Under the pieces are notes generated by a model that had not been told where the DNA came from, did no database searches, and worked only from the letters and a program-made list of their open reading frames with translations. A stretch of DNA of 64,000 nucleotides from Thermococcus litoralis DSM 5473 (GTDB taxonomy: Archaea; Methanobacteriota_B; Thermococci; Thermococcales; Thermococcaceae). The position numbers and the translations under genes are program-made. How positions within the stretch are numbered: position 1 is the first letter of the stretch; every line of letters begins with the position of its first letter. The DNA is taken from NCBI RefSeq assembly GCF_000246985.2, contig NC_022084.1:1-64000 (forward strand). The letters are read 5' to 3'. This document shows positions 1 through 64,000 of this stretch, piece by piece.

Positions 1-397
1 AGAACCAAAAGGAGGAGGTGAAAATAGACTTTCAATTCTTCTAAAGTCTTATTGGAACAGCTTGATGGCTTTGAATGAAAAAACTGCGCTCTTGACTTTC
101 AATTCTTCTAAAGTCTTATTGGAACTAAACTTGCTTGAGATTTCGCGGCGATTTTACTATACTTTCAATTCTTCTAAAGTCTTATTGGAACAAAGACAAC
201 TCGTAACAATTGGGTTGGTCTTGCTGTTCTTTCAATTCTTCTAAAGTCTTATTGGAACTTGAAAAAGAACTCAGGGAGCAATCAACCTATACAACGACTT
301 TCAATTCTTCTAAAGTCTTATTGGAACACAGTAGAGCAGACAGTAAATGCGCTCGCAAGCATACCTACTTTCAATTCTTCTAAAGTCTTATTGGAAC

Positions 398-776
398 ACG
401 GGAACGCGACCGAAGAGGACGTCGAACTATTGTTAAAGAACTTTCAATTCTTCTAAAGTCTTATTGGAATTCCCCCTTATGTTAGCTATAGGGTTTCTAG
501 GTCTTTTGGCTTCAATTCTTCTAAAGTCTTATTGGAACGGGCGAAACTAGAGTCCCTAAAGCCGGATGGCTAGAACTTTCAATTCTTCTAAAGTCTTATT
601 GGAACTAGAGGGGCAACGACCGCCCAAATAATGCAGATTTTCTTTCAATTCTTCTAAAGTCTTATTGGAACATAGACTTTAACCCATGCTGTACAGTCTA
701 TAAAATCTCTTTCAATTCTTCTAAAGTCTTATTGGAACAAGAATACCTAGAAACGAAATTCGGGGGCGGTGAATGA
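398..776 (-). repeat. Duplicated six-spacer block, copy 1
   Basis: Six consecutive spacers, starting with the 43-nt spacer at 398-440 and ending with the one at 739-776, are repeated in the same order at 1285-1667. Copy 1 differs by four single-base deletions, all between about 470 and 541: one at the end of a repeat, one inside a spacer, one inside the next repeat and one at the start of the next spacer. Confidence 0.97.
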
Positions 777-1284
777 CTTTCAATTCTTCTAAAGTCTTAT
801 TGGAACACGGATGGCATAGAAATATTATTCCATGCCATCACGAACTTTCAATTCTTCTAAAGTCTTATTGGAACTCTACGTCGCCCATTATGGCTATGCT
901 CTCTTGTAATGCTCTTTCAATTCTTCTAAAGTCTTATTGGAACGGAATTTTCGGTCGAATGGAAAGTAACGGATAAAGGCAAATTTCTTTCAATTCTTCT
1001 AAAGTCTTATTGGAACGGGCGCCGTAAGTCGCCCCCTAAGTACCCGCCTTAAGGCTTTCAATTCTTCTAAAGTCTTATTGGAACCACCTTTTTGTTAATT
1101 ATGCTTTTGTCTTCTTTTAACTTTCAATTCTTCTAAAGTCTTATTGGAACCAAATTCCGATATATTAGAACGAACCGCCGGGCTTACTTTCAATTCTTCT
1201 AAAGTCTTATTGGAACAGTTATTCTTTAACGGCCGATGGGGCTTTAAATGAAGACTTTCAATTCTTCTAAAGTCTTATTGGAAC

Positions 1285-1667
1285 ACGGGAACGCGACCGA
1301 AGAGGACGTCGAACTATTGTTAAAGAACTTTCAATTCTTCTAAAGTCTTATTGGAACTTCCCCCTTATGTTAGCTAATAGGGTTTCTAGGTCTTTTGGCT
1401 TTCAATTCTTCTAAAGTCTTATTGGAACGGGGCGAAACTAGAGTCCCTAAAGCCGGATGGCTAGAACTTTCAATTCTTCTAAAGTCTTATTGGAACTAGA
1501 GGGGCAACGACCGCCCAAATAATGCAGATTTTCTTTCAATTCTTCTAAAGTCTTATTGGAACATAGACTTTAACCCATGCTGTACAGTCTATAAAATCTC
1601 TTTCAATTCTTCTAAAGTCTTATTGGAACAAGAATACCTAGAAACGAAATTCGGGGGCGGTGAATGA
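1285..1667 (-). repeat. Duplicated six-spacer block, copy 2
   Basis: Second copy of the block at 398-776, offset by 887 bp at its left end. All repeats here are full length, so this is the better preserved copy. The next spacer on each side differs between the copies, which limits the duplication to exactly six spacers and their repeats. Unequal recombination between repeats is the simplest explanation. Confidence 0.97.
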
Positions 1668-2779
1668 CTTTCAATTCTTCTAAAGTCTTATTGGAACCGA
1701 CTAAATCCGTTTTTATCGTCGCGGAATTATCGACTTTCAATTCTTCTAAAGTCTTATTGGAACCTAGCCTTTCCCCGCTCTTATCTCTCATATAAATGTC
1801 TTTCAATTCTTCTAAAGTCTTATTGGAACTTTACGACGCCGTCCGCGACTATTTCGAAGGCGGTACCTTTCTTTCAATTCTTCTAAAGTCTTATTGGAAC
1901 TTAAAACATTAATGAACATTGAGAAACATTAAAAAATTTCTTTCAATTCTTCTAAAGTCTTATTGGAACCCGGTTCGGACGGGGCGGCTACGGGCTAGCA
2001 TTCATACCTTTCAATTCTTCTAAAGTCTTATTGGAACAAGCCGTTCTACAAAATGAAGACGAAGAAGACGAACTTTCAATTCTTCTAAAGTCTTATTGGA
2101 ACCCAGTCCGAGCTTAACGCATGGGCTAAAGCACTAGAAAAGACTTTCAATTCTTCTAAAGTCTTATTGGAACCCTTTACAATAAGCGGCGCTGAGTTAC
2201 GTATAAGGCTTTCAATTCTTCTAAAGTCTTATTGGAACGGTAGATTAAGAACGGCGTTTATTCTTAGTATTTCTTTCAATTCTTCTAAAGTCTTATTGGA
2301 ACTAGCTCTTGAAGTTATCACACCGTTAGGTATATGGACTTTCAATTCTTCTAAAGTCTTATTGGAACGTGGTGTTCCGGACGCCGAAATCCAAATTAAA
2401 GACAATCCTTTCAATTCTTCTAAAGTCTTATTGGAACTGAAGTTGATAGTTGGATGTTTAATGGTAGAAGTTTTCTTTCAATTCTTCTAAAGTCTTATTG
2501 GAACCAAGAAGGACACCTGGAGAAACACTTAACCTTGCAAGTCTTTCAATTCTTCTAAAGTCTTATTGGAACTTAAAAGTTCTCTTTGGTGGTCAAACAG
2601 TCTTCCAAGCATCTTTCAATTCTTCTAAAGTCTTATTGGAACCTTGAAGCGGCAATAAACTTTTTTAGGCACAACATATTCTTTCAATTCTTCTAAAGTC
2701 TTATTGGAACGATGAGAACGGGACGAAGCTAAGTTACTACGTGGAGAGTCTTTCAATTCTTCTAAAGTCTTATTGGAAC

Positions 2780-3300
2780 AGGGGCGAATTTTCCTCTAAA
2801 CTCCCTACAAAGTAATTAGAAAGCCCAAATCTTATAAGCCTTTCCATAAAGGGTCAATAAAAATCCCCTCAAAAAGCTCGAATCCAAGCCACTAGAGAAG
2901 ACTTCAAAGCACTCACTCGCCTGAACTTACTCTTTTTTCCTCCATGTCCAATCTTGTCCATGAGACTTCCAGAGACAAAATAAAAGCCAAAATCAAAAAT
3001 AAGCTAATAAAAACACTTTGAACTAAAAAAGGTTAAATTTCCACGAGGAGAGGATATCAGAGAAGCCCTAAAAAGACCCTGTTCAAAATTCCGAAAAAAT
3101 TTCGTTACAAAAACCTCAAAATATCATAACCTCCTGTTTGATAGTAACTTATAGTTACTAAAGACTTCTAGAACCCTCTTATAGAATGATTTTAAATTTA
3201 ATTCCTCAATACAAGAGTGAACTAAAAATAGGACTATTCTAACGTGATAACATTCCAAAAAACATAAAAGAAAGCTTGTTAAAATTAGTGTCGATGAGTC
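2780..3300 (-). promoter_or_regulatory. CRISPR leader and cas2 upstream region
   Basis: A 521-bp AT-rich stretch without a convincing gene lies between the leader-proximal repeat and cas2. On the minus strand a TATA-like CTTATAAG lies at 2831-2838, about 50 bp before the first repeat, fitting transcription of the array. Position relative to the array and the adjacent adaptation gene cas2 make this the leader. An 84-codon minus-strand reading frame across 3124-3378 has no recognisable features and overlaps cas2, so I treat it as spurious. The divergent promoter of cas2 must also lie in the right part. Confidence 0.85.
3142..3160. promoter_or_regulatory. 19-bp palindrome in the leader region
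   Basis: TAGTAACT-TAT-AGTTACTA is a perfect inverted repeat with 8-bp arms and a 3-bp centre. It lies about 140 bp before the cas2 start and about 360 bp from the array. A symmetric site of this kind fits a dimeric wHTH regulator; the Csa3 protein encoded nearby is a candidate, but the assignment is inference only. Confidence 0.6.
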
Positions 3301-3558
3301 ATGTATGTGATTATCGTCTATGATGTTGCTGTTGAAAGGGTTAATAAAGTTAAGAAGTTCCTCAGACAGTACCTCCACTGGGTTCAGAACAGCGTTTTTG
3401 AGGGAGAAATAACACTGGCGGAATTTGAGCGCATAAAAGCTGGCCTCAAAGAGATTATTGATGAAAACGAGGACTCTATTGTTGTTTACAAGCTCCGCTC
3501 AATGCCGAAAAGAGAAACAATAGGAGTAGAGAAGAATCCGATTGATGACATTATCTGA
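3301..3558 (+). CDS. cas2: CRISPR-associated endonuclease Cas2
   Basis: The 85-residue product begins MYVIIVYDV, the first beta strand of the Cas2 ferredoxin fold with the conserved Asp, and contains the usual VFEGEIT segment around residues 33-39. Cas2 pairs with Cas1 to integrate new spacers. It is the only rightward cas gene here, sits right next to the leader, and is 7 kb from cas1, so the two adaptation genes are transcribed separately. Its 3' end overlaps the convergent cas6-like gene by 8 bp. The length is typical for the family. Confidence 0.95.
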   Translation: MYVIIVYDVAVERVNKVKKFLRQYLHWVQNSVFEGEITLAEFERIKAGLKEIIDENEDSIVVYKLRSMPKRETIGVEKNPIDDII

Positions 3559-4336
3559 GCCCTCTTTCCATTTCTACCATTCCAAACCCGTGTGGATTCC
3601 TCATTCCTAAGCCAAGATCGTAGGCTACACGAAGGAGCTCTTCCTCGCCCCACATTTTGAAATCAAACTCCCAGGCGCGGGTGTAGATTGGCTTTCCTGT
3701 TTTCTCATCTATCTTGACGAGAAGTCTGTAACTCTTCGGCTTCTTTGTGAGAACTCTAATGTCAAAGCTCCCCTCATAAGGCTCGCCGTAAACCATCAGG
3801 TACTTTGACTTGAGGTTTTCAAAGAGAAGCTCCTTCCAAACCTTAGGCTCGTTCTCAAAGGGGCTGTTAGGCTGACCAACTGGAGAAAGATCCCATTGTT
3901 TGAAGCCGTTTGGTGGGTTGTTGTAATAGACGTTGACTGGGGAGATGGTCTTAAAGCGCTTCCCCGAGAGATGTTCGGGAGTTTCTTCAAGCCTGGGTTC
4001 GTAGTAGAGGGGCCTTTGACCCCTCACATAGAGCTCACCTATTCCATATCCAAGACCTTCAACTAGGACTCTTAAGATTGTCTCTTCCGTGGAGGCAACG
4101 TGGAGCTCCACGGTTCCTGACTCTACGAGCAAGCCTTCATTCACCCTCTTTGTTCTTCCAACGGGTTTGAACTTTGACGCAACTAACTTGATGTCCCTCT
4201 TGTTGTTGTGCACCCTCTCAGCAACTTCCTTATCGGCGAGTTTAATAGCATGGAGAAGGAAGGAATAGAGGTAGCGGGGATAGTCGTATGGGATAAGGAA
4301 TGGGGGTTCGAAGTGGAGAAGCAGTCTAATCCTCAT
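3551..4336 (-). CDS. cas6: Cas6-family crRNA endoribonuclease, second copy
   Basis: The 261-residue protein has the two-RAMP architecture of Cas6: an N-terminal IPYDYPRYLYSFLLHAI segment like the [12 protein letters not shown] region of the other Cas6 here, and a C-terminal glycine-rich loop GLGMRNPHGFGMVE near the end. A His around residue 43 could be the counterpart of the catalytic His. It is diverged from the canonical Cas6 encoded at 17671-18459. It closes the type I-A gene block, starting at an ATG that overlaps the end of csa3 by 11 bp. Both Cas6 proteins could process the single visible array, or this one may serve the I-A complex. Family assignment is firm; activity is inferred. Confidence 0.88.
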   Translation of the reverse strand: MRIRLLLHFEPPFLIPYDYPRYLYSFLLHAIKLADKEVAERVHNNKRDIKLVASKFKPVGRTKRVNEGLLVESGTVELHVASTEETILRVLVEGLGYGIGELYVRGQRPLYYEPRLEETPEHLSGKRFKTISPVNVYYNNPPNGFKQWDLSPVGQPNSPFENEPKVWKELLFENLKSKYLMVYGEPYEGSFDIRVLTKKPKSYRLLVKIDEKTGKPIYTRAWEFDFKMWGEEELLRVAYDLGLGMRNPHGFGMVEMERGLR

Positions 4337-5003
4337 AACACTCTTCCCCCTTGATCTTTAGGTATAACTTTCCAGCTTTGGTTGCTCTGTACTTAGGTGC
4401 TCTCCCATCAGGCTTTTCAGCCTTAACAAGGTAGTATTTTGCCATTTCCTTTAGCTCATTGCTGATTGTCGCTGGAGAAACCCCAAGCTCCTCGGATATC
4501 TTTCTTACACTCTTACCCCCAAGGAGACCACAGATTATTCTTACCCATCTTCTGTTGGAGGGGGCTAGAAACGACCCTAATTCCAAGGAGATATGCCCTG
4601 AAAGGTTCTCGAAGTCACTTTCCACTATAATTCTAACGTCCTGAATGCTCAAAAGTGCCAGCAAAGTTGATACGATAAGCGGTCTCATACCTCCTGAGAG
4701 AACTGCTAGAACGAGGCGGTCGTTGGTAAGATTGTCTCTTATGGCTTGGATTATTCTAACTACTAGCTCTTCGCCGTTAAGGGGGACCTCTAAAATCACA
4801 AAATGCTCTTCTCCGATTATCGGTGAGGCTATGTTTTTTATTGAACTGATTGCGTTGGCAGTTCTTTGCTCCTTGTGATAGCTCTCTGGAACGATTGCCA
4901 ATAGTTTGTCTCCGGGTTCGAGCCCATTAACGTCCTCTCTCTTTCTTACCAGTGCCCGGACAATGAACTTCTCGTCAAAGCCTATTGGAAAGACCACGAG
5001 CAA
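4326..5003 (-). CDS. csa3: Csa3-type CARF-wHTH transcriptional regulator
   Basis: The N-terminal half (about residues 1-135) has the Rossmann-like CARF pattern, with a VLSGGMRPL loop near 103-111 for nucleotide binding. The C-terminal half has a winged helix-turn-helix with KISEELGVSPATISNELKEM around 168-187. This is the layout of Csa3, which controls cas and array promoters in type I-A loci. The start chosen is TTG at 5003, preceded by a GGGGGTGGGA ribosome site and overlapping the end of cas3'' by 29 bp. Its ligand and DNA site are unknown; palindromes at 3142-3160 and upstream of the cas6 operon are candidates. Confidence 0.88.
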   Translation of the reverse strand: MLVVFPIGFDEKFIVRALVRKREDVNGLEPGDKLLAIVPESYHKEQRTANAISSIKNIASPIIGEEHFVILEVPLNGEELVVRIIQAIRDNLTNDRLVLAVLSGGMRPLIVSTLLALLSIQDVRIIVESDFENLSGHISLELGSFLAPSNRRWVRIICGLLGGKSVRKISEELGVSPATISNELKEMAKYYLVKAEKPDGRAPKYRATKAGKLYLKIKGEECYED

Positions 5004-5637
5004 CGTCCCACCCCCTCACTTTTAAGACTTCAAAAATCTCTTTTCCAAGGGTGCTACCCTTTCCGCCCCTGTTTAATGCCGCAGCGTAGTTGTCTGCAAC
5101 AACCAGAGGAAGTAGGAGCGAATAAACGCCTCTCAGGTTTCGTCTCATAACTTCTTCTGCCTCTTGCATGAATTCATTCCAATTCTTCCATGGGGTTTTC
5201 CTAGGTAGCCTTTCTCCCGAAAGCTCTTCGAGCACGGATAAACATTCCTCACAAAGCCCGGAATTCTCCGGTCTTTTAGGAGCTCCAATTCTGATCCAGT
5301 CGTGGTGGTGGAGGAGTATCGCAACGGACACCGTATCCCCGACGTCCCCATATTTTCTGAAGGCTTCTCTCGCTACGAGGGCAGAGTAAAACTCGTGAAA
5401 ACCAAAGCTCGCCCTTCTTTTCTGAAATTCTTCAAGGCACTTTCCAACGTCGTGAAGGATGTAAGCTTTTCTTAGAAGCTCTCCTGCAAGCTTGGAATCT
5501 ATGTTCAAAATTCTGGACAGGAATCGAGCATAGCTCCTACGAAGGTATAACCCGTCGATAATCTCAAGACCCTTTCTTATGTGGGCTTCCATCGGTTCCA
5601 CACAGGCTCCATTCTCAAAAAATGCGCACGCACTCAT
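4975..5637 (-). CDS. cas3'': Cas3'' HD nuclease, type I-A
   Basis: A 220-residue HD-domain protein. It shows AYILHDVGK (about 58-66), FGFHEFYSA (about 78-86), the LLHHHDW motif (about 107-113) and a late VADNYAA. These are the metal-binding His and Asp positions of Cas3'' single-strand nucleases. In type I-A the HD nuclease and the helicase are separate subunits, as here. Its ATG overlaps the TGA of the reconstructed cas3' gene as ATGA, implying translational coupling. Confidence 0.92.
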   Translation of the reverse strand: MSACAFFENGACVEPMEAHIRKGLEIIDGLYLRRSYARFLSRILNIDSKLAGELLRKAYILHDVGKCLEEFQKRRASFGFHEFYSALVAREAFRKYGDVGDTVSVAILLHHHDWIRIGAPKRPENSGLCEECLSVLEELSGERLPRKTPWKNWNEFMQEAEEVMRRNLRGVYSLLLPLVVADNYAAALNRGGKGSTLGKEIFEVLKVRGWDVARGLSNRL

Positions 5638-7207
5638 GGGATACCACGCTCCCAGTCATACTCGCCTGTGAAGACGACCTCAACATTTTCTCCGAGTGCA
5701 ATGGATTTCGCCACGTTGTAAGCATCGTTTAAGTTCCGTATCTCCCCTTCCAACCCCTTACCTCCACGATTCCTTTGGAGTAAAGCTCCATCAGCTTAGA
5801 GGGGCTTATCAGCACGGCTTCTTCCCCCACCAAAAGCGGAATTAGGAAGCCTCTCATAACTGAAATTCCCTTGGCAGTTAAGCTTTCTATTGCACTTAAA
5901 ACGTGGGGTGCCCTTTTAGTCGGGTCTTTCATGAGCCGAAGTAGTTTTCCTTCCAGCTCTTTGTTGACATTTTTGGTAATAGAAGTTGGCTTTTTTCCAT
6001 GGACTTCCGTGACTATCCCCTGATAGGTCTTTGGAACCCTCGAAAAGACCCTGTTCCCTTTCATCAATTCTACTGTCTTTTCAACTTTGTCTCTTGGGTA
6101 TGGTCCACAGGGTGCATCTTCAAGGACGATTATCTTGGCTTTTGTTTCATTCCCGTAGCGGGCTACTCTCCCAAAGCGTTGGAGAAGGGAATTTATAGGA
6201 GCCTTATCGGTTATCATTAAATCAACTGAAAAGTCAACGCCAGCTTCGACCGCTTGTGTCCCTATGAGAAGAAAATTCCCCTCTTTTATCCATCTTCTCA
6301 AGCGGTCAATAAGTTCCCTCTTGTGGGTTGGAGTCATTCTACCGTGTATTAGCATAACTCTCTCGCTCTCATGCCAGATATTTGGGTTGTTTCTAACCCT
6401 GTCAAACAACTCAACGGCCCTTGCAACCGAGTTAACTATAACAGCGTTTCTCTTCCCATGTTCTACAAAATTGATGGGATCCCCATGCCTGAACTCAATT
6501 TTGATGTCTTTTTTCAACTCTCGTTCAATGAAGGGATCATTCTCTTGCGGAGATAGAACAGTGAAGTCGTAGCCGTTTTTCTTTGCATATTTCTCGAAAA
6601 TTCTCCTGTGAGCCTCCGAGAGAGTAGCAGTCATGACCACGATGGGAACTTTCTGGGATGTGAGGAACTCAATAACTGATAGAAATGCAGTCACCATTGA
6701 TTCATCCTCAAGAAGGAAGTGGGCCTCATCAAAGATTACCAGTGATGTCAGTATTGAGGCTTGGGTTAAGTAGTCATAGCCGAACTCCTGGCCCGCTTTA
6801 ACCCTGTGTCTCTTCTTTGTGTTGAGCTTCAGCAAATCCCACGTGAATGTGTCCGCGGTGGTTATGTTGAGCGGAAAGAGGTGAAGGAACTCACCGCTTG
6901 AACCCATCATCTTGGTTCTGGAGAACCCAAACGCCTCTTCCGCTGTTTTTTGGATGTCCTCTATGATTGAACGCATCGGGAGAACGTGAATTACCCTATC
7001 AAAGATGGAGGCGTCCCAAAGGGAGTGAACCGCCAAGGCAAAGCTTAAGAGTGTCTTTCCGTATCCTGTGGGGGCCTGGAGAATTAAAAAAGGTGGCTTC
7101 TCAGAGGAGGTGATAAAATGAAAAGCCTCCTCAAGCAGTGGCCTTCTTTCTGGCTCAAATCCCTTAGCCTTTGCGAGCTTTTGGAGTGCCTCCCTGAACG
7201 CTCTCAA
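5634..7207 (-). CDS. cas3': Cas3' helicase, type I-A, apparent C-terminal frameshift
   Basis: A superfamily 2 DNA helicase with Walker A QAPTGYGKTLL, DEAH box FDEAHFL, motif III TATLSE and motif VI QRFGRVARYG. It unwinds target DNA for degradation by the adjacent Cas3''. As read, the frame ends at 5729 with GWKGRYGT. One extra base at the C4 run (5744-5747, G4 on the coding strand) opens a continuation of about 30 codons ending VFTGEYDWERGIP, whose TGA overlaps the cas3'' ATG. That clean fit suggests a sequencing indel or recent mutation. I favour TTG at 7207, with GGGGGTG upstream and a TTGA overlap with csa4; a GTG at 7234 is the alternative. Confidence 0.88.
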
Positions 7208-8403
7208 AGAAGCACCCCCAGATGTTCCTGCCACATGAACGTTTTCATAACCTTCCGGAACTCTCCGCTTGCTCTGCTGCTTCCCTCCAGAAGGGCTCTA
7301 CCTTGACGGAATAGCCTGAAAACGGCATCTCTGATTAACTCCCTTCTCCCGCTGTTAATGGCCCTGTAAAGGTCTTTGACGAAGATGTATGCCAGCATCT
7401 CGCCGTCTCCGTTTACTCCCTTCCAGAGCTCTTTTTCCGCAACGTCCAAAAGGGCCCAGAGGGGGTACTTCTGAACCGTGGCGTTTCCCTCCTTGAGCTC
7501 TACGAGAAGGGGCAGACCCCCTATGCTAATGGCCTCAATCTTTCTCATGTACTTTGTCATGTACTCGCTCAGCCCTGCTAGGTTGAGCTGTGTGGTCTTA
7601 AGCTCTGTATAGACCTGCCTCTCAAGGCTTATTAGGTGTAGCGTCACCGGATATACTTCCTCAACGACGTTTCGTCCTTCCTCAGCAAGTTTCATCGCCA
7701 GCTTCATCTCATAGAGCTCCTCCGTGCTCAGAGAGATTCTGCCCGATGCTCCAGCACCTGTTAATTGTAGAAGGCCATTCCTAATAACGTCCTCAACCTC
7801 ATAGGGCCAGAAACCTTCAATTCCCGGCTTTGTCATGAGGTAGTATTTTCCGCCTATGAACCCGGCAAATCCTGTGAAGAATCCGAGAGCCGTGAAAGAG
7901 AACCACAGGGGATCCATACGTATCTGAGCTTTCTGGCCGGTTGTCGGACTTAGGAAGCCACTTTGGCGTTCATAATATTCGGGTTGCTTGATTATTGCTG
8001 GTAAAATGGCCTGTTCCCCATTATACGTCACTCCGAGATAAGTTCCGTTTTTGTCTATTTTTATTGAGGATAAAGACTCGCTGGGATCTATATCTCCATC
8101 TCTGAGTAGCTTTATGGTCTCAGTGACCACAAGTTCAAAGAGTTCACCGTAAGTTTCAGGAGCGCTCCTGCCAAACCAAGCATTTAAAACCTTATCAAAG
8201 GAACTCCTGTCGTTTCTACCCATTTTGGATGTGTGTGCCTTCATCCTGCTCCCGAGGGATTTCAATGCCCCCTCAAGTGCATCGGCAAGCTCTTCTTCGT
8301 CGGGTTCAATCCCGGCGTCCATTACAACCCAAGACATGCCCAGTGCAAGTAGCTCCCTGGTTAGACCTTCGTAGGGATAATTTGAAAGAGCCTCAAGGAG
8401 CAA
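7204..8403 (-). CDS. csa4: Csa4/Cas8a large subunit of the type I-A effector
   Basis: The 399-residue product sits between cas5 and cas3' in a complete type I-A cluster, matching the position and size of Csa4 (Cas8a2). It has no strong catalytic motif. A hydrophobic stretch FTALGFFTGFAGFIGGKYY lies near residues 171-189, and the C-terminal half is helix rich, as expected for a Cascade large subunit. The start is TTG at 8403, five bases after GGAGGTGAT. It overlaps cas5 by 11 bp. Identification relies mainly on gene order, so confidence is below that of the helicase. Confidence 0.8.
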   Translation of the reverse strand: MLLEALSNYPYEGLTRELLALGMSWVVMDAGIEPDEEELADALEGALKSLGSRMKAHTSKMGRNDRSSFDKVLNAWFGRSAPETYGELFELVVTETIKLLRDGDIDPSESLSSIKIDKNGTYLGVTYNGEQAILPAIIKQPEYYERQSGFLSPTTGQKAQIRMDPLWFSFTALGFFTGFAGFIGGKYYLMTKPGIEGFWPYEVEDVIRNGLLQLTGAGASGRISLSTEELYEMKLAMKLAEEGRNVVEEVYPVTLHLISLERQVYTELKTTQLNLAGLSEYMTKYMRKIEAISIGGLPLLVELKEGNATVQKYPLWALLDVAEKELWKGVNGDGEMLAYIFVKDLYRAINSGRRELIRDAVFRLFRQGRALLEGSSRASGEFRKVMKTFMWQEHLGVLL

Positions 8404-9128
8404 GAACTATCACCTCCTCGTCGATCTCTGCAGTTGAGAATTTTCCTCTGACCTCAACTGTCCCTTCGGGGTAAAACATTACCATGCGTTTGGCGTTGGA
8501 GTAGTCACCGATTCCAGAACGCCAGTCAACAACCGTTTGGAGAGTTCCCTTTCCCTGCACATGGACTCCCTTAAAGGGGAAGGCATATGCTGTTCTGACC
8601 TTGTCCCTCTCCCGAAATACTGTCTTTCCCATCTTGACCTCTTCAACACTGACTATCGATTCCCTTGAGCCAAGCCTCGTTATTCCCCATGCTGCCCTTT
8701 CTAAGTCTTTTGGAGTGTATGTGCTTTTTGACAATGCATCTTCATCGATAAGATAAGCAGCCGTTAGAGAGCCGTCAAACTCACCATATAGAACCGCGAA
8801 GGGAAAAGAGGTTACTGCACTCTGGACTTTCCCACGGTAAATGGTGTTGATTTTCAATAGGGATCCATAGAGCTTTGGTTTGCCTTCTACCTTAATGGTG
8901 GCCCACTTAAAGAGGCTCATTACGGATTCCGCTTTGCTTTTGAAGTTTTTTTTTCTCGTAAGTGGTCTCTCCTCTGTCGCCGCTGATGTGGAGGAGAGGG
9001 TACGCTATTGCACCTATCAGTGTGGTTGGTGGAACGTAGCGCAGAGCAGTTCGCATCTTGCTCTGAGGAAGGGCGCGGAGGGCTATTATCCCGGTGGGCC
9101 TCAGCTGAACCTTTAAAAATAAAGGCAA
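8393..9128 (-). CDS. cas5a: Cas5, type I-A, frameshifted at a 9-A run
   Basis: Two overlapping reading frames together give one Cas5. The first starts at TTG 9128 (GAGGTGG upstream), contains FLKVQLRPTGIIALRA and YVPPTTLIGAIAYPLLH, then runs into a stop at 8907. The second carries the rest, from SLFKWATIKVEG to the end. Removing one A from the A9 run (T9 at 8946-8954 on the plus strand) joins them as YEKKNFKSKAESVMSLFKWA, giving about 245 residues, a normal Cas5 length. The PPTTLIGAIAY segment is the typical Cas5 N-terminal signature. Cas5 caps the crRNA 5' handle in Cascade. The shift may be a sequencing artefact. Confidence 0.85.
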
Positions 9129-9138
9129 GGGAACCACC

Positions 9139-14441
<5,303 letters not shown>

Positions 14442-14445
<4 letters not shown>

Positions 14446-15074
14446 TTGCTCCACCTATGTAGATAAACACCTATTCCAAGCTCGCTATCGTAGAGGCTTT
14501 TTGTTGTCTGTCTTCTTTTTTCTGCATCTGTCCTTGGATACGGCAACACAACAAAGGGCTTTACGAGTTTTGCCCTTCTCGGAATGATGGAATAATCATA
14601 TTCAACAACGAGCGCATGGACCATACCAGAGAGTCCAAGTTCGATGGGCACTATCGTTCCTCCGAGAGGCGCTTCCTTTTCTTCAAGCTCAACATCTTCT
14701 TTGATCTCTTCGACAACTGCTAGATCACTGGACCTCCCAAGGAGGAGCTGATAGCGAGGTCTTTTGAAGTGTTCTTTCCACTCGTCCGGAAGATAAAGGT
14801 AGAGCTCTGCATTGTAGTGAAATTCACGTTTCATGATGTCTGTCTCAACCTTTCCGAGAGCATAGATTTTTTCAAGATCTACTCCTCTTCCTCCGCTTTT
14901 GAAGACGTAGCCAACGTATGGAAGCTCTGTGAGGTAAACTGGTTCTCCCTTTGCGGCGGATAGTATTCCCTGAATGGTCGATGGGGGTGGAACTGGCAAG
15001 GTTGGCTGGTATCCTGACTGAAATGTGGGAAAGCGGAAAGATGCCGTCCATGCTCTCAGTTTTACCCGTATCAT
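14442..15074 (-). CDS. cas5t: Cas5t of the Cst-type I-B effector
   Basis: A 210-residue Cas5. The N-terminal signature is WTASFRFPTFQSGYQPTLPVP followed by PPPSTIQGILSAAKGE, the Cas5 glycine/proline-rich segment. It caps the 5' handle in the Cst complex. The product is clearly different from the I-A Cas5 at 8393-9128, supporting two separate effector complexes. ATG at 15074 lies four bases after the cst2 stop. Confidence 0.92.
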
Positions 15075-15078
15075 GGGC

Positions 15079-18547
<3,469 letters not shown>

Positions 18548-18610
18548 ACCACGATTTGAAGAATTCCCACACCTTATTAAACCAACATGAAACAAATTTA
18601 AAAGAAGGAA

Positions 18611-22471
<3,861 letters not shown>

Positions 22472-22641
22472 TTATTTTGCTATTCCGCAGTACCATAGTA
22501 AAAGTATCGGTAGGAAATAATGAGCAGGTAAGGTAAATATATCTTGCCCTTGCTGAGATTGCCAAGGTGACAAATATTGAAGACAGAGCCCGTCGGAATA
22601 ATAAAGAGTAGAAAAACCCCCAAGTCGGATATTTTATCCAA

Positions 22642-23082
22642 CTATTCCTCTAAACCCTCATAGATAATCTTCAGCCTGTAGGCATGTTTGAGCTCTTCTT
22701 GAGCCATCATGTTGAATATCTCGCTTAAAGAACCGCTAAGTATCTGGCTTAGTTTTTTGTAGAGCTCATAGCTGTGCTTTTCCCTTATGAGGGCCTCTAA
22801 GATAAGATCAGTCAGTGTCTGAGGCTCAGCCCTCTCATCCTGGAAGTATGGCTCCAGGCTTAAAGAATCCACGTAATCTATAACCGCGGTTTTTTCCAGA
22901 GTCTTCTCACTGCTGAACTTCTCAATTGTATTTTTGTGCCTCAGCTCTTCACTTGCAAGCCACTGGAAGTGTTCGATTAAAGAGGGGTGCTCATAGGTAG
23001 CAAAGGTCTCTCCGAGCTTGTAGAGGTTGTAAAGCTCGTTCTCCTGGTGAACTATCTTCTGCAGGAGCTCTTCAAGCTTCAT
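22642..23082 (-). CDS. Ferritin-like diiron-carboxylate protein
   Basis: The 146-residue, all-helical protein has the paired ExxH motifs of ferritin-like/rubrerythrin folds: ASEELRH near residue 46 and AQEELKHA near 127, with LIREKHSYELY between. It lacks the rubredoxin CxxC domain of classic rubrerythrin. A role in iron handling or peroxide defence is likely but not proven. ATG 23082 has GGAGTGA five bases upstream and starts just past the CDF transporter stop, so the two are cotranscribed, suggesting linked metal handling. Confidence 0.8.
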   Translation of the reverse strand: MKLEELLQKIVHQENELYNLYKLGETFATYEHPSLIEHFQWLASEELRHKNTIEKFSSEKTLEKTAVIDYVDSLSLEPYFQDERAEPQTLTDLILEALIREKHSYELYKKLSQILSGSLSEIFNMMAQEELKHAYRLKIIYEGLEE

Positions 23083-23087
23083 CTTTC

Positions 23088-23948
23088 TCACTCCGTTATC
23101 CCTTTGATATCTACATGGACAAACGCCGCCTCAACCTCATCCAGGTCTTCGATTTTCCTTTTAACTTCTTCGCTTATGTCATGTGCCTCTTTAAGGGTGA
23201 AATGTGGGGGAACTTCTATGTGCAGCTCAACATGCAGCTTTGGACCAACGTAGTGTGCCCTCAGGTCATGCACCCCAACAACACCCTCAACGCTGAGTGC
23301 AGTTTCTTTAATCTTTTCACACAGCTCAAAGGGTGGAGAAGTTCCTGTTAGGTAGTTCACATTCTTGAAGACTATCTCAGCAGCAGCCTTACCCACAAGC
23401 AAAGCCACGACAAGTCCTGCCAAAGCGTCCCCATAGGTAAAGCCCAGCCTTTGAAGGAGTAAGCCTATTAAAACAGCGACACTGCTCAGTGCATCACTCC
23501 TGTGGTGATAAGCATCTGCAACAAGTATCTGGTTGTTGAGCTTCTTTCCCACTCTAAGGGCGTACTGGGTCATTGCTTCCTTTGAGACAATAGAAATCAC
23601 AACAACGGCAAGCATGACCGAGTTCACTTCAATAACATGCCCGCTGAAGATTCTTTTCAGGGCATCTCTGGCTATTTCATAAGCAACCAGAAAGAGCAAT
23701 ATGCCTATAAAAAAGGCAAACAGGGATTCAAATCTGGAATGGCCGAAGGGATGGGTTTTATCGGCAGGCTTTGATGCGATCTTAACCCCGAAGTAGCCCA
23801 CGATACTTGTCGCAACATCCGAGAGAGAGTGTATACCATCGGAAATCAAAGCCAAACTGGAGTATAAGAACCCAACAAAAACCTTCAGAATAGCCAAAAG
23901 AACGTTTCCAAGGATGCTCGCTATTAAAGGCCTGTAAACCTCTTCCAT
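23088..23948 (-). CDS. Cation diffusion facilitator (CDF) metal transporter
   Basis: The 286-residue product has six membrane segments and a C-terminal cytoplasmic domain with alternating His (LHVELHIEVPPHF) typical of CDF metal-binding domains. Metal-site motifs are DGIHSLSD in helix 2 and DAYHHRSDA in helix 5. It exports Zn, Mn, Fe or similar divalent cations by proton antiport; the metal is uncertain. The ATG follows GGGGTGTAA, which overlaps the 3' stem of a box C/D sRNA candidate. Confidence 0.92.
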   Translation of the reverse strand: MEEVYRPLIASILGNVLLAILKVFVGFLYSSLALISDGIHSLSDVATSIVGYFGVKIASKPADKTHPFGHSRFESLFAFFIGILLFLVAYEIARDALKRIFSGHVIEVNSVMLAVVVISIVSKEAMTQYALRVGKKLNNQILVADAYHHRSDALSSVAVLIGLLLQRLGFTYGDALAGLVVALLVGKAAAEIVFKNVNYLTGTSPPFELCEKIKETALSVEGVVGVHDLRAHYVGPKLHVELHIEVPPHFTLKEAHDISEEVKRKIEDLDEVEAAFVHVDIKGITE

Positions 23949-23951
23949 AGG

Positions 23952-24018
23952 TTACACCCCTCAGTCCGTCACTCCATCATCACGACTCAGGTAAGGCTGA
24001 ACTCTTCATTGGGTGTTA
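23952..24018 (-). ncRNA. Box C/D sRNA with two guides that fit 16S rRNA
   Basis: On the minus strand the order is: stem ACACCC, box C ATGAAGA (24003-24009), 12-nt guide, box D' CTGA (23987-23990), 3-nt spacer, box C' GTGATGA (23977-23983), 12-nt guide, box D CTGA (23961-23964), stem GGGTGT. Spacing and terminal stem match archaeal C/D sRNAs exactly. From memory of Thermococcales 16S rRNA, the D guide TGGAGTGACGGA pairs with CCGUCACUCCA at the decoding site (11 of 12), and the D' guide GTTCAGCCTTAC pairs with AAGGCUGAA near E. coli position 900. Box C has one deviation from RTGATGA. It overlaps the ribosome site of the CDF gene. Confidence 0.85.
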
Positions 24019-24096
24019 CACAATTCGCATGAGACTTTTAAATCTTTTTCAAAAGACTTTTATTGTTAATAGACAAGCAACAATCGGTGGAGTTTA

Positions 24097-24453
24097 ATGG
24101 CAAATAAGCCGAGATACACAATAAGAATTTACATGGGGAGCAAGGATAAGTACATTGCCCTAAGTCTGTGGGATGCATACATAGACCAGCATGGAACCTT
24201 CAGACCGGCAAACATAAGCATGATAATCCACAACGAAGATGTTGAGGCAAAGGCTTCAATGAGGACTGAGACAGCTGCTAGGCTTGCAGCGGTGCTTTTA
24301 AACATGGTGGCTGAGGCGGAGAAGCTGACCATGAAAGAAAAGAAAAAGATCAGTCTTGAAGAGAAGCTTGAGGAGCAGTTCCTTCTCGAAGAAGAAGAGG
24401 AGGACATTATCGAAGACGTAGAGAGGATAAACGCAAGCGTTGATGAGGAGTGA
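24097..24453 (+). CDS. Conserved hypothetical acidic protein
   Basis: A 118-residue protein that I do not assign. The first 80 residues (RYTIRIYMGSKDKYIALSLWDAY onward) look like a small alpha/beta domain; the C-terminus is a strongly acidic helix (LLEEEEEDIIEDVE). The ATG is preceded by GGTGGAG. The following radical SAM gene starts at its stop, so the two form an operon and may work together. Confidence 0.75.
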   Translation: MANKPRYTIRIYMGSKDKYIALSLWDAYIDQHGTFRPANISMIIHNEDVEAKASMRTETAARLAAVLLNMVAEAEKLTMKEKKKISLEEKLEEQFLLEEEEEDIIEDVERINASVDEE

Positions 24454-24458
24454 TCCTC

Positions 24459-25286
24459 TTGAAAAAGCTCAAGGTCTACATACCGGGTATTTCTTTCCCA
24501 TCTATTTCCCTTACTGGAAACTACTGCACCCTAAACTGTGCCCACTGTGGGAAGCACTACCTTGAGGGAATGAAGAAAGTAACGAAGCATAACCTCGTCG
24601 AATACTGCAAATCGCTTGAGAAAGAGGGCTATAGGGGCTGTCTTTTAAGCGGTGGGCTGGACTCAAGGCTTAAAGTGCCACTTGACCTTTATTCTTCAGA
24701 GATAGAGCGCATAAAGAAAGAAACGAAGCTAAAGCTCAACGCCCATGTAGGTTTTATAGACGAGAAGGACTTGGAATGGATAAGGCATGTGGATGCAGTT
24801 TCTCTCGATTTTGTTGGGGATGACGATGTTATTAGGAGAGTTTATAAAATAGAAAAGGGCGTTAGAGACTACCTCGAGATAATAGATCTTCTCACATCAA
24901 ACGGTATCAAAGTTGCGCCGCATATAACCATAGGTCTGGACTTTGGAAAGGTTTGGTGGGAGTACAAAGCAATTGATATGCTCGTGGAGTATCCAATTGA
25001 GGTTTTGGTTTTTGACGTTCTAATTCCAACAAGAGGAACGGAGATGGAGAACGTAAAAGCTTCTTCTGTAGAGGAGAGCCTAAAGGTTGTTAAATATGCC
25101 AGAGAAAGGTTCAATGGAGAGCTGAGCATCGGATGTATGAGACCTCTGGGAAAATGGAGGCTGGAGTTTGACAAAGGGGCTATAGAGGAAGGAGTTGACA
25201 GAATAACAAACCCGCCAAGAAAGGTCATTGAGTGGGCAAAAACAATAAGGGAGGTAGAGGTTATTTACGAATGCTGCGTTATGTGA
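24459..25286 (+). CDS. Radical SAM protein of unknown function
   Basis: The N-terminal CTLNCAHC is a CX3CX2C cluster motif for a 4Fe-4S centre that cleaves S-adenosylmethionine; LSGGLDSR near residue 65 fits the SAM-binding GGE-like position. Total length is about 275 residues, close to a bare radical SAM barrel with no auxiliary-cluster domain, although two Cys lie at the C-terminus (ECCVM). TTG 24459 with GGAGTGAT upstream is favoured; GTG 24450 is the alternative. It is coupled to the acidic protein before it. The substrate is unknown. Confidence 0.85.
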   Translation: MKKLKVYIPGISFPSISLTGNYCTLNCAHCGKHYLEGMKKVTKHNLVEYCKSLEKEGYRGCLLSGGLDSRLKVPLDLYSSEIERIKKETKLKLNAHVGFIDEKDLEWIRHVDAVSLDFVGDDDVIRRVYKIEKGVRDYLEIIDLLTSNGIKVAPHITIGLDFGKVWWEYKAIDMLVEYPIEVLVFDVLIPTRGTEMENVKASSVEESLKVVKYARERFNGELSIGCMRPLGKWRLEFDKGAIEEGVDRITNPPRKVIEWAKTIREVEVIYECCVM

Positions 25287-26205
25287 AATTAGCATAGAGG
25301 AAATAAGCATACAAAGCTAAGAGGACTACGCTTGTTTTCCGCCCAACTCTGTTGTTTAGCTTTAGAGAAATCGCAAGCACCGCCATTACAAGCAACGTTA
25401 GAGGGGTTGTAAAGGAATATATGCTGTAATCCACTTTTATCGGCCTTATTAAAGCCGCAATACCGATAACCATGAGGATATCCAGTATATTGGCCCCTAC
25501 AACGTTGCCAACGCTTATGTTGGGGGTTTTTTTCAGTGTGGCGGTTAATGAGTTTGCCATCTCCGGAAGAGAAGTACCAATTGAGACCAAGGTGAGGGCT
25601 ATAACCACTTCTGGAATTCCAAGGGCTGTGGCGATCTTTACAGCGCTTTCAACAACAAGTCTAGCCCCGAAAACAACCACAAGTCCGCTTGCAAACAAAA
25701 TTACAACATCTTTCTTGGGGTTTCCTCTACCCTCTTTAACTTCTTCCAGCGTTACATGCTTCTTATAGAGGTAATAGAGGAATCCCAAATATATCATGAT
25801 CAGCGTTAACCCCTCAATCCTAGATATTACGAGATCCCTCATTAAAATCCACGCGTAAAATGTCACACCAATCATAAAAAGGGCGTTCTTCCAGGCTATT
25901 TCATCAACATCAAGCGGCATGATGAGAGCAGACAAACCCAAGATTAGGGCTATGTTTGCTAGGGCACTCCCTATGGCGTTTCCGAGGGCTATATCGCTGA
26001 ACCCTTGATACGCAGCTATCGCAGAAGTCGTGACCTCTGGCAGAGTTGTGGCGATGCTAGCCAATACTAAAGCGATTATGAACTCGCTAACTCCAAACCC
26101 CTTCGCAACCCTTGTAGCTGCTTCGACAAATATGTCGCTTCCCTTGATCAGCATTAGCAGTCCCAAGGCAAAGATTCCAAAGGTTATAATGTATTCCGCC
26201 GCCAT
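25279..26205 (-). CDS. Sodium/calcium exchanger family (CaCA) protein
   Basis: A 308-residue membrane protein with two homologous halves carrying the alpha repeats: LASIATTLPEVTTS near residue 50 and LVSIGTSLPEMANS near 215, each followed by GNAIGSALANI or GNVVGANILDI. This is the YrbG-type cation/Ca2+ exchanger arrangement with about ten helices. ATG 26205 follows GGGAGG; an upstream TTG in the same frame is unlikely. It is convergent with the radical SAM gene, overlapping by 8 bp. Confidence 0.92.
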   Translation of the reverse strand: MAAEYIITFGIFALGLLMLIKGSDIFVEAATRVAKGFGVSEFIIALVLASIATTLPEVTTSAIAAYQGFSDIALGNAIGSALANIALILGLSALIMPLDVDEIAWKNALFMIGVTFYAWILMRDLVISRIEGLTLIMIYLGFLYYLYKKHVTLEEVKEGRGNPKKDVVILFASGLVVVFGARLVVESAVKIATALGIPEVVIALTLVSIGTSLPEMANSLTATLKKTPNISVGNVVGANILDILMVIGIAALIRPIKVDYSIYSFTTPLTLLVMAVLAISLKLNNRVGRKTSVVLLALYAYFLYANFT

Positions 26206-26303
26206 TGTGCCTCCCGGAAGGTATTTCAATGACTAATTTTTAAAGCCTTTGGGTGAAAACCCTAAAATACAACATAACCCCAAACTAAGGTGAGGTGAGA
26301 GGT

Positions 26304-26963
26304 ATGGATATTGCCAAGTACATAGACCACACAAACTTAAAGCCCTACGCCACCAAGGAGGACATAATAAAGCTCTGTGAAGAGGCAAAGAAATACGGCT
26401 TTTACGCAGTTTGTGTCAACCCATACAGGGTAAAGCTCGCAAAGGAACAGCTTAAGGGTACAGAGATTAAGGTTGCGAGTGTAATTGGATTTCCACTTGG
26501 GGCAACGCCGACGGAAGTGAAGGTTTTTGAGGCAAAGAAAGCCCTCGAAGATGGAGCGGATGAGCTTGATATGGTCATTAACATCGGTGCATTGAAGGAT
26601 AAGGATTACGAGTACGTTAAAAATGACATAGCAGAGGTTGTAAAGGTTGCCCACGAAAAGGGGGCAATAGTGAAGGTCATAATTGAAACTTGCTACCTCA
26701 CTGACGAAGAAAAAGAGATAGCATGTAAGCTCGCCATGGAGGCTGGGGCTGATTTTGTCAAAACATCAACGGGATTTGGAACTGGAGGAGCAACTGTTGA
26801 AGATGTCAAGTTAATGCGCAGGGTTGTTGGGGATAAGCTTGGAGTAAAAGCTGCCGGGGGCATAAGAACCTACGAACAGGCTTTGGCAATGATAGAGGCT
26901 GGAGCTAACAGAATAGGCACATCAAGCGGTGTGAAAATCGTAGAAGGGGCTAAAAATGGGTGA
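26304..26963 (+). CDS. deoC: Deoxyribose-phosphate aldolase
   Basis: A 219-residue class I aldolase. [14 protein letters not shown] is the DeoC N-terminus; DADELDMV-like [14 protein letters not shown] holds the catalytic Asp, and [17 protein letters not shown] carries the Schiff-base Lys. It interconverts deoxyribose 5-phosphate with acetaldehyde plus glyceraldehyde 3-phosphate. ATG 26304 follows GAGGTGAGAGG. Its last 8 bases overlap a small gene for a putative encapsulin-like shell protein, so DeoC is a candidate cargo. Confidence 0.97.
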
Positions 26964-27243
26964 AACCCTGGAGCTCTTAAGGACTGTTATAAAAGAGATT
27001 CGAGAAGATGGGTTTGAACCAAAGGTGGCGCTTGTAGGCCCAAAGTTTGCTGAAAAAGCCGCAAAAGAATTGAAAACTCTTGGATTGAATGTTTATGTAA
27101 TAAAAGAGCTTAATTGCGACGCAATAATTGCCGACCCAAGATTCCTCGGGCATCTCCGAAAAGCCTCACGCAGAATATCGCTCGAACCCTTAAGGGAAGA
27201 AAAGGAGATGTGGGAGGAGATAAGGGAAATTGGAGAACTCTAA
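26956..27243 (+). CDS. Small protein resembling family 4 (A-domain) encapsulin
   Basis: The 95-residue product has the pattern LxxxIxEIxxDGFxP, then [31 protein letters not shown] and [11 protein letters not shown]. From memory this matches the small Pyrococcus proteins with the HK97 A-domain fold that have been proposed as family 4 encapsulins, some encoded next to DeoC. The ATG lies inside the last codons of deoC (8-bp overlap), so the two are translated together. Shell formation is inference; it could be a regulatory partner of the aldolase. Confidence is good for the family resemblance, lower for function. Confidence 0.7.
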
Positions 27244-27842
27244 ATCTGAAGTGATACAAGCATGTCCTTGACCCTTCTCTTTATTACGTGCCCTACTCCA
27301 CCACCCACGATAATTCCGGTGACTGCTTGGAGGGTATTCCCTGGAACCTCTGCTATGGCTCCTCCCCATCCGTAAAAGTAGACCTCAACGAAGAAGTATC
27401 CTAGAACCATTAGGGCTCCACCAAGGATTGTAGCTAGGAGGATTGTTGTAAAGTCGTCTTTCTTTGAGGTTAAGTATCCAACGACGAATCCCTCCACTCC
27501 TTTTATAACTAAAGTGAACGGTGCCCAATGTGCATAGCCGGTAATTAAATCTGCCATTGCGGAACCAAATCCCCCGGCGAATGCTCCTATTGTGGGGCCA
27601 AAAAGGACTGCCACAAGCATTACCATGCTGTCCCCAACGTTGATGTATCCCCTCGTTAAGGGCGTTGGAACTTGGATTAGCATCGTTGCTACCGCCACTA
27701 GTGCCGCCATTATGCCGGATAAAGCCACTCCTACCGCAACTTCAAAGACTTTCTTCTTGAGCACGAAGAGGTAAACAAAGTAAAGAACGGCAACGGCTAT
27801 TAACACCCACTTACCGTATGGTGCAAGTGCTTCCATGGCCAT
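27240..27842 (-). CDS. ECF transporter S component, substrate unknown
   Basis: A 200-residue membrane protein with about six helices. The segment INVGDSMVMLVAVLFGPTIGAFAGGFGSAMADL is the hallmark of ECF substrate-binding (S) subunits that take up vitamins or precursors with a shared energising module. No ATPase or T component is encoded next to it, so it would use a shared module elsewhere. The substrate cannot be read from sequence; the operator upstream suggests it is controlled by need. Start ATG 27842 follows GGAGGGATG. Confidence 0.85.
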   Translation of the reverse strand: MAMEALAPYGKWVLIAVAVLYFVYLFVLKKKVFEVAVGVALSGIMAALVAVATMLIQVPTPLTRGYINVGDSMVMLVAVLFGPTIGAFAGGFGSAMADLITGYAHWAPFTLVIKGVEGFVVGYLTSKKDDFTTILLATILGGALMVLGYFFVEVYFYGWGGAIAEVPGNTLQAVTGIIVGGGVGHVIKRRVKDMLVSLQI

Positions 27843-27867
27843 TATTCATCCCTCCACTTTATTTATT

Positions 27868-27893
27868 TTTCAAGTTTTAACTTGAAATTTAAA
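27868..27893 (-). promoter_or_regulatory. Promoter and palindromic operator of the ECF-S gene
   Basis: TTTCAAGTT-TT-AACTTGAAA (27868-27887) is a perfect 9-bp-arm inverted repeat. A TATA-like TTTAAATT on the minus strand lies at 27886-27893. The palindrome therefore sits between TATA box and expected start site, a classic repressor position. The regulator is not identifiable here. Confidence 0.7.
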
Positions 27894-27951
27894 CTTAAAA
27901 ACCTTACTCCCAGCAAGCGCAGAAGGGACAAAAAGAGAATAGAAAACAGGA

Positions 27952-29301
<1,350 letters not shown>

Positions 29302-29452
29302 TCACCGATGTATAGGACATTTTACCCCTATATAATTTTATGCTCACTAAAATCCCTCTTTACTCGAAAAAGTTTCGAAAATAATTGGAGTTAAGCATTA
29401 GTTATACAATAAAGCCAGCAAAAAAAGTTTGCAAAAAAGGTTTAGTGGAGAA

Positions 29453-30445
29453 TCACTCTTCATTCACTTGAGTTTTCCACTCTTCCAAAAGCTCCTTTGC
29501 TGAGTTAGCCGCTATAGCTCCCTGCCCAACGGCCACTGCAATCTGTTTGAAGACGTTTGTTATATCTCCAGCGGCAAAGAGCCCCTTTACTTTTGTTCTC
29601 ATGTGCATATCAACCGGGATATATCCCTGTTCATCGGTAATGCCGAGGTGTTTAACGAAATCCGTCTTAGGCTCGTAGCCTATGAAAACAAACACACCAT
29701 CGACCTTCTTCTCAAATACTTCGCCGGTTTTTACATTTTTCAGCACTACGCTTTCGACCTTCTGATTGCCCTTTATCTCAACCACAACCGTGTTTAAAAT
29801 TGCTGGAATTCCAGCTTTTTTGAACCTGTCTTGAAGTATTTTGTCCGCCCTGAACTGCTCCCTTCTGTGAACAAGGGTAACGTTAACTCCTATCTCCTTC
29901 AGATACAGAGCCTCCTGTAGCGCTGTATTGCCGCCCCCTACAACTATCACATCTTTCCCCTTGAATAGAGGACCGTCACAGGTTGCACAGTAGCTAACTC
30001 CCCTTCCGTAAAACTTGTCTTCACCAGGAACTCTAAGCTTCCTAGGCTCTGCTCCAACGGCTATTATAACGGTTCTGGCCTTGTAAATCTTCCCATTTTT
30101 TGTCTTTACATGGAACTTGCATGGGCCTTCATAATAGGCACACTCAGCGGGGTCTATTCTCTCAACTTCATCAAAAATTATCGGAACTCCAAGCTTTTTT
30201 ACTTGCTCATGCATCCTGTTGGCAAGCTCTGCACCGCTTATTCCATCGGGAAATCCGGGGTAGTTCTCAATGAGGTCTGTAAGGGCAACGTTTCCACCTA
30301 TGTCCTTTGAGATCATAAGGGTCTCCAACCCATAGCGTGCCGCATATATTGCCGCAGTAAAACCTGCCGGGCCGGCTCCTATTATCAGAACATCCCACGT
30401 TTTTGTTTCATCAACTGTCTGTGAAAGTCCCCCTAAGCTGAACAT
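29453..30445 (-). CDS. trxB: Thioredoxin-disulfide reductase
   Basis: The 330-residue flavoprotein has an N-terminal FAD site IIGAGPAGFTAAIYAAR, the redox-active CATC in YCATCDGPLF, an NAD(P) site VVGGGNTALQEA and a C-terminal FAD motif GLFAAGDITN. It passes electrons from NAD(P)H to thioredoxin or protein-disulfide oxidoreductase. ATG 30445 follows GGAGGTGAG; a TTG further upstream is rejected. Confidence 0.96.
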   Translation of the reverse strand: MFSLGGLSQTVDETKTWDVLIIGAGPAGFTAAIYAARYGLETLMISKDIGGNVALTDLIENYPGFPDGISGAELANRMHEQVKKLGVPIIFDEVERIDPAECAYYEGPCKFHVKTKNGKIYKARTVIIAVGAEPRKLRVPGEDKFYGRGVSYCATCDGPLFKGKDVIVVGGGNTALQEALYLKEIGVNVTLVHRREQFRADKILQDRFKKAGIPAILNTVVVEIKGNQKVESVVLKNVKTGEVFEKKVDGVFVFIGYEPKTDFVKHLGITDEQGYIPVDMHMRTKVKGLFAAGDITNVFKQIAVAVGQGAIAANSAKELLEEWKTQVNEE

Positions 30446-30513
30446 CTTTCCCTCACCTCCGGTTTGCAACTTTTGGTTGAATATTTAAAAACATTGTGGA
30501 ACAGATCTGAGAA

Positions 30514-31044
30514 CTAAATTATCTTTACCTCACGATCGACTATCAGATGAAGAGTGTACCCCAAAAATGCGGCAAACCCAATAAACAATGCTTCCCCAAG
30601 TTTAAACCCAAGACCGTACTCAAAGGTAGCAAAAACCAAAACCCCATAGAGGAGTGCAAAGGTTAAGGAATGGACAACTCCCCTGTGCTTGGGCATTAAG
30701 GCTGAAAAAGCGTACCAAGAGCCAAAAGCAAACAATCCAGCTATAAACCATCCAAAGGCCGGATCTACTACGTTGTTTCCAATTGATAAGAGATTTCCTC
30801 CTTTAACAAAAACTGCACTGCCAACCATTACAGCCACTATCGCTTTAGCGCCCCTATGTATAAGCGCCTCTGGATGATCAAGGTCAGGCAGGTCAGAGCC
30901 TAGAACATAAACCCCATATCCCAGTATCATGGAAAGTGCGGTAAGCTCAAAGGGGATATTTGCATAGTATTTCAAAAAAGATGCAAGGAGGACAGCAAGG
31001 GGATAGGTTAAGATGCCGCTAAGCACGTGCCCTTCGTAGTTCAC
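30514..31044 (-). CDS. Membrane-bound YdjM/DUF457-type hydrolase
   Basis: The 176-residue protein has about five membrane segments and the family's His/Asp set: NYEGHVLSG at the start, GSDLPDLDHPEA near residue 48, KHRGVVHS near 116 and GYTLHLIVDR at the end. These match the YdjM/DUF457 group of predicted metal-dependent membrane hydrolases, whose substrate is unknown. GTG 31044 overlaps the stop of the upstream ATPase gene, implying a two-gene operon. Confidence 0.82.
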   Translation of the reverse strand: MNYEGHVLSGILTYPLAVLLASFLKYYANIPFELTALSMILGYGVYVLGSDLPDLDHPEALIHRGAKAIVAVMVGSAVFVKGGNLLSIGNNVVDPAFGWFIAGLFAFGSWYAFSALMPKHRGVVHSLTFALLYGVLVFATFEYGLGFKLGEALFIGFAAFLGYTLHLIVDREVKII

Positions 31045-32243
31045 TCCTCGCCCTCCTTCTGCTCTTCTAGGAATTTTCTAACGTATTCTGGCACTTTATA
31101 GTTGCCCTTTGGGTCTCCCACTAGGAATCCAAGCCGTATGAGCTCTTCAAGATGCTCATAAACCTGGACTCCTGGTTTTTTGACCTCCTTTGCAACCTGA
31201 ATATAACTCACTGGCCCTCCATTGAACTTGTACACTATAACCTCCACGAGGTCTCTGTACTCTTTGGGAATCCTTGTCAGGTATTCCTCCAGGCTCTTGG
31301 GCTCTTCCAGAATTGTGGTGACGACATAGTCATCTATGGGGTCAAATTTATGTTTGCTGGCCTCGCTTAAAACGTAGTGCAGAAGTCTTAAAATTTGCCT
31401 TGGATTGCCCTTTGCAAGCTCGTGGATTAATCTTATAGCATCCTCTGTAAAGGGATATATTGGATCGTCTGTATCTCTTATTCTAACCTTGTTGAGTCTC
31501 TTTTTGACAAGTTCAAAGGTTTCTTCAAGGCTCATGGGTCTAAGCTTGAACTCGTAGTGGAGCCTCATAAAGAACGCCGGGAAGATTTTGGAGTACTCCT
31601 CGTACGCTTCCGGCACGCATGCAAAGCCAAAAATGCATCCCGGAGGCATGTTGCTTATAAAATGCCTGAGCATCTCAAAAAATAGAATCTTATCCTCCTC
31701 GCTTGCCGTTTGCATGTTTTCCAGCTCGTCAAGAAGGAGGGCGGAATATGGATACTTGCTGAGCTCCTTTGTAAGCATCTCTGCAATGTCCCTAGACTTA
31801 TACTCCTTGGTTGAAGAGAGCATCTTTTCAAGCCTGTCTATAAAGCCGAGCTTCTTTGAGAGGTTCTCAAAAAAGATGTTGGTTCTTGTTTTTGGAGGCT
31901 TCAGACCGTTAAACATATCTCTCGTGAGCTTCAAAATGTCATTTGTGTCAACTTTAATGTAGATTGGTTTCCCACCTTGTTCTGATATCGCTTTATAGAT
32001 GCTTTTAAGCCTCTGTGTTTTCCCCATTCCAAGGGGGCCGATCAGGGAGAAGGCTATTGAGCTCTTATTCCCAACTACCTCTGAAATTATCATCGAGAGA
32101 CGCATGTCTACCTCTTGATAAACGTGTATGCTCTCCACGTCCTCTATGCCCTCGCTTGCTAACTGTTCGAAAGGATTTTTTGCCAAACCGTAGACTTCAT
32201 AAGAGGGAGGGGAATAAACTTTAAGTGTACTCTGCCTTTCCAT
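31041..32243 (-). CDS. AAA+ ATPase with C-terminal winged helix, Orc1/Cdc6-like
   Basis: A 400-residue ATPase. GPLGMGKTQ (Walker A) lies near residue 70, LLLDELENM (Walker B) near 170 and KGNPRQILRLLHY (sensor 2) near 280, followed by a winged-helix segment GGPVSYIQVAKEVKKPG. The architecture resembles Orc1/Cdc6 and related STAND/ORC-like ATPases, but the N-terminal VYGLAKNPFEQL is also common in other archaeal ATPases, so a replication role is not claimed. ATG 32243 follows GGTGGGT. Confidence 0.82.
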   Translation of the reverse strand: MERQSTLKVYSPPSYEVYGLAKNPFEQLASEGIEDVESIHVYQEVDMRLSMIISEVVGNKSSIAFSLIGPLGMGKTQRLKSIYKAISEQGGKPIYIKVDTNDILKLTRDMFNGLKPPKTRTNIFFENLSKKLGFIDRLEKMLSSTKEYKSRDIAEMLTKELSKYPYSALLLDELENMQTASEEDKILFFEMLRHFISNMPPGCIFGFACVPEAYEEYSKIFPAFFMRLHYEFKLRPMSLEETFELVKKRLNKVRIRDTDDPIYPFTEDAIRLIHELAKGNPRQILRLLHYVLSEASKHKFDPIDDYVVTTILEEPKSLEEYLTRIPKEYRDLVEVIVYKFNGGPVSYIQVAKEVKKPGVQVYEHLEELIRLGFLVGDPKGNYKVPEYVRKFLEEQKEGEE

Positions 32244-32307
32244 TTTACCCACCAAGTCTAAGTTTTAGGCGGGGGAATATATAAGTTTGTCCATAGAGGT
32301 GAAGAAA

Positions 32308-32802
32308 ATGGCAACGTTGCTTGTAACCGTGCCGGGTGGAAGAGAAGGAGATGCTGCCCTTGAACTAGAATGGGCACTTGGGGATGCAAGGGTAAGGAGA
32401 ACAAAGTGGAGAGGAGTGCTGATAGTTCGGACTTCCTTAAGCAAAGATGAGGCACTCAAGAGAATCAGAGAATTTGAGACGACGGCTATCTTCAGGGTAC
32501 TCCCCATAGAAAAGTTCGTGGAGAGCAAAAAAGAGAGGATTCTTGAGGAAGCCTTTCAGCTTGCAAAGGAATATATCAAAAAGGGAGACAGCTTTGCAGT
32601 CAGATGCAAAAGAAGAGGCAACTGGATTTCATCTGGGAAGGAGATAGAGATAGAGCTCGGAGCAAAAATAAAGGAGGAGTTAAATGCTAAAGTAGACCTC
32701 ACAAATCCAGATTGGTACGTCTGGATTGAAGTTCTCGGCAAAAAGACTGGTCTAAGCATAATCAAGCCAGAAGAAATCGTAAAAAAGAGGGTGGAGTTTT
32801 AA
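32308..32802 (+). CDS. THUMP-domain RNA-binding protein, Tan1-like
   Basis: A 164-residue protein that is essentially one THUMP domain with its N-terminal ferredoxin-like part: ATLLVTVPGGREGDAALELEW, then RGNWISSGKEIEIELGAKIKEEL and VDLTNPDWYVWIEVLG, the usual THUMP core. Proteins of this size act with a tRNA-modifying enzyme, as Tan1 does for acetylcytidine. ATG 32308 follows GAGGTGAA. No catalytic domain is fused. Confidence 0.85.
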   Translation: MATLLVTVPGGREGDAALELEWALGDARVRRTKWRGVLIVRTSLSKDEALKRIREFETTAIFRVLPIEKFVESKKERILEEAFQLAKEYIKKGDSFAVRCKRRGNWISSGKEIEIELGAKIKEELNAKVDLTNPDWYVWIEVLGKKTGLSIIKPEEIVKKRVEF

Positions 32803-32846
32803 GCTCTCACTTTTAACTTTCACTGGTATAAGTTATAAGTGCTAAG

Positions 32847-33566
32847 TTATACCTTAGGCTTGATTTTATAGACGGTTTTGTCTTCCCCGATGGCTTCAAT
32901 AAGCCCCCTATGCCTTCTAACACAGCTCTCACATTCGCCGCAGTGAATGGGCTTCCCATCTTCCGTAAAACCTTGGGGCATGTAGCATGAATTGGAATAC
33001 TCGTATTTTGCATCGAGCTCTTTCAACAGCTTTGCTATGCCCTTCTTATCCAGATTTATGAGGGGGGCGACCACTTTTACATCTACCATGGTTCCATATT
33101 TTAGCATCTCGTTTATTTTCTCCACAAATTCGGGAGTATTGTCAGGAAAAGTAACCCCTTCTTCAGCATTGAAGCCCACTATAATGTCTCCTCCTCCAAG
33201 GGCATCCAAAAGCGAAGCAGCTACAGATATTAGCACTACATTCCTTGCTGGAACCCAAACGCTCTTTGCTGTTTCTTGAGCGATTTCCATGCTTTCTAAA
33301 TCTTTTGCAGCGACTTTTGGAGTTTCCCCTCCAACTAAAGTTGTTCCCCTAATTTTGGAGAATTCCTCTAAAAACTCAAGTTTGATGACTTTCAGCGGAA
33401 CATTAAGCTCCTTTGAAAAAAACTCCGCCACTTTATTGGTTACCTTCTCCTCATTGCTGCCGTAGTTTATGGTTAGCATAATAACTTCATCATAATTTTT
33501 CTTTGCCCAGTATAAGCAAGCCGTACTGTCAAGCCCACCACTAAACAAGACAACTGCTCTTTTCAT
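32847..33566 (-). CDS. queC: 7-cyano-7-deazaguanine synthase
   Basis: A 239-residue PP-loop enzyme with [11 protein letters not shown] at the N-terminus and a C-terminal zinc site formed by the Cys in NSCYMP and CGECESC. QueC makes preQ0, the precursor of archaeosine in archaeal tRNA. It stands alone here, flanked by a convergent THUMP gene, with about 44 bp between the two stops. Confidence 0.95.
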
Positions 33567-33599
33567 TCACCTCACCCCTTCCTTGGTAGAACCTTGAGG

Positions 33600-34013
33600 T
33601 TATGAACTTTTCCAAAGAAAAACTATCACAATCAGAGACTCAAAGAACAAAAGGCTGTAAAGTAGAGCAAAAATAGTGAATACGTCAAATTTAAGTTGCC
33701 CAAATAACCTATCAGCCAAGGCCAAAACTCCAATACCTCCCATAAAGAGTGGAACGGATAGCAAAAGCAGAACAGGGATCTTTATTTTATTGACCTCCCC
33801 AAATGAATACAAAAGCGTTAAAATGCCCCAAAATAGCCAAAATACTCCGTAATTTCCCCCAACATCATCCCAATCGTAGAGAAATTCATCATACTCCCAA
33901 GTGAACTTCGCATAGTAAGCATAACCCAGATGAGATAACCCAATAAATAGTTCAAGAAGTGCAACAGCTAAGATTAGTTTTTGAATTTTTGATTTTTGGG
34001 AAAGAGTAATCAT
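33600..34013 (-). CDS. Small hypothetical membrane protein
   Basis: A 137-residue protein with four predicted membrane segments and an acidic/aromatic loop (YDEFLYDWDDVGGNYG) between the first two. I do not recognise the family. ATG 34013 is used. It lies directly downstream of the SRP RNA gene in the same orientation, but the RNA is expected to end before it. Confidence 0.6.
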   Translation of the reverse strand: MITLSQKSKIQKLILAVALLELFIGLSHLGYAYYAKFTWEYDEFLYDWDDVGGNYGVFWLFWGILTLLYSFGEVNKIKIPVLLLLSVPLFMGGIGVLALADRLFGQLKFDVFTIFALLYSLLFFESLIVIVFLWKSS

Positions 34014-34050
34014 CAAACGAAAATTGTTTTGATTTAGTTAAAATTTTTAC

Positions 34051-34368
34051 GGCGGCGGACGCGCCCGAGGGTGGGAACCCTCCTCCAGCGGCTTCCACCG
34101 AGACTTGCTCGCCCCCGCTACCCCACGAGCGCCGAACGTCCCGCCTACCGCTGCTCCCTTCCGGGCCTTGCGGGGTTCGGCGGGCAAAGGGAGTTAGCGG
34201 AGCCCTTCAGCTCCGCCTCTCCCACCGCCGGCCCCGTGGGACAGGGGCTCATGGCTCCTCTCGGCTTCCGCCGCTGGATTTAGGAACCGCCCCTCGGGCT
34301 TCGGCCCCCGCATATCGACGGTTTCGGGTTCCAGGGGACGCCGAACCCCCCAGCCTAGTCCGCCGCCA
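34051..34368 (-). ncRNA. Archaeal signal recognition particle RNA (7S RNA)
   Basis: A roughly 318-nt GC-rich block in an AT-rich genome. On the minus strand it opens with GGCGGCGGACTAGGCTGGGG and closes with complementary GCGTCCGCCGCC, forming the terminal helix. The helix 8 region has GGCCCGGAAGGGAGCAG, the conserved SRP54-binding loop with GGAG and GCAG elements. Length fits archaeal 7S RNA. The RNA scaffolds SRP19 and SRP54 for membrane targeting. Confidence 0.97.
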
Positions 34369-34385
34369 TTTTATAATATTCTCGA

Positions 34386-34399
34386 TGCCTATATAAAGG
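34386..34399 (-). promoter_or_regulatory. TATA box of the SRP RNA gene
   Basis: On the minus strand CCTTTATATAGG lies about 22-26 bases before the RNA 5' end, at the canonical archaeal spacing. It is one of the best TATA matches in the window, as expected for a highly expressed stable RNA. Confidence 0.85.
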
Positions 34400-34402
34400 T
34401 TT

Positions 34403-34538
34403 GGTAATCATCTCTGGGCCAGCCTTTACTGGGGTGAAAAAGAGATAACCCGCGAGATGGCTCTGGGTTTGATTGCGATAGGTTACTCCGGGACTGATTT
34501 CATTGAAGGCTTGGTTAGAACAAAGATTCAGCCTAGAT
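34403..34538. other. Intergenic stretch with hairpin potential
   Basis: Between the SRP promoter and the DUF99 gene end. On the plus strand GAGATAACC pairs with GGTTACTC around an inner CGC/GCG helix (about 34450-34491), and CCAG-N6-CTGG forms a smaller hairpin just before it. It could be a terminator-like structure or an unrecognised small RNA. No box C/D or convincing H/ACA layout was found. Confidence 0.3.
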
Positions 34539-35126
34539 CTACTCCTTCTTAGACTCTCCAGTAATTACGGCAGAGGCTATCATATGAGCCAATCTTAAAG
34601 GTTCAGGTATAAGGGAGCTCTTTTGGGTTAGTTTTATTATCTCCTCTGCTTGCTGTGGAGGAACCCCATAAGCTTGATAGAATACTTTCCCAGGGATTAG
34701 TTCCCTTATCTCCCCAGCTTTTCTAAGAAGCGCAATTCTCTCATCGGCATCTACAAAATGCTTTCTCAGGGCATCTTCCATGGCCTTTAAATCGGGCTTT
34801 TTCCTTATTACTATTATCACAGGCAATCCAGTTTCTTTGCTTAATCTTTCCACGTCAACGACGTTAAACCCCGCATACGTTATTCCCTTGAGCATTATAA
34901 CCCTCAAGTCCTTAAATCGGGAGTTATTTACTGCATCAATCATTTTTTTGGTTGAATCTTTACCATCGATTTCAATCCACCTTGTGACTACTCCTACAAC
35001 ATCTTGAGAACCCTTCATAACAACGCCAACTAAAATAGTGCGACCTTTTCTGAGCTTAGATTTAAAAGAAAAAGTGCCGTCATCGAAGCCGATAACCCTT
35101 ATCTGGGGCTTTACTTTCCGGATCAT
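34539..35126 (-). CDS. DUF99 family protein
   Basis: A 195-residue protein recognisable by [13 protein letters not shown] near the N-terminus and the later [13 protein letters not shown] and [12 protein letters not shown] segments, which are DUF99 (UPF0215) features. The family shares a fold with endonuclease V but its reaction is unknown. Its start overlaps the cutA stop by 4 bp, so the two form an operon. Confidence 0.88.
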
Positions 35127-35428
35127 TTTGTTACCTCTAAAAGCCAGTCTAGGTATTCTTTATTAACGTGATCCACATCTATCCTTATTATTGCTGGCAC
35201 AGAATATGGATGCAGTTCTCTTAGAGCTTCTTTGAGCTCACTCCAGAGGTCAACTTTTGTCTTTAGCACTGCACCAACTTCGTTGTCCTCTTCAATCTTT
35301 CCTTGCCACCAGTAAAAAGCCTTGTGTTCCCTCAAATTGGCGCAGGCAATTAGTTTTCTCTCCAGCAGCTCTTTTGTTATCCTTTCAGCACTTTCCCAGT
35401 CAGGAAACGTTGTGTATACGAGTATCAT
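35123..35428 (-). CDS. cutA: Divalent-cation tolerance protein CutA
   Basis: The product [21 protein letters not shown] closely matches Pyrococcus CutA1, with [20 protein letters not shown] and a C-terminal [17 protein letters not shown]. It forms a very stable trimer. I chose the ATG at 35428 because it reproduces the family N-terminus; the open frame continues upstream to 35530. Expected length about 101 residues. Confidence 0.95.
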
Positions 35429-35509
35429 CTCACCCATTTCACACACCCGGGAAGAGTTGGTAAAGATAAACTTAAATTTTATGGAGGTTACTTTTAATGG
35501 GGGGAGTGG

Positions 35510-35785
35510 ATGGAGATAGTGAGGGCACATCTAAGGATATACGGCCGAGTACAGGGAGTAGGATTTAGGTGGAGCATGCAAAGAGAAGCGAGAAAACTCG
35601 GTGTTAACGGATGGGTAAGGAATCTCCCAGATGGCAGCGTAGAGGCTGTAATTGAGGGAGAAAGGGAGAGAGTCGAGGCATTAATAGGGTGGGCACATCA
35701 GGGGCCGCCTTGGGCAAGGGTTACAAGGGTAGAGGTAGAGTGGGAAGAACCAAAGGGTGAGAAGGGATTTAGGGTAGTGGGCTAA
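35510..35785 (+). CDS. Acylphosphatase
   Basis: A 91-residue enzyme nearly identical in pattern to the Pyrococcus horikoshii acylphosphatase: [16 protein letters not shown] holds the phosphate-binding loop and Arg20, and [14 protein letters not shown] holds Asn38. It hydrolyses acyl phosphates. It is divergent from cutA, and its end overlaps a convergent regulator gene by 4 bp. Confidence 0.97.
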
Positions 35786-36372
35786 CCTTTGTAATTTAGC
35801 CCTTCAATAACAACTTTTTTGGGGCAGTAGTTAACTTCACAGTAACTGCATACAACTTTTTCTTTGCTCTTTTCGGGAGTGTGGAGAACGAGCTTTCTAA
35901 ACCCTGGGATGTCCTTTATTCTCATAAAAACCTCTACGGGCAGAGTCCCATCTATAACGATGTATGCTTTGGCGTCCTCTTGCCTAAGGTTCCTGCTGAA
36001 TATCTCCATTATTGGAACATCATTCTCGTAAAGGTACCTAAGCAATTCAGAAAGGGCATGGGAGTACTCCTCCTTCTCAAGTTCTATCTCAAGAACCTCC
36101 CATCCCATGATGGGTGCTACGTTTACAAGGCTTGGAAGTGGGTTTAGCTTCTCAAATATCATTCGCAGAGGATAGGTGTTTTCAATGTAATCTATGGTGT
36201 GGTAGATTATTTTCCTGTTCACACCTATTACACGAGAGAGCTCGCTTATTGGTACCTCAACGTTTCTCAGATAGATTTTTCCATTTTTCACACTTAGCCC
36301 GTTTTCAAAAAGGAACTCCGCCACCTTCCTCCTGGCTGGAAAGTTTTTAAAATAAGCATCCAATACAAGCAT
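35782..36372 (-). CDS. Predicted amino-acid metabolism regulator with ACT-like domain
   Basis: About 196 residues. The N-terminal region contains a helix-turn-helix ([21 protein letters not shown], near 40-60) and the middle part looks like an ACT ligand-binding domain ([20 protein letters not shown]). The C-terminus has [10 protein letters not shown], a possible metal site. This combination fits the archaeal group of ACT-containing regulators (COG2150). ATG 36372 follows GAGGTGGT. The effector is unknown. Confidence 0.78.
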
Positions 36373-36496
36373 CACTTTTGACCACCTCTTATACAATATT
36401 GTGTACAGATGAATATTTAAGCTTTTCTCCGCAGTTCGAAGAGACAATCTTTTAAAGCGTGTATCTTAAATAAGACACGTAAGTGAAGTGAGGGTG

Positions 36497-38482
36497 ATGC
36501 CTATTCTGATCGTTGGGATTGATATAATCAGTGAAGAACCAAAACGTTTTGCCGTGGTTAGCTGGTTTAATGGAAAGATAATCAAGCACGGTGAGTTTAC
36601 TTTTTATCGACTTCTGAGATTTATAAGGGCTAAAAAACCCGATATTGTTGCCATGGACAACATCCACGAGCTTGGAGAGTACCTTAGGAAGTTTATAAGG
36701 GCAATTCCGCAGGGGACAAAGATAGTTCAGGTAACCGGCAGACCTGGAGAGCAAAAACCCCTATGGAGTCTAGCTAAGGAACACGGAATAAGAGTAGGGG
36801 ATAAGTTCAACCCCTATGAGGAAGCAAAGGTATGTGCCCTTTTAGCCGCTAAGGGAGTAGGTTATGAAGTTCTTCCTTTTGAAGATGAGGTCATTATAAA
36901 GGTCTCAAGAGGAAGAAGTCAAGGAAAAGGTGGGTGGAGTCAAGATAGATACAGGAGAAGGGTCCATAACTTAATCCAGAACAAAGTCAGAGAAATTGAA
37001 GAGACCCTCAAGAGGGCCGACATACCTTTCGACCTCGAAATTAAAGAGAAAGACCAGGGGCTGGAAAGGGGAGAGTTTAGGGTCTATACATCCAGAGAGG
37101 AGCTTGCAGGTCTTATAAAGCCCATGAAGGGGGGAGATGTTGAAATAAGAATCCGTCCGGTGGAGAGGAAGACTTTTGAGTTTGTGCCCCTAAAGAGTGA
37201 AAGCGCCATAAGAGAAAGGAAGAGCATTATTGTAGGGCTTGATCCCGGTATTACCGTTGGAATAGCCGCTTTGGATTTGAACGGCGAGATTTTAGCACTT
37301 TACAGTGAGAGAAACATGGCCGTTAGCGATATTGTGAGATTTATAAGCGAGGTTGGTCATCCAATAATAGTAGCCACCGATGTGAACCCTGCTCCCGGGT
37401 TGGTGGAGAAAATTTCTCGCTCTTTTAAGGCAATGCTCTTCGTTCCGCGGGAGAGCTTAAAAGTTGAGGAAAAGAATGAGCTTTTAAAGAACTTAGGCAT
37501 AAGCGTTGAGGACGATCACCAAAGAGATGCATTAGCTGCAGCTTACAAAGCATACCTCCGCCTGAAGCCAAAGCTTGACCATGTCGAAGCAAAACTCAGA
37601 GAGATGGGCATCACAAAGAAGGGAGAGGAAATAAAGGCTCTCGTAATCCAGGGATACAATCTTGGAGAGGCTATTTTGAAAGTAAAAGAAAAAGAAAAGA
37701 GCAAAGAAATAAAAACTGCCGAGGTAACTGAGACCTCTGTTGACGTTACTCCCTACATAGAAAAGATAAAGGAACTCGAAAATACCATAAATCTGCTGGA
37801 GAAAGAGAATCAAGAGCTAAGAGCCGTAATTGAAGAGCAGAGAAAAATTATAGAAGGCTTGGAGAATAGATTGGCAGCCTATGACGAGAGAATCAGGGAA
37901 AAGATCATCAGAGAGAAGGAGATGGAAATTAGAGAGAAAAGAATAGAGTACCTTGAGAAAGAACTTAGAGAAGCGAGATTGATAATAGAAAAGCTCAGCA
38001 AAGACTTGGTCTTGACAAAGAGGATGCACCTGTTGGAACTTAAAGGCACTGCAGTTCCTCTAAAGGTAATCGAAAACCTAACGTGGAAAGAGATTGAGGA
38101 GCTGGAGCGTTCTGCGGGTATTAAAAAAGAGGACGTCCTCTACGTTGTTAATCCCTCAGGTGCTGGAAAGAGCATAGCAGAACACCTTGCAGAAAAGAGG
38201 ATAAAAGCCCTAATAAGTGCAAAAACACTACCAAACCTTGTATATGAAACGCTAAAGGAAAACAAAATACCAGTCCTCTATGAGGATGAGATTGAAGTGA
38301 AGAGGGTTGATGACTTTGCAATAGTTGATAGGAAAGAGCTCGAAGGTGCAATAGAAGAAAAATTGAAGCGCTGGGAAGAAGAAGAAAAAGAAAGGGAAGT
38401 TCAAGAGTTCCTAAGGCTTGTTGAGGAATATCGGCTTGAGAGGATCAAGGAGCTTAAGAAAAAGGCAGAAGAAGAGCATTAA
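36497..38482 (+). CDS. DUF460 protein: RNase H-like domains with long coiled coil
   Basis: About 661 residues. The N-terminal part begins LIVGIDIISEEPKRFAVV; a second domain begins SIIVGLDPGITVGIAALDLNG and has DDHQRDALAAAYKAY, features of the RNase H/RuvC-like fold with conserved acidic residues. A highly charged coiled coil spans roughly 425-530 and a mixed C-terminal domain follows. The arrangement matches archaeal DUF460 (COG2433). A nuclease role is plausible but unproven. ATG 36497 has GAGGGTG upstream. Confidence 0.88.
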   Translation: MPILIVGIDIISEEPKRFAVVSWFNGKIIKHGEFTFYRLLRFIRAKKPDIVAMDNIHELGEYLRKFIRAIPQGTKIVQVTGRPGEQKPLWSLAKEHGIRVGDKFNPYEEAKVCALLAAKGVGYEVLPFEDEVIIKVSRGRSQGKGGWSQDRYRRRVHNLIQNKVREIEETLKRADIPFDLEIKEKDQGLERGEFRVYTSREELAGLIKPMKGGDVEIRIRPVERKTFEFVPLKSESAIRERKSIIVGLDPGITVGIAALDLNGEILALYSERNMAVSDIVRFISEVGHPIIVATDVNPAPGLVEKISRSFKAMLFVPRESLKVEEKNELLKNLGISVEDDHQRDALAAAYKAYLRLKPKLDHVEAKLREMGITKKGEEIKALVIQGYNLGEAILKVKEKEKSKEIKTAEVTETSVDVTPYIEKIKELENTINLLEKENQELRAVIEEQRKIIEGLENRLAAYDERIREKIIREKEMEIREKRIEYLEKELREARLIIEKLSKDLVLTKRMHLLELKGTAVPLKVIENLTWKEIEELERSAGIKKEDVLYVVNPSGAGKSIAEHLAEKRIKALISAKTLPNLVYETLKENKIPVLYEDEIEVKRVDDFAIVDRKELEGAIEEKLKRWEEEEKEREVQEFLRLVEEYRLERIKELKKKAEEEH

Positions 38483-38775
38483 ATCCCATTCAGGACTTCT
38501 CGAAGCAACCTCAAGTATTTCCCGGTTTCTTGAGCGCCTTTTTGAGTTATTTCCACTGCAGTTCTTGGCCTATCGGAAAAGACTTTTTTGAGTTTTACAT
38601 ACCCGGCTTTTTCAAGAACCCTAAGATGAGAATCCAGATTGCCCGGAGTTACCTCGAGTACTTCCAAGAGGTCTCTAAAGAGGGCCCTCTCCCTCGGCAG
38701 GAGGTAGAGCATGATGGCGAGCCTTATCGGGTTGCCAAGGACGCTGTTGGAGCTCAGCTCCCTGAGGGCTTCCAT
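38479..38775 (-). CDS. Winged helix-turn-helix regulator, ArsR/MarR-like
   Basis: A 98-residue DNA-binding protein: NPIRLAIMLYLL, LFRDLLEVLEVTPGNLDSHLRVLEKAGYV (recognition helix) and SDRPRTAVEIT (wing). It is the second gene of a two-gene cassette with the membrane protein at 38780-39394; the intergenic gap is 4 bp. Such pairs are common in Thermococcus, where the regulator controls its own operon. Codon third positions are GC-richer than neighbouring genes, hinting at transfer from a GC-rich relative. Confidence 0.88.
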   Translation of the reverse strand: MEALRELSSNSVLGNPIRLAIMLYLLPRERALFRDLLEVLEVTPGNLDSHLRVLEKAGYVKLKKVFSDRPRTAVEITQKGAQETGKYLRLLREVLNGI

Positions 38776-38779
38776 TTTA

Positions 38780-39394
38780 TCACCGCTCGACGGCTTTGAA
38801 GGCGGAGTAGATGTACCACATGATCGTCATCGAAAAGGCAAGCGCAACGAGAAAGCCCGCCCATGCCATCGATCCGCTCTCCATTCCCCTTGCGAGGGGG
38901 ATGCCAATAGCGGGGAGCAGGAAGGCAGGGATTATCTCGCGCTCCGCTCCGCCGTATTTGGCAAAAATCAACCACATTCCGAGGACGCCGAGGGTGATGA
39001 AGGTCAGGAAACCCATGGCACTGCTTGCTTCTCCGTTGACCCCGAGGCCCAACTGGGGAATGACCCCCCATCCAATGATCATGGCAGCCACCCAGGATGC
39101 GATGATTAGAGTTGCACCGCTTTTGGAGATTTCAACCTTCTCTCCCGTGACTTCTCCGAGCCTCTTGAACATTCTCCACGCCCTTCCCGTGAAGCTCATC
39201 GCCACGAAAAGGCCGACCGGCCAGTAAACGAGGTTGAACTGCCACGGGAGGTCGAAGAGACCCACGAGTACATAGTAGAACAGCATTACACACAGCCACG
39301 CCCCGAAGTTCATCGCCCCGTACATCTTCCCAGCTGCTATCAGCTTGCCCTCAACCCTCTCAAGCACACTTTTAAGTTCTTTAACATCTTCCAT
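38780..39394 (-). CDS. Hypothetical multi-pass membrane protein
   Basis: About 204 residues with five or six membrane segments, beginning with a soluble amphipathic helix (DVKELKSVLERVEGKLIAAG). No family recognised. It is first in a cassette with a winged-helix regulator. ATG 39394 follows GGTGAGG. Its base composition is markedly GC-richer than genes on either side. Confidence 0.7.
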   Translation of the reverse strand: MEDVKELKSVLERVEGKLIAAGKMYGAMNFGAWLCVMLFYYVLVGLFDLPWQFNLVYWPVGLFVAMSFTGRAWRMFKRLGEVTGEKVEISKSGATLIIASWVAAMIIGWGVIPQLGLGVNGEASSAMGFLTFITLGVLGMWLIFAKYGGAEREIIPAFLLPAIGIPLARGMESGSMAWAGFLVALAFSMTIMWYIYSAFKAVER

Positions 39395-39444
39395 ATTCCT
39401 CACCTTAATTTAGAATAGTACTCTTATTTATTTATAGCGTGGGG

Positions 39445-39463
39445 TTCTCTGAATTTCAGAGAA
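39445..39463. promoter_or_regulatory. 19-bp palindromic operator between divergent genes
   Basis: TTCTCTGAA-T-TTCAGAGAA is a perfect inverted repeat with 9-bp arms, lying between the regulator cassette (leftward) and the radical SAM gene (rightward). A further half-site TTTCTCTGA ends at the rightward gene's start codon (about 39488-39496). The adjacent winged-helix protein is the likely binder, by position. Confidence 0.75.
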
Positions 39464-39496
39464 AACCTTAAGCCAAATAAAAACCAAATTTCTCTG

Positions 39497-40504
39497 ATGA
39501 AAATTGAAGAGCTTTACGAAAAACAGGGCAGGGGCGTTAGGTGTCTTGTCTGTGAAAGAAGATGCTTGATAGAAGAGGGCAAGAAAGGGATATGCAGGAA
39601 CTACACCAATTTAGAGGGAAAACTGGTGCACATAGGCTATGGAAAACTGAGTGCTATCGAAAGCAGACCTATTGAAATAAAGCCCTTCTTCCATTACTAT
39701 CCAAATTCCACCGCATTGACCTTCTCCGGCTTTGGGTGCAACTTCTACTGCCCTTGGTGTCAAAACTACCATCTAAGCTTTTCCGATATTCCCGAGTGGA
39801 TCATGGAAGTTCCGCCAGAAGAGCTCGTGAGCCTAGCCTTAAAGAATGGAGATACCGGTCTTTGTGCAAGCTTTAACGAACCAGCGACCCTTTACACTTA
39901 CCTTCTGGATGTTTTTGAGCTCGGAAAAAGGAAAGAGCTATACAGCTGTTTAGTCACAAATGGTTATTTCACCCTCAAAGCTTTGAGAAATCTCATCGAA
40001 AGCGGAGCTTCGGGCTTCAGCATAGACATCAAAGGGTGCCCTAAGATGAAAGTTCTAAGCGTTGATCACAAGAAGGTTTTCAGAAACGCCAAAGAAGCAA
40101 TAAACTTAGGAGCCCATGTAGAGATGGTTTACCTTGTGGTCACAAATACCAACGATTTTGAAGAATGTTACAACTGGATTTTTAATATGCACTTAAAAAT
40201 GCTCGGAGAGGATGTTCCCCTACATATAAACCGCTATTACCCGATGAACTACTGGAAAGAGCCACCTACACCAGTAGAAAAGCTGATAAAGTTAAAGAAG
40301 ATCGCTCAAAAGGAGTACAATCTGAATTACGTTTACATTGGGAACATTGGCTCAATCGAACACGAAACGACGTATTGTCCTAAATGCGGCGAAAAGCTGA
40401 TAATACGTTCTGGCTACAAAGTGCTGAAATGGAATCTAAGGGACAACAGATGTCCCCGATGTGGCGAAAAGATTCCAGTCTATGGAGAATTCACTCGATT
40501 CTAA
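39497..40504 (+). CDS. amrS: AmmeMemoRadiSam-system radical SAM enzyme
   Basis: A 335-residue radical SAM protein. CNFYCPWC is the CX3CX2C cluster; the N-terminus has CLVCERRCLIEEGKKGIC, and the C-terminus carries two zinc-ribbon pairs, CPKCGEK and CPRCGEK. The pattern CxVCxxRC followed by GFGCNFYCPWCQN matches the AmrS/PflA-activase-like group. Its AmmeMemo partners are not seen here. The 3' end overlaps ttuA by 14 bp in convergent orientation. Substrate unknown. Confidence 0.85.
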   Translation: MKIEELYEKQGRGVRCLVCERRCLIEEGKKGICRNYTNLEGKLVHIGYGKLSAIESRPIEIKPFFHYYPNSTALTFSGFGCNFYCPWCQNYHLSFSDIPEWIMEVPPEELVSLALKNGDTGLCASFNEPATLYTYLLDVFELGKRKELYSCLVTNGYFTLKALRNLIESGASGFSIDIKGCPKMKVLSVDHKKVFRNAKEAINLGAHVEMVYLVVTNTNDFEECYNWIFNMHLKMLGEDVPLHINRYYPMNYWKEPPTPVEKLIKLKKIAQKEYNLNYVYIGNIGSIEHETTYCPKCGEKLIIRSGYKVLKWNLRDNRCPRCGEKIPVYGEFTRF

Positions 40505-41456
40505 AAGTGATTCCCTTTTCCTTTGCCTTCTCCTGCACTTGAAGCTTGAAGCTGCATGCCTTACATATCTCTCCAGTTGTCGGCTGCCCACAGATTTTGC
40601 ATCTATTGAGATCCCTATGGGCATAAGCTTTCGCCAAAAGTGGAAACATCTTATCGTAACTTCTCAGGATTTGGTACTTAGTTCCCGGGTGCTTTTCTTC
40701 CATTTCATTTATCCAGTCTCTGATTTCTGCCCTAAATGCCTCCACCGCATAGGGACACTCAGAAAAATCTACTTCAATGTTGTTCAAAACCGCATAAAGT
40801 ACTATTTCCTTCTCCGGTACTTCCCTAAGGGGTTTTATTCTCGGCACAAGACCCTCGTGAATAACTTCATAGTAAGGGCCAGTTCTCCCAAGTCTAGCCA
40901 CATCTCCACGCATAATGTTCATGAGAAACATCTGAACTTCATCGTCCAAATTATGACCAACGGCAAGCTTGTCAGCATTGACATCCTGAGCGGCATAGTT
41001 TAACAACCACCTCCTCCAAACGCCGCAGTAGGAACATGCCCCAACCCTTTCTCCCTTTTCAAAGCTCCCCATTATATTGACGGTCTCGTCGAGGGTAAAG
41101 CCTATGTATTCCTTGAAGGAATAGATGCGATGCTCTACTCCAAGCATCTTTGCATTCTTTTTCGCTATTTCAACGCTCTCTGGCCTGTAACCGGCTATTC
41201 CCTCATCTATGGTTATCGCTATTATTTCAAAAGGAAACTTCTGGCTGAGCTTGTGAAGGATGTGAAGAAGAACAACGCTGTCTTTTCCACCGCTCACTCC
41301 CACCGCTATTCTATCCCCTCTCTTAATTAATCCGTATTTTCTCACCGTCTGCTTTACTTTGCTCTCAACCATTTCATTGAAATGTTTGTGGCAGTAAAAC
41401 TTCCCCTCATATCTCGCATGATAAACAGCGTCTCTTCCACACTTTGTACATTTCAT
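40491..41456 (-). CDS. ttuA: tRNA 2-thiolation enzyme, TtuA/Ncs6 family
   Basis: A 321-residue PP-loop enzyme flanked by zinc ribbons. CTKCGRDAVYHARYEGKFYC lies at the N-terminus and CKICGQPTTGEICKAC at the C-terminus. SGGKDSVVLLH is the ATP pyrophosphatase loop; CSYCGVWRR and the later Cys in FSECPYA supply the Fe-S cluster ligands. It makes 2-thiouridine at tRNA position 54 or 34, important for heat stability. Confidence 0.93.
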   Translation of the reverse strand: MKCTKCGRDAVYHARYEGKFYCHKHFNEMVESKVKQTVRKYGLIKRGDRIAVGVSGGKDSVVLLHILHKLSQKFPFEIIAITIDEGIAGYRPESVEIAKKNAKMLGVEHRIYSFKEYIGFTLDETVNIMGSFEKGERVGACSYCGVWRRWLLNYAAQDVNADKLAVGHNLDDEVQMFLMNIMRGDVARLGRTGPYYEVIHEGLVPRIKPLREVPEKEIVLYAVLNNIEVDFSECPYAVEAFRAEIRDWINEMEEKHPGTKYQILRSYDKMFPLLAKAYAHRDLNRCKICGQPTTGEICKACSFKLQVQEKAKEKGITFRIE

Positions 41457-41572
41457 TTTTCTCTCGCCTCACTGCAGGAAGAGACTTTTCTTTAAAAAAC
41501 CTTTCCCTATAGACGAAAAGATTTAAATAAATCTTTTCGTTACTTACAGTGATAATTTTGTTGGTGATTGCT

Positions 41573-42307
41573 ATGGAGCTCATAAATACTAAGATTCCAC
41601 AGCTCGATGAAGCCTTGGGAGGAGGGATACTAGAGGACAGTATTGTCTTGATAACTTATGATACCTATTCACAGGGATGGACTCTTGCCTTCGAAATCCT
41701 AAGAAAAAGGATAGAAGAAGGAGACTTTGGGGTGATAATTAACTCCGTGCTTCCCCTTTCGATGCTGAACATGGAGCTTAGGAGAATTGGTTTTGACATC
41801 TTTAAAGAAGGCGAAAAGGGAAACCTCGGCATAATTGACGTTTTTGCATCGTTTTATGGAATAAACTACCAACAACCGTACGTCTATTATGAAAATATGG
41901 ATCGAGAAACTTATCTCCCAAAGTTTATGAGCCTTTACAGAAAAATGCTGAGCGAGAGAATAAAAGACAGGAGACCAATAGGGATACAGGTAACTGCGGA
42001 TGGATTTGCGTTTCTAATAGGGGAGGAAAGAGAACTCAGGAACCTCCAAAAGAATTTGGCAGCAAAAGAAAACGCTCTACTTCATGAGAAAAGGAAGAGA
42101 CCGATAAACATAACCCTCCTCAACAGGGACAGGGTCTCCCAAAGATACCTCTCATGGCTCTCCCTCTACAGCCAGTACCAGATCGACTTTAGCTCTCAAG
42201 AAGGAAGGCTTGAGGAGAAGATGTTCATAAGAAAATCCCCTTTGCCAAACTTTAAACCAACCACGCGCATATTTAAGTTGGAAAACGGAAAGATAAACAT
42301 TATCTAG
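41573..42307 (+). CDS. RecA/KaiC-superfamily-like protein with degenerate P-loop
   Basis: A 244-residue protein starting ELINTKIPQLDEALGGGILEDSIVLI, which is the KaiC/RecA-like opening, but the Walker A position reads TYDTYSQGWT and lacks the GKT/GKS motif, so nucleotide binding is doubtful. The remainder keeps the RecA-like order. Archaea encode several such inactive KaiC relatives; the role is unknown. ATG 41573 follows GGTGATT. Its end overlaps the next convergent gene by 8 bp. Confidence 0.75.
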   Translation: MELINTKIPQLDEALGGGILEDSIVLITYDTYSQGWTLAFEILRKRIEEGDFGVIINSVLPLSMLNMELRRIGFDIFKEGEKGNLGIIDVFASFYGINYQQPYVYYENMDRETYLPKFMSLYRKMLSERIKDRRPIGIQVTADGFAFLIGEERELRNLQKNLAAKENALLHEKRKRPINITLLNRDRVSQRYLSWLSLYSQYQIDFSSQEGRLEEKMFIRKSPLPNFKPTTRIFKLENGKINII

Positions 42308-42812
42308 CAAGCTCCAATGCAAGTCTGGCGGCTTCCTTTGCATCTTTTGTAAAGTGCACTTTCACGAGTTTTTTGTGGTCAAAGTAGCCATCCTGAGCGA
42401 GAAGCTCAAGTCTGTCGCTTGGATAACCTGTGTCCGTAACCACAACAAGGGGCTTCGAATAGTCATATGCCATCAATGCTTCCACCATAGTTCCGATTCC
42501 TCCTCCCAAGACCACCAAAACATCGGCTGAATTAATCATAATTGCACTTCTCTCCGCAAAGTCCATCCCGGTTTTTATTCTGATTGTATTGAACTCATTT
42601 CCTTCCTGCCTCTCCGGGAGAATTCCCACAACGACTCCTCCAAACTTCGCAAATTCCCTGCTCGCTATCTCCATAATGCCCCCTCTGCCTCCGGTAAGGA
42701 GAACTACTTTATCTTTGTGCTTAGCTAACTCCTCGATGAATTCTTTTGTCTTTTTGACTGCTTTTGGCAGAGGTTCATTATCACTCGAACCCGCTATGGC
42801 TATTTGGATCAT
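42300..42812 (-). CDS. LOG/TIGR00725-type Rossmann-fold protein
   Basis: A 170-residue protein with LLTGGRGGIMEIASREF near residue 40 and VVLGGGIGTMVEALMAYDYSKP near 100, the PGGxGTxxE-type signature of the family once called lysine decarboxylase-like. Related proteins hydrolyse nucleotide monophosphates or carry cytokinin-LOG activity; the archaeal function is unclear. It follows the site-2 protease gene with a 4-bp gap. Confidence 0.85.
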   Translation of the reverse strand: MIQIAIAGSSDNEPLPKAVKKTKEFIEELAKHKDKVVLLTGGRGGIMEIASREFAKFGGVVVGILPERQEGNEFNTIRIKTGMDFAERSAIMINSADVLVVLGGGIGTMVEALMAYDYSKPLVVVTDTGYPSDRLELLAQDGYFDHKKLVKVHFTKDAKEAARLALELAR

Positions 42813-42816
42813 TCTA

Positions 42817-43950
42817 TCACCCCAGAAGGCTTCTTAAAGCCGGGAAGAGGTTCACAGCGAGCAAAAACAATCCTATCCCTACAAATAGGTACGTTATGGA
42901 TTTGGCAACTTTGGAAGGAAGGAAGGCTTTCAAAACATCGTCAAGCATCTTTCCTCCATCAAGCGGAACTAAGGGGAAGAGATTCATCAATCCTATGCCA
43001 AGATTTAGCACGTAAATCCAGTAAAGTGAAAACGCCAGAGGGAGCACGATCCCGTTAAAGCCCACCTTTGAGGTTATGTGTTGCGCTGGGTAAACTCCGA
43101 GGTATCCTTTTTCCGGATTGTCTGGATGAGAGCCCAAGGGGATGTTAATGACTTCCTTTTTCCTTTTGCGTATTACCTCAACTTCTATCGTTTCTCCAGC
43201 CTTTGTTTTGTTCATTATGTTGAAGAATTCCTCCACTGTTGCTATCTGCTGGCCGTTTATCCCCACGATGATGTCTCCCTCTTGGAGGTAGCTTTTAGCA
43301 GGGCCCTCTGGAGCCAGTTTGGAAACCTCGACTCCAGCTGGCTGTATTATGGGATTTAAAGCATAGCTCAAAAGCAGAATAGCCAGAAGAGCCGTTACAA
43401 TATTCGCCATAGAGCCAGCAGCATAAACCCTTAGACGACTCAGCAGGGGAGCCTTTGTCAACTCCTCCTCATCCGGTTCAACAAACGCACCCGGAATCAC
43501 GAAGAAAAGCACAAGACCAACGGACTTTAAGGGCAAATTCTCAGCCCTAGCAACAAATCCGTGGCTTAATTCATGGACGAACATAACTACAATAAGCCCT
43601 ATCAGCCCATACCATAGGGGAATTGTAATGCCGGGTATAACAAGCTGAACACCTGGGGTGGCGGCTTTTGTGCGAATATTCTGCATGGCAAGATTAAAGA
43701 GGGTGTAGAAAACATAAACCATTCCGATAAAGCCGATTATTATACCAACGGTGGAATAACCTTTCCAGAACTTCCTATACTTCGTCCCAACTTTGTCTAT
43801 GAAGTTAACAAACCTTTTGGTTCTCCATATCGCAACGAAGAGGTCAACCTGCAGACCTTCTTCTTTCTCTTCTCCCCTCCTTCCAAATGCGAGATATAGA
43901 ACTCCCCAGAAGCCAAGTATCAAAGTTATTGCTGTAATTAAGCTCACCAT
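42817..43950 (-). CDS. Site-2 protease family membrane metalloprotease with PDZ domain
   Basis: A 377-residue membrane protein. VMFVHELSHGF is the HExxH zinc site, and LFPLVPLDGGKML carries the third ligand Asp in the LDG motif. A PDZ domain lies between them (APEGPAKSYLQEGDIIVGINGQ, about 215-300). It cleaves membrane substrates in regulated intramembrane proteolysis. About six membrane helices are visible. ATG 43950 follows GGTGG. Confidence 0.95.
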   Translation of the reverse strand: MVSLITAITLILGFWGVLYLAFGRRGEEKEEGLQVDLFVAIWRTKRFVNFIDKVGTKYRKFWKGYSTVGIIIGFIGMVYVFYTLFNLAMQNIRTKAATPGVQLVIPGITIPLWYGLIGLIVVMFVHELSHGFVARAENLPLKSVGLVLFFVIPGAFVEPDEEELTKAPLLSRLRVYAAGSMANIVTALLAILLLSYALNPIIQPAGVEVSKLAPEGPAKSYLQEGDIIVGINGQQIATVEEFFNIMNKTKAGETIEVEVIRKRKKEVINIPLGSHPDNPEKGYLGVYPAQHITSKVGFNGIVLPLAFSLYWIYVLNLGIGLMNLFPLVPLDGGKMLDDVLKAFLPSKVAKSITYLFVGIGLFLLAVNLFPALRSLLG

Positions 43951-44029
43951 TTTGTCCACCTAATTTCACTCCCAAGGGAAGTTTAAAAAGATAGTGCATA
44001 TCCTTAAAAACAAAAGCCCTCAAGAAAAG

Positions 44030-44092
44030 TATGCGATGATGAGTGATGGGCGAACCGAAAGATGAGGATGGAAAGGTGATCGCTGAGCATTA
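44030..44092 (+). ncRNA. Candidate box C/D sRNA
   Basis: Plus strand: ATGC stem, box C ATGATGA (44036-44042), 12-nt guide GTGATGGGCGAA, box D'-like CCGA (44055-44058), 3-nt spacer, box C'-like ATGAGGA (44062-44068), 14-nt guide, box D CTGA (44083-44086), GCAT stem. A TATA-like CTTAAAAA lies near 44002-44010. The D guide ends AGGTGATCG, complementary to the CGAUCACCU at the 16S rRNA 3' end as I remember it. The D' and C' boxes each deviate by one base and the D guide is long, so confidence is moderate. It overlaps the lplA-like stop codon. Confidence 0.55.
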
Positions 44093-44839
44093 TTTTTGGA
44101 AGTTCCACTTTTCGTTACCGTATCTTTCTTCTATAAGCTTCTCTGCAAGTTCAAGTTCATAATCTGTCAGTTCTCCTTCCTCAAGGGGGAACTCCTCAAA
44201 GAACTTCGACTTCAACAGCCCATAAACCTCATCTCTGCTGAGCCTTATCCCTTCCCTTTCAAGTGTTGTCACCCTCTCCCATATGCTCGAAACTCCCTTG
44301 TCCTGCAGTTTTTTCCGGGAAACTTTGAGTACTGAAGCGAGAACTTCAAGTCGAGTTGCATACATAAAGGTACCGTGCTGTAGGATAATTCCCTTTCTTC
44401 TCGTTTGTGCAGACCCACTGATTTTCTTGCCGTTAGCCACTATGTCGTTTAGCCCAGAAAAGCCACCGTTTATTCCCAATTCCTCAAGCGCTCTGACGAG
44501 AGGAGCCGCTAAAAACCTGTAGCTTCTTTCTATGTTCTTCAAGCTCTCGTGAAAATCCTCCCCTATGATCACGCTGTAGGTTATCTCGCCGTATTGGTCG
44601 TGAAAGACACTTCCTCCGCCGGTTATTCTTCTCACTACAGGGATGTTAAGCTCCCTGCACTTGTCAAGATTAACATCGTGTTCAACGCTCTGAAATCTAC
44701 CGATGGTAATGGAACTCGGCTTGAAAACGTAAAGCCTAACGGTATCTTCAACTTTTCCTTCAATTCTAGCCTGCATTATTGCCTCATCTATTGCCATCTG
44801 CACTTCAGGTCTTGCAACTATTAGGGGAATGAATCTCAT
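44090..44839 (-). CDS. lplA: Lipoate-protein ligase A family protein
   Basis: A 249-residue protein of the biotin/lipoate ligase fold. RRITGGGSVFHDQYGEITYSV is the ligand-binding loop, and NDIVANGKKISGSAQTRRKGIILQHGTFM contains the Lys that contacts lipoyl-AMP. It attaches lipoate or a related acyl group to carrier domains. Archaeal enzymes are often split in two; a separate C-terminal partner is not seen next to it. Confidence 0.92.
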   Translation of the reverse strand: MRFIPLIVARPEVQMAIDEAIMQARIEGKVEDTVRLYVFKPSSITIGRFQSVEHDVNLDKCRELNIPVVRRITGGGSVFHDQYGEITYSVIIGEDFHESLKNIERSYRFLAAPLVRALEELGINGGFSGLNDIVANGKKISGSAQTRRKGIILQHGTFMYATRLEVLASVLKVSRKKLQDKGVSSIWERVTTLEREGIRLSRDEVYGLLKSKFFEEFPLEEGELTDYELELAEKLIEERYGNEKWNFQK

Positions 44840-44912
44840 AACATCACCAAAGAGTGAAGAGAGCTAGAGCTTAAAAATGTGTGCCTAAAGAACAAAAATA
44901 GAGGGGAAGATT

Positions 44913-44971
44913 CCGGTCAGGGGCCGATTAGCTCATCACCCTTCAGCAACCTACCCTTCACATCATCCCAG
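44913..44971 (-). ncRNA. Candidate box C/D sRNA overlapping the signal peptidase 3' end
   Basis: Minus strand: stem CTGG, box C ATGATGT (44960-44966), 13-nt guide GAAGGGTAGGTTG, box D' CTGA (44943-44946), 3-nt spacer, box C' GTGATGA (44933-44939), 12-nt guide GCTAATCGGCCC, box D CTGA (44917-44920), stem CCGG. Order and spacing fit archaeal C/D sRNAs; box C has one mismatch. I could not place its targets. The same bases could instead encode an extended signal peptidase C-terminus (see findings). Confidence 0.55.
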
Positions 44972-45472
44972 TCCAAGCCTTTCTCTCACGATTAGTGGAG
45001 GATACCCAATTTTTGGAAAGACCAGCAGCGCCTTTGCCTCAATAGCCTCTTGAGGGATGCAGGGAAGGACATCTCCCTCAGCTAGACCGATATAGTTTTT
45101 AAGATAAGGAAACTCCTTTATGTCAAGGGGGTAGAAATCGTGTATCCAATTGTTGTCACCTTGAATCACAAAGCACCTTTTTCCATTGTACTCAACTATA
45201 TCCCTAACCCTGTGAATTATTGGATACCTCGTGTAGGGTCTCTTGTAAACCACAACGTCCCCAACCTTTATCTCACTCGGAGGAACTCCCTTGAGAAGAA
45301 CAACGTCTCCCCGGTAAAATGTTGGTTCCATTGAGCCGCTTATTACAATAACCAGTGGCGAGTCTGTATGAAGGGCAATCTTTAAACCACTATGAAGAGC
45401 AAAAACAACCACAAGGCTGATGAGAAGAAATGCAACGTCCCCCTTCCATCCACTTAATAACTTTTCCTCCAT
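44963..45472 (-). CDS. Archaeal-type signal peptidase I
   Basis: A 169-residue membrane serine protease. SGSMEPTF (about 45-52) contains the catalytic Ser, YPIIHRVRDI the His of the archaeal Ser-His-Asp type, and VIQGDNNWIHD the conserved Gly-Asp-Asn box. One N-terminal membrane helix (VAFLLISLVVVFALHSGL) anchors it. It removes signal peptides from exported proteins. The C-terminus may be truncated by a frameshift. Its start overlaps the DUF531 gene by 19 bp. Confidence 0.93.
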   Translation of the reverse strand: MEEKLLSGWKGDVAFLLISLVVVFALHSGLKIALHTDSPLVIVISGSMEPTFYRGDVVLLKGVPPSEIKVGDVVVYKRPYTRYPIIHRVRDIVEYNGKRCFVIQGDNNWIHDFYPLDIKEFPYLKNYIGLAEGDVLPCIPQEAIEAKALLVFPKIGYPPLIVRERLGLG

Positions 45473-46002
45473 TTCAATTCCTCCATGATTGTTCTAATCT
45501 TCGTTGGTATTGAACCTATGGCAGTGCATGTTTCCAGACTTATTCTCTTTCCATCGGTGATATCTAAATGATAGTTAGCCAACTTAAAGATTTCCTTCGG
45601 AAGTCCATGCCTTCCAAGGCCAACAATTAGCATAAAGCTTTCCCCTTTAAGAGCCCTTTCTGCAAGCTGATGAGAAGATATTTCCTTGTTTTTATTGGGC
45701 TTCCGTGTAGTTGCCACAATATGCCCAAACTGGGGAGGGAAGCCGCCTTTTGGAAACTCAATGAGGTGAAACTTGTTTGTCCTTGCAAGCTCTATGAGGT
45801 ATTTTCCGCCCTCTCCAATTGTTGTATTTTGGGATATCTCTTCAGCTATTTCAGCCGGTTTCTTTTTTTCAAAGGGGAACCCTATGAGGGCAAGGTGGAA
45901 ATCGAAGGCATAACAGATGGGAGCCGCTCTAGCGATGGCTCTCAGATGCGCTTCGTGAAGCTTCTTGGGATCGTATGAATTGTAGAGGGCCAAGGTAAGC
46001 AT
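45454..46002 (-). CDS. DUF531 family protein, SPOUT methyltransferase-like
   Basis: A 182-residue protein beginning LTLALYNSYDPKKLHEAHLRA. LIVGLGRHGLPKEIFK and SLETCTAIGSIPTKIRTIME resemble the trefoil-knot AdoMet site of SPOUT RNA methyltransferases. This pattern fits archaeal DUF531, a predicted RNA methylase. It is coupled to the signal peptidase gene. Confidence 0.8.
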   Translation of the reverse strand: MLTLALYNSYDPKKLHEAHLRAIARAAPICYAFDFHLALIGFPFEKKKPAEIAEEISQNTTIGEGGKYLIELARTNKFHLIEFPKGGFPPQFGHIVATTRKPNKNKEISSHQLAERALKGESFMLIVGLGRHGLPKEIFKLANYHLDITDGKRISLETCTAIGSIPTKIRTIMEELKWRKSY

Positions 46003-46073
46003 CCTGAATCACCTGATATTAGGAAAGTGGGAATGTTTATTAAGTTGTTTCCCCAATATATTTTTTGATAACG

Positions 46074-47144
46074 ATGGTTGAGATTGGGGATATTGTGTTT
46101 TTGGTGAGGAACGGAAAATATGAAGAAGCATTGGAATTAGTTAACAATCTAGACAATAATCTAGATAAAGTGTTAGCTCTCAGTGCTATGGCTAAGGTAA
46201 TTTACCCACAAGACATGGAGATGGCTTATGGTTTTTTGGAGGATGCAGAATATTTTTCTGAAAAAATTAAAGACAAGGGAGAGAAAGCAAAAGCACTCGC
46301 GAATATTGCCTCTGCATATTACAAGATAGGAGATACAGAATACGCCCTGGAGCTGTTTGAAGACGCAGTAAAGGAAGCGGAAAAAATAAAGAAGCCTGAA
46401 GATAGGATATACCCCCTTGCAAATATTGCGTATTATATGGGCATTTCCGGACTTGTGGATCTCTCTTTGGATCTATTTGAAAGGGTTTTTGACATAGTGG
46501 TCAACCTAAGGGTAAACTATGTGAAGAAGACCGAGTACCTCATAGACTTAGGAAACATAATAGAAAGCGTTGGAGATGAGCTCCCCTCAGAAGAGGCTAT
46601 CAAATTCTACGAGAGAGCCCATGACTTATTTGAAAAGCTCCGCGTACCAGCAAAAGCTGCGACTGTTGAAAGGGAAATCGATCTAGCGAGAACCCTGGCC
46701 ACAGTTGGTTTGCCCGAAATAAGAAAAGCCGTCTCGGAAGGCAAGTATATCTACGCCACCAAATTAATTATACGCACATTTAACGACGAGAAGATGTTTA
46801 TTGGTCTTTTAGAGGTAGCACTATGGATGAAAAAGAACGAAACCCTTGGGTATGGCCAAATAGTTGAAACAGCCCTTAAATATCTCCAAGAACTCCAAAT
46901 GCCCAAGCACTATCTACAATACGTAATAAAGCTACTGATTGAACTCGAAAGATTTAAAGAAGCGTTAAAGCTTTCTATGAACATTGAAGACGTGGAGCTG
47001 CGCTCTGAGATTATGGCAGAAATAGCCGTGGGGATGCTAAAAAGTGGGGAAATTGAAGGTGCTTTCAAGATAGCTGAGCTGATACCTGATATTCATATCC
47101 GTGCCGCCACACTGGCGGAACTGAGAAAAATACTAAAATACTAA
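46074..47144 (+). CDS. TPR-like helical repeat protein
   Basis: About 356 residues of repeated helix pairs such as KALANIASAYYKIGDTEYALELFEDAVKEAEKI and RIYPLANIAYYMGISGLVDLSLDLFERV, typical of tetratricopeptide-type scaffolds. No enzymatic motif is visible. A TATA-like stretch near 46036-46044 lies about 30 bases before the ATG and no ribosome site is present, so the mRNA may be leaderless. Partners are unknown. Confidence 0.85.
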   Translation: MVEIGDIVFLVRNGKYEEALELVNNLDNNLDKVLALSAMAKVIYPQDMEMAYGFLEDAEYFSEKIKDKGEKAKALANIASAYYKIGDTEYALELFEDAVKEAEKIKKPEDRIYPLANIAYYMGISGLVDLSLDLFERVFDIVVNLRVNYVKKTEYLIDLGNIIESVGDELPSEEAIKFYERAHDLFEKLRVPAKAATVEREIDLARTLATVGLPEIRKAVSEGKYIYATKLIIRTFNDEKMFIGLLEVALWMKKNETLGYGQIVETALKYLQELQMPKHYLQYVIKLLIELERFKEALKLSMNIEDVELRSEIMAEIAVGMLKSGEIEGAFKIAELIPDIHIRAATLAELRKILKY

Positions 47145-47170
47145 AAGCAGATACCTTATGGGTGAAAATC

Positions 47171-48103
47171 GTGATATTCGATGCTCATTCTGATTTGCCA
47201 ACCTATATCTATGAGGAAAGAAAGAACGGCAACGCAGTCTTAGAGAGAAACTTTGAGAGGTTCTTTGGAGATACAATAAAGTCGAGGGTAATGGCTATTT
47301 GGACAAAACCAGAAAAAAGAGCCACGGCATTGAGGTATGCCTTGGAGGTATTGAACAACTTTCACAAAGACGTCATTGAGAGTCCAAGCTTTGAGCTTGT
47401 GACCAGCGTAAAAGACATGAGAAATACCATTAAGAATGGAAAAGTGGCACTCTGGCTTGGACTGGAGGGTGGAGAGCCGATAGAAGATAGCTTAGACCTG
47501 CTTGAAGTTTTCTACGCCTTAGGTTTAAGGGTTCTAACGTTGACGTGGAGTCTAAGAAACGCCATAGGGGACGGTGTTTTTGAGAGAACAAAAGGAGGCC
47601 TAACCAACTTCGGCATAGAAGTGCTTGGAAAAGCGGAAGAACTCGGCATAGTTGTGGATGTAAGCCATCTAAACGAGCAGGGCTTTTGGGACGTTATCAA
47701 CACAACAGCGTTTCCGGTGATAGCTTCCCACTCGAATGCTTACTCCCTTTGCCCAAATCCCAGAAACCTCAAAGACGATCAGATAAAAGCCCTAGCGGAG
47801 AGAGACGGTGTTATAGGTATCAATGCAATCCCGGGTTTTGTAGACAAAGAAAACCCAACGCTGGACAAAATGGTTGCCCACGTAGAGTACATAGTGGATT
47901 TAACCGGTTACAAACACGTTGGATTTGGTTTTGACTTCGTTTACTACCTCAAAGGATGGAGTGGAAAAAGCATCAAGGGATTTGAGAACGAAAGCAGAAT
48001 TCCAGAGCTTTTGAAGAGACTAAGCGAGAATTTTAGCAAGAAGGAAGTTGAAGCAATAGCATTTAAAAACTTTGAAAGGGTTTTTGAAAAAGTCGTTGGA
48101 TAA
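47171..48103 (+). CDS. Membrane-dipeptidase (M19) family metallopeptidase
   Basis: A 310-residue TIM-barrel metallohydrolase. DAHSDLP (HxD) opens the protein, LGLEGGEP supplies the bridging Glu, VDVSHLNEQGFW and VIASHSNAYSL supply the His ligands, and GFGFDF the final Asp. The family hydrolyses dipeptides. GTG 47171 has GGGTGA five bases upstream; a GTG at 47162 overlaps that site. Confidence 0.93.
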   Translation: MIFDAHSDLPTYIYEERKNGNAVLERNFERFFGDTIKSRVMAIWTKPEKRATALRYALEVLNNFHKDVIESPSFELVTSVKDMRNTIKNGKVALWLGLEGGEPIEDSLDLLEVFYALGLRVLTLTWSLRNAIGDGVFERTKGGLTNFGIEVLGKAEELGIVVDVSHLNEQGFWDVINTTAFPVIASHSNAYSLCPNPRNLKDDQIKALAERDGVIGINAIPGFVDKENPTLDKMVAHVEYIVDLTGYKHVGFGFDFVYYLKGWSGKSIKGFENESRIPELLKRLSENFSKKEVEAIAFKNFERVFEKVVG

Positions 48104-48150
48104 CCAAAATCTTTTAACTCCTTTGCATTTCTCTCTCTTGAGTGGGGGAC

Positions 48151-48990
48151 ATGGAAGAAATTTACTTCTTAACATTTAGAGAGGCCAGAATTATACTGCT
48201 TTCCCGGGGAGAGGTTAGGGTAAACCTTGATTTGAGGAAAACGAACAGATCGCATGTAGTCCTCGTTAGGGAAGATAAAGTCGTTTTTCCCGATGGAAGT
48301 GAAGTGAAAAAAGACATCCTGAAAAGGATAGCAAAGGACGAAAACACAGTTTACTTTTTGAGTAAGGGGCAATTATATAAAGCCGCAATCGCCGCTGAGG
48401 GCTTTTACAAGCTCGTTCCTACAATTCCTCCAACCATAGAAATAAACGGCATCAGAATGCACAGGACAAAGGACACCAATCCCTTAAAAGACACCCGGAG
48501 TAAAGTAGAAGCAGTAAATCCAAGAGAAGGGGAGTTTGTCCTAGACACCTGCATGGGGTTGGGATATACGGCAATAGAAAGCGCAAAAAGAGGGGCTTAT
48601 GTAATTACAATTGAAAAAGATCCGAACGTCATTGAACTTGCTCGACTCAACCCGTGGAGCAGGGAGGTTTTTACATCCCAAAACATTCAGCTTATCCAGG
48701 GAGATGCGTTTGAGGTGATAAAGAGGTTTAATGACAAAAGCTTTGATGTGATAATACATGATCCCCCAAGGTTTTCTCTTGCCGGACACCTTTATAGTGA
48801 AGAATTTTATGCTGAGCTGTTTAGGGTTTTAAAGCCAAAAGGAAGGCTATTTCACTACGTAGGAAATCCCGGCAAGAAATACAGGAAAAAAGATCTCCAG
48901 AGAGGTGTGATTGAGAGGTTGAGAAAGGTGGGGTTTAAGGGAGTTAAGAGAGTCGAAGAAGCCCTAGGAGTAGTTGCCTTAAAGCCATAA
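48151..48990 (+). CDS. Predicted archaeal SAM-dependent methyltransferase
   Basis: About 279 residues. GEFVLDTCMGLGYTAIESAKRG is the SAM-binding motif I, VITIEKDPN motif II, and IIHDPPRFSLAG a DPP(R/Y)-type catalytic loop. An N-terminal domain of about 130 residues precedes the Rossmann core. It resembles COG2521, predicted archaeal methyltransferases. The substrate, probably RNA, is not certain. ATG 48151 is used; the next gene begins 12 bp downstream. Confidence 0.85.
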   Translation: MEEIYFLTFREARIILLSRGEVRVNLDLRKTNRSHVVLVREDKVVFPDGSEVKKDILKRIAKDENTVYFLSKGQLYKAAIAAEGFYKLVPTIPPTIEINGIRMHRTKDTNPLKDTRSKVEAVNPREGEFVLDTCMGLGYTAIESAKRGAYVITIEKDPNVIELARLNPWSREVFTSQNIQLIQGDAFEVIKRFNDKSFDVIIHDPPRFSLAGHLYSEEFYAELFRVLKPKGRLFHYVGNPGKKYRKKDLQRGVIERLRKVGFKGVKRVEEALGVVALKP

Positions 48991-49002
48991 CCGGTGATTG
49001 CC

Positions 49003-49818
49003 GTGCTCTCTAAGGCCATAGAGGAACTGAAGGACTTTGCAAGTAGAGAAGGCTTCTATGAAAAGAAGATTCTGCTTATGTTTAGCGGAGGCAAGGACAG
49101 CAGTTTAGCCCTTTATCTCCTCAAAAACGCTGGCTTAAATATCTCTGCAATAACTTTCATTCATAGATGGAGCTGGAGAGAGCCCCTTCCACACATGCTT
49201 AAATTTACAGCCTCTCTTGGAGTAGAGCATTACCTAGTTGACATAACCGAAAGCCTTCTGAGGAACTCTCTCGGAAAAAAGGGCCCCATATGCATTCACT
49301 GTAAGAAGGTCATGCTTAAAAACACCTACTGGTTTGCAAGGATTAATGGGTTTGACATCATCGCTAAAGGAGACAACGCAAACGACAAAATAAAAGGCGC
49401 TTTGCTGGATCAATGGGGAGGAGACCACAGACTAAGCACCATTCCGAGGATTGGGATTCCAATTTTGAGACCCCTAATAAACTATACGGCTGAAGAAGTT
49501 GAAGCCCTTGCAAAAGAGGCAGATATAAGAGTTTTTAGGATGTATGAGTACGGAAGGAGGAGGCAGTGGAGGGAAGGATGCCCTCTGCAGTATATTGACA
49601 AGGAGCAGGTAATAAAGGAGGAGTACTTCGATTTGGCATATAAGGCGAACTATGAAATAAGCAAAATTGCAAGAAAGCATAAGGTAAGGATGAGTGTCCT
49701 TGTGCCGTCTTTTAGAATAATGTGCCACGGATGTAATGAAAAAGCGCTTAAAGAAGCTAAAACTGCCCTCGAAGGCATTAAAAGGAGGTCTGCCAATGCT
49801 TCCTCTGGGAAAAATTAG
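49003..49818 (+). CDS. PP-loop ATP pyrophosphatase, TtuA/TilS-like
   Basis: A 271-residue protein with LLMFSGGKDSSLALYLL, the N-type ATP pyrophosphatase loop, and CIHCKK and MCHGCNEK Cys pairs that could bind zinc or an Fe-S cluster. Related enzymes thiolate or otherwise modify tRNA; the exact substrate is unclear. GTG 49003, preceded by GGTGAT, is favoured over GTG 48994. The 3' end overlaps the AIR-synthase-like gene by 23 bp. Confidence 0.85.
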   Translation: MLSKAIEELKDFASREGFYEKKILLMFSGGKDSSLALYLLKNAGLNISAITFIHRWSWREPLPHMLKFTASLGVEHYLVDITESLLRNSLGKKGPICIHCKKVMLKNTYWFARINGFDIIAKGDNANDKIKGALLDQWGGDHRLSTIPRIGIPILRPLINYTAEEVEALAKEADIRVFRMYEYGRRRQWREGCPLQYIDKEQVIKEEYFDLAYKANYEISKIARKHKVRMSVLVPSFRIMCHGCNEKALKEAKTALEGIKRRSANASSGKN

Positions 49819-50782
49819 AAACGAAATTTTGAGAAAAATAATTCTATCTGACCTTCCCGTTGGCGATGAGAAAATCGTTGTTGGGCCAAAAGAGGGCTTT
49901 GATGCGGCTGTTCTGGAATATGATGAGAATAACTACCTTGTGATTGCCACAGACCCGGTTCTCGGAGTTCCAAGGGAGCATTTTGGATTTTTCACGTACC
50001 ACTTTGCCTCAAGCGATGTAGCCGTTTTTGGAGCAAGGCCTAGATGGCTGATTGTTGACCTTCTTTTACCCCCCGGAGCCAAAGAGGAAGAGCTGAAAGC
50101 GATTATGGAGGAGCTTAAAGAGGAATGCAAAAAATACGACACATCTATAGTGGGAGGCCACACTGGCGTTTATAAAACCATTAACGACTTTACAGCCACA
50201 ACAACTGTTATTGGAATTGTGAGAAAGGATGAACTAAAGCTTCCGCTAGCTAAGGCGGGAGATAACATAGTTATCACAAAGGGAGTTGCGGTAGAGTTCG
50301 CAGTGGGAGCTGCGTGGTTTAAAGCCGAGGAACTCAAGAGCGTACTCTCTCCATCAGAAATCTTTCATCTAAGGGGGATGTACAGGCTTGAGAGCGTTGT
50401 TAGAGATGCACTTTTGGCAAGGGAATTTGCAAGGGGAATGCACGACGCAACTGAAGGCGGTTTAACGGCTTTGCACGAAATAGCTGACAACTCCGGAGTG
50501 GGGTTTGAGGTTTATTATGAGAACCTCTATATGCATCCGCTTGTGGAGAAGGTCGTGAACTTCTACGGCGTAAATCCGCTAACCGTCTCTTCAACGGGGA
50601 CTTTAATCATTATCTCACCAAGGGAAAATACGAGAGAATTAATCAAAAAGCTCCAAACAAACGGAATAGGGGCTTTTGTCATTGGGAGATTCACAGAAGA
50701 AAGGGAAAGAGTATTGATTAAAAACGGCAAGAAAGAGGAGTTCCCGGAATTTGAAAGAGATGCATATGCAGAGGTGTACTAA
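49796..50782 (+). CDS. AIR synthase/HypE-like ATP-binding protein
   Basis: About 328 residues. VGPKEGFDAAVLEYDENNYLVIATDPVLG and HFASSDVAVFGARPRWL match the PurM/HypE/ThiL-type nucleotide-binding N-terminal domain, and MHDATEGGLTALHEIADNSGVG the C-terminal domain. It lacks the C-terminal Cys of true HypE, so hydrogenase maturation is unlikely and the role is open. ATG 49796 follows AAAGGAGGTCT; translation is coupled to the PP-loop gene. Confidence 0.85.
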   Translation: MLPLGKIRNEILRKIILSDLPVGDEKIVVGPKEGFDAAVLEYDENNYLVIATDPVLGVPREHFGFFTYHFASSDVAVFGARPRWLIVDLLLPPGAKEEELKAIMEELKEECKKYDTSIVGGHTGVYKTINDFTATTTVIGIVRKDELKLPLAKAGDNIVITKGVAVEFAVGAAWFKAEELKSVLSPSEIFHLRGMYRLESVVRDALLAREFARGMHDATEGGLTALHEIADNSGVGFEVYYENLYMHPLVEKVVNFYGVNPLTVSSTGTLIIISPRENTRELIKKLQTNGIGAFVIGRFTEERERVLIKNGKKEEFPEFERDAYAEVY

Positions 50783-51853
50783 TCATTTCACCTTATACCT
50801 CAGCAGTGCGGCAATGCCACCAAGGGCCTTGAGCTTTTCGCCACCTTCGTGTTCCGAACTAACTATTACTATTTCTCCTCTTGTGCCCCTCACGAACTCC
50901 ATTATCTCCTCTATCTTTTCCTTGTGTTCTCCCTTCAGCAGTTCGTCCAGAACTAAAAGCGTATCTATAGCCCCGTAATTTGCAGCCTCTTCGACCTCTT
51001 TCAAGCCATAGGCAACCAGCCCGTTCTTGGAGATCTCTTCAATGACCTTTTCTACAAGCTGGATTTCCTTTGCAACCCTATTTTCGTGATAAACCCTATC
51101 AACGGTGCCTCTCCTGATTACCTCATAGATGCCAGTCCTTCCCGTAACGCTTGTGTCTTCTATAACAACTTTCTTGGCTAGATCGGGATAATTCTCACTT
51201 AGGAACTTGTAGAAGTTCTCCTTTGCAAATCCCGGGCCAGCCACAATAGCCTTGTCAACATTTTCCCTTTCCATTATTTCGATCATCGTTTTGGCAAGAT
51301 CGTGGAAGAATTTTTTCTCCTCGCTCTCCCTGTCAGAGTTATACCTCTTCCCCCCAAGGTTGTGAGTCACGTTTGCTATGATGTCCACACCGTACTCTCT
51401 AACCACAGCTATGTCAGCTTCCCCCTCGTCAATTACAACTATCATAACCTTAGCCCTTTGAGAGGCCTTGACAGCCTCTTCTAACCTCTCAAGATGGTGC
51501 TTTTTCCATTTTTCTTTCTGTATCGTTATCGTGTCGTTCTCTTCTACTGCTATTGTATGGTATTTGCCTAGGGGAACCTCTTCTCGGGAAGCATACACTA
51601 TGGGGCCAGTTATCCTTAGGGCGTTTGCGAACCTGTGGAGGTTCACCTTCTCAACCTTAACCCCAAGAAACACCGGTATCGCTTGGACTTTTTCGGGTCT
51701 TAGGGAATCACTCCTCTGGCTCTGCTTTCTGAGGGTTTTAGCGTAAACAACATCGCCTTCCTCAATAATGTGATAGAGGTGCCAGAGATCATCGAGCGTC
51801 TCAACTTTTACTTTGATCTTGCCCTCCTTGGGGTCTTGATGAACTATTTTCAC
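50783..51853 (-). CDS. pelA: Ribosome rescue factor Pelota (archaeal)
   Basis: About 356 residues in the three-domain eRF1/Pelota layout. The N-terminal SM-like domain has KIVHQDPKEGKIKVKVETLDDLWHLY, and the central domain has VTHNLGGKR, without the GGQ of release factors. It splits stalled ribosomes with aEF1A. GTG 51853 reproduces the Pyrococcus N-terminus; the open frame to 51922 is not supported. The ends of pelA and the preceding gene abut at 50782/50783. Confidence 0.95.
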   Translation of the reverse strand: MKIVHQDPKEGKIKVKVETLDDLWHLYHIIEEGDVVYAKTLRKQSQRSDSLRPEKVQAIPVFLGVKVEKVNLHRFANALRITGPIVYASREEVPLGKYHTIAVEENDTITIQKEKWKKHHLERLEEAVKASQRAKVMIVVIDEGEADIAVVREYGVDIIANVTHNLGGKRYNSDRESEEKKFFHDLAKTMIEIMERENVDKAIVAGPGFAKENFYKFLSENYPDLAKKVVIEDTSVTGRTGIYEVIRRGTVDRVYHENRVAKEIQLVEKVIEEISKNGLVAYGLKEVEEAANYGAIDTLLVLDELLKGEHKEKIEEIMEFVRGTRGEIVIVSSEHEGGEKLKALGGIAALLRYKVK

Positions 51854-51904
51854 TCTCACCACCCATTCAAGATTTGAGGCTTGCTTTTTAAATAATGAGG
51901 CGCA

Positions 51905-52009
51905 ACTTTTAAAAAGCAACACCCTTTATTCACCACGACTAGGCGGTGGAAACCGCGGGATGTTCCGCTCTGCGGAGAACCACAAACAGTGAAGAACGAG
52001 GTGAAAAAG
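51905..52009 (+). promoter_or_regulatory. L15e promoter and structured 5' leader
   Basis: A TATA-like TTTTAAAAAG lies at 51907-51916. The predicted leader of about 70 nt contains GCGGT-GGAA-ACCGC and GTTCCGC-TCT-GCGG-A-GAAC hairpins. Alternative pairings exist (CACC with GGTG; CCGC with GCGG). A GAGGTGA ribosome site follows. The mutually exclusive hairpins suggest possible translational control of the ribosomal protein; an unrecognised small RNA is the alternative. Confidence 0.55.
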
Positions 52010-52594
52010 ATGGGAATGTACAAATACATTAGGGAAGCCTGGAAGAGCCCAAAAAAGAGCTACGTTGGAGAACTCTTGAAGCAGAGGATGATTAAGTGGA
52101 GAAGGGAGCCAAGCGTTGTTAGGATTGAGAGACCAACCAGACTTGATAGGGCTAGAAGTTTAGGCTACCAGGCGAAGCAGGGTTACGTTCTTGTTAGAGT
52201 TAGAGTGAGAAAAGGCGGAAGGAAAAGACCAAGGTGGAGGGGCGGAAGAAAGCCCTCAAAGATGGGTCAAGTTAAGTACTCACCAAAGAAGTCCCTCCAG
52301 TGGATTGCTGAGGAAAAAGCTGCAAGAAAGTTCCCCAACCTTGAGGTTCTCAACTCATACTGGGTTGGCGAGGACGGTATGTACAAGTGGTTTGAGGTTA
52401 TCCTAGTTGATCCACACCACCCAGTCATCAAGTCAGATCCAAAGATAGCCTGGATTGCTGGAAAAGCCCACAAGGGTAGAGTCTTTAGAGGACTCACAAG
52501 CGCTGGAAAGAGAAGCAGAGGTCTGCTCAATAAGGGTAAGGGTGCCGAGAAAGTCAGACCAAGCATTAGGGCTCACAGAGGAAGGGGTAAGTGA
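52010..52594 (+). CDS. rpl15e: Large-subunit ribosomal protein L15e
   Basis: A 194-residue very basic protein: [62 protein letters not shown] and a basic tail [10 protein letters not shown]. All are typical of archaeal and eukaryotic L15e. ATG 52010 has GAGGTGA upstream; a GTG at 51989 overlaps this site. In related genomes I recall L15e lying next to the COG1325 and Rpp30 genes, which here begin 9.5 kb downstream. Confidence 0.97.
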
Positions 52595-52711
52595 TTTGCT
52601 TTTCTTATTCTCTTTTCTGTTAGATCTGTGCATTTAGGTCTAATCTCTAATTATCAATTTTGTGATTTTAGATGGTCAAACTAAACCTGAATAACAGGGC
52701 GAAATTTCATT

Positions 52712-52785
52712 AATACTAATAAGAGTGTTAAAAAAATCAAAAAGTTTAAATAGTCATAACAAGAACTATGGGTTGAGGTGATGTT
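52712..52785 (+). promoter_or_regulatory. Island promoter 1 with inverted-repeat operator
   Basis: AATACT-AATAAG-AGTGTT (52712-52729) precedes a TATA-like GTTTAAATA near 52743-52751 and a GAGGTGAT ribosome site. The order of inverted repeat, AAATCAAAAA spacer and TATA recurs at the other two island promoters. The stretch 52595-52711 behind L15e contains T-rich termination-like tracts and no gene that I can see. Confidence 0.7.
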
Positions 52786-53331
52786 ATGACGTTAAGAATA
52801 CCGGACGACAAACCCGTCTATGTAATAATAACTTTGGGAGTGCATGAAGACCAAACTCCCTCCGACAGCCCAGAAGTTGTAAGAGCAAACTTAGAAGCTA
52901 CTGGAGTACTGAGGGTATACATGACTAATAATCTTCCGTTGTACTCTGGAAATTTTCTTGGAGTATTACATACTCCAAGAGATCATGTAGATTACAGTTG
53001 CATGAAGGCTTGGAATCTTGGACAGGCTTACGATGACAATAAGGGTCTAACAAGATATTTAGATGCAGGCGTTGCAATGTTGATGTACTACACCCCAAAT
53101 GAGATGTATGTAAAGTGGATGAGGGATTTAGCCAAGAATGGTGACTCAGCTTCTGAATATTCAACATCAGGCACAAGTAAAAGATTGTATTTTTTAATGA
53201 CTGTTGAAGACCCACACTACTGGACGTCAGATTTACAAGAGGTTATAGATGAAGCGCTCCAATGGTTTGATGGGATAATACTCTATAATTATAGGAGCTT
53301 GGTAATGAGAGGAGGTATTGAAAGGATATGA
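52786..53331 (+). CDS. Island unit 1: uncharacterised cytosolic protein
   Basis: A 181-residue protein beginning DDKPVYVIITLGVHEDQTPSD, with no signal peptide or membrane segment. I do not recognise it. Alternating hydrophobic strands and TSDLQEVIDEALQWFDGIILYNYRS near the end suggest an alpha/beta, possibly TIM-barrel-like fragment. It occupies the same position, behind the same promoter type, as the DUF4855-like proteins of units 2 and 3. Its TGA overlaps the next ATG as ATGA, so it is coupled to the secreted toroid gene. Confidence 0.75.
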   Translation: MTLRIPDDKPVYVIITLGVHEDQTPSDSPEVVRANLEATGVLRVYMTNNLPLYSGNFLGVLHTPRDHVDYSCMKAWNLGQAYDDNKGLTRYLDAGVAMLMYYTPNEMYVKWMRDLAKNGDSASEYSTSGTSKRLYFLMTVEDPHYWTSDLQEVIDEALQWFDGIILYNYRSLVMRGGIERI

Positions 53332-55061
53332 CAAGAAAATTAGTTCTATGGTTTTTCGTATTCTTTTTAATTCTACCCCTCCCTGCAAATGCTCAAAGCC
53401 CAATAAAGGAGTACCAAGAAAAGGTTTTGGAAGTAAAGAATGGAGCAGCTAACGGATATTTTCCTGACTACAATATGTTCCCGAGTTTTATATACACTTG
53501 CCACTCTTATTGGGGGATTTCCCCTCTAAAGATTTACTATCTTTACATTGAGACTATCTCACTCGTTAGAAGTGGATATAACGAAAGTAGGCTTGAGAAA
53601 TTAAGGGAAACGATAAAAAGCCTGCAAGAAAGAGATGGTTCTTTTCCAGCGGTTCCGCTCCAAGAAACAATTTATTACCCTTGGAGTACTGATGGAATGA
53701 CCTTCGAGTATTGTGAATCTTCCAAAGCAGGCTCAACGGCTTTGGCTTTATTAGCTCTCCTCGAAGCAGGCGAAAACCCAAACTCCGAAGTAATTCAAAA
53801 AGGCGTCCAATATCTCTTAGAAACCATGAAAAGAAAACCCTACTATCCTGATGAAAATGTTAGTAGATTTGTCCCGGGTTGCTATGGTGAAAACTGGACT
53901 ATCATACCTTGCAGATCCGCTTTTCCGAGCAATGCAACTCACGGGGCTTACTGGACAACAAGAGTTTGCAGAATGGATAGGGGAGGCTTTAGTGTATGTA
54001 TTGAAGTTCCAGGAGTTGCAACAACGGCCTATGCAACAGCGCTTCTCCACAAGCTCGGTTATGATGTCAGGGATGAATTAAAATTTCTACAAGAGTATCT
54101 TACTCTCGACAACTTAATAAATCGACCCTTAAGTTCCTGTTGTATCGAATTTGCAAACATCTCAACAAAAGATCTAGAACCAGGTGAACTAAAGATCTAC
54201 TACTCTCACAGAAGACCTCCAAAATGGTGGTGGAGAGAAGATTTAGCCTTTCCTGTGAATGATTTTGACTATCGGGATCCTTATGAGAGCCTAGCTTTGC
54301 CTTTGCTCTACTTGAGAGAGGAAGGTTTAATTTTTGAAAATAATGCAACGAGAACGATACTCGAAGCTCTAAAAGAAAGTCAAAAAGTTCCAGAAAAATA
54401 CATCTACCTTGAGATCTCCGGCTACAAATATAAAGGGTCTTCTTACTTTGTAGTAAACATGACTCCCCTGATAGTTCTAAACGGAACTCTTAGGGAAGAT
54501 TATCAGGGAGAATTTTATGCATATTACGGGTTCAAGTTCCCAAATGAGAGCATTAAAATTGAAGTTAGGTCTACCAATGCACGTGCTGGTGCCATTCTAG
54601 CATCTAAAGTTGATGTCCTCGATACAATGTTCATGATTTACTCCAATTCAAGGTGCAATAAAGAAGCAGAGTTAAGTAAAGAGTGCTTTTTAAATGAATT
54701 CCCTCCATCAATCCTTGACTATTCATGGAGCAGTGACGTTTATTCAACGGCAGTAGCTTTAATATGGCTTTATGCTTCCAATGAAACCACTTATGAAGGC
54801 TTTCAAAAGGCGATTGAATACTTGGGGACTAAAGGCCTTAAGGATGGCTCAAGAAGCTTTGATGGTTATGCTTATGCTCTTATTGCTTTGAGCTTGTATA
54901 GTGGAGACTGGGAGAGAAACCGCCCAGAAATTGGTAATGACGGGGAGAATACTAAGTATCTAGCTTACATCCTTGTGCTAGTTATGATACTTTCAGTAAC
55001 CATCGGAGGTTATTTTTTATGGAGGAGCATGAACAAAGATGAACTTGGTGGAAATCTCTAA
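53328..55061 (+). CDS. Island unit 1: secreted, membrane-anchored alpha/alpha-toroid protein
   Basis: A 577-residue protein. Residues 1-22 are a signal peptide ending PANAQ. Repeats of the prenyltransferase/squalene-cyclase type follow: ETIKSLQERDGSFPA, STALALLALLEAGENPNSE, TTAYATALLHKLGYD, STAVALIWLYASN and SRSFDGYAYALIALSLY. A C-terminal helix (YLAYILVLVMILSVTIGGYFLW) anchors it, so the toroid faces outside. Many Cys (for example SSCCIEF) suggest disulfides. No catalytic Asp motif of true cyclases is seen; binding or processing of an extracellular ligand is only a guess. A paralogue lies at 57644-59555. Confidence 0.85.
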   Translation: MTRKLVLWFFVFFLILPLPANAQSPIKEYQEKVLEVKNGAANGYFPDYNMFPSFIYTCHSYWGISPLKIYYLYIETISLVRSGYNESRLEKLRETIKSLQERDGSFPAVPLQETIYYPWSTDGMTFEYCESSKAGSTALALLALLEAGENPNSEVIQKGVQYLLETMKRKPYYPDENVSRFVPGCYGENWTIIPCRSAFPSNATHGAYWTTRVCRMDRGGFSVCIEVPGVATTAYATALLHKLGYDVRDELKFLQEYLTLDNLINRPLSSCCIEFANISTKDLEPGELKIYYSHRRPPKWWWREDLAFPVNDFDYRDPYESLALPLLYLREEGLIFENNATRTILEALKESQKVPEKYIYLEISGYKYKGSSYFVVNMTPLIVLNGTLREDYQGEFYAYYGFKFPNESIKIEVRSTNARAGAILASKVDVLDTMFMIYSNSRCNKEAELSKECFLNEFPPSILDYSWSSDVYSTAVALIWLYASNETTYEGFQKAIEYLGTKGLKDGSRSFDGYAYALIALSLYSGDWERNRPEIGNDGENTKYLAYILVLVMILSVTIGGYFLWRSMNKDELGGNL

Positions 55062-55157
55062 AAAGTTATTAACCCCGTCCTTTCCCACCTTTATATTTTA
55101 CTTTGGCCCTCCAAGCTCCCTTTAGCTTCAGAATAATAATTCTGGACTCTGTTTAGA

Positions 55158-55246
55158 GGAGTAGAATGTTATTTATACTATCAAAAGTATTAAGAAATCA
55201 AAAGACTTAAAAGCGTCGTGGAATGACTATTAATTGAGGTGACATT
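55158..55246 (+). promoter_or_regulatory. Island promoter 2 with inverted-repeat operator
   Basis: ATACT-ATCAAA-AGTAT (55175-55190), then AAATCAAAAGACTTAAAA with the TATA-like part near 55205-55212, then TTGAGGTGACA. The 60 bp from the operator leftward (AGGAGTAGAATGTTATTTATAC) closely match island promoter 3. The rest of the gap after unit 1 (55062-55157) contains T-rich tracts and a small CAGAAT-AATA-ATTCTG palindrome. Confidence 0.75.
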
Positions 55247-56159
55247 ATGACAAAGTATGTACTGTGGTGGTACAAATACACTGGAGAATATACCCAAGTT
55301 AGCAATGCAACACCAGATGATTTGTATATTAATGGATTTGACTTTGCAGTGGCTTTGGATGGAGAAGGAACAAGAACAAAATTCAGTGGTTCTTTATATA
55401 GTAATGGATATAACGATGGCAGAGAGCTTGCTTTGAGAGTGAAAGGATGGTTAGATGGAGCAAGCGGTATTCCATATTTAGTAACAATACCCTATTTTAC
55501 TCCCAGTGGAGGAAAGAGGGGCTTGAGTTACTGGGAGGGTTGGATTGATGGAGTTGCTAGCATTGAAAGTTATTATTTTACAGGGATTCTATTGGAGTTT
55601 GGAGGATGCCAAGCCTATACAAAGTGGACGTATCACTGAATATGAAATCAACACTATCTTAGGACGTATTCAAGAAGTAGGAAGAGATCTTGGAAAAGAT
55701 TTACAGTTTATTTGGATCCCTACACTAAGGAGTGTTCTATGCTCCGGAACAATAACAGACCAAGATGGTGATGGAGTAATAACAAATAATGATGTAATAC
55801 TGTGGTTAGATAAGTACTCGGAAATTGCTCTGTTGTCAAAGTACTTTGACTATGTATTTCCGCAACCAGGATACTACTTTGCAGATAAGATTGGTGCAAA
55901 CTGCAACCAAATAGAGTACACTTACAGCCTCTTAGTTGATATTCTAAGATGGATAAAAAACAGTAATCCTTCCAATGTTTATATAGAAATGGAGGCTGAT
56001 GGTGCCGTTAGAAGTTCTGAGTATAAATTACAGAGGGCATGTGATTATGTGTCTTCTCAAGAAGCCATAAGTGGCAGTATATGGGAAAATAGGGCATATT
56101 ACTTTGACTGGGACATAAACATAGTTCCATACATTAGAAATACGTGCCCCAAGTGGTGA
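55247..56159 (+). pseudogene. Island unit 2: DUF4855-like protein, frameshifted at a T4 run
   Basis: Two overlapping frames together encode one protein of about 303 residues. The first carries TKYVLWWYKYTGEY to GWIDGVASIESYY; the second continues LQGFYWSLEDA and ends RNTCPKW. Removing one T from 55576-55579 joins them. FIWIP, FDYVFPQPGYYF and VYIEMEAD match the intact paralogue at 59748-60659 and remind me of DUF4855 barrels. A DQDGDGVITNND segment looks like a dockerin/EF-hand calcium loop and is absent from the paralogue. There is no signal peptide. It may be a sequencing error rather than a dead gene. Confidence 0.75.
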
Positions 56160-56161
56160 AA

Positions 56162-57647
56162 ATGAGAAAAAAGCCTCTCATTTTCTGCTTTTTAATGCTC
56201 CTCTTTACTCACTTAGCTCATTCTTTGACTATTAACAACGCTCTAATAGGAAACCCAACAATTTTTAACATTACAAATTCATCAACTCAACTTTTAGTGG
56301 TTTATTCTCCTTCAGAGGATAGATTTGAGCTGTTGAACTTGACAGCATTTCCATGCAAAATCAACGTTTGCTCCAATTTTACTATGAATCCAATTCATTG
56401 TTCTCCTCAAGGATGTCTTTTTTATGGATGTGAGGGGTGTGATAGACCCTTACCTGGTAGGGTGTATGATCACTATGGCTACCTTTATCCCAGTGGGGAA
56501 TTTAGGGAATTGCTCAGCTTTCGGAATGATGGAGCAGTGAGTATTTTCTGGAATCGAGATTACTACCTTGTACTCCATCCCTTTTACTGCTTCTCTATGT
56601 GGTGCAATTTGGAGCATTTTGATTCCCTCCTTTGGTTGTCTACTATCAAGGATGGACAAGTGAAGGTGAAGAAGTATGGATATTTAACGGGAGATTTCAG
56701 AAATGTCTCTTCCCCTTTGCTAGCTCAAAAAGGATACATTTACTTTGTTCGCAATCTCAAGAACGGCGCCTTAGCGATTTTTAATCAAAACTTTACCGAA
56801 GCTGTAATTCTCATAGATGCTGTTCCAATGCTGAAGATAATATCCTCATTCTCTCTCAATGATTCCCAACTCATTTATGATTCTGAAAACATCTATCTGC
56901 TTTACAACGGAACACTCTACACTATAGAACCTTCGAAGGGTGATTATCACCTTCCAGGAGATTTCAAAAGAGTTGCAGAGTTTCGCAGGAACTTCACAAT
57001 CATAGGAGCATATAATAAGAGACTCTTTTTGGTGAACGATAGTGGAACTTACCGTTATGATACAAAAAATTAAGAAACTTGAAATAATTGTGAAATCTAA
57101 AGCTCAAATGTCAGAGTTTCATGAGGGTAAAGCATTGCTTTTTGCTAATGGCACACTCTATGAAGTCTCAGACAACATTGTTCGAGCGGGGAAGATAAAT
57201 CTCAAAAACTTTAATGCATCTGAATTTCACAAGCTCTTTTACATAACACTTGACTGCCGTAGGGAGCAGTTTGAGGAAGACACCAACATTTTTTGGAGCC
57301 CTAAGGGCTGGTTGCTTTATAATGGCTCATCCCTTTACTTCTTCAATGGCACTCTTAAGAAAGTTTTAAACAATGCTTCATGGATAAAATGGATTGGATG
57401 GAATGGGAAAGAGTGGATTTTAGCAGATAGTGAGATAGTTTTAAAATTCGATGGGCAAAGAATTGAAAATTTGACTCCAAAGCTCAAGGAATTTTTAGGA
57501 GCTAATAAAACAAACACAACAATTTTAACACCCCTACCTTCAAGTTCAGTAGAAGTCTCAAACTTTAATGATAAGCTTGTTACTATTGTTTTAATCTTAG
57601 TGTTTATTCTAATTGGATTTTATCTCATGAGGAGAAAGTTAAAATGA
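56162..57647 (+). pseudogene. Island unit 2: secreted, anchored beta-rich protein, frameshifted at an A6 run
   Basis: The first frame (RKKPLIFCFLMLLFTHLAHS signal peptide) ends at 57073 with YRYDTKN. Deleting one A from 57064-57069 continues it as YRYDTKIKKLEIIVKSK to a C-terminal membrane helix (LVTIVLILVFILIGFYLM). About 494 residues result. Repeated short strand motifs such as NGTLYTIEP, NGTLYEVSD and NGSSLYFFNGTLKKV suggest a beta-propeller-like extracellular domain; many Cys lie near residues 55-90. ATG 56162 follows GGTGAAA just after the unit's first gene, and the end overlaps the toroid gene as ATGA. The shift may be artefactual. Confidence 0.75.
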
Positions 57648-59555
57648 GAAATGTAACTTTTGTTTTAATTCTTATTTCATTTTCATTAGTTCAGAGCATC
57701 TCCTTGCATAGCATAGAAGAATATCAAATGAAAACGCTCTACTCCTACGCTAAAAATTATGGAATCTCAAGTTACAGTTTTGTTAAAGAGAGCGATGAGT
57801 TTTATCTAACGTGCCTCAAGGTAATAGCCCTTGCAAGAAGCGGCTTTCCAAGGGATTCTCCAGACTTCCAGAGGCTGGTGGAGGGAATAAAATCAAAACA
57901 ATTAAAAGACGGCTCATTTCCTCCAATAATTACCAACGATTACCCAAAGGCAGAGGGTGAATGGGTTTACTGGGAGAAGTCAAAAGCCGCTGGAACTGCT
58001 CTCGCTCTGCTGGCTCTTCTTGAGGCTGGAGAAACCCCAAACTCCGAAGTTGTAACCAAGGGAATTAAATTTCTCTTGGCTAACAAAACAAACGAGTATT
58101 GGACGTCTACAGTTTACATGGACTGGGAAAGGACAGGAATTAAAAGAATTGAGGAGTTTCCAAGCTTAGTTGCAACAGCTTATGCCACTGCCCTATTACA
58201 TAAACTCGGCTACAATGTTACTGATTCTTGGCAATGGTTTAGGACTAACCTGAATACAAAGAACTTAACCAGAAACTATGCTTTTGACAATCTTTTTGTG
58301 GGTTTTCTCTTTCCAATGCCCTACAGGGATTTCAGAATGCCCTATGAAAGCCTAACTTTACCATTACTTTACTTAAGAGAAGAAGGCTTTAAGCTCAATA
58401 ACGAAACTTTAGAGTTCTTTAGTTCGCTCTTTAAGCAATCCCAATACTCAGGAAACGCAACTTTGCTCTTCGTCTTCTACGAAAATTATAGCACCAAGTA
58501 TGAACTCAAGCTCCTTCGCTTTTCTTTGATAAATAAAATGTGGGAAGAGAGCAAACTGACCTCCTTCCCGCCTTGAAAGGTGAGGGTTCCAACGAGCTAA
58601 CCCCTCGCCAATAGCAGGAAGGTTTACGGGCGACTCATTCCCTACTCCCGTTACCGCCTTTCGGTTCAGCCCGAGGGGACGGTCTCGCCCCCGTTACCCC
58701 TACCCCCAAGGGGACTCGGGGTTATGGTTTCAGAGGCCAAACCTTCAGTTTTTACTGCCTCGAAGGGCAGTCTTTCAAGGACGCTTAACAGCGTCCTAAC
58801 CACTCCAAGTCGGAGTGGTAACGCAACCCCCTCATCTCATCGGGTTATCAAATTTGGCCTCTTCGAGGCCTTACTACACTATGAAGTTTAAAAGGGTTTT
58901 GGTTTTAAAGGGCTGAATTTCCGAACACGGCATCCCCGCCCTGAAAGGCAAGGCCTTCAAAAGAGTAATCCGGGGAGTTGCTAACGGGAAAATCAAGCCC
59001 CAATTAAACCCTGAAGAGGAGATTGCAGTTCTAAAGATAGAGGGTTTGCGAAAGATAAATCCTCAAAAGTCAGGCGCTTTTAAGAAGTTGGGGATAATCA
59101 ACAAAAGTATGAAGATTTACCCGGAGTTCCCTATGAACTACATAAACTCTCGTTCTTATGTTGCCTCCCAAATACTCCACTTTTCTGAAACCAATGGGAC
59201 TTACTACATAATCCCTCTCCCCAAACTGGATAAATCATGGAATCACGATGTATATTCAACCTCAATAGCCCTGATTTGGTTGTACCTAGCAAATAAAACC
59301 GAGTATAAAGGGTTTAATGGCGGAATTGAATTTTTACAAAGTAGTGGGGAAAGTCTAAGCTTTGACGGTTATGCATACGCTTTGATTGCTTTAAGCCTGT
59401 ACAATGGAGATTGGGAAAAGAATAAGCCAGAGATTAATATCATTGTCTCCAATGAAGGAGGGAGTATTAGATACCCGACTTACATTCTCGCAATAATTAT
59501 GATATTTTCAATAGGTTACTTTTGGAGAAAGCGTAAACAAGATAAAGGTCTCTAA
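57644..59555 (+). pseudogene. Island unit 2: toroid protein interrupted by an inserted element
   Basis: Left part 57644-58576: signal peptide, then LALARSGF-type and GTALALLALLEAGETPNSEVV, TAYATALLHKLGYN repeats paralogous to the protein at 53328-55061. It stops at the start of a GC-rich insert. Right part about 59086-59555 resumes the homology at NKSMKIYPEF (paralogue NESIKIEVRS), then NHDVYSTSIALIWLYLAN, LSFDGYAYALIALSLYNGDW and the C-terminal anchor. The right frame is open leftward into the insert (about 45 codons, APALK-like reading of unclear origin). About 500 bp separate the two homologous parts, so the gene is disrupted. Confidence 0.85.
58565..58955. mobile_element. GC-rich hairpin-dense insertion (possible IS605-type remnant or structured RNA)
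   Basis: Four tandem perfect hairpins are visible: ACTGCC/GGCAGT (58754-58771), AGGACGC/GCGTCCT (58778-58797), ACCACTCC/GGAGTGGT (58799-58819) and GGCCTC/GAGGCC (58856-58870). More GC-rich pairing potential lies at 58620-58740. The ends carry similar 19-bp direct repeats, CCCGCCTTGAAAGGTGAGG at 58567 and CCCGCCCTGAAAGGCAAGG at 58935. The right repeat follows CGAACACGGCATCC, which resembles IS200/IS605 (tnpB) right ends as I remember them. No transposase gene is present. GC content like that of the SRP RNA suggests a folded RNA, for example a reRNA/omegaRNA remnant. Exact boundaries are uncertain. Confidence 0.65.
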
Positions 59556-59651
59556 TAGAGCGTTAATTCATCATTTTCTACTTTTTATATCTCATATCAA
59601 CTCTCTGGTTCTCTAAAGCTTAGTGGGAAGCCAACAAAGCAACTTCAAACC

Positions 59652-59747
59652 GCTTATAGGAGTAAAATGTTGTTTATACTATTAAAAGTATTAAAAATCA
59701 AAAAGCTTAAAAAGTATTACAAAATGACTATTTATTGAGGTGACCAA
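59652..59747 (+). promoter_or_regulatory. Island promoter 3 with inverted-repeat operator
   Basis: ATACT-ATTAAA-AGTAT (59676-59691), then AAAATCAAAAAGCTTAAAA with the TATA-like part near 59702-59710, then TTGAGGTGACC before the ATG. It is the near twin of island promoter 2. The left part of the gap after unit 2 (59556-59651) shows only AT-rich sequence. Confidence 0.75.
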
Positions 59748-60659
59748 ATGGCAAAGTTTGGATTGTGGTATGTTAAATGGGACTCTTCCTCTGGAAGATA
59801 CACCTCTAGGCTAAAGACATTGAACAAAAGTCAGGCAACAGTTGAAGACTTTAAAGAGCGATTTGATATTGCTGTTGTCACAACCCTTGGTGGATTCGAT
59901 GCCAAAAACAGTGGAAATGGATATGAAGATGGGAAAGAGCTGGCAACATTCACAAAATCCATTATTGGAACAGGAGTTGAGTATTATATCTCAATGCCAT
60001 ACTACCCATATGATCCCTCTCATGAAAATAAGAGTGGAAGAGGTAATATTGATACCGGGGATTATTGGCTCGATTGGATTGATGGAGTGCTCGCTGTTAA
60101 TGATCCAAATCTCAAAGGATTTTACTGGGAGCTGGAATATGCCTGGATGTTTACGGATTATCAAAAAGGCAAAAATGAGTCCGTAATAAACCCAAATGCA
60201 CTTTTAGATATAGCAGACAAAATTCATGATCACGGGCTTGAATTCATTTGGATTCCTTCAGCTCATACATATGCTCTAGAAAATACTGATATATGGTCTA
60301 CTGCATCCTTGGAAGCTTTTGACTATATATTTGTACAGTCAAATTACTATATGAATAGTTCTGATAGATATCCCTATTCTTACACTGAATTCAAGGAATG
60401 GTTAGCAACTTTAAAAAGCATGAGATCCTCAAAAGTTCACATTGAAATGGAAGCAGATGAATGTGTATTAGGCATGAATGGAAATTGCAGAAATTGTGGT
60501 AATCAAGACGCTTGTCTCAAACTCGCCAGTGATTATTATCTTGTGCAACATGATGTATTAAGAAGGCTTGATGAGAATTTAGCATACTACTTTGGTGTAA
60601 CCCTTGATGTTGTGGATGAAGTGTTCGACTACTACCTCAAACGCATGGGGGTTGTCTAA
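59748..60659 (+). CDS. Island unit 3: DUF4855-like protein
   Basis: A 303-residue intact copy of the unit 2 protein. Conserved parts are LWYVKW, NGYEDGKELATF, YWLDWIDGV, LKGFYWELEYA, LEFIWIPSAH, FDYIFVQSNYYM and VHIEMEAD, an order that resembles DUF4855 (predicted TIM-barrel, possibly glycoside-active). A Cys cluster CVLGMNGNCRNCGNQDAC near residues 240-258 could bind metal. There is no signal peptide, which is odd for a partner of secreted proteins. It directly abuts the next gene. Confidence 0.8.
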   Translation: MAKFGLWYVKWDSSSGRYTSRLKTLNKSQATVEDFKERFDIAVVTTLGGFDAKNSGNGYEDGKELATFTKSIIGTGVEYYISMPYYPYDPSHENKSGRGNIDTGDYWLDWIDGVLAVNDPNLKGFYWELEYAWMFTDYQKGKNESVINPNALLDIADKIHDHGLEFIWIPSAHTYALENTDIWSTASLEAFDYIFVQSNYYMNSSDRYPYSYTEFKEWLATLKSMRSSKVHIEMEADECVLGMNGNCRNCGNQDACLKLASDYYLVQHDVLRRLDENLAYYFGVTLDVVDEVFDYYLKRMGVV

Positions 60660-61697
60660 TTGAAATTTAAATTTCTTGCTTCCTTTGTGCTGTTGTTTTC
60701 TTTACTTGCTCACTCCCCATCTTATGCCGCTCCAACTCTCACTGTTGATTTTTGTTCTTCAGGTTTTCAGGTAACTGTTGCTCCGACGACCGAAGGTGTT
60801 ATCTACGTGAGCACTGGTTTTTATAATCTTAAACCCCAAAACTTTGGGGAGTGCATTGCGGAATATGATCCAACCACTCAGCGTGCCCACTTTTACCTTG
60901 TAAACTCAAGCGGTGCACATCATATTGGTTGGTATTATGAATACGGTTATCAAAACAAAACTCTTTCTGAACTTCTGACCAAAGTAAAGAGAAGTGTCCT
61001 TCCAGTGCCTGGAAAACTTGAGGGGGATTATGTGGTATTTTTGTTCAACTCCACCACCTATAAAGTGCCCATCAAAGAGCTTTTATCTTATTTATGGAGC
61101 GGGGATTTGTTAAACAATTTAGTGGCATTTTCTTATGAAGAGGGGATTATAATCGTTCCATCCATTAAGATAGATGCCGTTGAAAATAACTTTACGGTAA
61201 TCAAAAGACCCGGAAAGCGTGTTGGAACAACTTTGCTGGACTTTAACTTTACATACTGGCTTTCTTATCAGTATCTTCTATACCTAAACGGCACTATCGA
61301 TGGTAGGTTTCTGTTGAAGGAAAAAGCGAAGAAAGAACTGATAACTTGGGAAAAACTTTCGCAGTTGTTTGATAAACCGCTCTATGTATTCTATTTTGAT
61401 GGTGAGTCTCTCAAGCCTTATCCCTTGTTGAGGATCAAGATTTCACCGGAGCTAAAAGGGTTCAAACTCTCTATAAAGTACGAATTTGAGAATTTGGCGC
61501 CTCCTTATGCGACATATAATATACCAACAACCGCCCCTGCTTCCTCTGAACCCAAATCTTTAAACTCCACTGCCAACTCAGACACATATTATGTCCCGGA
61601 AGATACAAAAGAAAACACTTCTTGGATTTTCCTTTTACTGGTTATAATCGTGAGTTTGGCTCTGATAGGAGCTCTACACCTAAAAAAGACCAAGTAA
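60660..61697 (+). CDS. Island unit 3: secreted, membrane-anchored beta-rich protein
   Basis: A 345-residue protein with a signal peptide (FKFLASFVLLFSLLAHSPSYA) and a C-terminal membrane helix (WIFLLLVIIVSLALIGAL) with a basic stop-transfer tail. The region before the helix is Thr/Ser/Pro-rich (about residues 280-320), a likely extended stalk. It occupies the position of the unit 2 beta-rich protein but similarity is weak. The TTG at 60660 lies directly after the upstream stop. Function unknown. Confidence 0.78.
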   Translation: MKFKFLASFVLLFSLLAHSPSYAAPTLTVDFCSSGFQVTVAPTTEGVIYVSTGFYNLKPQNFGECIAEYDPTTQRAHFYLVNSSGAHHIGWYYEYGYQNKTLSELLTKVKRSVLPVPGKLEGDYVVFLFNSTTYKVPIKELLSYLWSGDLLNNLVAFSYEEGIIIVPSIKIDAVENNFTVIKRPGKRVGTTLLDFNFTYWLSYQYLLYLNGTIDGRFLLKEKAKKELITWEKLSQLFDKPLYVFYFDGESLKPYPLLRIKISPELKGFKLSIKYEFENLAPPYATYNIPTTAPASSEPKSLNSTANSDTYYVPEDTKENTSWIFLLLVIIVSLALIGALHLKKTK

Positions 61698-61729
61698 AGA
61701 AGGCCAATATAAACCCCGCTTATACTCTT

Positions 61730-61894
61730 ATGATACATTCCTTTAAAGACGGTAAATTTAAGAACATGACTCCGGAGATGCTCTTGGCATTGTCTGAGAG
61801 GTCAAAGAACAAGGGTTCTTCAAGAACAGTTATTTTGAGCAGTCTTATGGTTGTGGTAGTTGTTTTGCTAGTTTTCCTAAGAAAAAGAAGATAA
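61730..61894 (+). pseudogene. C-terminal fragment of an anchored island protein
   Basis: The 54-residue reading MIHSFKDGKFKNMTPEMLLA, ending in a membrane helix and basic tail VVVVLLVFLRKRR, resembles the C-terminus of the unit 2 beta-rich protein (FDGQRIENLTPKLKEFL, then helix). The frame is open a little further left but no signal peptide or start is present. It looks like the remains of another gene copy, immediately behind unit 3. Confidence 0.7.
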
Positions 61895-62009
61895 CATTTT
61901 GAAAAATTTGGAGTCTGGTTTCATAATTAACCTTTTCCAAACAATGAAAATTGTTGTGACGGGTATATTTAGGAAGTGAAGAACAATGAAATTCAATAGG
62001 TATTTTGAG

Positions 62010-62058
62010 AGTTAAAAGCTTTTAAACAATCTTCTCAAAACTTCAAAGGGGTGAAGAC
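62010..62058 (+). promoter_or_regulatory. Promoter of the COG1325-rnp3 pair
   Basis: AAAGCTTTTAAAC (62016-62028) lies about 30 bases before the ATG and fits a TATA box; AAGGGGTGA supplies the ribosome site. If the pair was formerly cotranscribed with L15e, this promoter now drives it alone. The rest of the gap from 61895 shows no gene. Confidence 0.65.
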
Positions 62059-62514
62059 ATGGCAAAGCTTCAGGCTCATCATATAAGAGTGTCAACCTTT
62101 GCCCACGCAACCGAGGATCCAGAAAAGGTTCTCGAGGCTATGGGGACTTTTTTTCCAGAGGACATTCCTTCTGAGGACATAGAGTTTGAGGTAGTTGAAA
62201 CCGAAGGCTACTTCGGAAATCCAATAAAGGTCATAAACGCCGAGGTAAAGAGAAGCAGAAGCGTAAAAAAGATGCTGGAGCACATTAAGGAACTTTTAAG
62301 CGAAGAGGATAAGGAATATCTTTTAGAAAATCTCGAAGAAAAGGTTGATGATACGGGAACGTTTTTCATTCGCTTCAACAAGCAGAAGGCATACCTAGGA
62401 GAAGCGGAGGTTGGTGAAGGAGAAGACGTTATCCAAGTGAAGATAAAGGTTAAAGCATTCCCAATGAAAAAGGAAAGCGTTGTGAAGGCAATCAAGGAGT
62501 GGTTGAGTGAATGA
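62059..62514 (+). CDS. RNA-binding protein, COG1325 (exosome-associated)
   Basis: A 151-residue protein: LQAHHIRVSTFAHATEDPEKVLEAM, FFPEDIPSEDIEFEVVETEGYFGNPI and TGTFFIRFNKQKAYLGEAEVG. This is the COG1325 predicted RNA-binding/exosome subunit family. Its TGA overlaps the Rpp30 start as ATGA, so the two are translated together. Grouping with L15e and Rpp30 is a recognised archaeal arrangement, here interrupted by the island. Confidence 0.9.
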   Translation: MAKLQAHHIRVSTFAHATEDPEKVLEAMGTFFPEDIPSEDIEFEVVETEGYFGNPIKVINAEVKRSRSVKKMLEHIKELLSEEDKEYLLENLEEKVDDTGTFFIRFNKQKAYLGEAEVGEGEDVIQVKIKVKAFPMKKESVVKAIKEWLSE

Positions 62515-63152
62515 AGTGGATTGAAATGGACATCAGGAGTGAGGAAGCTTACAATCAAGCCAAAGAATGGTACGATGAGGTAGTTTTTACAAAAAAGATT
62601 CACCTAAAAAATTCTCCAAACTTTGATGAGCTTAAAAGCGAGATTAAAGGGCTTAAAGAAAAGTACAAAAATGTTGCGCTGCTGATTATTACAGAAAAGC
62701 CTTCCCTAATAAGAGAAATAAGAAAAAGGATCCCAAATTCCCTCATCTATGTGCAGGGGGGAAATCTGAGGGTTGTTAGATTCGCGATAGAGAACAAGGT
62801 TGATGCGGTGATAGCCCCAGAATACGGGAGAAAGGATTCCGGCTTTGATCATGTCCTTGCGAGGTTAGCGGCTAAAAACAATGTTGCTGTGGGTTTTTCT
62901 CTTGCTCCTCTGTTGAAGGCAACTCCCTATGAAAGGGCAAACATATTGAAGTTTATGATGAAAAACTGGAGGCTTGTGGAGAAGTATAAAACCCCTAGAT
63001 TTCTAACTTCCTCAGCTGAATCCAAATGGGAAGTACGTTTTCCAAGGGACTTAATGAGCCTTGGAATAAACATCGGAATGGAGATTCCACAGGCAAAAGC
63101 ATCTCTGAGCTTTTATCCAGAAATGATGCTAAAAAAGTTGAAAAGGTCTTAA
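62511..63152 (+). CDS. rnp3: Ribonuclease P protein component 3 (Rpp30)
   Basis: A 213-residue TIM-barrel protein. IYVQGGNLRVVRFAIENKVDAVIAPEYGRKDSGFDHVLARLA and VAVGFSLAPLLKATPYERA are the Rpp30 core segments. It binds RNase P RNA with Pop5 during 5' tRNA maturation. The length is usual for archaeal Rnp3. The frame and start are set by the ATGA overlap. Confidence 0.95.
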   Translation: MKWIEMDIRSEEAYNQAKEWYDEVVFTKKIHLKNSPNFDELKSEIKGLKEKYKNVALLIITEKPSLIREIRKRIPNSLIYVQGGNLRVVRFAIENKVDAVIAPEYGRKDSGFDHVLARLAAKNNVAVGFSLAPLLKATPYERANILKFMMKNWRLVEKYKTPRFLTSSAESKWEVRFPRDLMSLGINIGMEIPQAKASLSFYPEMMLKKLKRS

Positions 63153-63165
63153 AAGCCTAGAAACG

Positions 63166-63987
63166 CTATTCTTTGGCTTCTTCGAGCAAGCGAGTTAGCA
63201 GTGCCCACTGCTGGTCTTCAAAGGCATCTCTCTCCGCAACAAGGAGTAAAGTTCCCTTATGGCTAACGACAAAGTCCTTCAGCTTGTTTAGGAACTTTAT
63301 CACGCTTGTGAATTCGTTGTACATGATCAAGTATTCCAGACAGTCTATTAATATAATTCCTCTGCTCCCGGCTTCTTCCATTGCTTTTAGGTATTTGTAC
63401 GAGAGCTCTGTCATTCTTTCTAAGTTCATAGGCGAGATAGCCTCTACCTTACTTTCTTTGGTGGCCGTGGTTACGAAATAGGAAGTCCAATTCTCGGGGA
63501 TATTGTTCAAAGCTCTAACAAACGCAAGCACAGGCACATCTTTCAGCTTCTCTTTTACCTTTTTGTACTCTTCTTGGTTTATTATCCTGACACCCGGCTC
63601 TATCTCAACTTCGTGGATTTCCATTGTTTTTAGCCTGAGGAACTCTTCAGAGGATGTAAGCCTTATCATTAATACCGTTAGGGTTACTATGAGAAATGCA
63701 GAAACTGCTGATCCAAATATTGCCTGTTCAGGAAGAGCGTAAGTTACGGGAATTGGAAGCAAGTGAAGACCAAATATGAACAAGACTACTGAAAGATAAG
63801 TTATCTTCTTTCCATAAATATCCTTTATTTCTCTGACTAAGTATCCAAGCCACATGAAGAGTAACCCTGCTATTCCATGGAAACTACTTAACACTAGGAA
63901 ACCTCTGAGATCTTGGGCTTTTGCTTCCATTAGCGTACCAACTGCAACCAAATATAAAACTACAATTGGTCCCAATAAAGAAAACAC
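63166..63987 (-). CDS. DUF835-type membrane protein, 5' end outside the window
   Basis: Several N-terminal membrane helices (LLGPIVVLYLVAVGTL, FLVLSSFHGIAGLLFMWLGYL, YLSVVLFIFGLHLLPI, AIFGSAVSAFLIVTLTVLM) precede a cytosolic domain with VRIINQEEYKKVKEKL and SRGIILIDCLEYLIMYNEFTSVIKFLNKL, typical of DUF835. The frame is still open at the right edge, so the GTG at 63987 is probably not the true start. The DUF835 domain resembles nucleotide-dependent signalling modules but its role is unknown. Confidence 0.8.
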   Translation of the reverse strand: MFSLLGPIVVLYLVAVGTLMEAKAQDLRGFLVLSSFHGIAGLLFMWLGYLVREIKDIYGKKITYLSVVLFIFGLHLLPIPVTYALPEQAIFGSAVSAFLIVTLTVLMIRLTSSEEFLRLKTMEIHEVEIEPGVRIINQEEYKKVKEKLKDVPVLAFVRALNNIPENWTSYFVTTATKESKVEAISPMNLERMTELSYKYLKAMEEAGSRGIILIDCLEYLIMYNEFTSVIKFLNKLKDFVVSHKGTLLLVAERDAFEDQQWALLTRLLEEAKE

Positions 63988-64000
63988 TTCTACGTAATGG

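Follow-up and report, generated by a model that had tools for sequence, protein, structure and literature searches.

The window, by which we mean the whole 64,000-nucleotide stretch of Thermococcus litoralis DNA analysed here, carries on its minus strand a C/D box sRNA lying immediately before the gene of a cation efflux transporter. A cmscan search of the whole 64-kb window places a match to the Rfam family sR60 (RF01309) at 23959-24013, with 62.8 bits against a gathering cut-off of 50 and an E-value of 5.1e-13. Within the minus-strand sequence of 24019-23950, GUAACACCCAAUGAAGAGUUCAGCCUUACCUGAGUCGUGAUGAUGGAGUGACGGACUGAGGGGUGUAACC, the element consists, from its 5' end, of the CCC strand of the conserved terminal (C) stem (24011-24013), box C, AUGAAGA (24003-24009), the 12-nt D' guide GUUCAGCCUUAC (23991-24002), box D', CUGA (23987-23990), a 3-nt D'-C' spacer (23984-23986), box C', GUGAUGA (23977-23983), the 12-nt D guide UGGAGUGACGGA (23965-23976), box D, CUGA (23961-23964), and the GGG strand of the stem (23958-23960), the boxes being placed by sequence and family alignment. 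The transporter that follows on the same strand (23088-23948) is a CDF-family protein of 286 aa (PF01545, PF16916; TIGR01297, 275 bits), and its stop is overlapped by 4 nt by the gene of a rubrerythrin-domain (ferritin-like) protein (22642-23091, minus strand; PF02915), which is probably part of the same operon.

The window element is a member of the catalogued guide family sR60 of Thermococcaceae C/D box sRNAs. An earlier sequence-only reading had proposed a C/D box sRNA at 23952-24018, and its boxes, guides and spacer were all located; archaeal C/D box sRNAs are characterized by boxes C, D', C' and D, a pair of guides about 12 nt long and a short gap between D' and C', and the genome also encodes the C/D box sRNP proteins fibrillarin and L7Ae. 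A chance resemblance is ruled out by the Rfam E-value together with the conservation and covariation described below. Box C of the window is not RUGAUGA but AUGAAGA, a form found in 15 of the family's copies beside ATGATGA in 57 and ATGAGGA in 8; the altered position faces the U in box D, a place where the family commonly has A or G. The window copy shares with RF01309 its boxes, both guides, its length, its 16S targets and a score above the curated cut-off, and differs in its stem (CCC/GGG against CGG/CCG), in its box C (AUGAAGA against AUGAGGA or AUGAUGA) and in not standing in tandem with sR1, which sits apart at 44032-44088 on the plus strand, some 20 kb from sR60. The Rfam scan identified sR36 (44915-44970, minus strand) as another C/D box sRNA of a known family, like sR1. 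Our literature search found neither an archaeal paper naming sR60 nor a T. litoralis transcriptome. One of the genomes compared, G030, is presumably that of T. kodakarensis. In the published list of circular sRNAs from that species (Table 1, PMC9014305), no entry falls at the position of sR60 in G030.

To which RNA are the guides directed? Both were scanned against 16S and 23S rRNA taken from the same genome. The D guide pairs with 16S through 11 contiguous Watson-Crick bases (CCGUCACUCCA), placing U1361 at the +5 position, and the D' guide through 9 (AAGGCUGAA), placing G855 there; a set of 600 random 12-mers drawn from the window contained none that paired with 16S over 11 contiguous bases and 8 (1.3%) that paired over at least 9. 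The 23S rRNA was rejected as a target, its best contiguous Watson-Crick runs being of 6-7 bases. Through the universal CCCGUCAC stretch we take U1361 to correspond to E. coli U1406, in helix 44, and G855 presumably corresponds to E. coli G902, in helix 27. The check that the earlier reading had asked for, an alignment of the guides with rRNA over 9 or more bases, is thus passed by both on the organism's own 16S, and its placing of their targets in 16S rRNA near U1406 (D) and near 900 (D') proves accurate. The U1406 numbering agrees with a published E. coli/P. abyssi table (PMC7005279). Across the 80 copies of sR60 the core of the D guide is near-invariant and its +5 nucleotide is always U1361. 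Pairing of the D' guide at the G855 site extends to 10-12 Watson-Crick bases in many Thermococcus copies and is poor (8-9 bases) in only eight copies, which have CCUAGG or CCUAAG beside D'; most Pyrococcus D' guides have 8 contiguous bases at the site and match slightly better elsewhere in 16S. sR60 is probably expressed and its targets are probably methylated: assembled with L7Ae, Nop5 and fibrillarin, it would direct 2'-O-methylation of 16S rRNA at U1406 in helix 44 through the D guide and at G902 in helix 27 through the D' guide. Methylation is known to cluster in helix 27, and predictions in helix 44 are sparse in the seven species of Dennis et al., none of which belongs to the Thermococcales (PMC4644070).

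The terminal stem that closes the molecule is shorter than had been thought. The earlier proposal of a 6-bp stem, ACACCC/GGGUGU, was an overstatement, for it uses a slipped register that leaves an unpaired G between box D and the stem; as a conserved structure it was rejected, being formable in three near-identical genomes only (the window, L040 and L041). The register adjoining the k-turn is the 3-bp CCC/GGG, whose pairs directly abut box D and the 3-nt bulge, the geometry that a C/D k-turn demands. With the family alignment extended by one base at its 3' end, the stem is CCC/GGG in all 16 genomes of groups g1 and g5 (the groups are defined below), CGG/CCG or a close variant in g2, g3 and part of g6, and AAA/UUU in g4 and another part of g6. 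Among 17 diverse sequences 96% of the stem cells are paired, and 21 cells are changed on both sides against 6.6 expected. The covariation score is 1.11 against 0.26 in shuffled alignments; none of 500 shuffles was as high, and the score exceeds that of every slid register. On this comparative evidence the terminal stem is evidently kept by compensatory change. Simple folding of the leader RNA gave a stability no better than that of shuffled sequences (z -0.26), a figure that is uninformative because k-turns are not modelled.

It is the 3' end of this stem that links the sRNA with the transporter. The Shine-Dalgarno sequence of the CDF gene, GAGGGGUGU (23954-23962, minus strand), combines the last two bases of box D (GA) with the stem's GGG and the next bases; it is the best anti-Shine-Dalgarno match in the leader (duplex energy -9.0 kcal/mol) and ends 5 nt before the ATG, which itself begins 12 nt after box D. 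The suggestion that the 3' stem overlaps the CDF ribosome site therefore stands, GAGGG being the end of box D plus the stem strand. Box D and the stem serve as the Shine-Dalgarno in eight genomes (the window, L032, L033, L036, L040 and L041, and L045 and L046 of g5), in which the ATG lies 7-10 nt from the end of the model and no second Shine-Dalgarno for the CDF gene was found. A separate Shine-Dalgarno, GGTGAT, is present in the rest of g1 (7 of its 13 genomes) and in L047; in those seven g1 genomes the CDF start lies 18-20 nt after the model end. In two g2 loci, L006 and L007, the Shine-Dalgarno begins inside the strand of the stem that adjoins box D, an overlap that apparently arose independently. 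The sR60 of L033 (genome G011) has box D as CTGG instead of CTGA, so that the overlapping Shine-Dalgarno becomes GGGGGG; this may reflect either a guide that is decaying while its ribosome site is retained or an error in the sequence.

A TATA box, TTTAAA, with a BRE-like GAAAA just 5' of it, lies at 24037-24042 on the minus strand, that is at -29 to -24 from the first conserved base of the sRNA. TATA boxes have been reported at -30 to -23 (PMC6640164) or about 23 bp 5' of the transcription start (PMC4247193), which would set the start at approximately 24013-24017, at the 5' end of the sRNA or at most about 4 nt before it. A TATA-like site 24-31 nt 5' of the sRNA is found in nearly all non-Pyrococcus genomes, and none was seen between the sRNA and the CDF ATG (23948) at the window locus. 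The BRE/TATA element before sR60 is, as far as the sequence can indicate, the sole evident promoter for the CDF gene in the window. Transcription from it would run on into the CDF gene, so that sRNA and transporter are presumably co-transcribed and the sRNA would make up nearly the whole 5' leader of the CDF/rubrerythrin-like mRNA. With its overlapped translation signals and no separate promoter in sight, the locus has the features of a 5'-overlapping C/D sRNA gene. We consider the guide role of sR60, together with this shared-leader anatomy, highly probable.

How general is the arrangement? sR60 scored above the cut-off in 80 of the 81 Thermococcaceae genomes searched and gave no match in 14 control genomes. 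Its context was examined in the 80 genomes, divided into groups g1 to g6, of which g1 is the genus of the window; we take g1 to be the T. litoralis group, g2 Pyrococcus, g3 Thermococcus proper and g5 Palaeococcus. A CDF gene follows sR60 on the same strand in 70 of the 80, at a distance of 7 to 133 nt from the end of the model; outside the eight genomes with the shared Shine-Dalgarno it often has a promoter apart from that of sR60. The other 10 have no CDF of this kind elsewhere at an E-value of 1e-60, and the persistence of sR60 in them shows that it is independent of the transporter. Throughout g1 and g5 sR60 has no adjoining sR1, and the CDF gene begins 7-20 nt after it. Most Pyrococcus and Thermococcus genomes have immediately before sR60 a second C/D sRNA with a GGUAGGUGAUC-type guide, which by this resemblance looks like sR1, and their CDF gene mostly follows a spacer containing a DtxR-like box (of the TTAGATTAGGCTAAC type, so named by resemblance), often with the palindrome TGTGCATATGCACA. 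Such spacers occur at most g2, g3 and g6 loci, for example L004, L051 and L049; both box and palindrome are absent from the sR60-CDF locus of the window. The window's genome has a single exact copy of TGTGCATATGCACA, at L164:1500-1513; the divergent genes on either side of it look iron-related, which hints at iron control. On a transporter tree rooted with Methanocaldococcus, g1 and g5 fall outside a clade of g2, g3, g4 and g6 (support 96/95), so that the tight coupling of sR60 and the CDF gene probably came first, and the spacer carrying a separate promoter arose later.

The shared GAGGG sets up a potential conflict between the two fates of the transcript. Folded as sR60, the RNA would bury GAGGG in the C stem and the sheared pairs, and trimming to the mature sRNA would take it off the mRNA; a transcript held in the C/D k-turn with L7Ae bound, or trimmed, should not start CDF translation, and one and the same molecule should thus not serve as both. 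The earlier suggestion that processing of sR60 could affect transporter expression is plausible. There are precedents for such effects. L7Ae autoregulates its own translation through a k-turn beside the Shine-Dalgarno in the l7ae 5' UTR, masking of the Shine-Dalgarno being the proposed mechanism (PMC5539422); expression of a reporter gene falls when a C/D sRNA gene overlaps its 5' end (Tripp et al. 2017, reviewed in PMC7994747); and in T. kodakarensis sRNAs occur inside 5' UTRs, where some snoRNAs may be cis elements acting via their k-turns (PMC4247193). The window locus resembles the C/D sRNA genes that overlap the 5' end of ORFs (PMC7994747; PMC4247193) in having an sRNA in the leader and a start codon just past box D; the use of box D and stem as a Shine-Dalgarno is not described there. 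Like the l7ae leader it has a k-turn by the Shine-Dalgarno near the mRNA 5' end, but l7ae has a simple guide-less cis k-turn, whereas the window has a dual-guide sRNA before an unrelated gene.

Whether the conflict is put to use is another matter. There is about an even chance that sR60 is a housekeeping guide and nothing else, its overlap with the CDF gene being an incidental product of genome compaction. GAGGG arises simply from a box D ending in GA and a stem that happens here to be GGG; sR60 persists in the genomes that have no linked CDF, its spacing from the CDF gene varies from 7 to 133 nt, and half of the window's own genus uses a separate Shine-Dalgarno. Against mere coincidence, the transporter of eight genomes has neither another Shine-Dalgarno nor another evident promoter, which implies some physical coupling even if unselected, and close spacing is found in g1 as well as in g5, the two early-branching groups of the transporter tree. 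That competition between sRNP and mRNA is used as regulation we regard as unlikely, and we are equally doubtful of its historical extension, by which a conserved guide doubles as an L7Ae-controlled leader, in a coupling that dates from the ancestor of Thermococcaceae and gave way in Pyrococcus and Thermococcus to a promoter under separate regulation. If it were so, sRNP assembly, through free L7Ae and thus ribosome biogenesis, would set the levels of the exporter and the rubrerythrin-like protein. The variation of the Shine-Dalgarno within the genus argues that competition is lineage-specific at most and not a conserved requirement. Far less credible is a locus that acts chiefly as a cis k-turn leader, an L7Ae-responsive translational switch never released as a guide: the autoregulatory k-turn of the l7ae leader (PMC5539422) and the cis role suggested for 5'-UTR snoRNAs (PMC4247193) lend it some appeal, yet the match of both guides to 16S is conserved also at loci that have no transporter after them, and a switch of that kind would need neither the guides nor the C'/D' motif.

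The guide function itself admits a different reading, which we hold to be improbable: that the D guide acts on another 16S nucleotide, such as C1402, or that the sRNA works mainly as a folding chaperone bridging helices 27 and 44, whose target sites both lie close to the decoding site. The two targets are about 500 nt apart in 16S, and bridging sRNAs have been proposed (PMC4644070). In the 3.2 A model of the P. abyssi 30S subunit, the equivalent of C1402, a neighbour of the target, is ribose-methylated (Cm1376), few ribose methylations are listed overall, and neither a Um at the U1406 equivalent nor a Gm near 902 is among them (PMC7005279); at this resolution the missing Um1406 is weak evidence against methylation at the predicted U1406 site. 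The +5 rule, however, directs the invariant guide core to U1361, and almost every copy has a mismatched A facing C1402, both of which speak against the alternative nucleotide.

The sRNA is in itself ordinary and catalogued; the notable part is its overlap with the ribosome site of the transporter. What could make the locus important is its natural compactness, a single short stretch being at once k-turn box, stem and ribosome-binding site. It lends itself to asking cleanly if downstream genes are repressed by archaeal sRNP assembly, and the relatives that have a shared Shine-Dalgarno, a separate one, a separate promoter or no transporter would serve as natural controls.

Several other features of the window deserve mention. 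Divergent from sR60 lies the gene of a LipS1-family lipoyl synthase (24450-25286, plus strand; NF053742, 351 bits), adjoined by that of a conserved 118-aa protein (24097-24453) with no family match. The ribonucleotide reductase ORF (18611-22462, minus strand) contains an insert that begins with CVVGDTRV and ends with SHN before C, a probable intein; several relatives align only outside residues 464-845 or so and seemingly do without it. The archaeal SRP RNA is at 34053-34365 (minus strand, 227.5 bits), and a CRISPR array with some 39 repeats, assigned to the Rfam type CRISPR-DR6, occupies 29-2779 (minus strand), starting close to the left end of the window.
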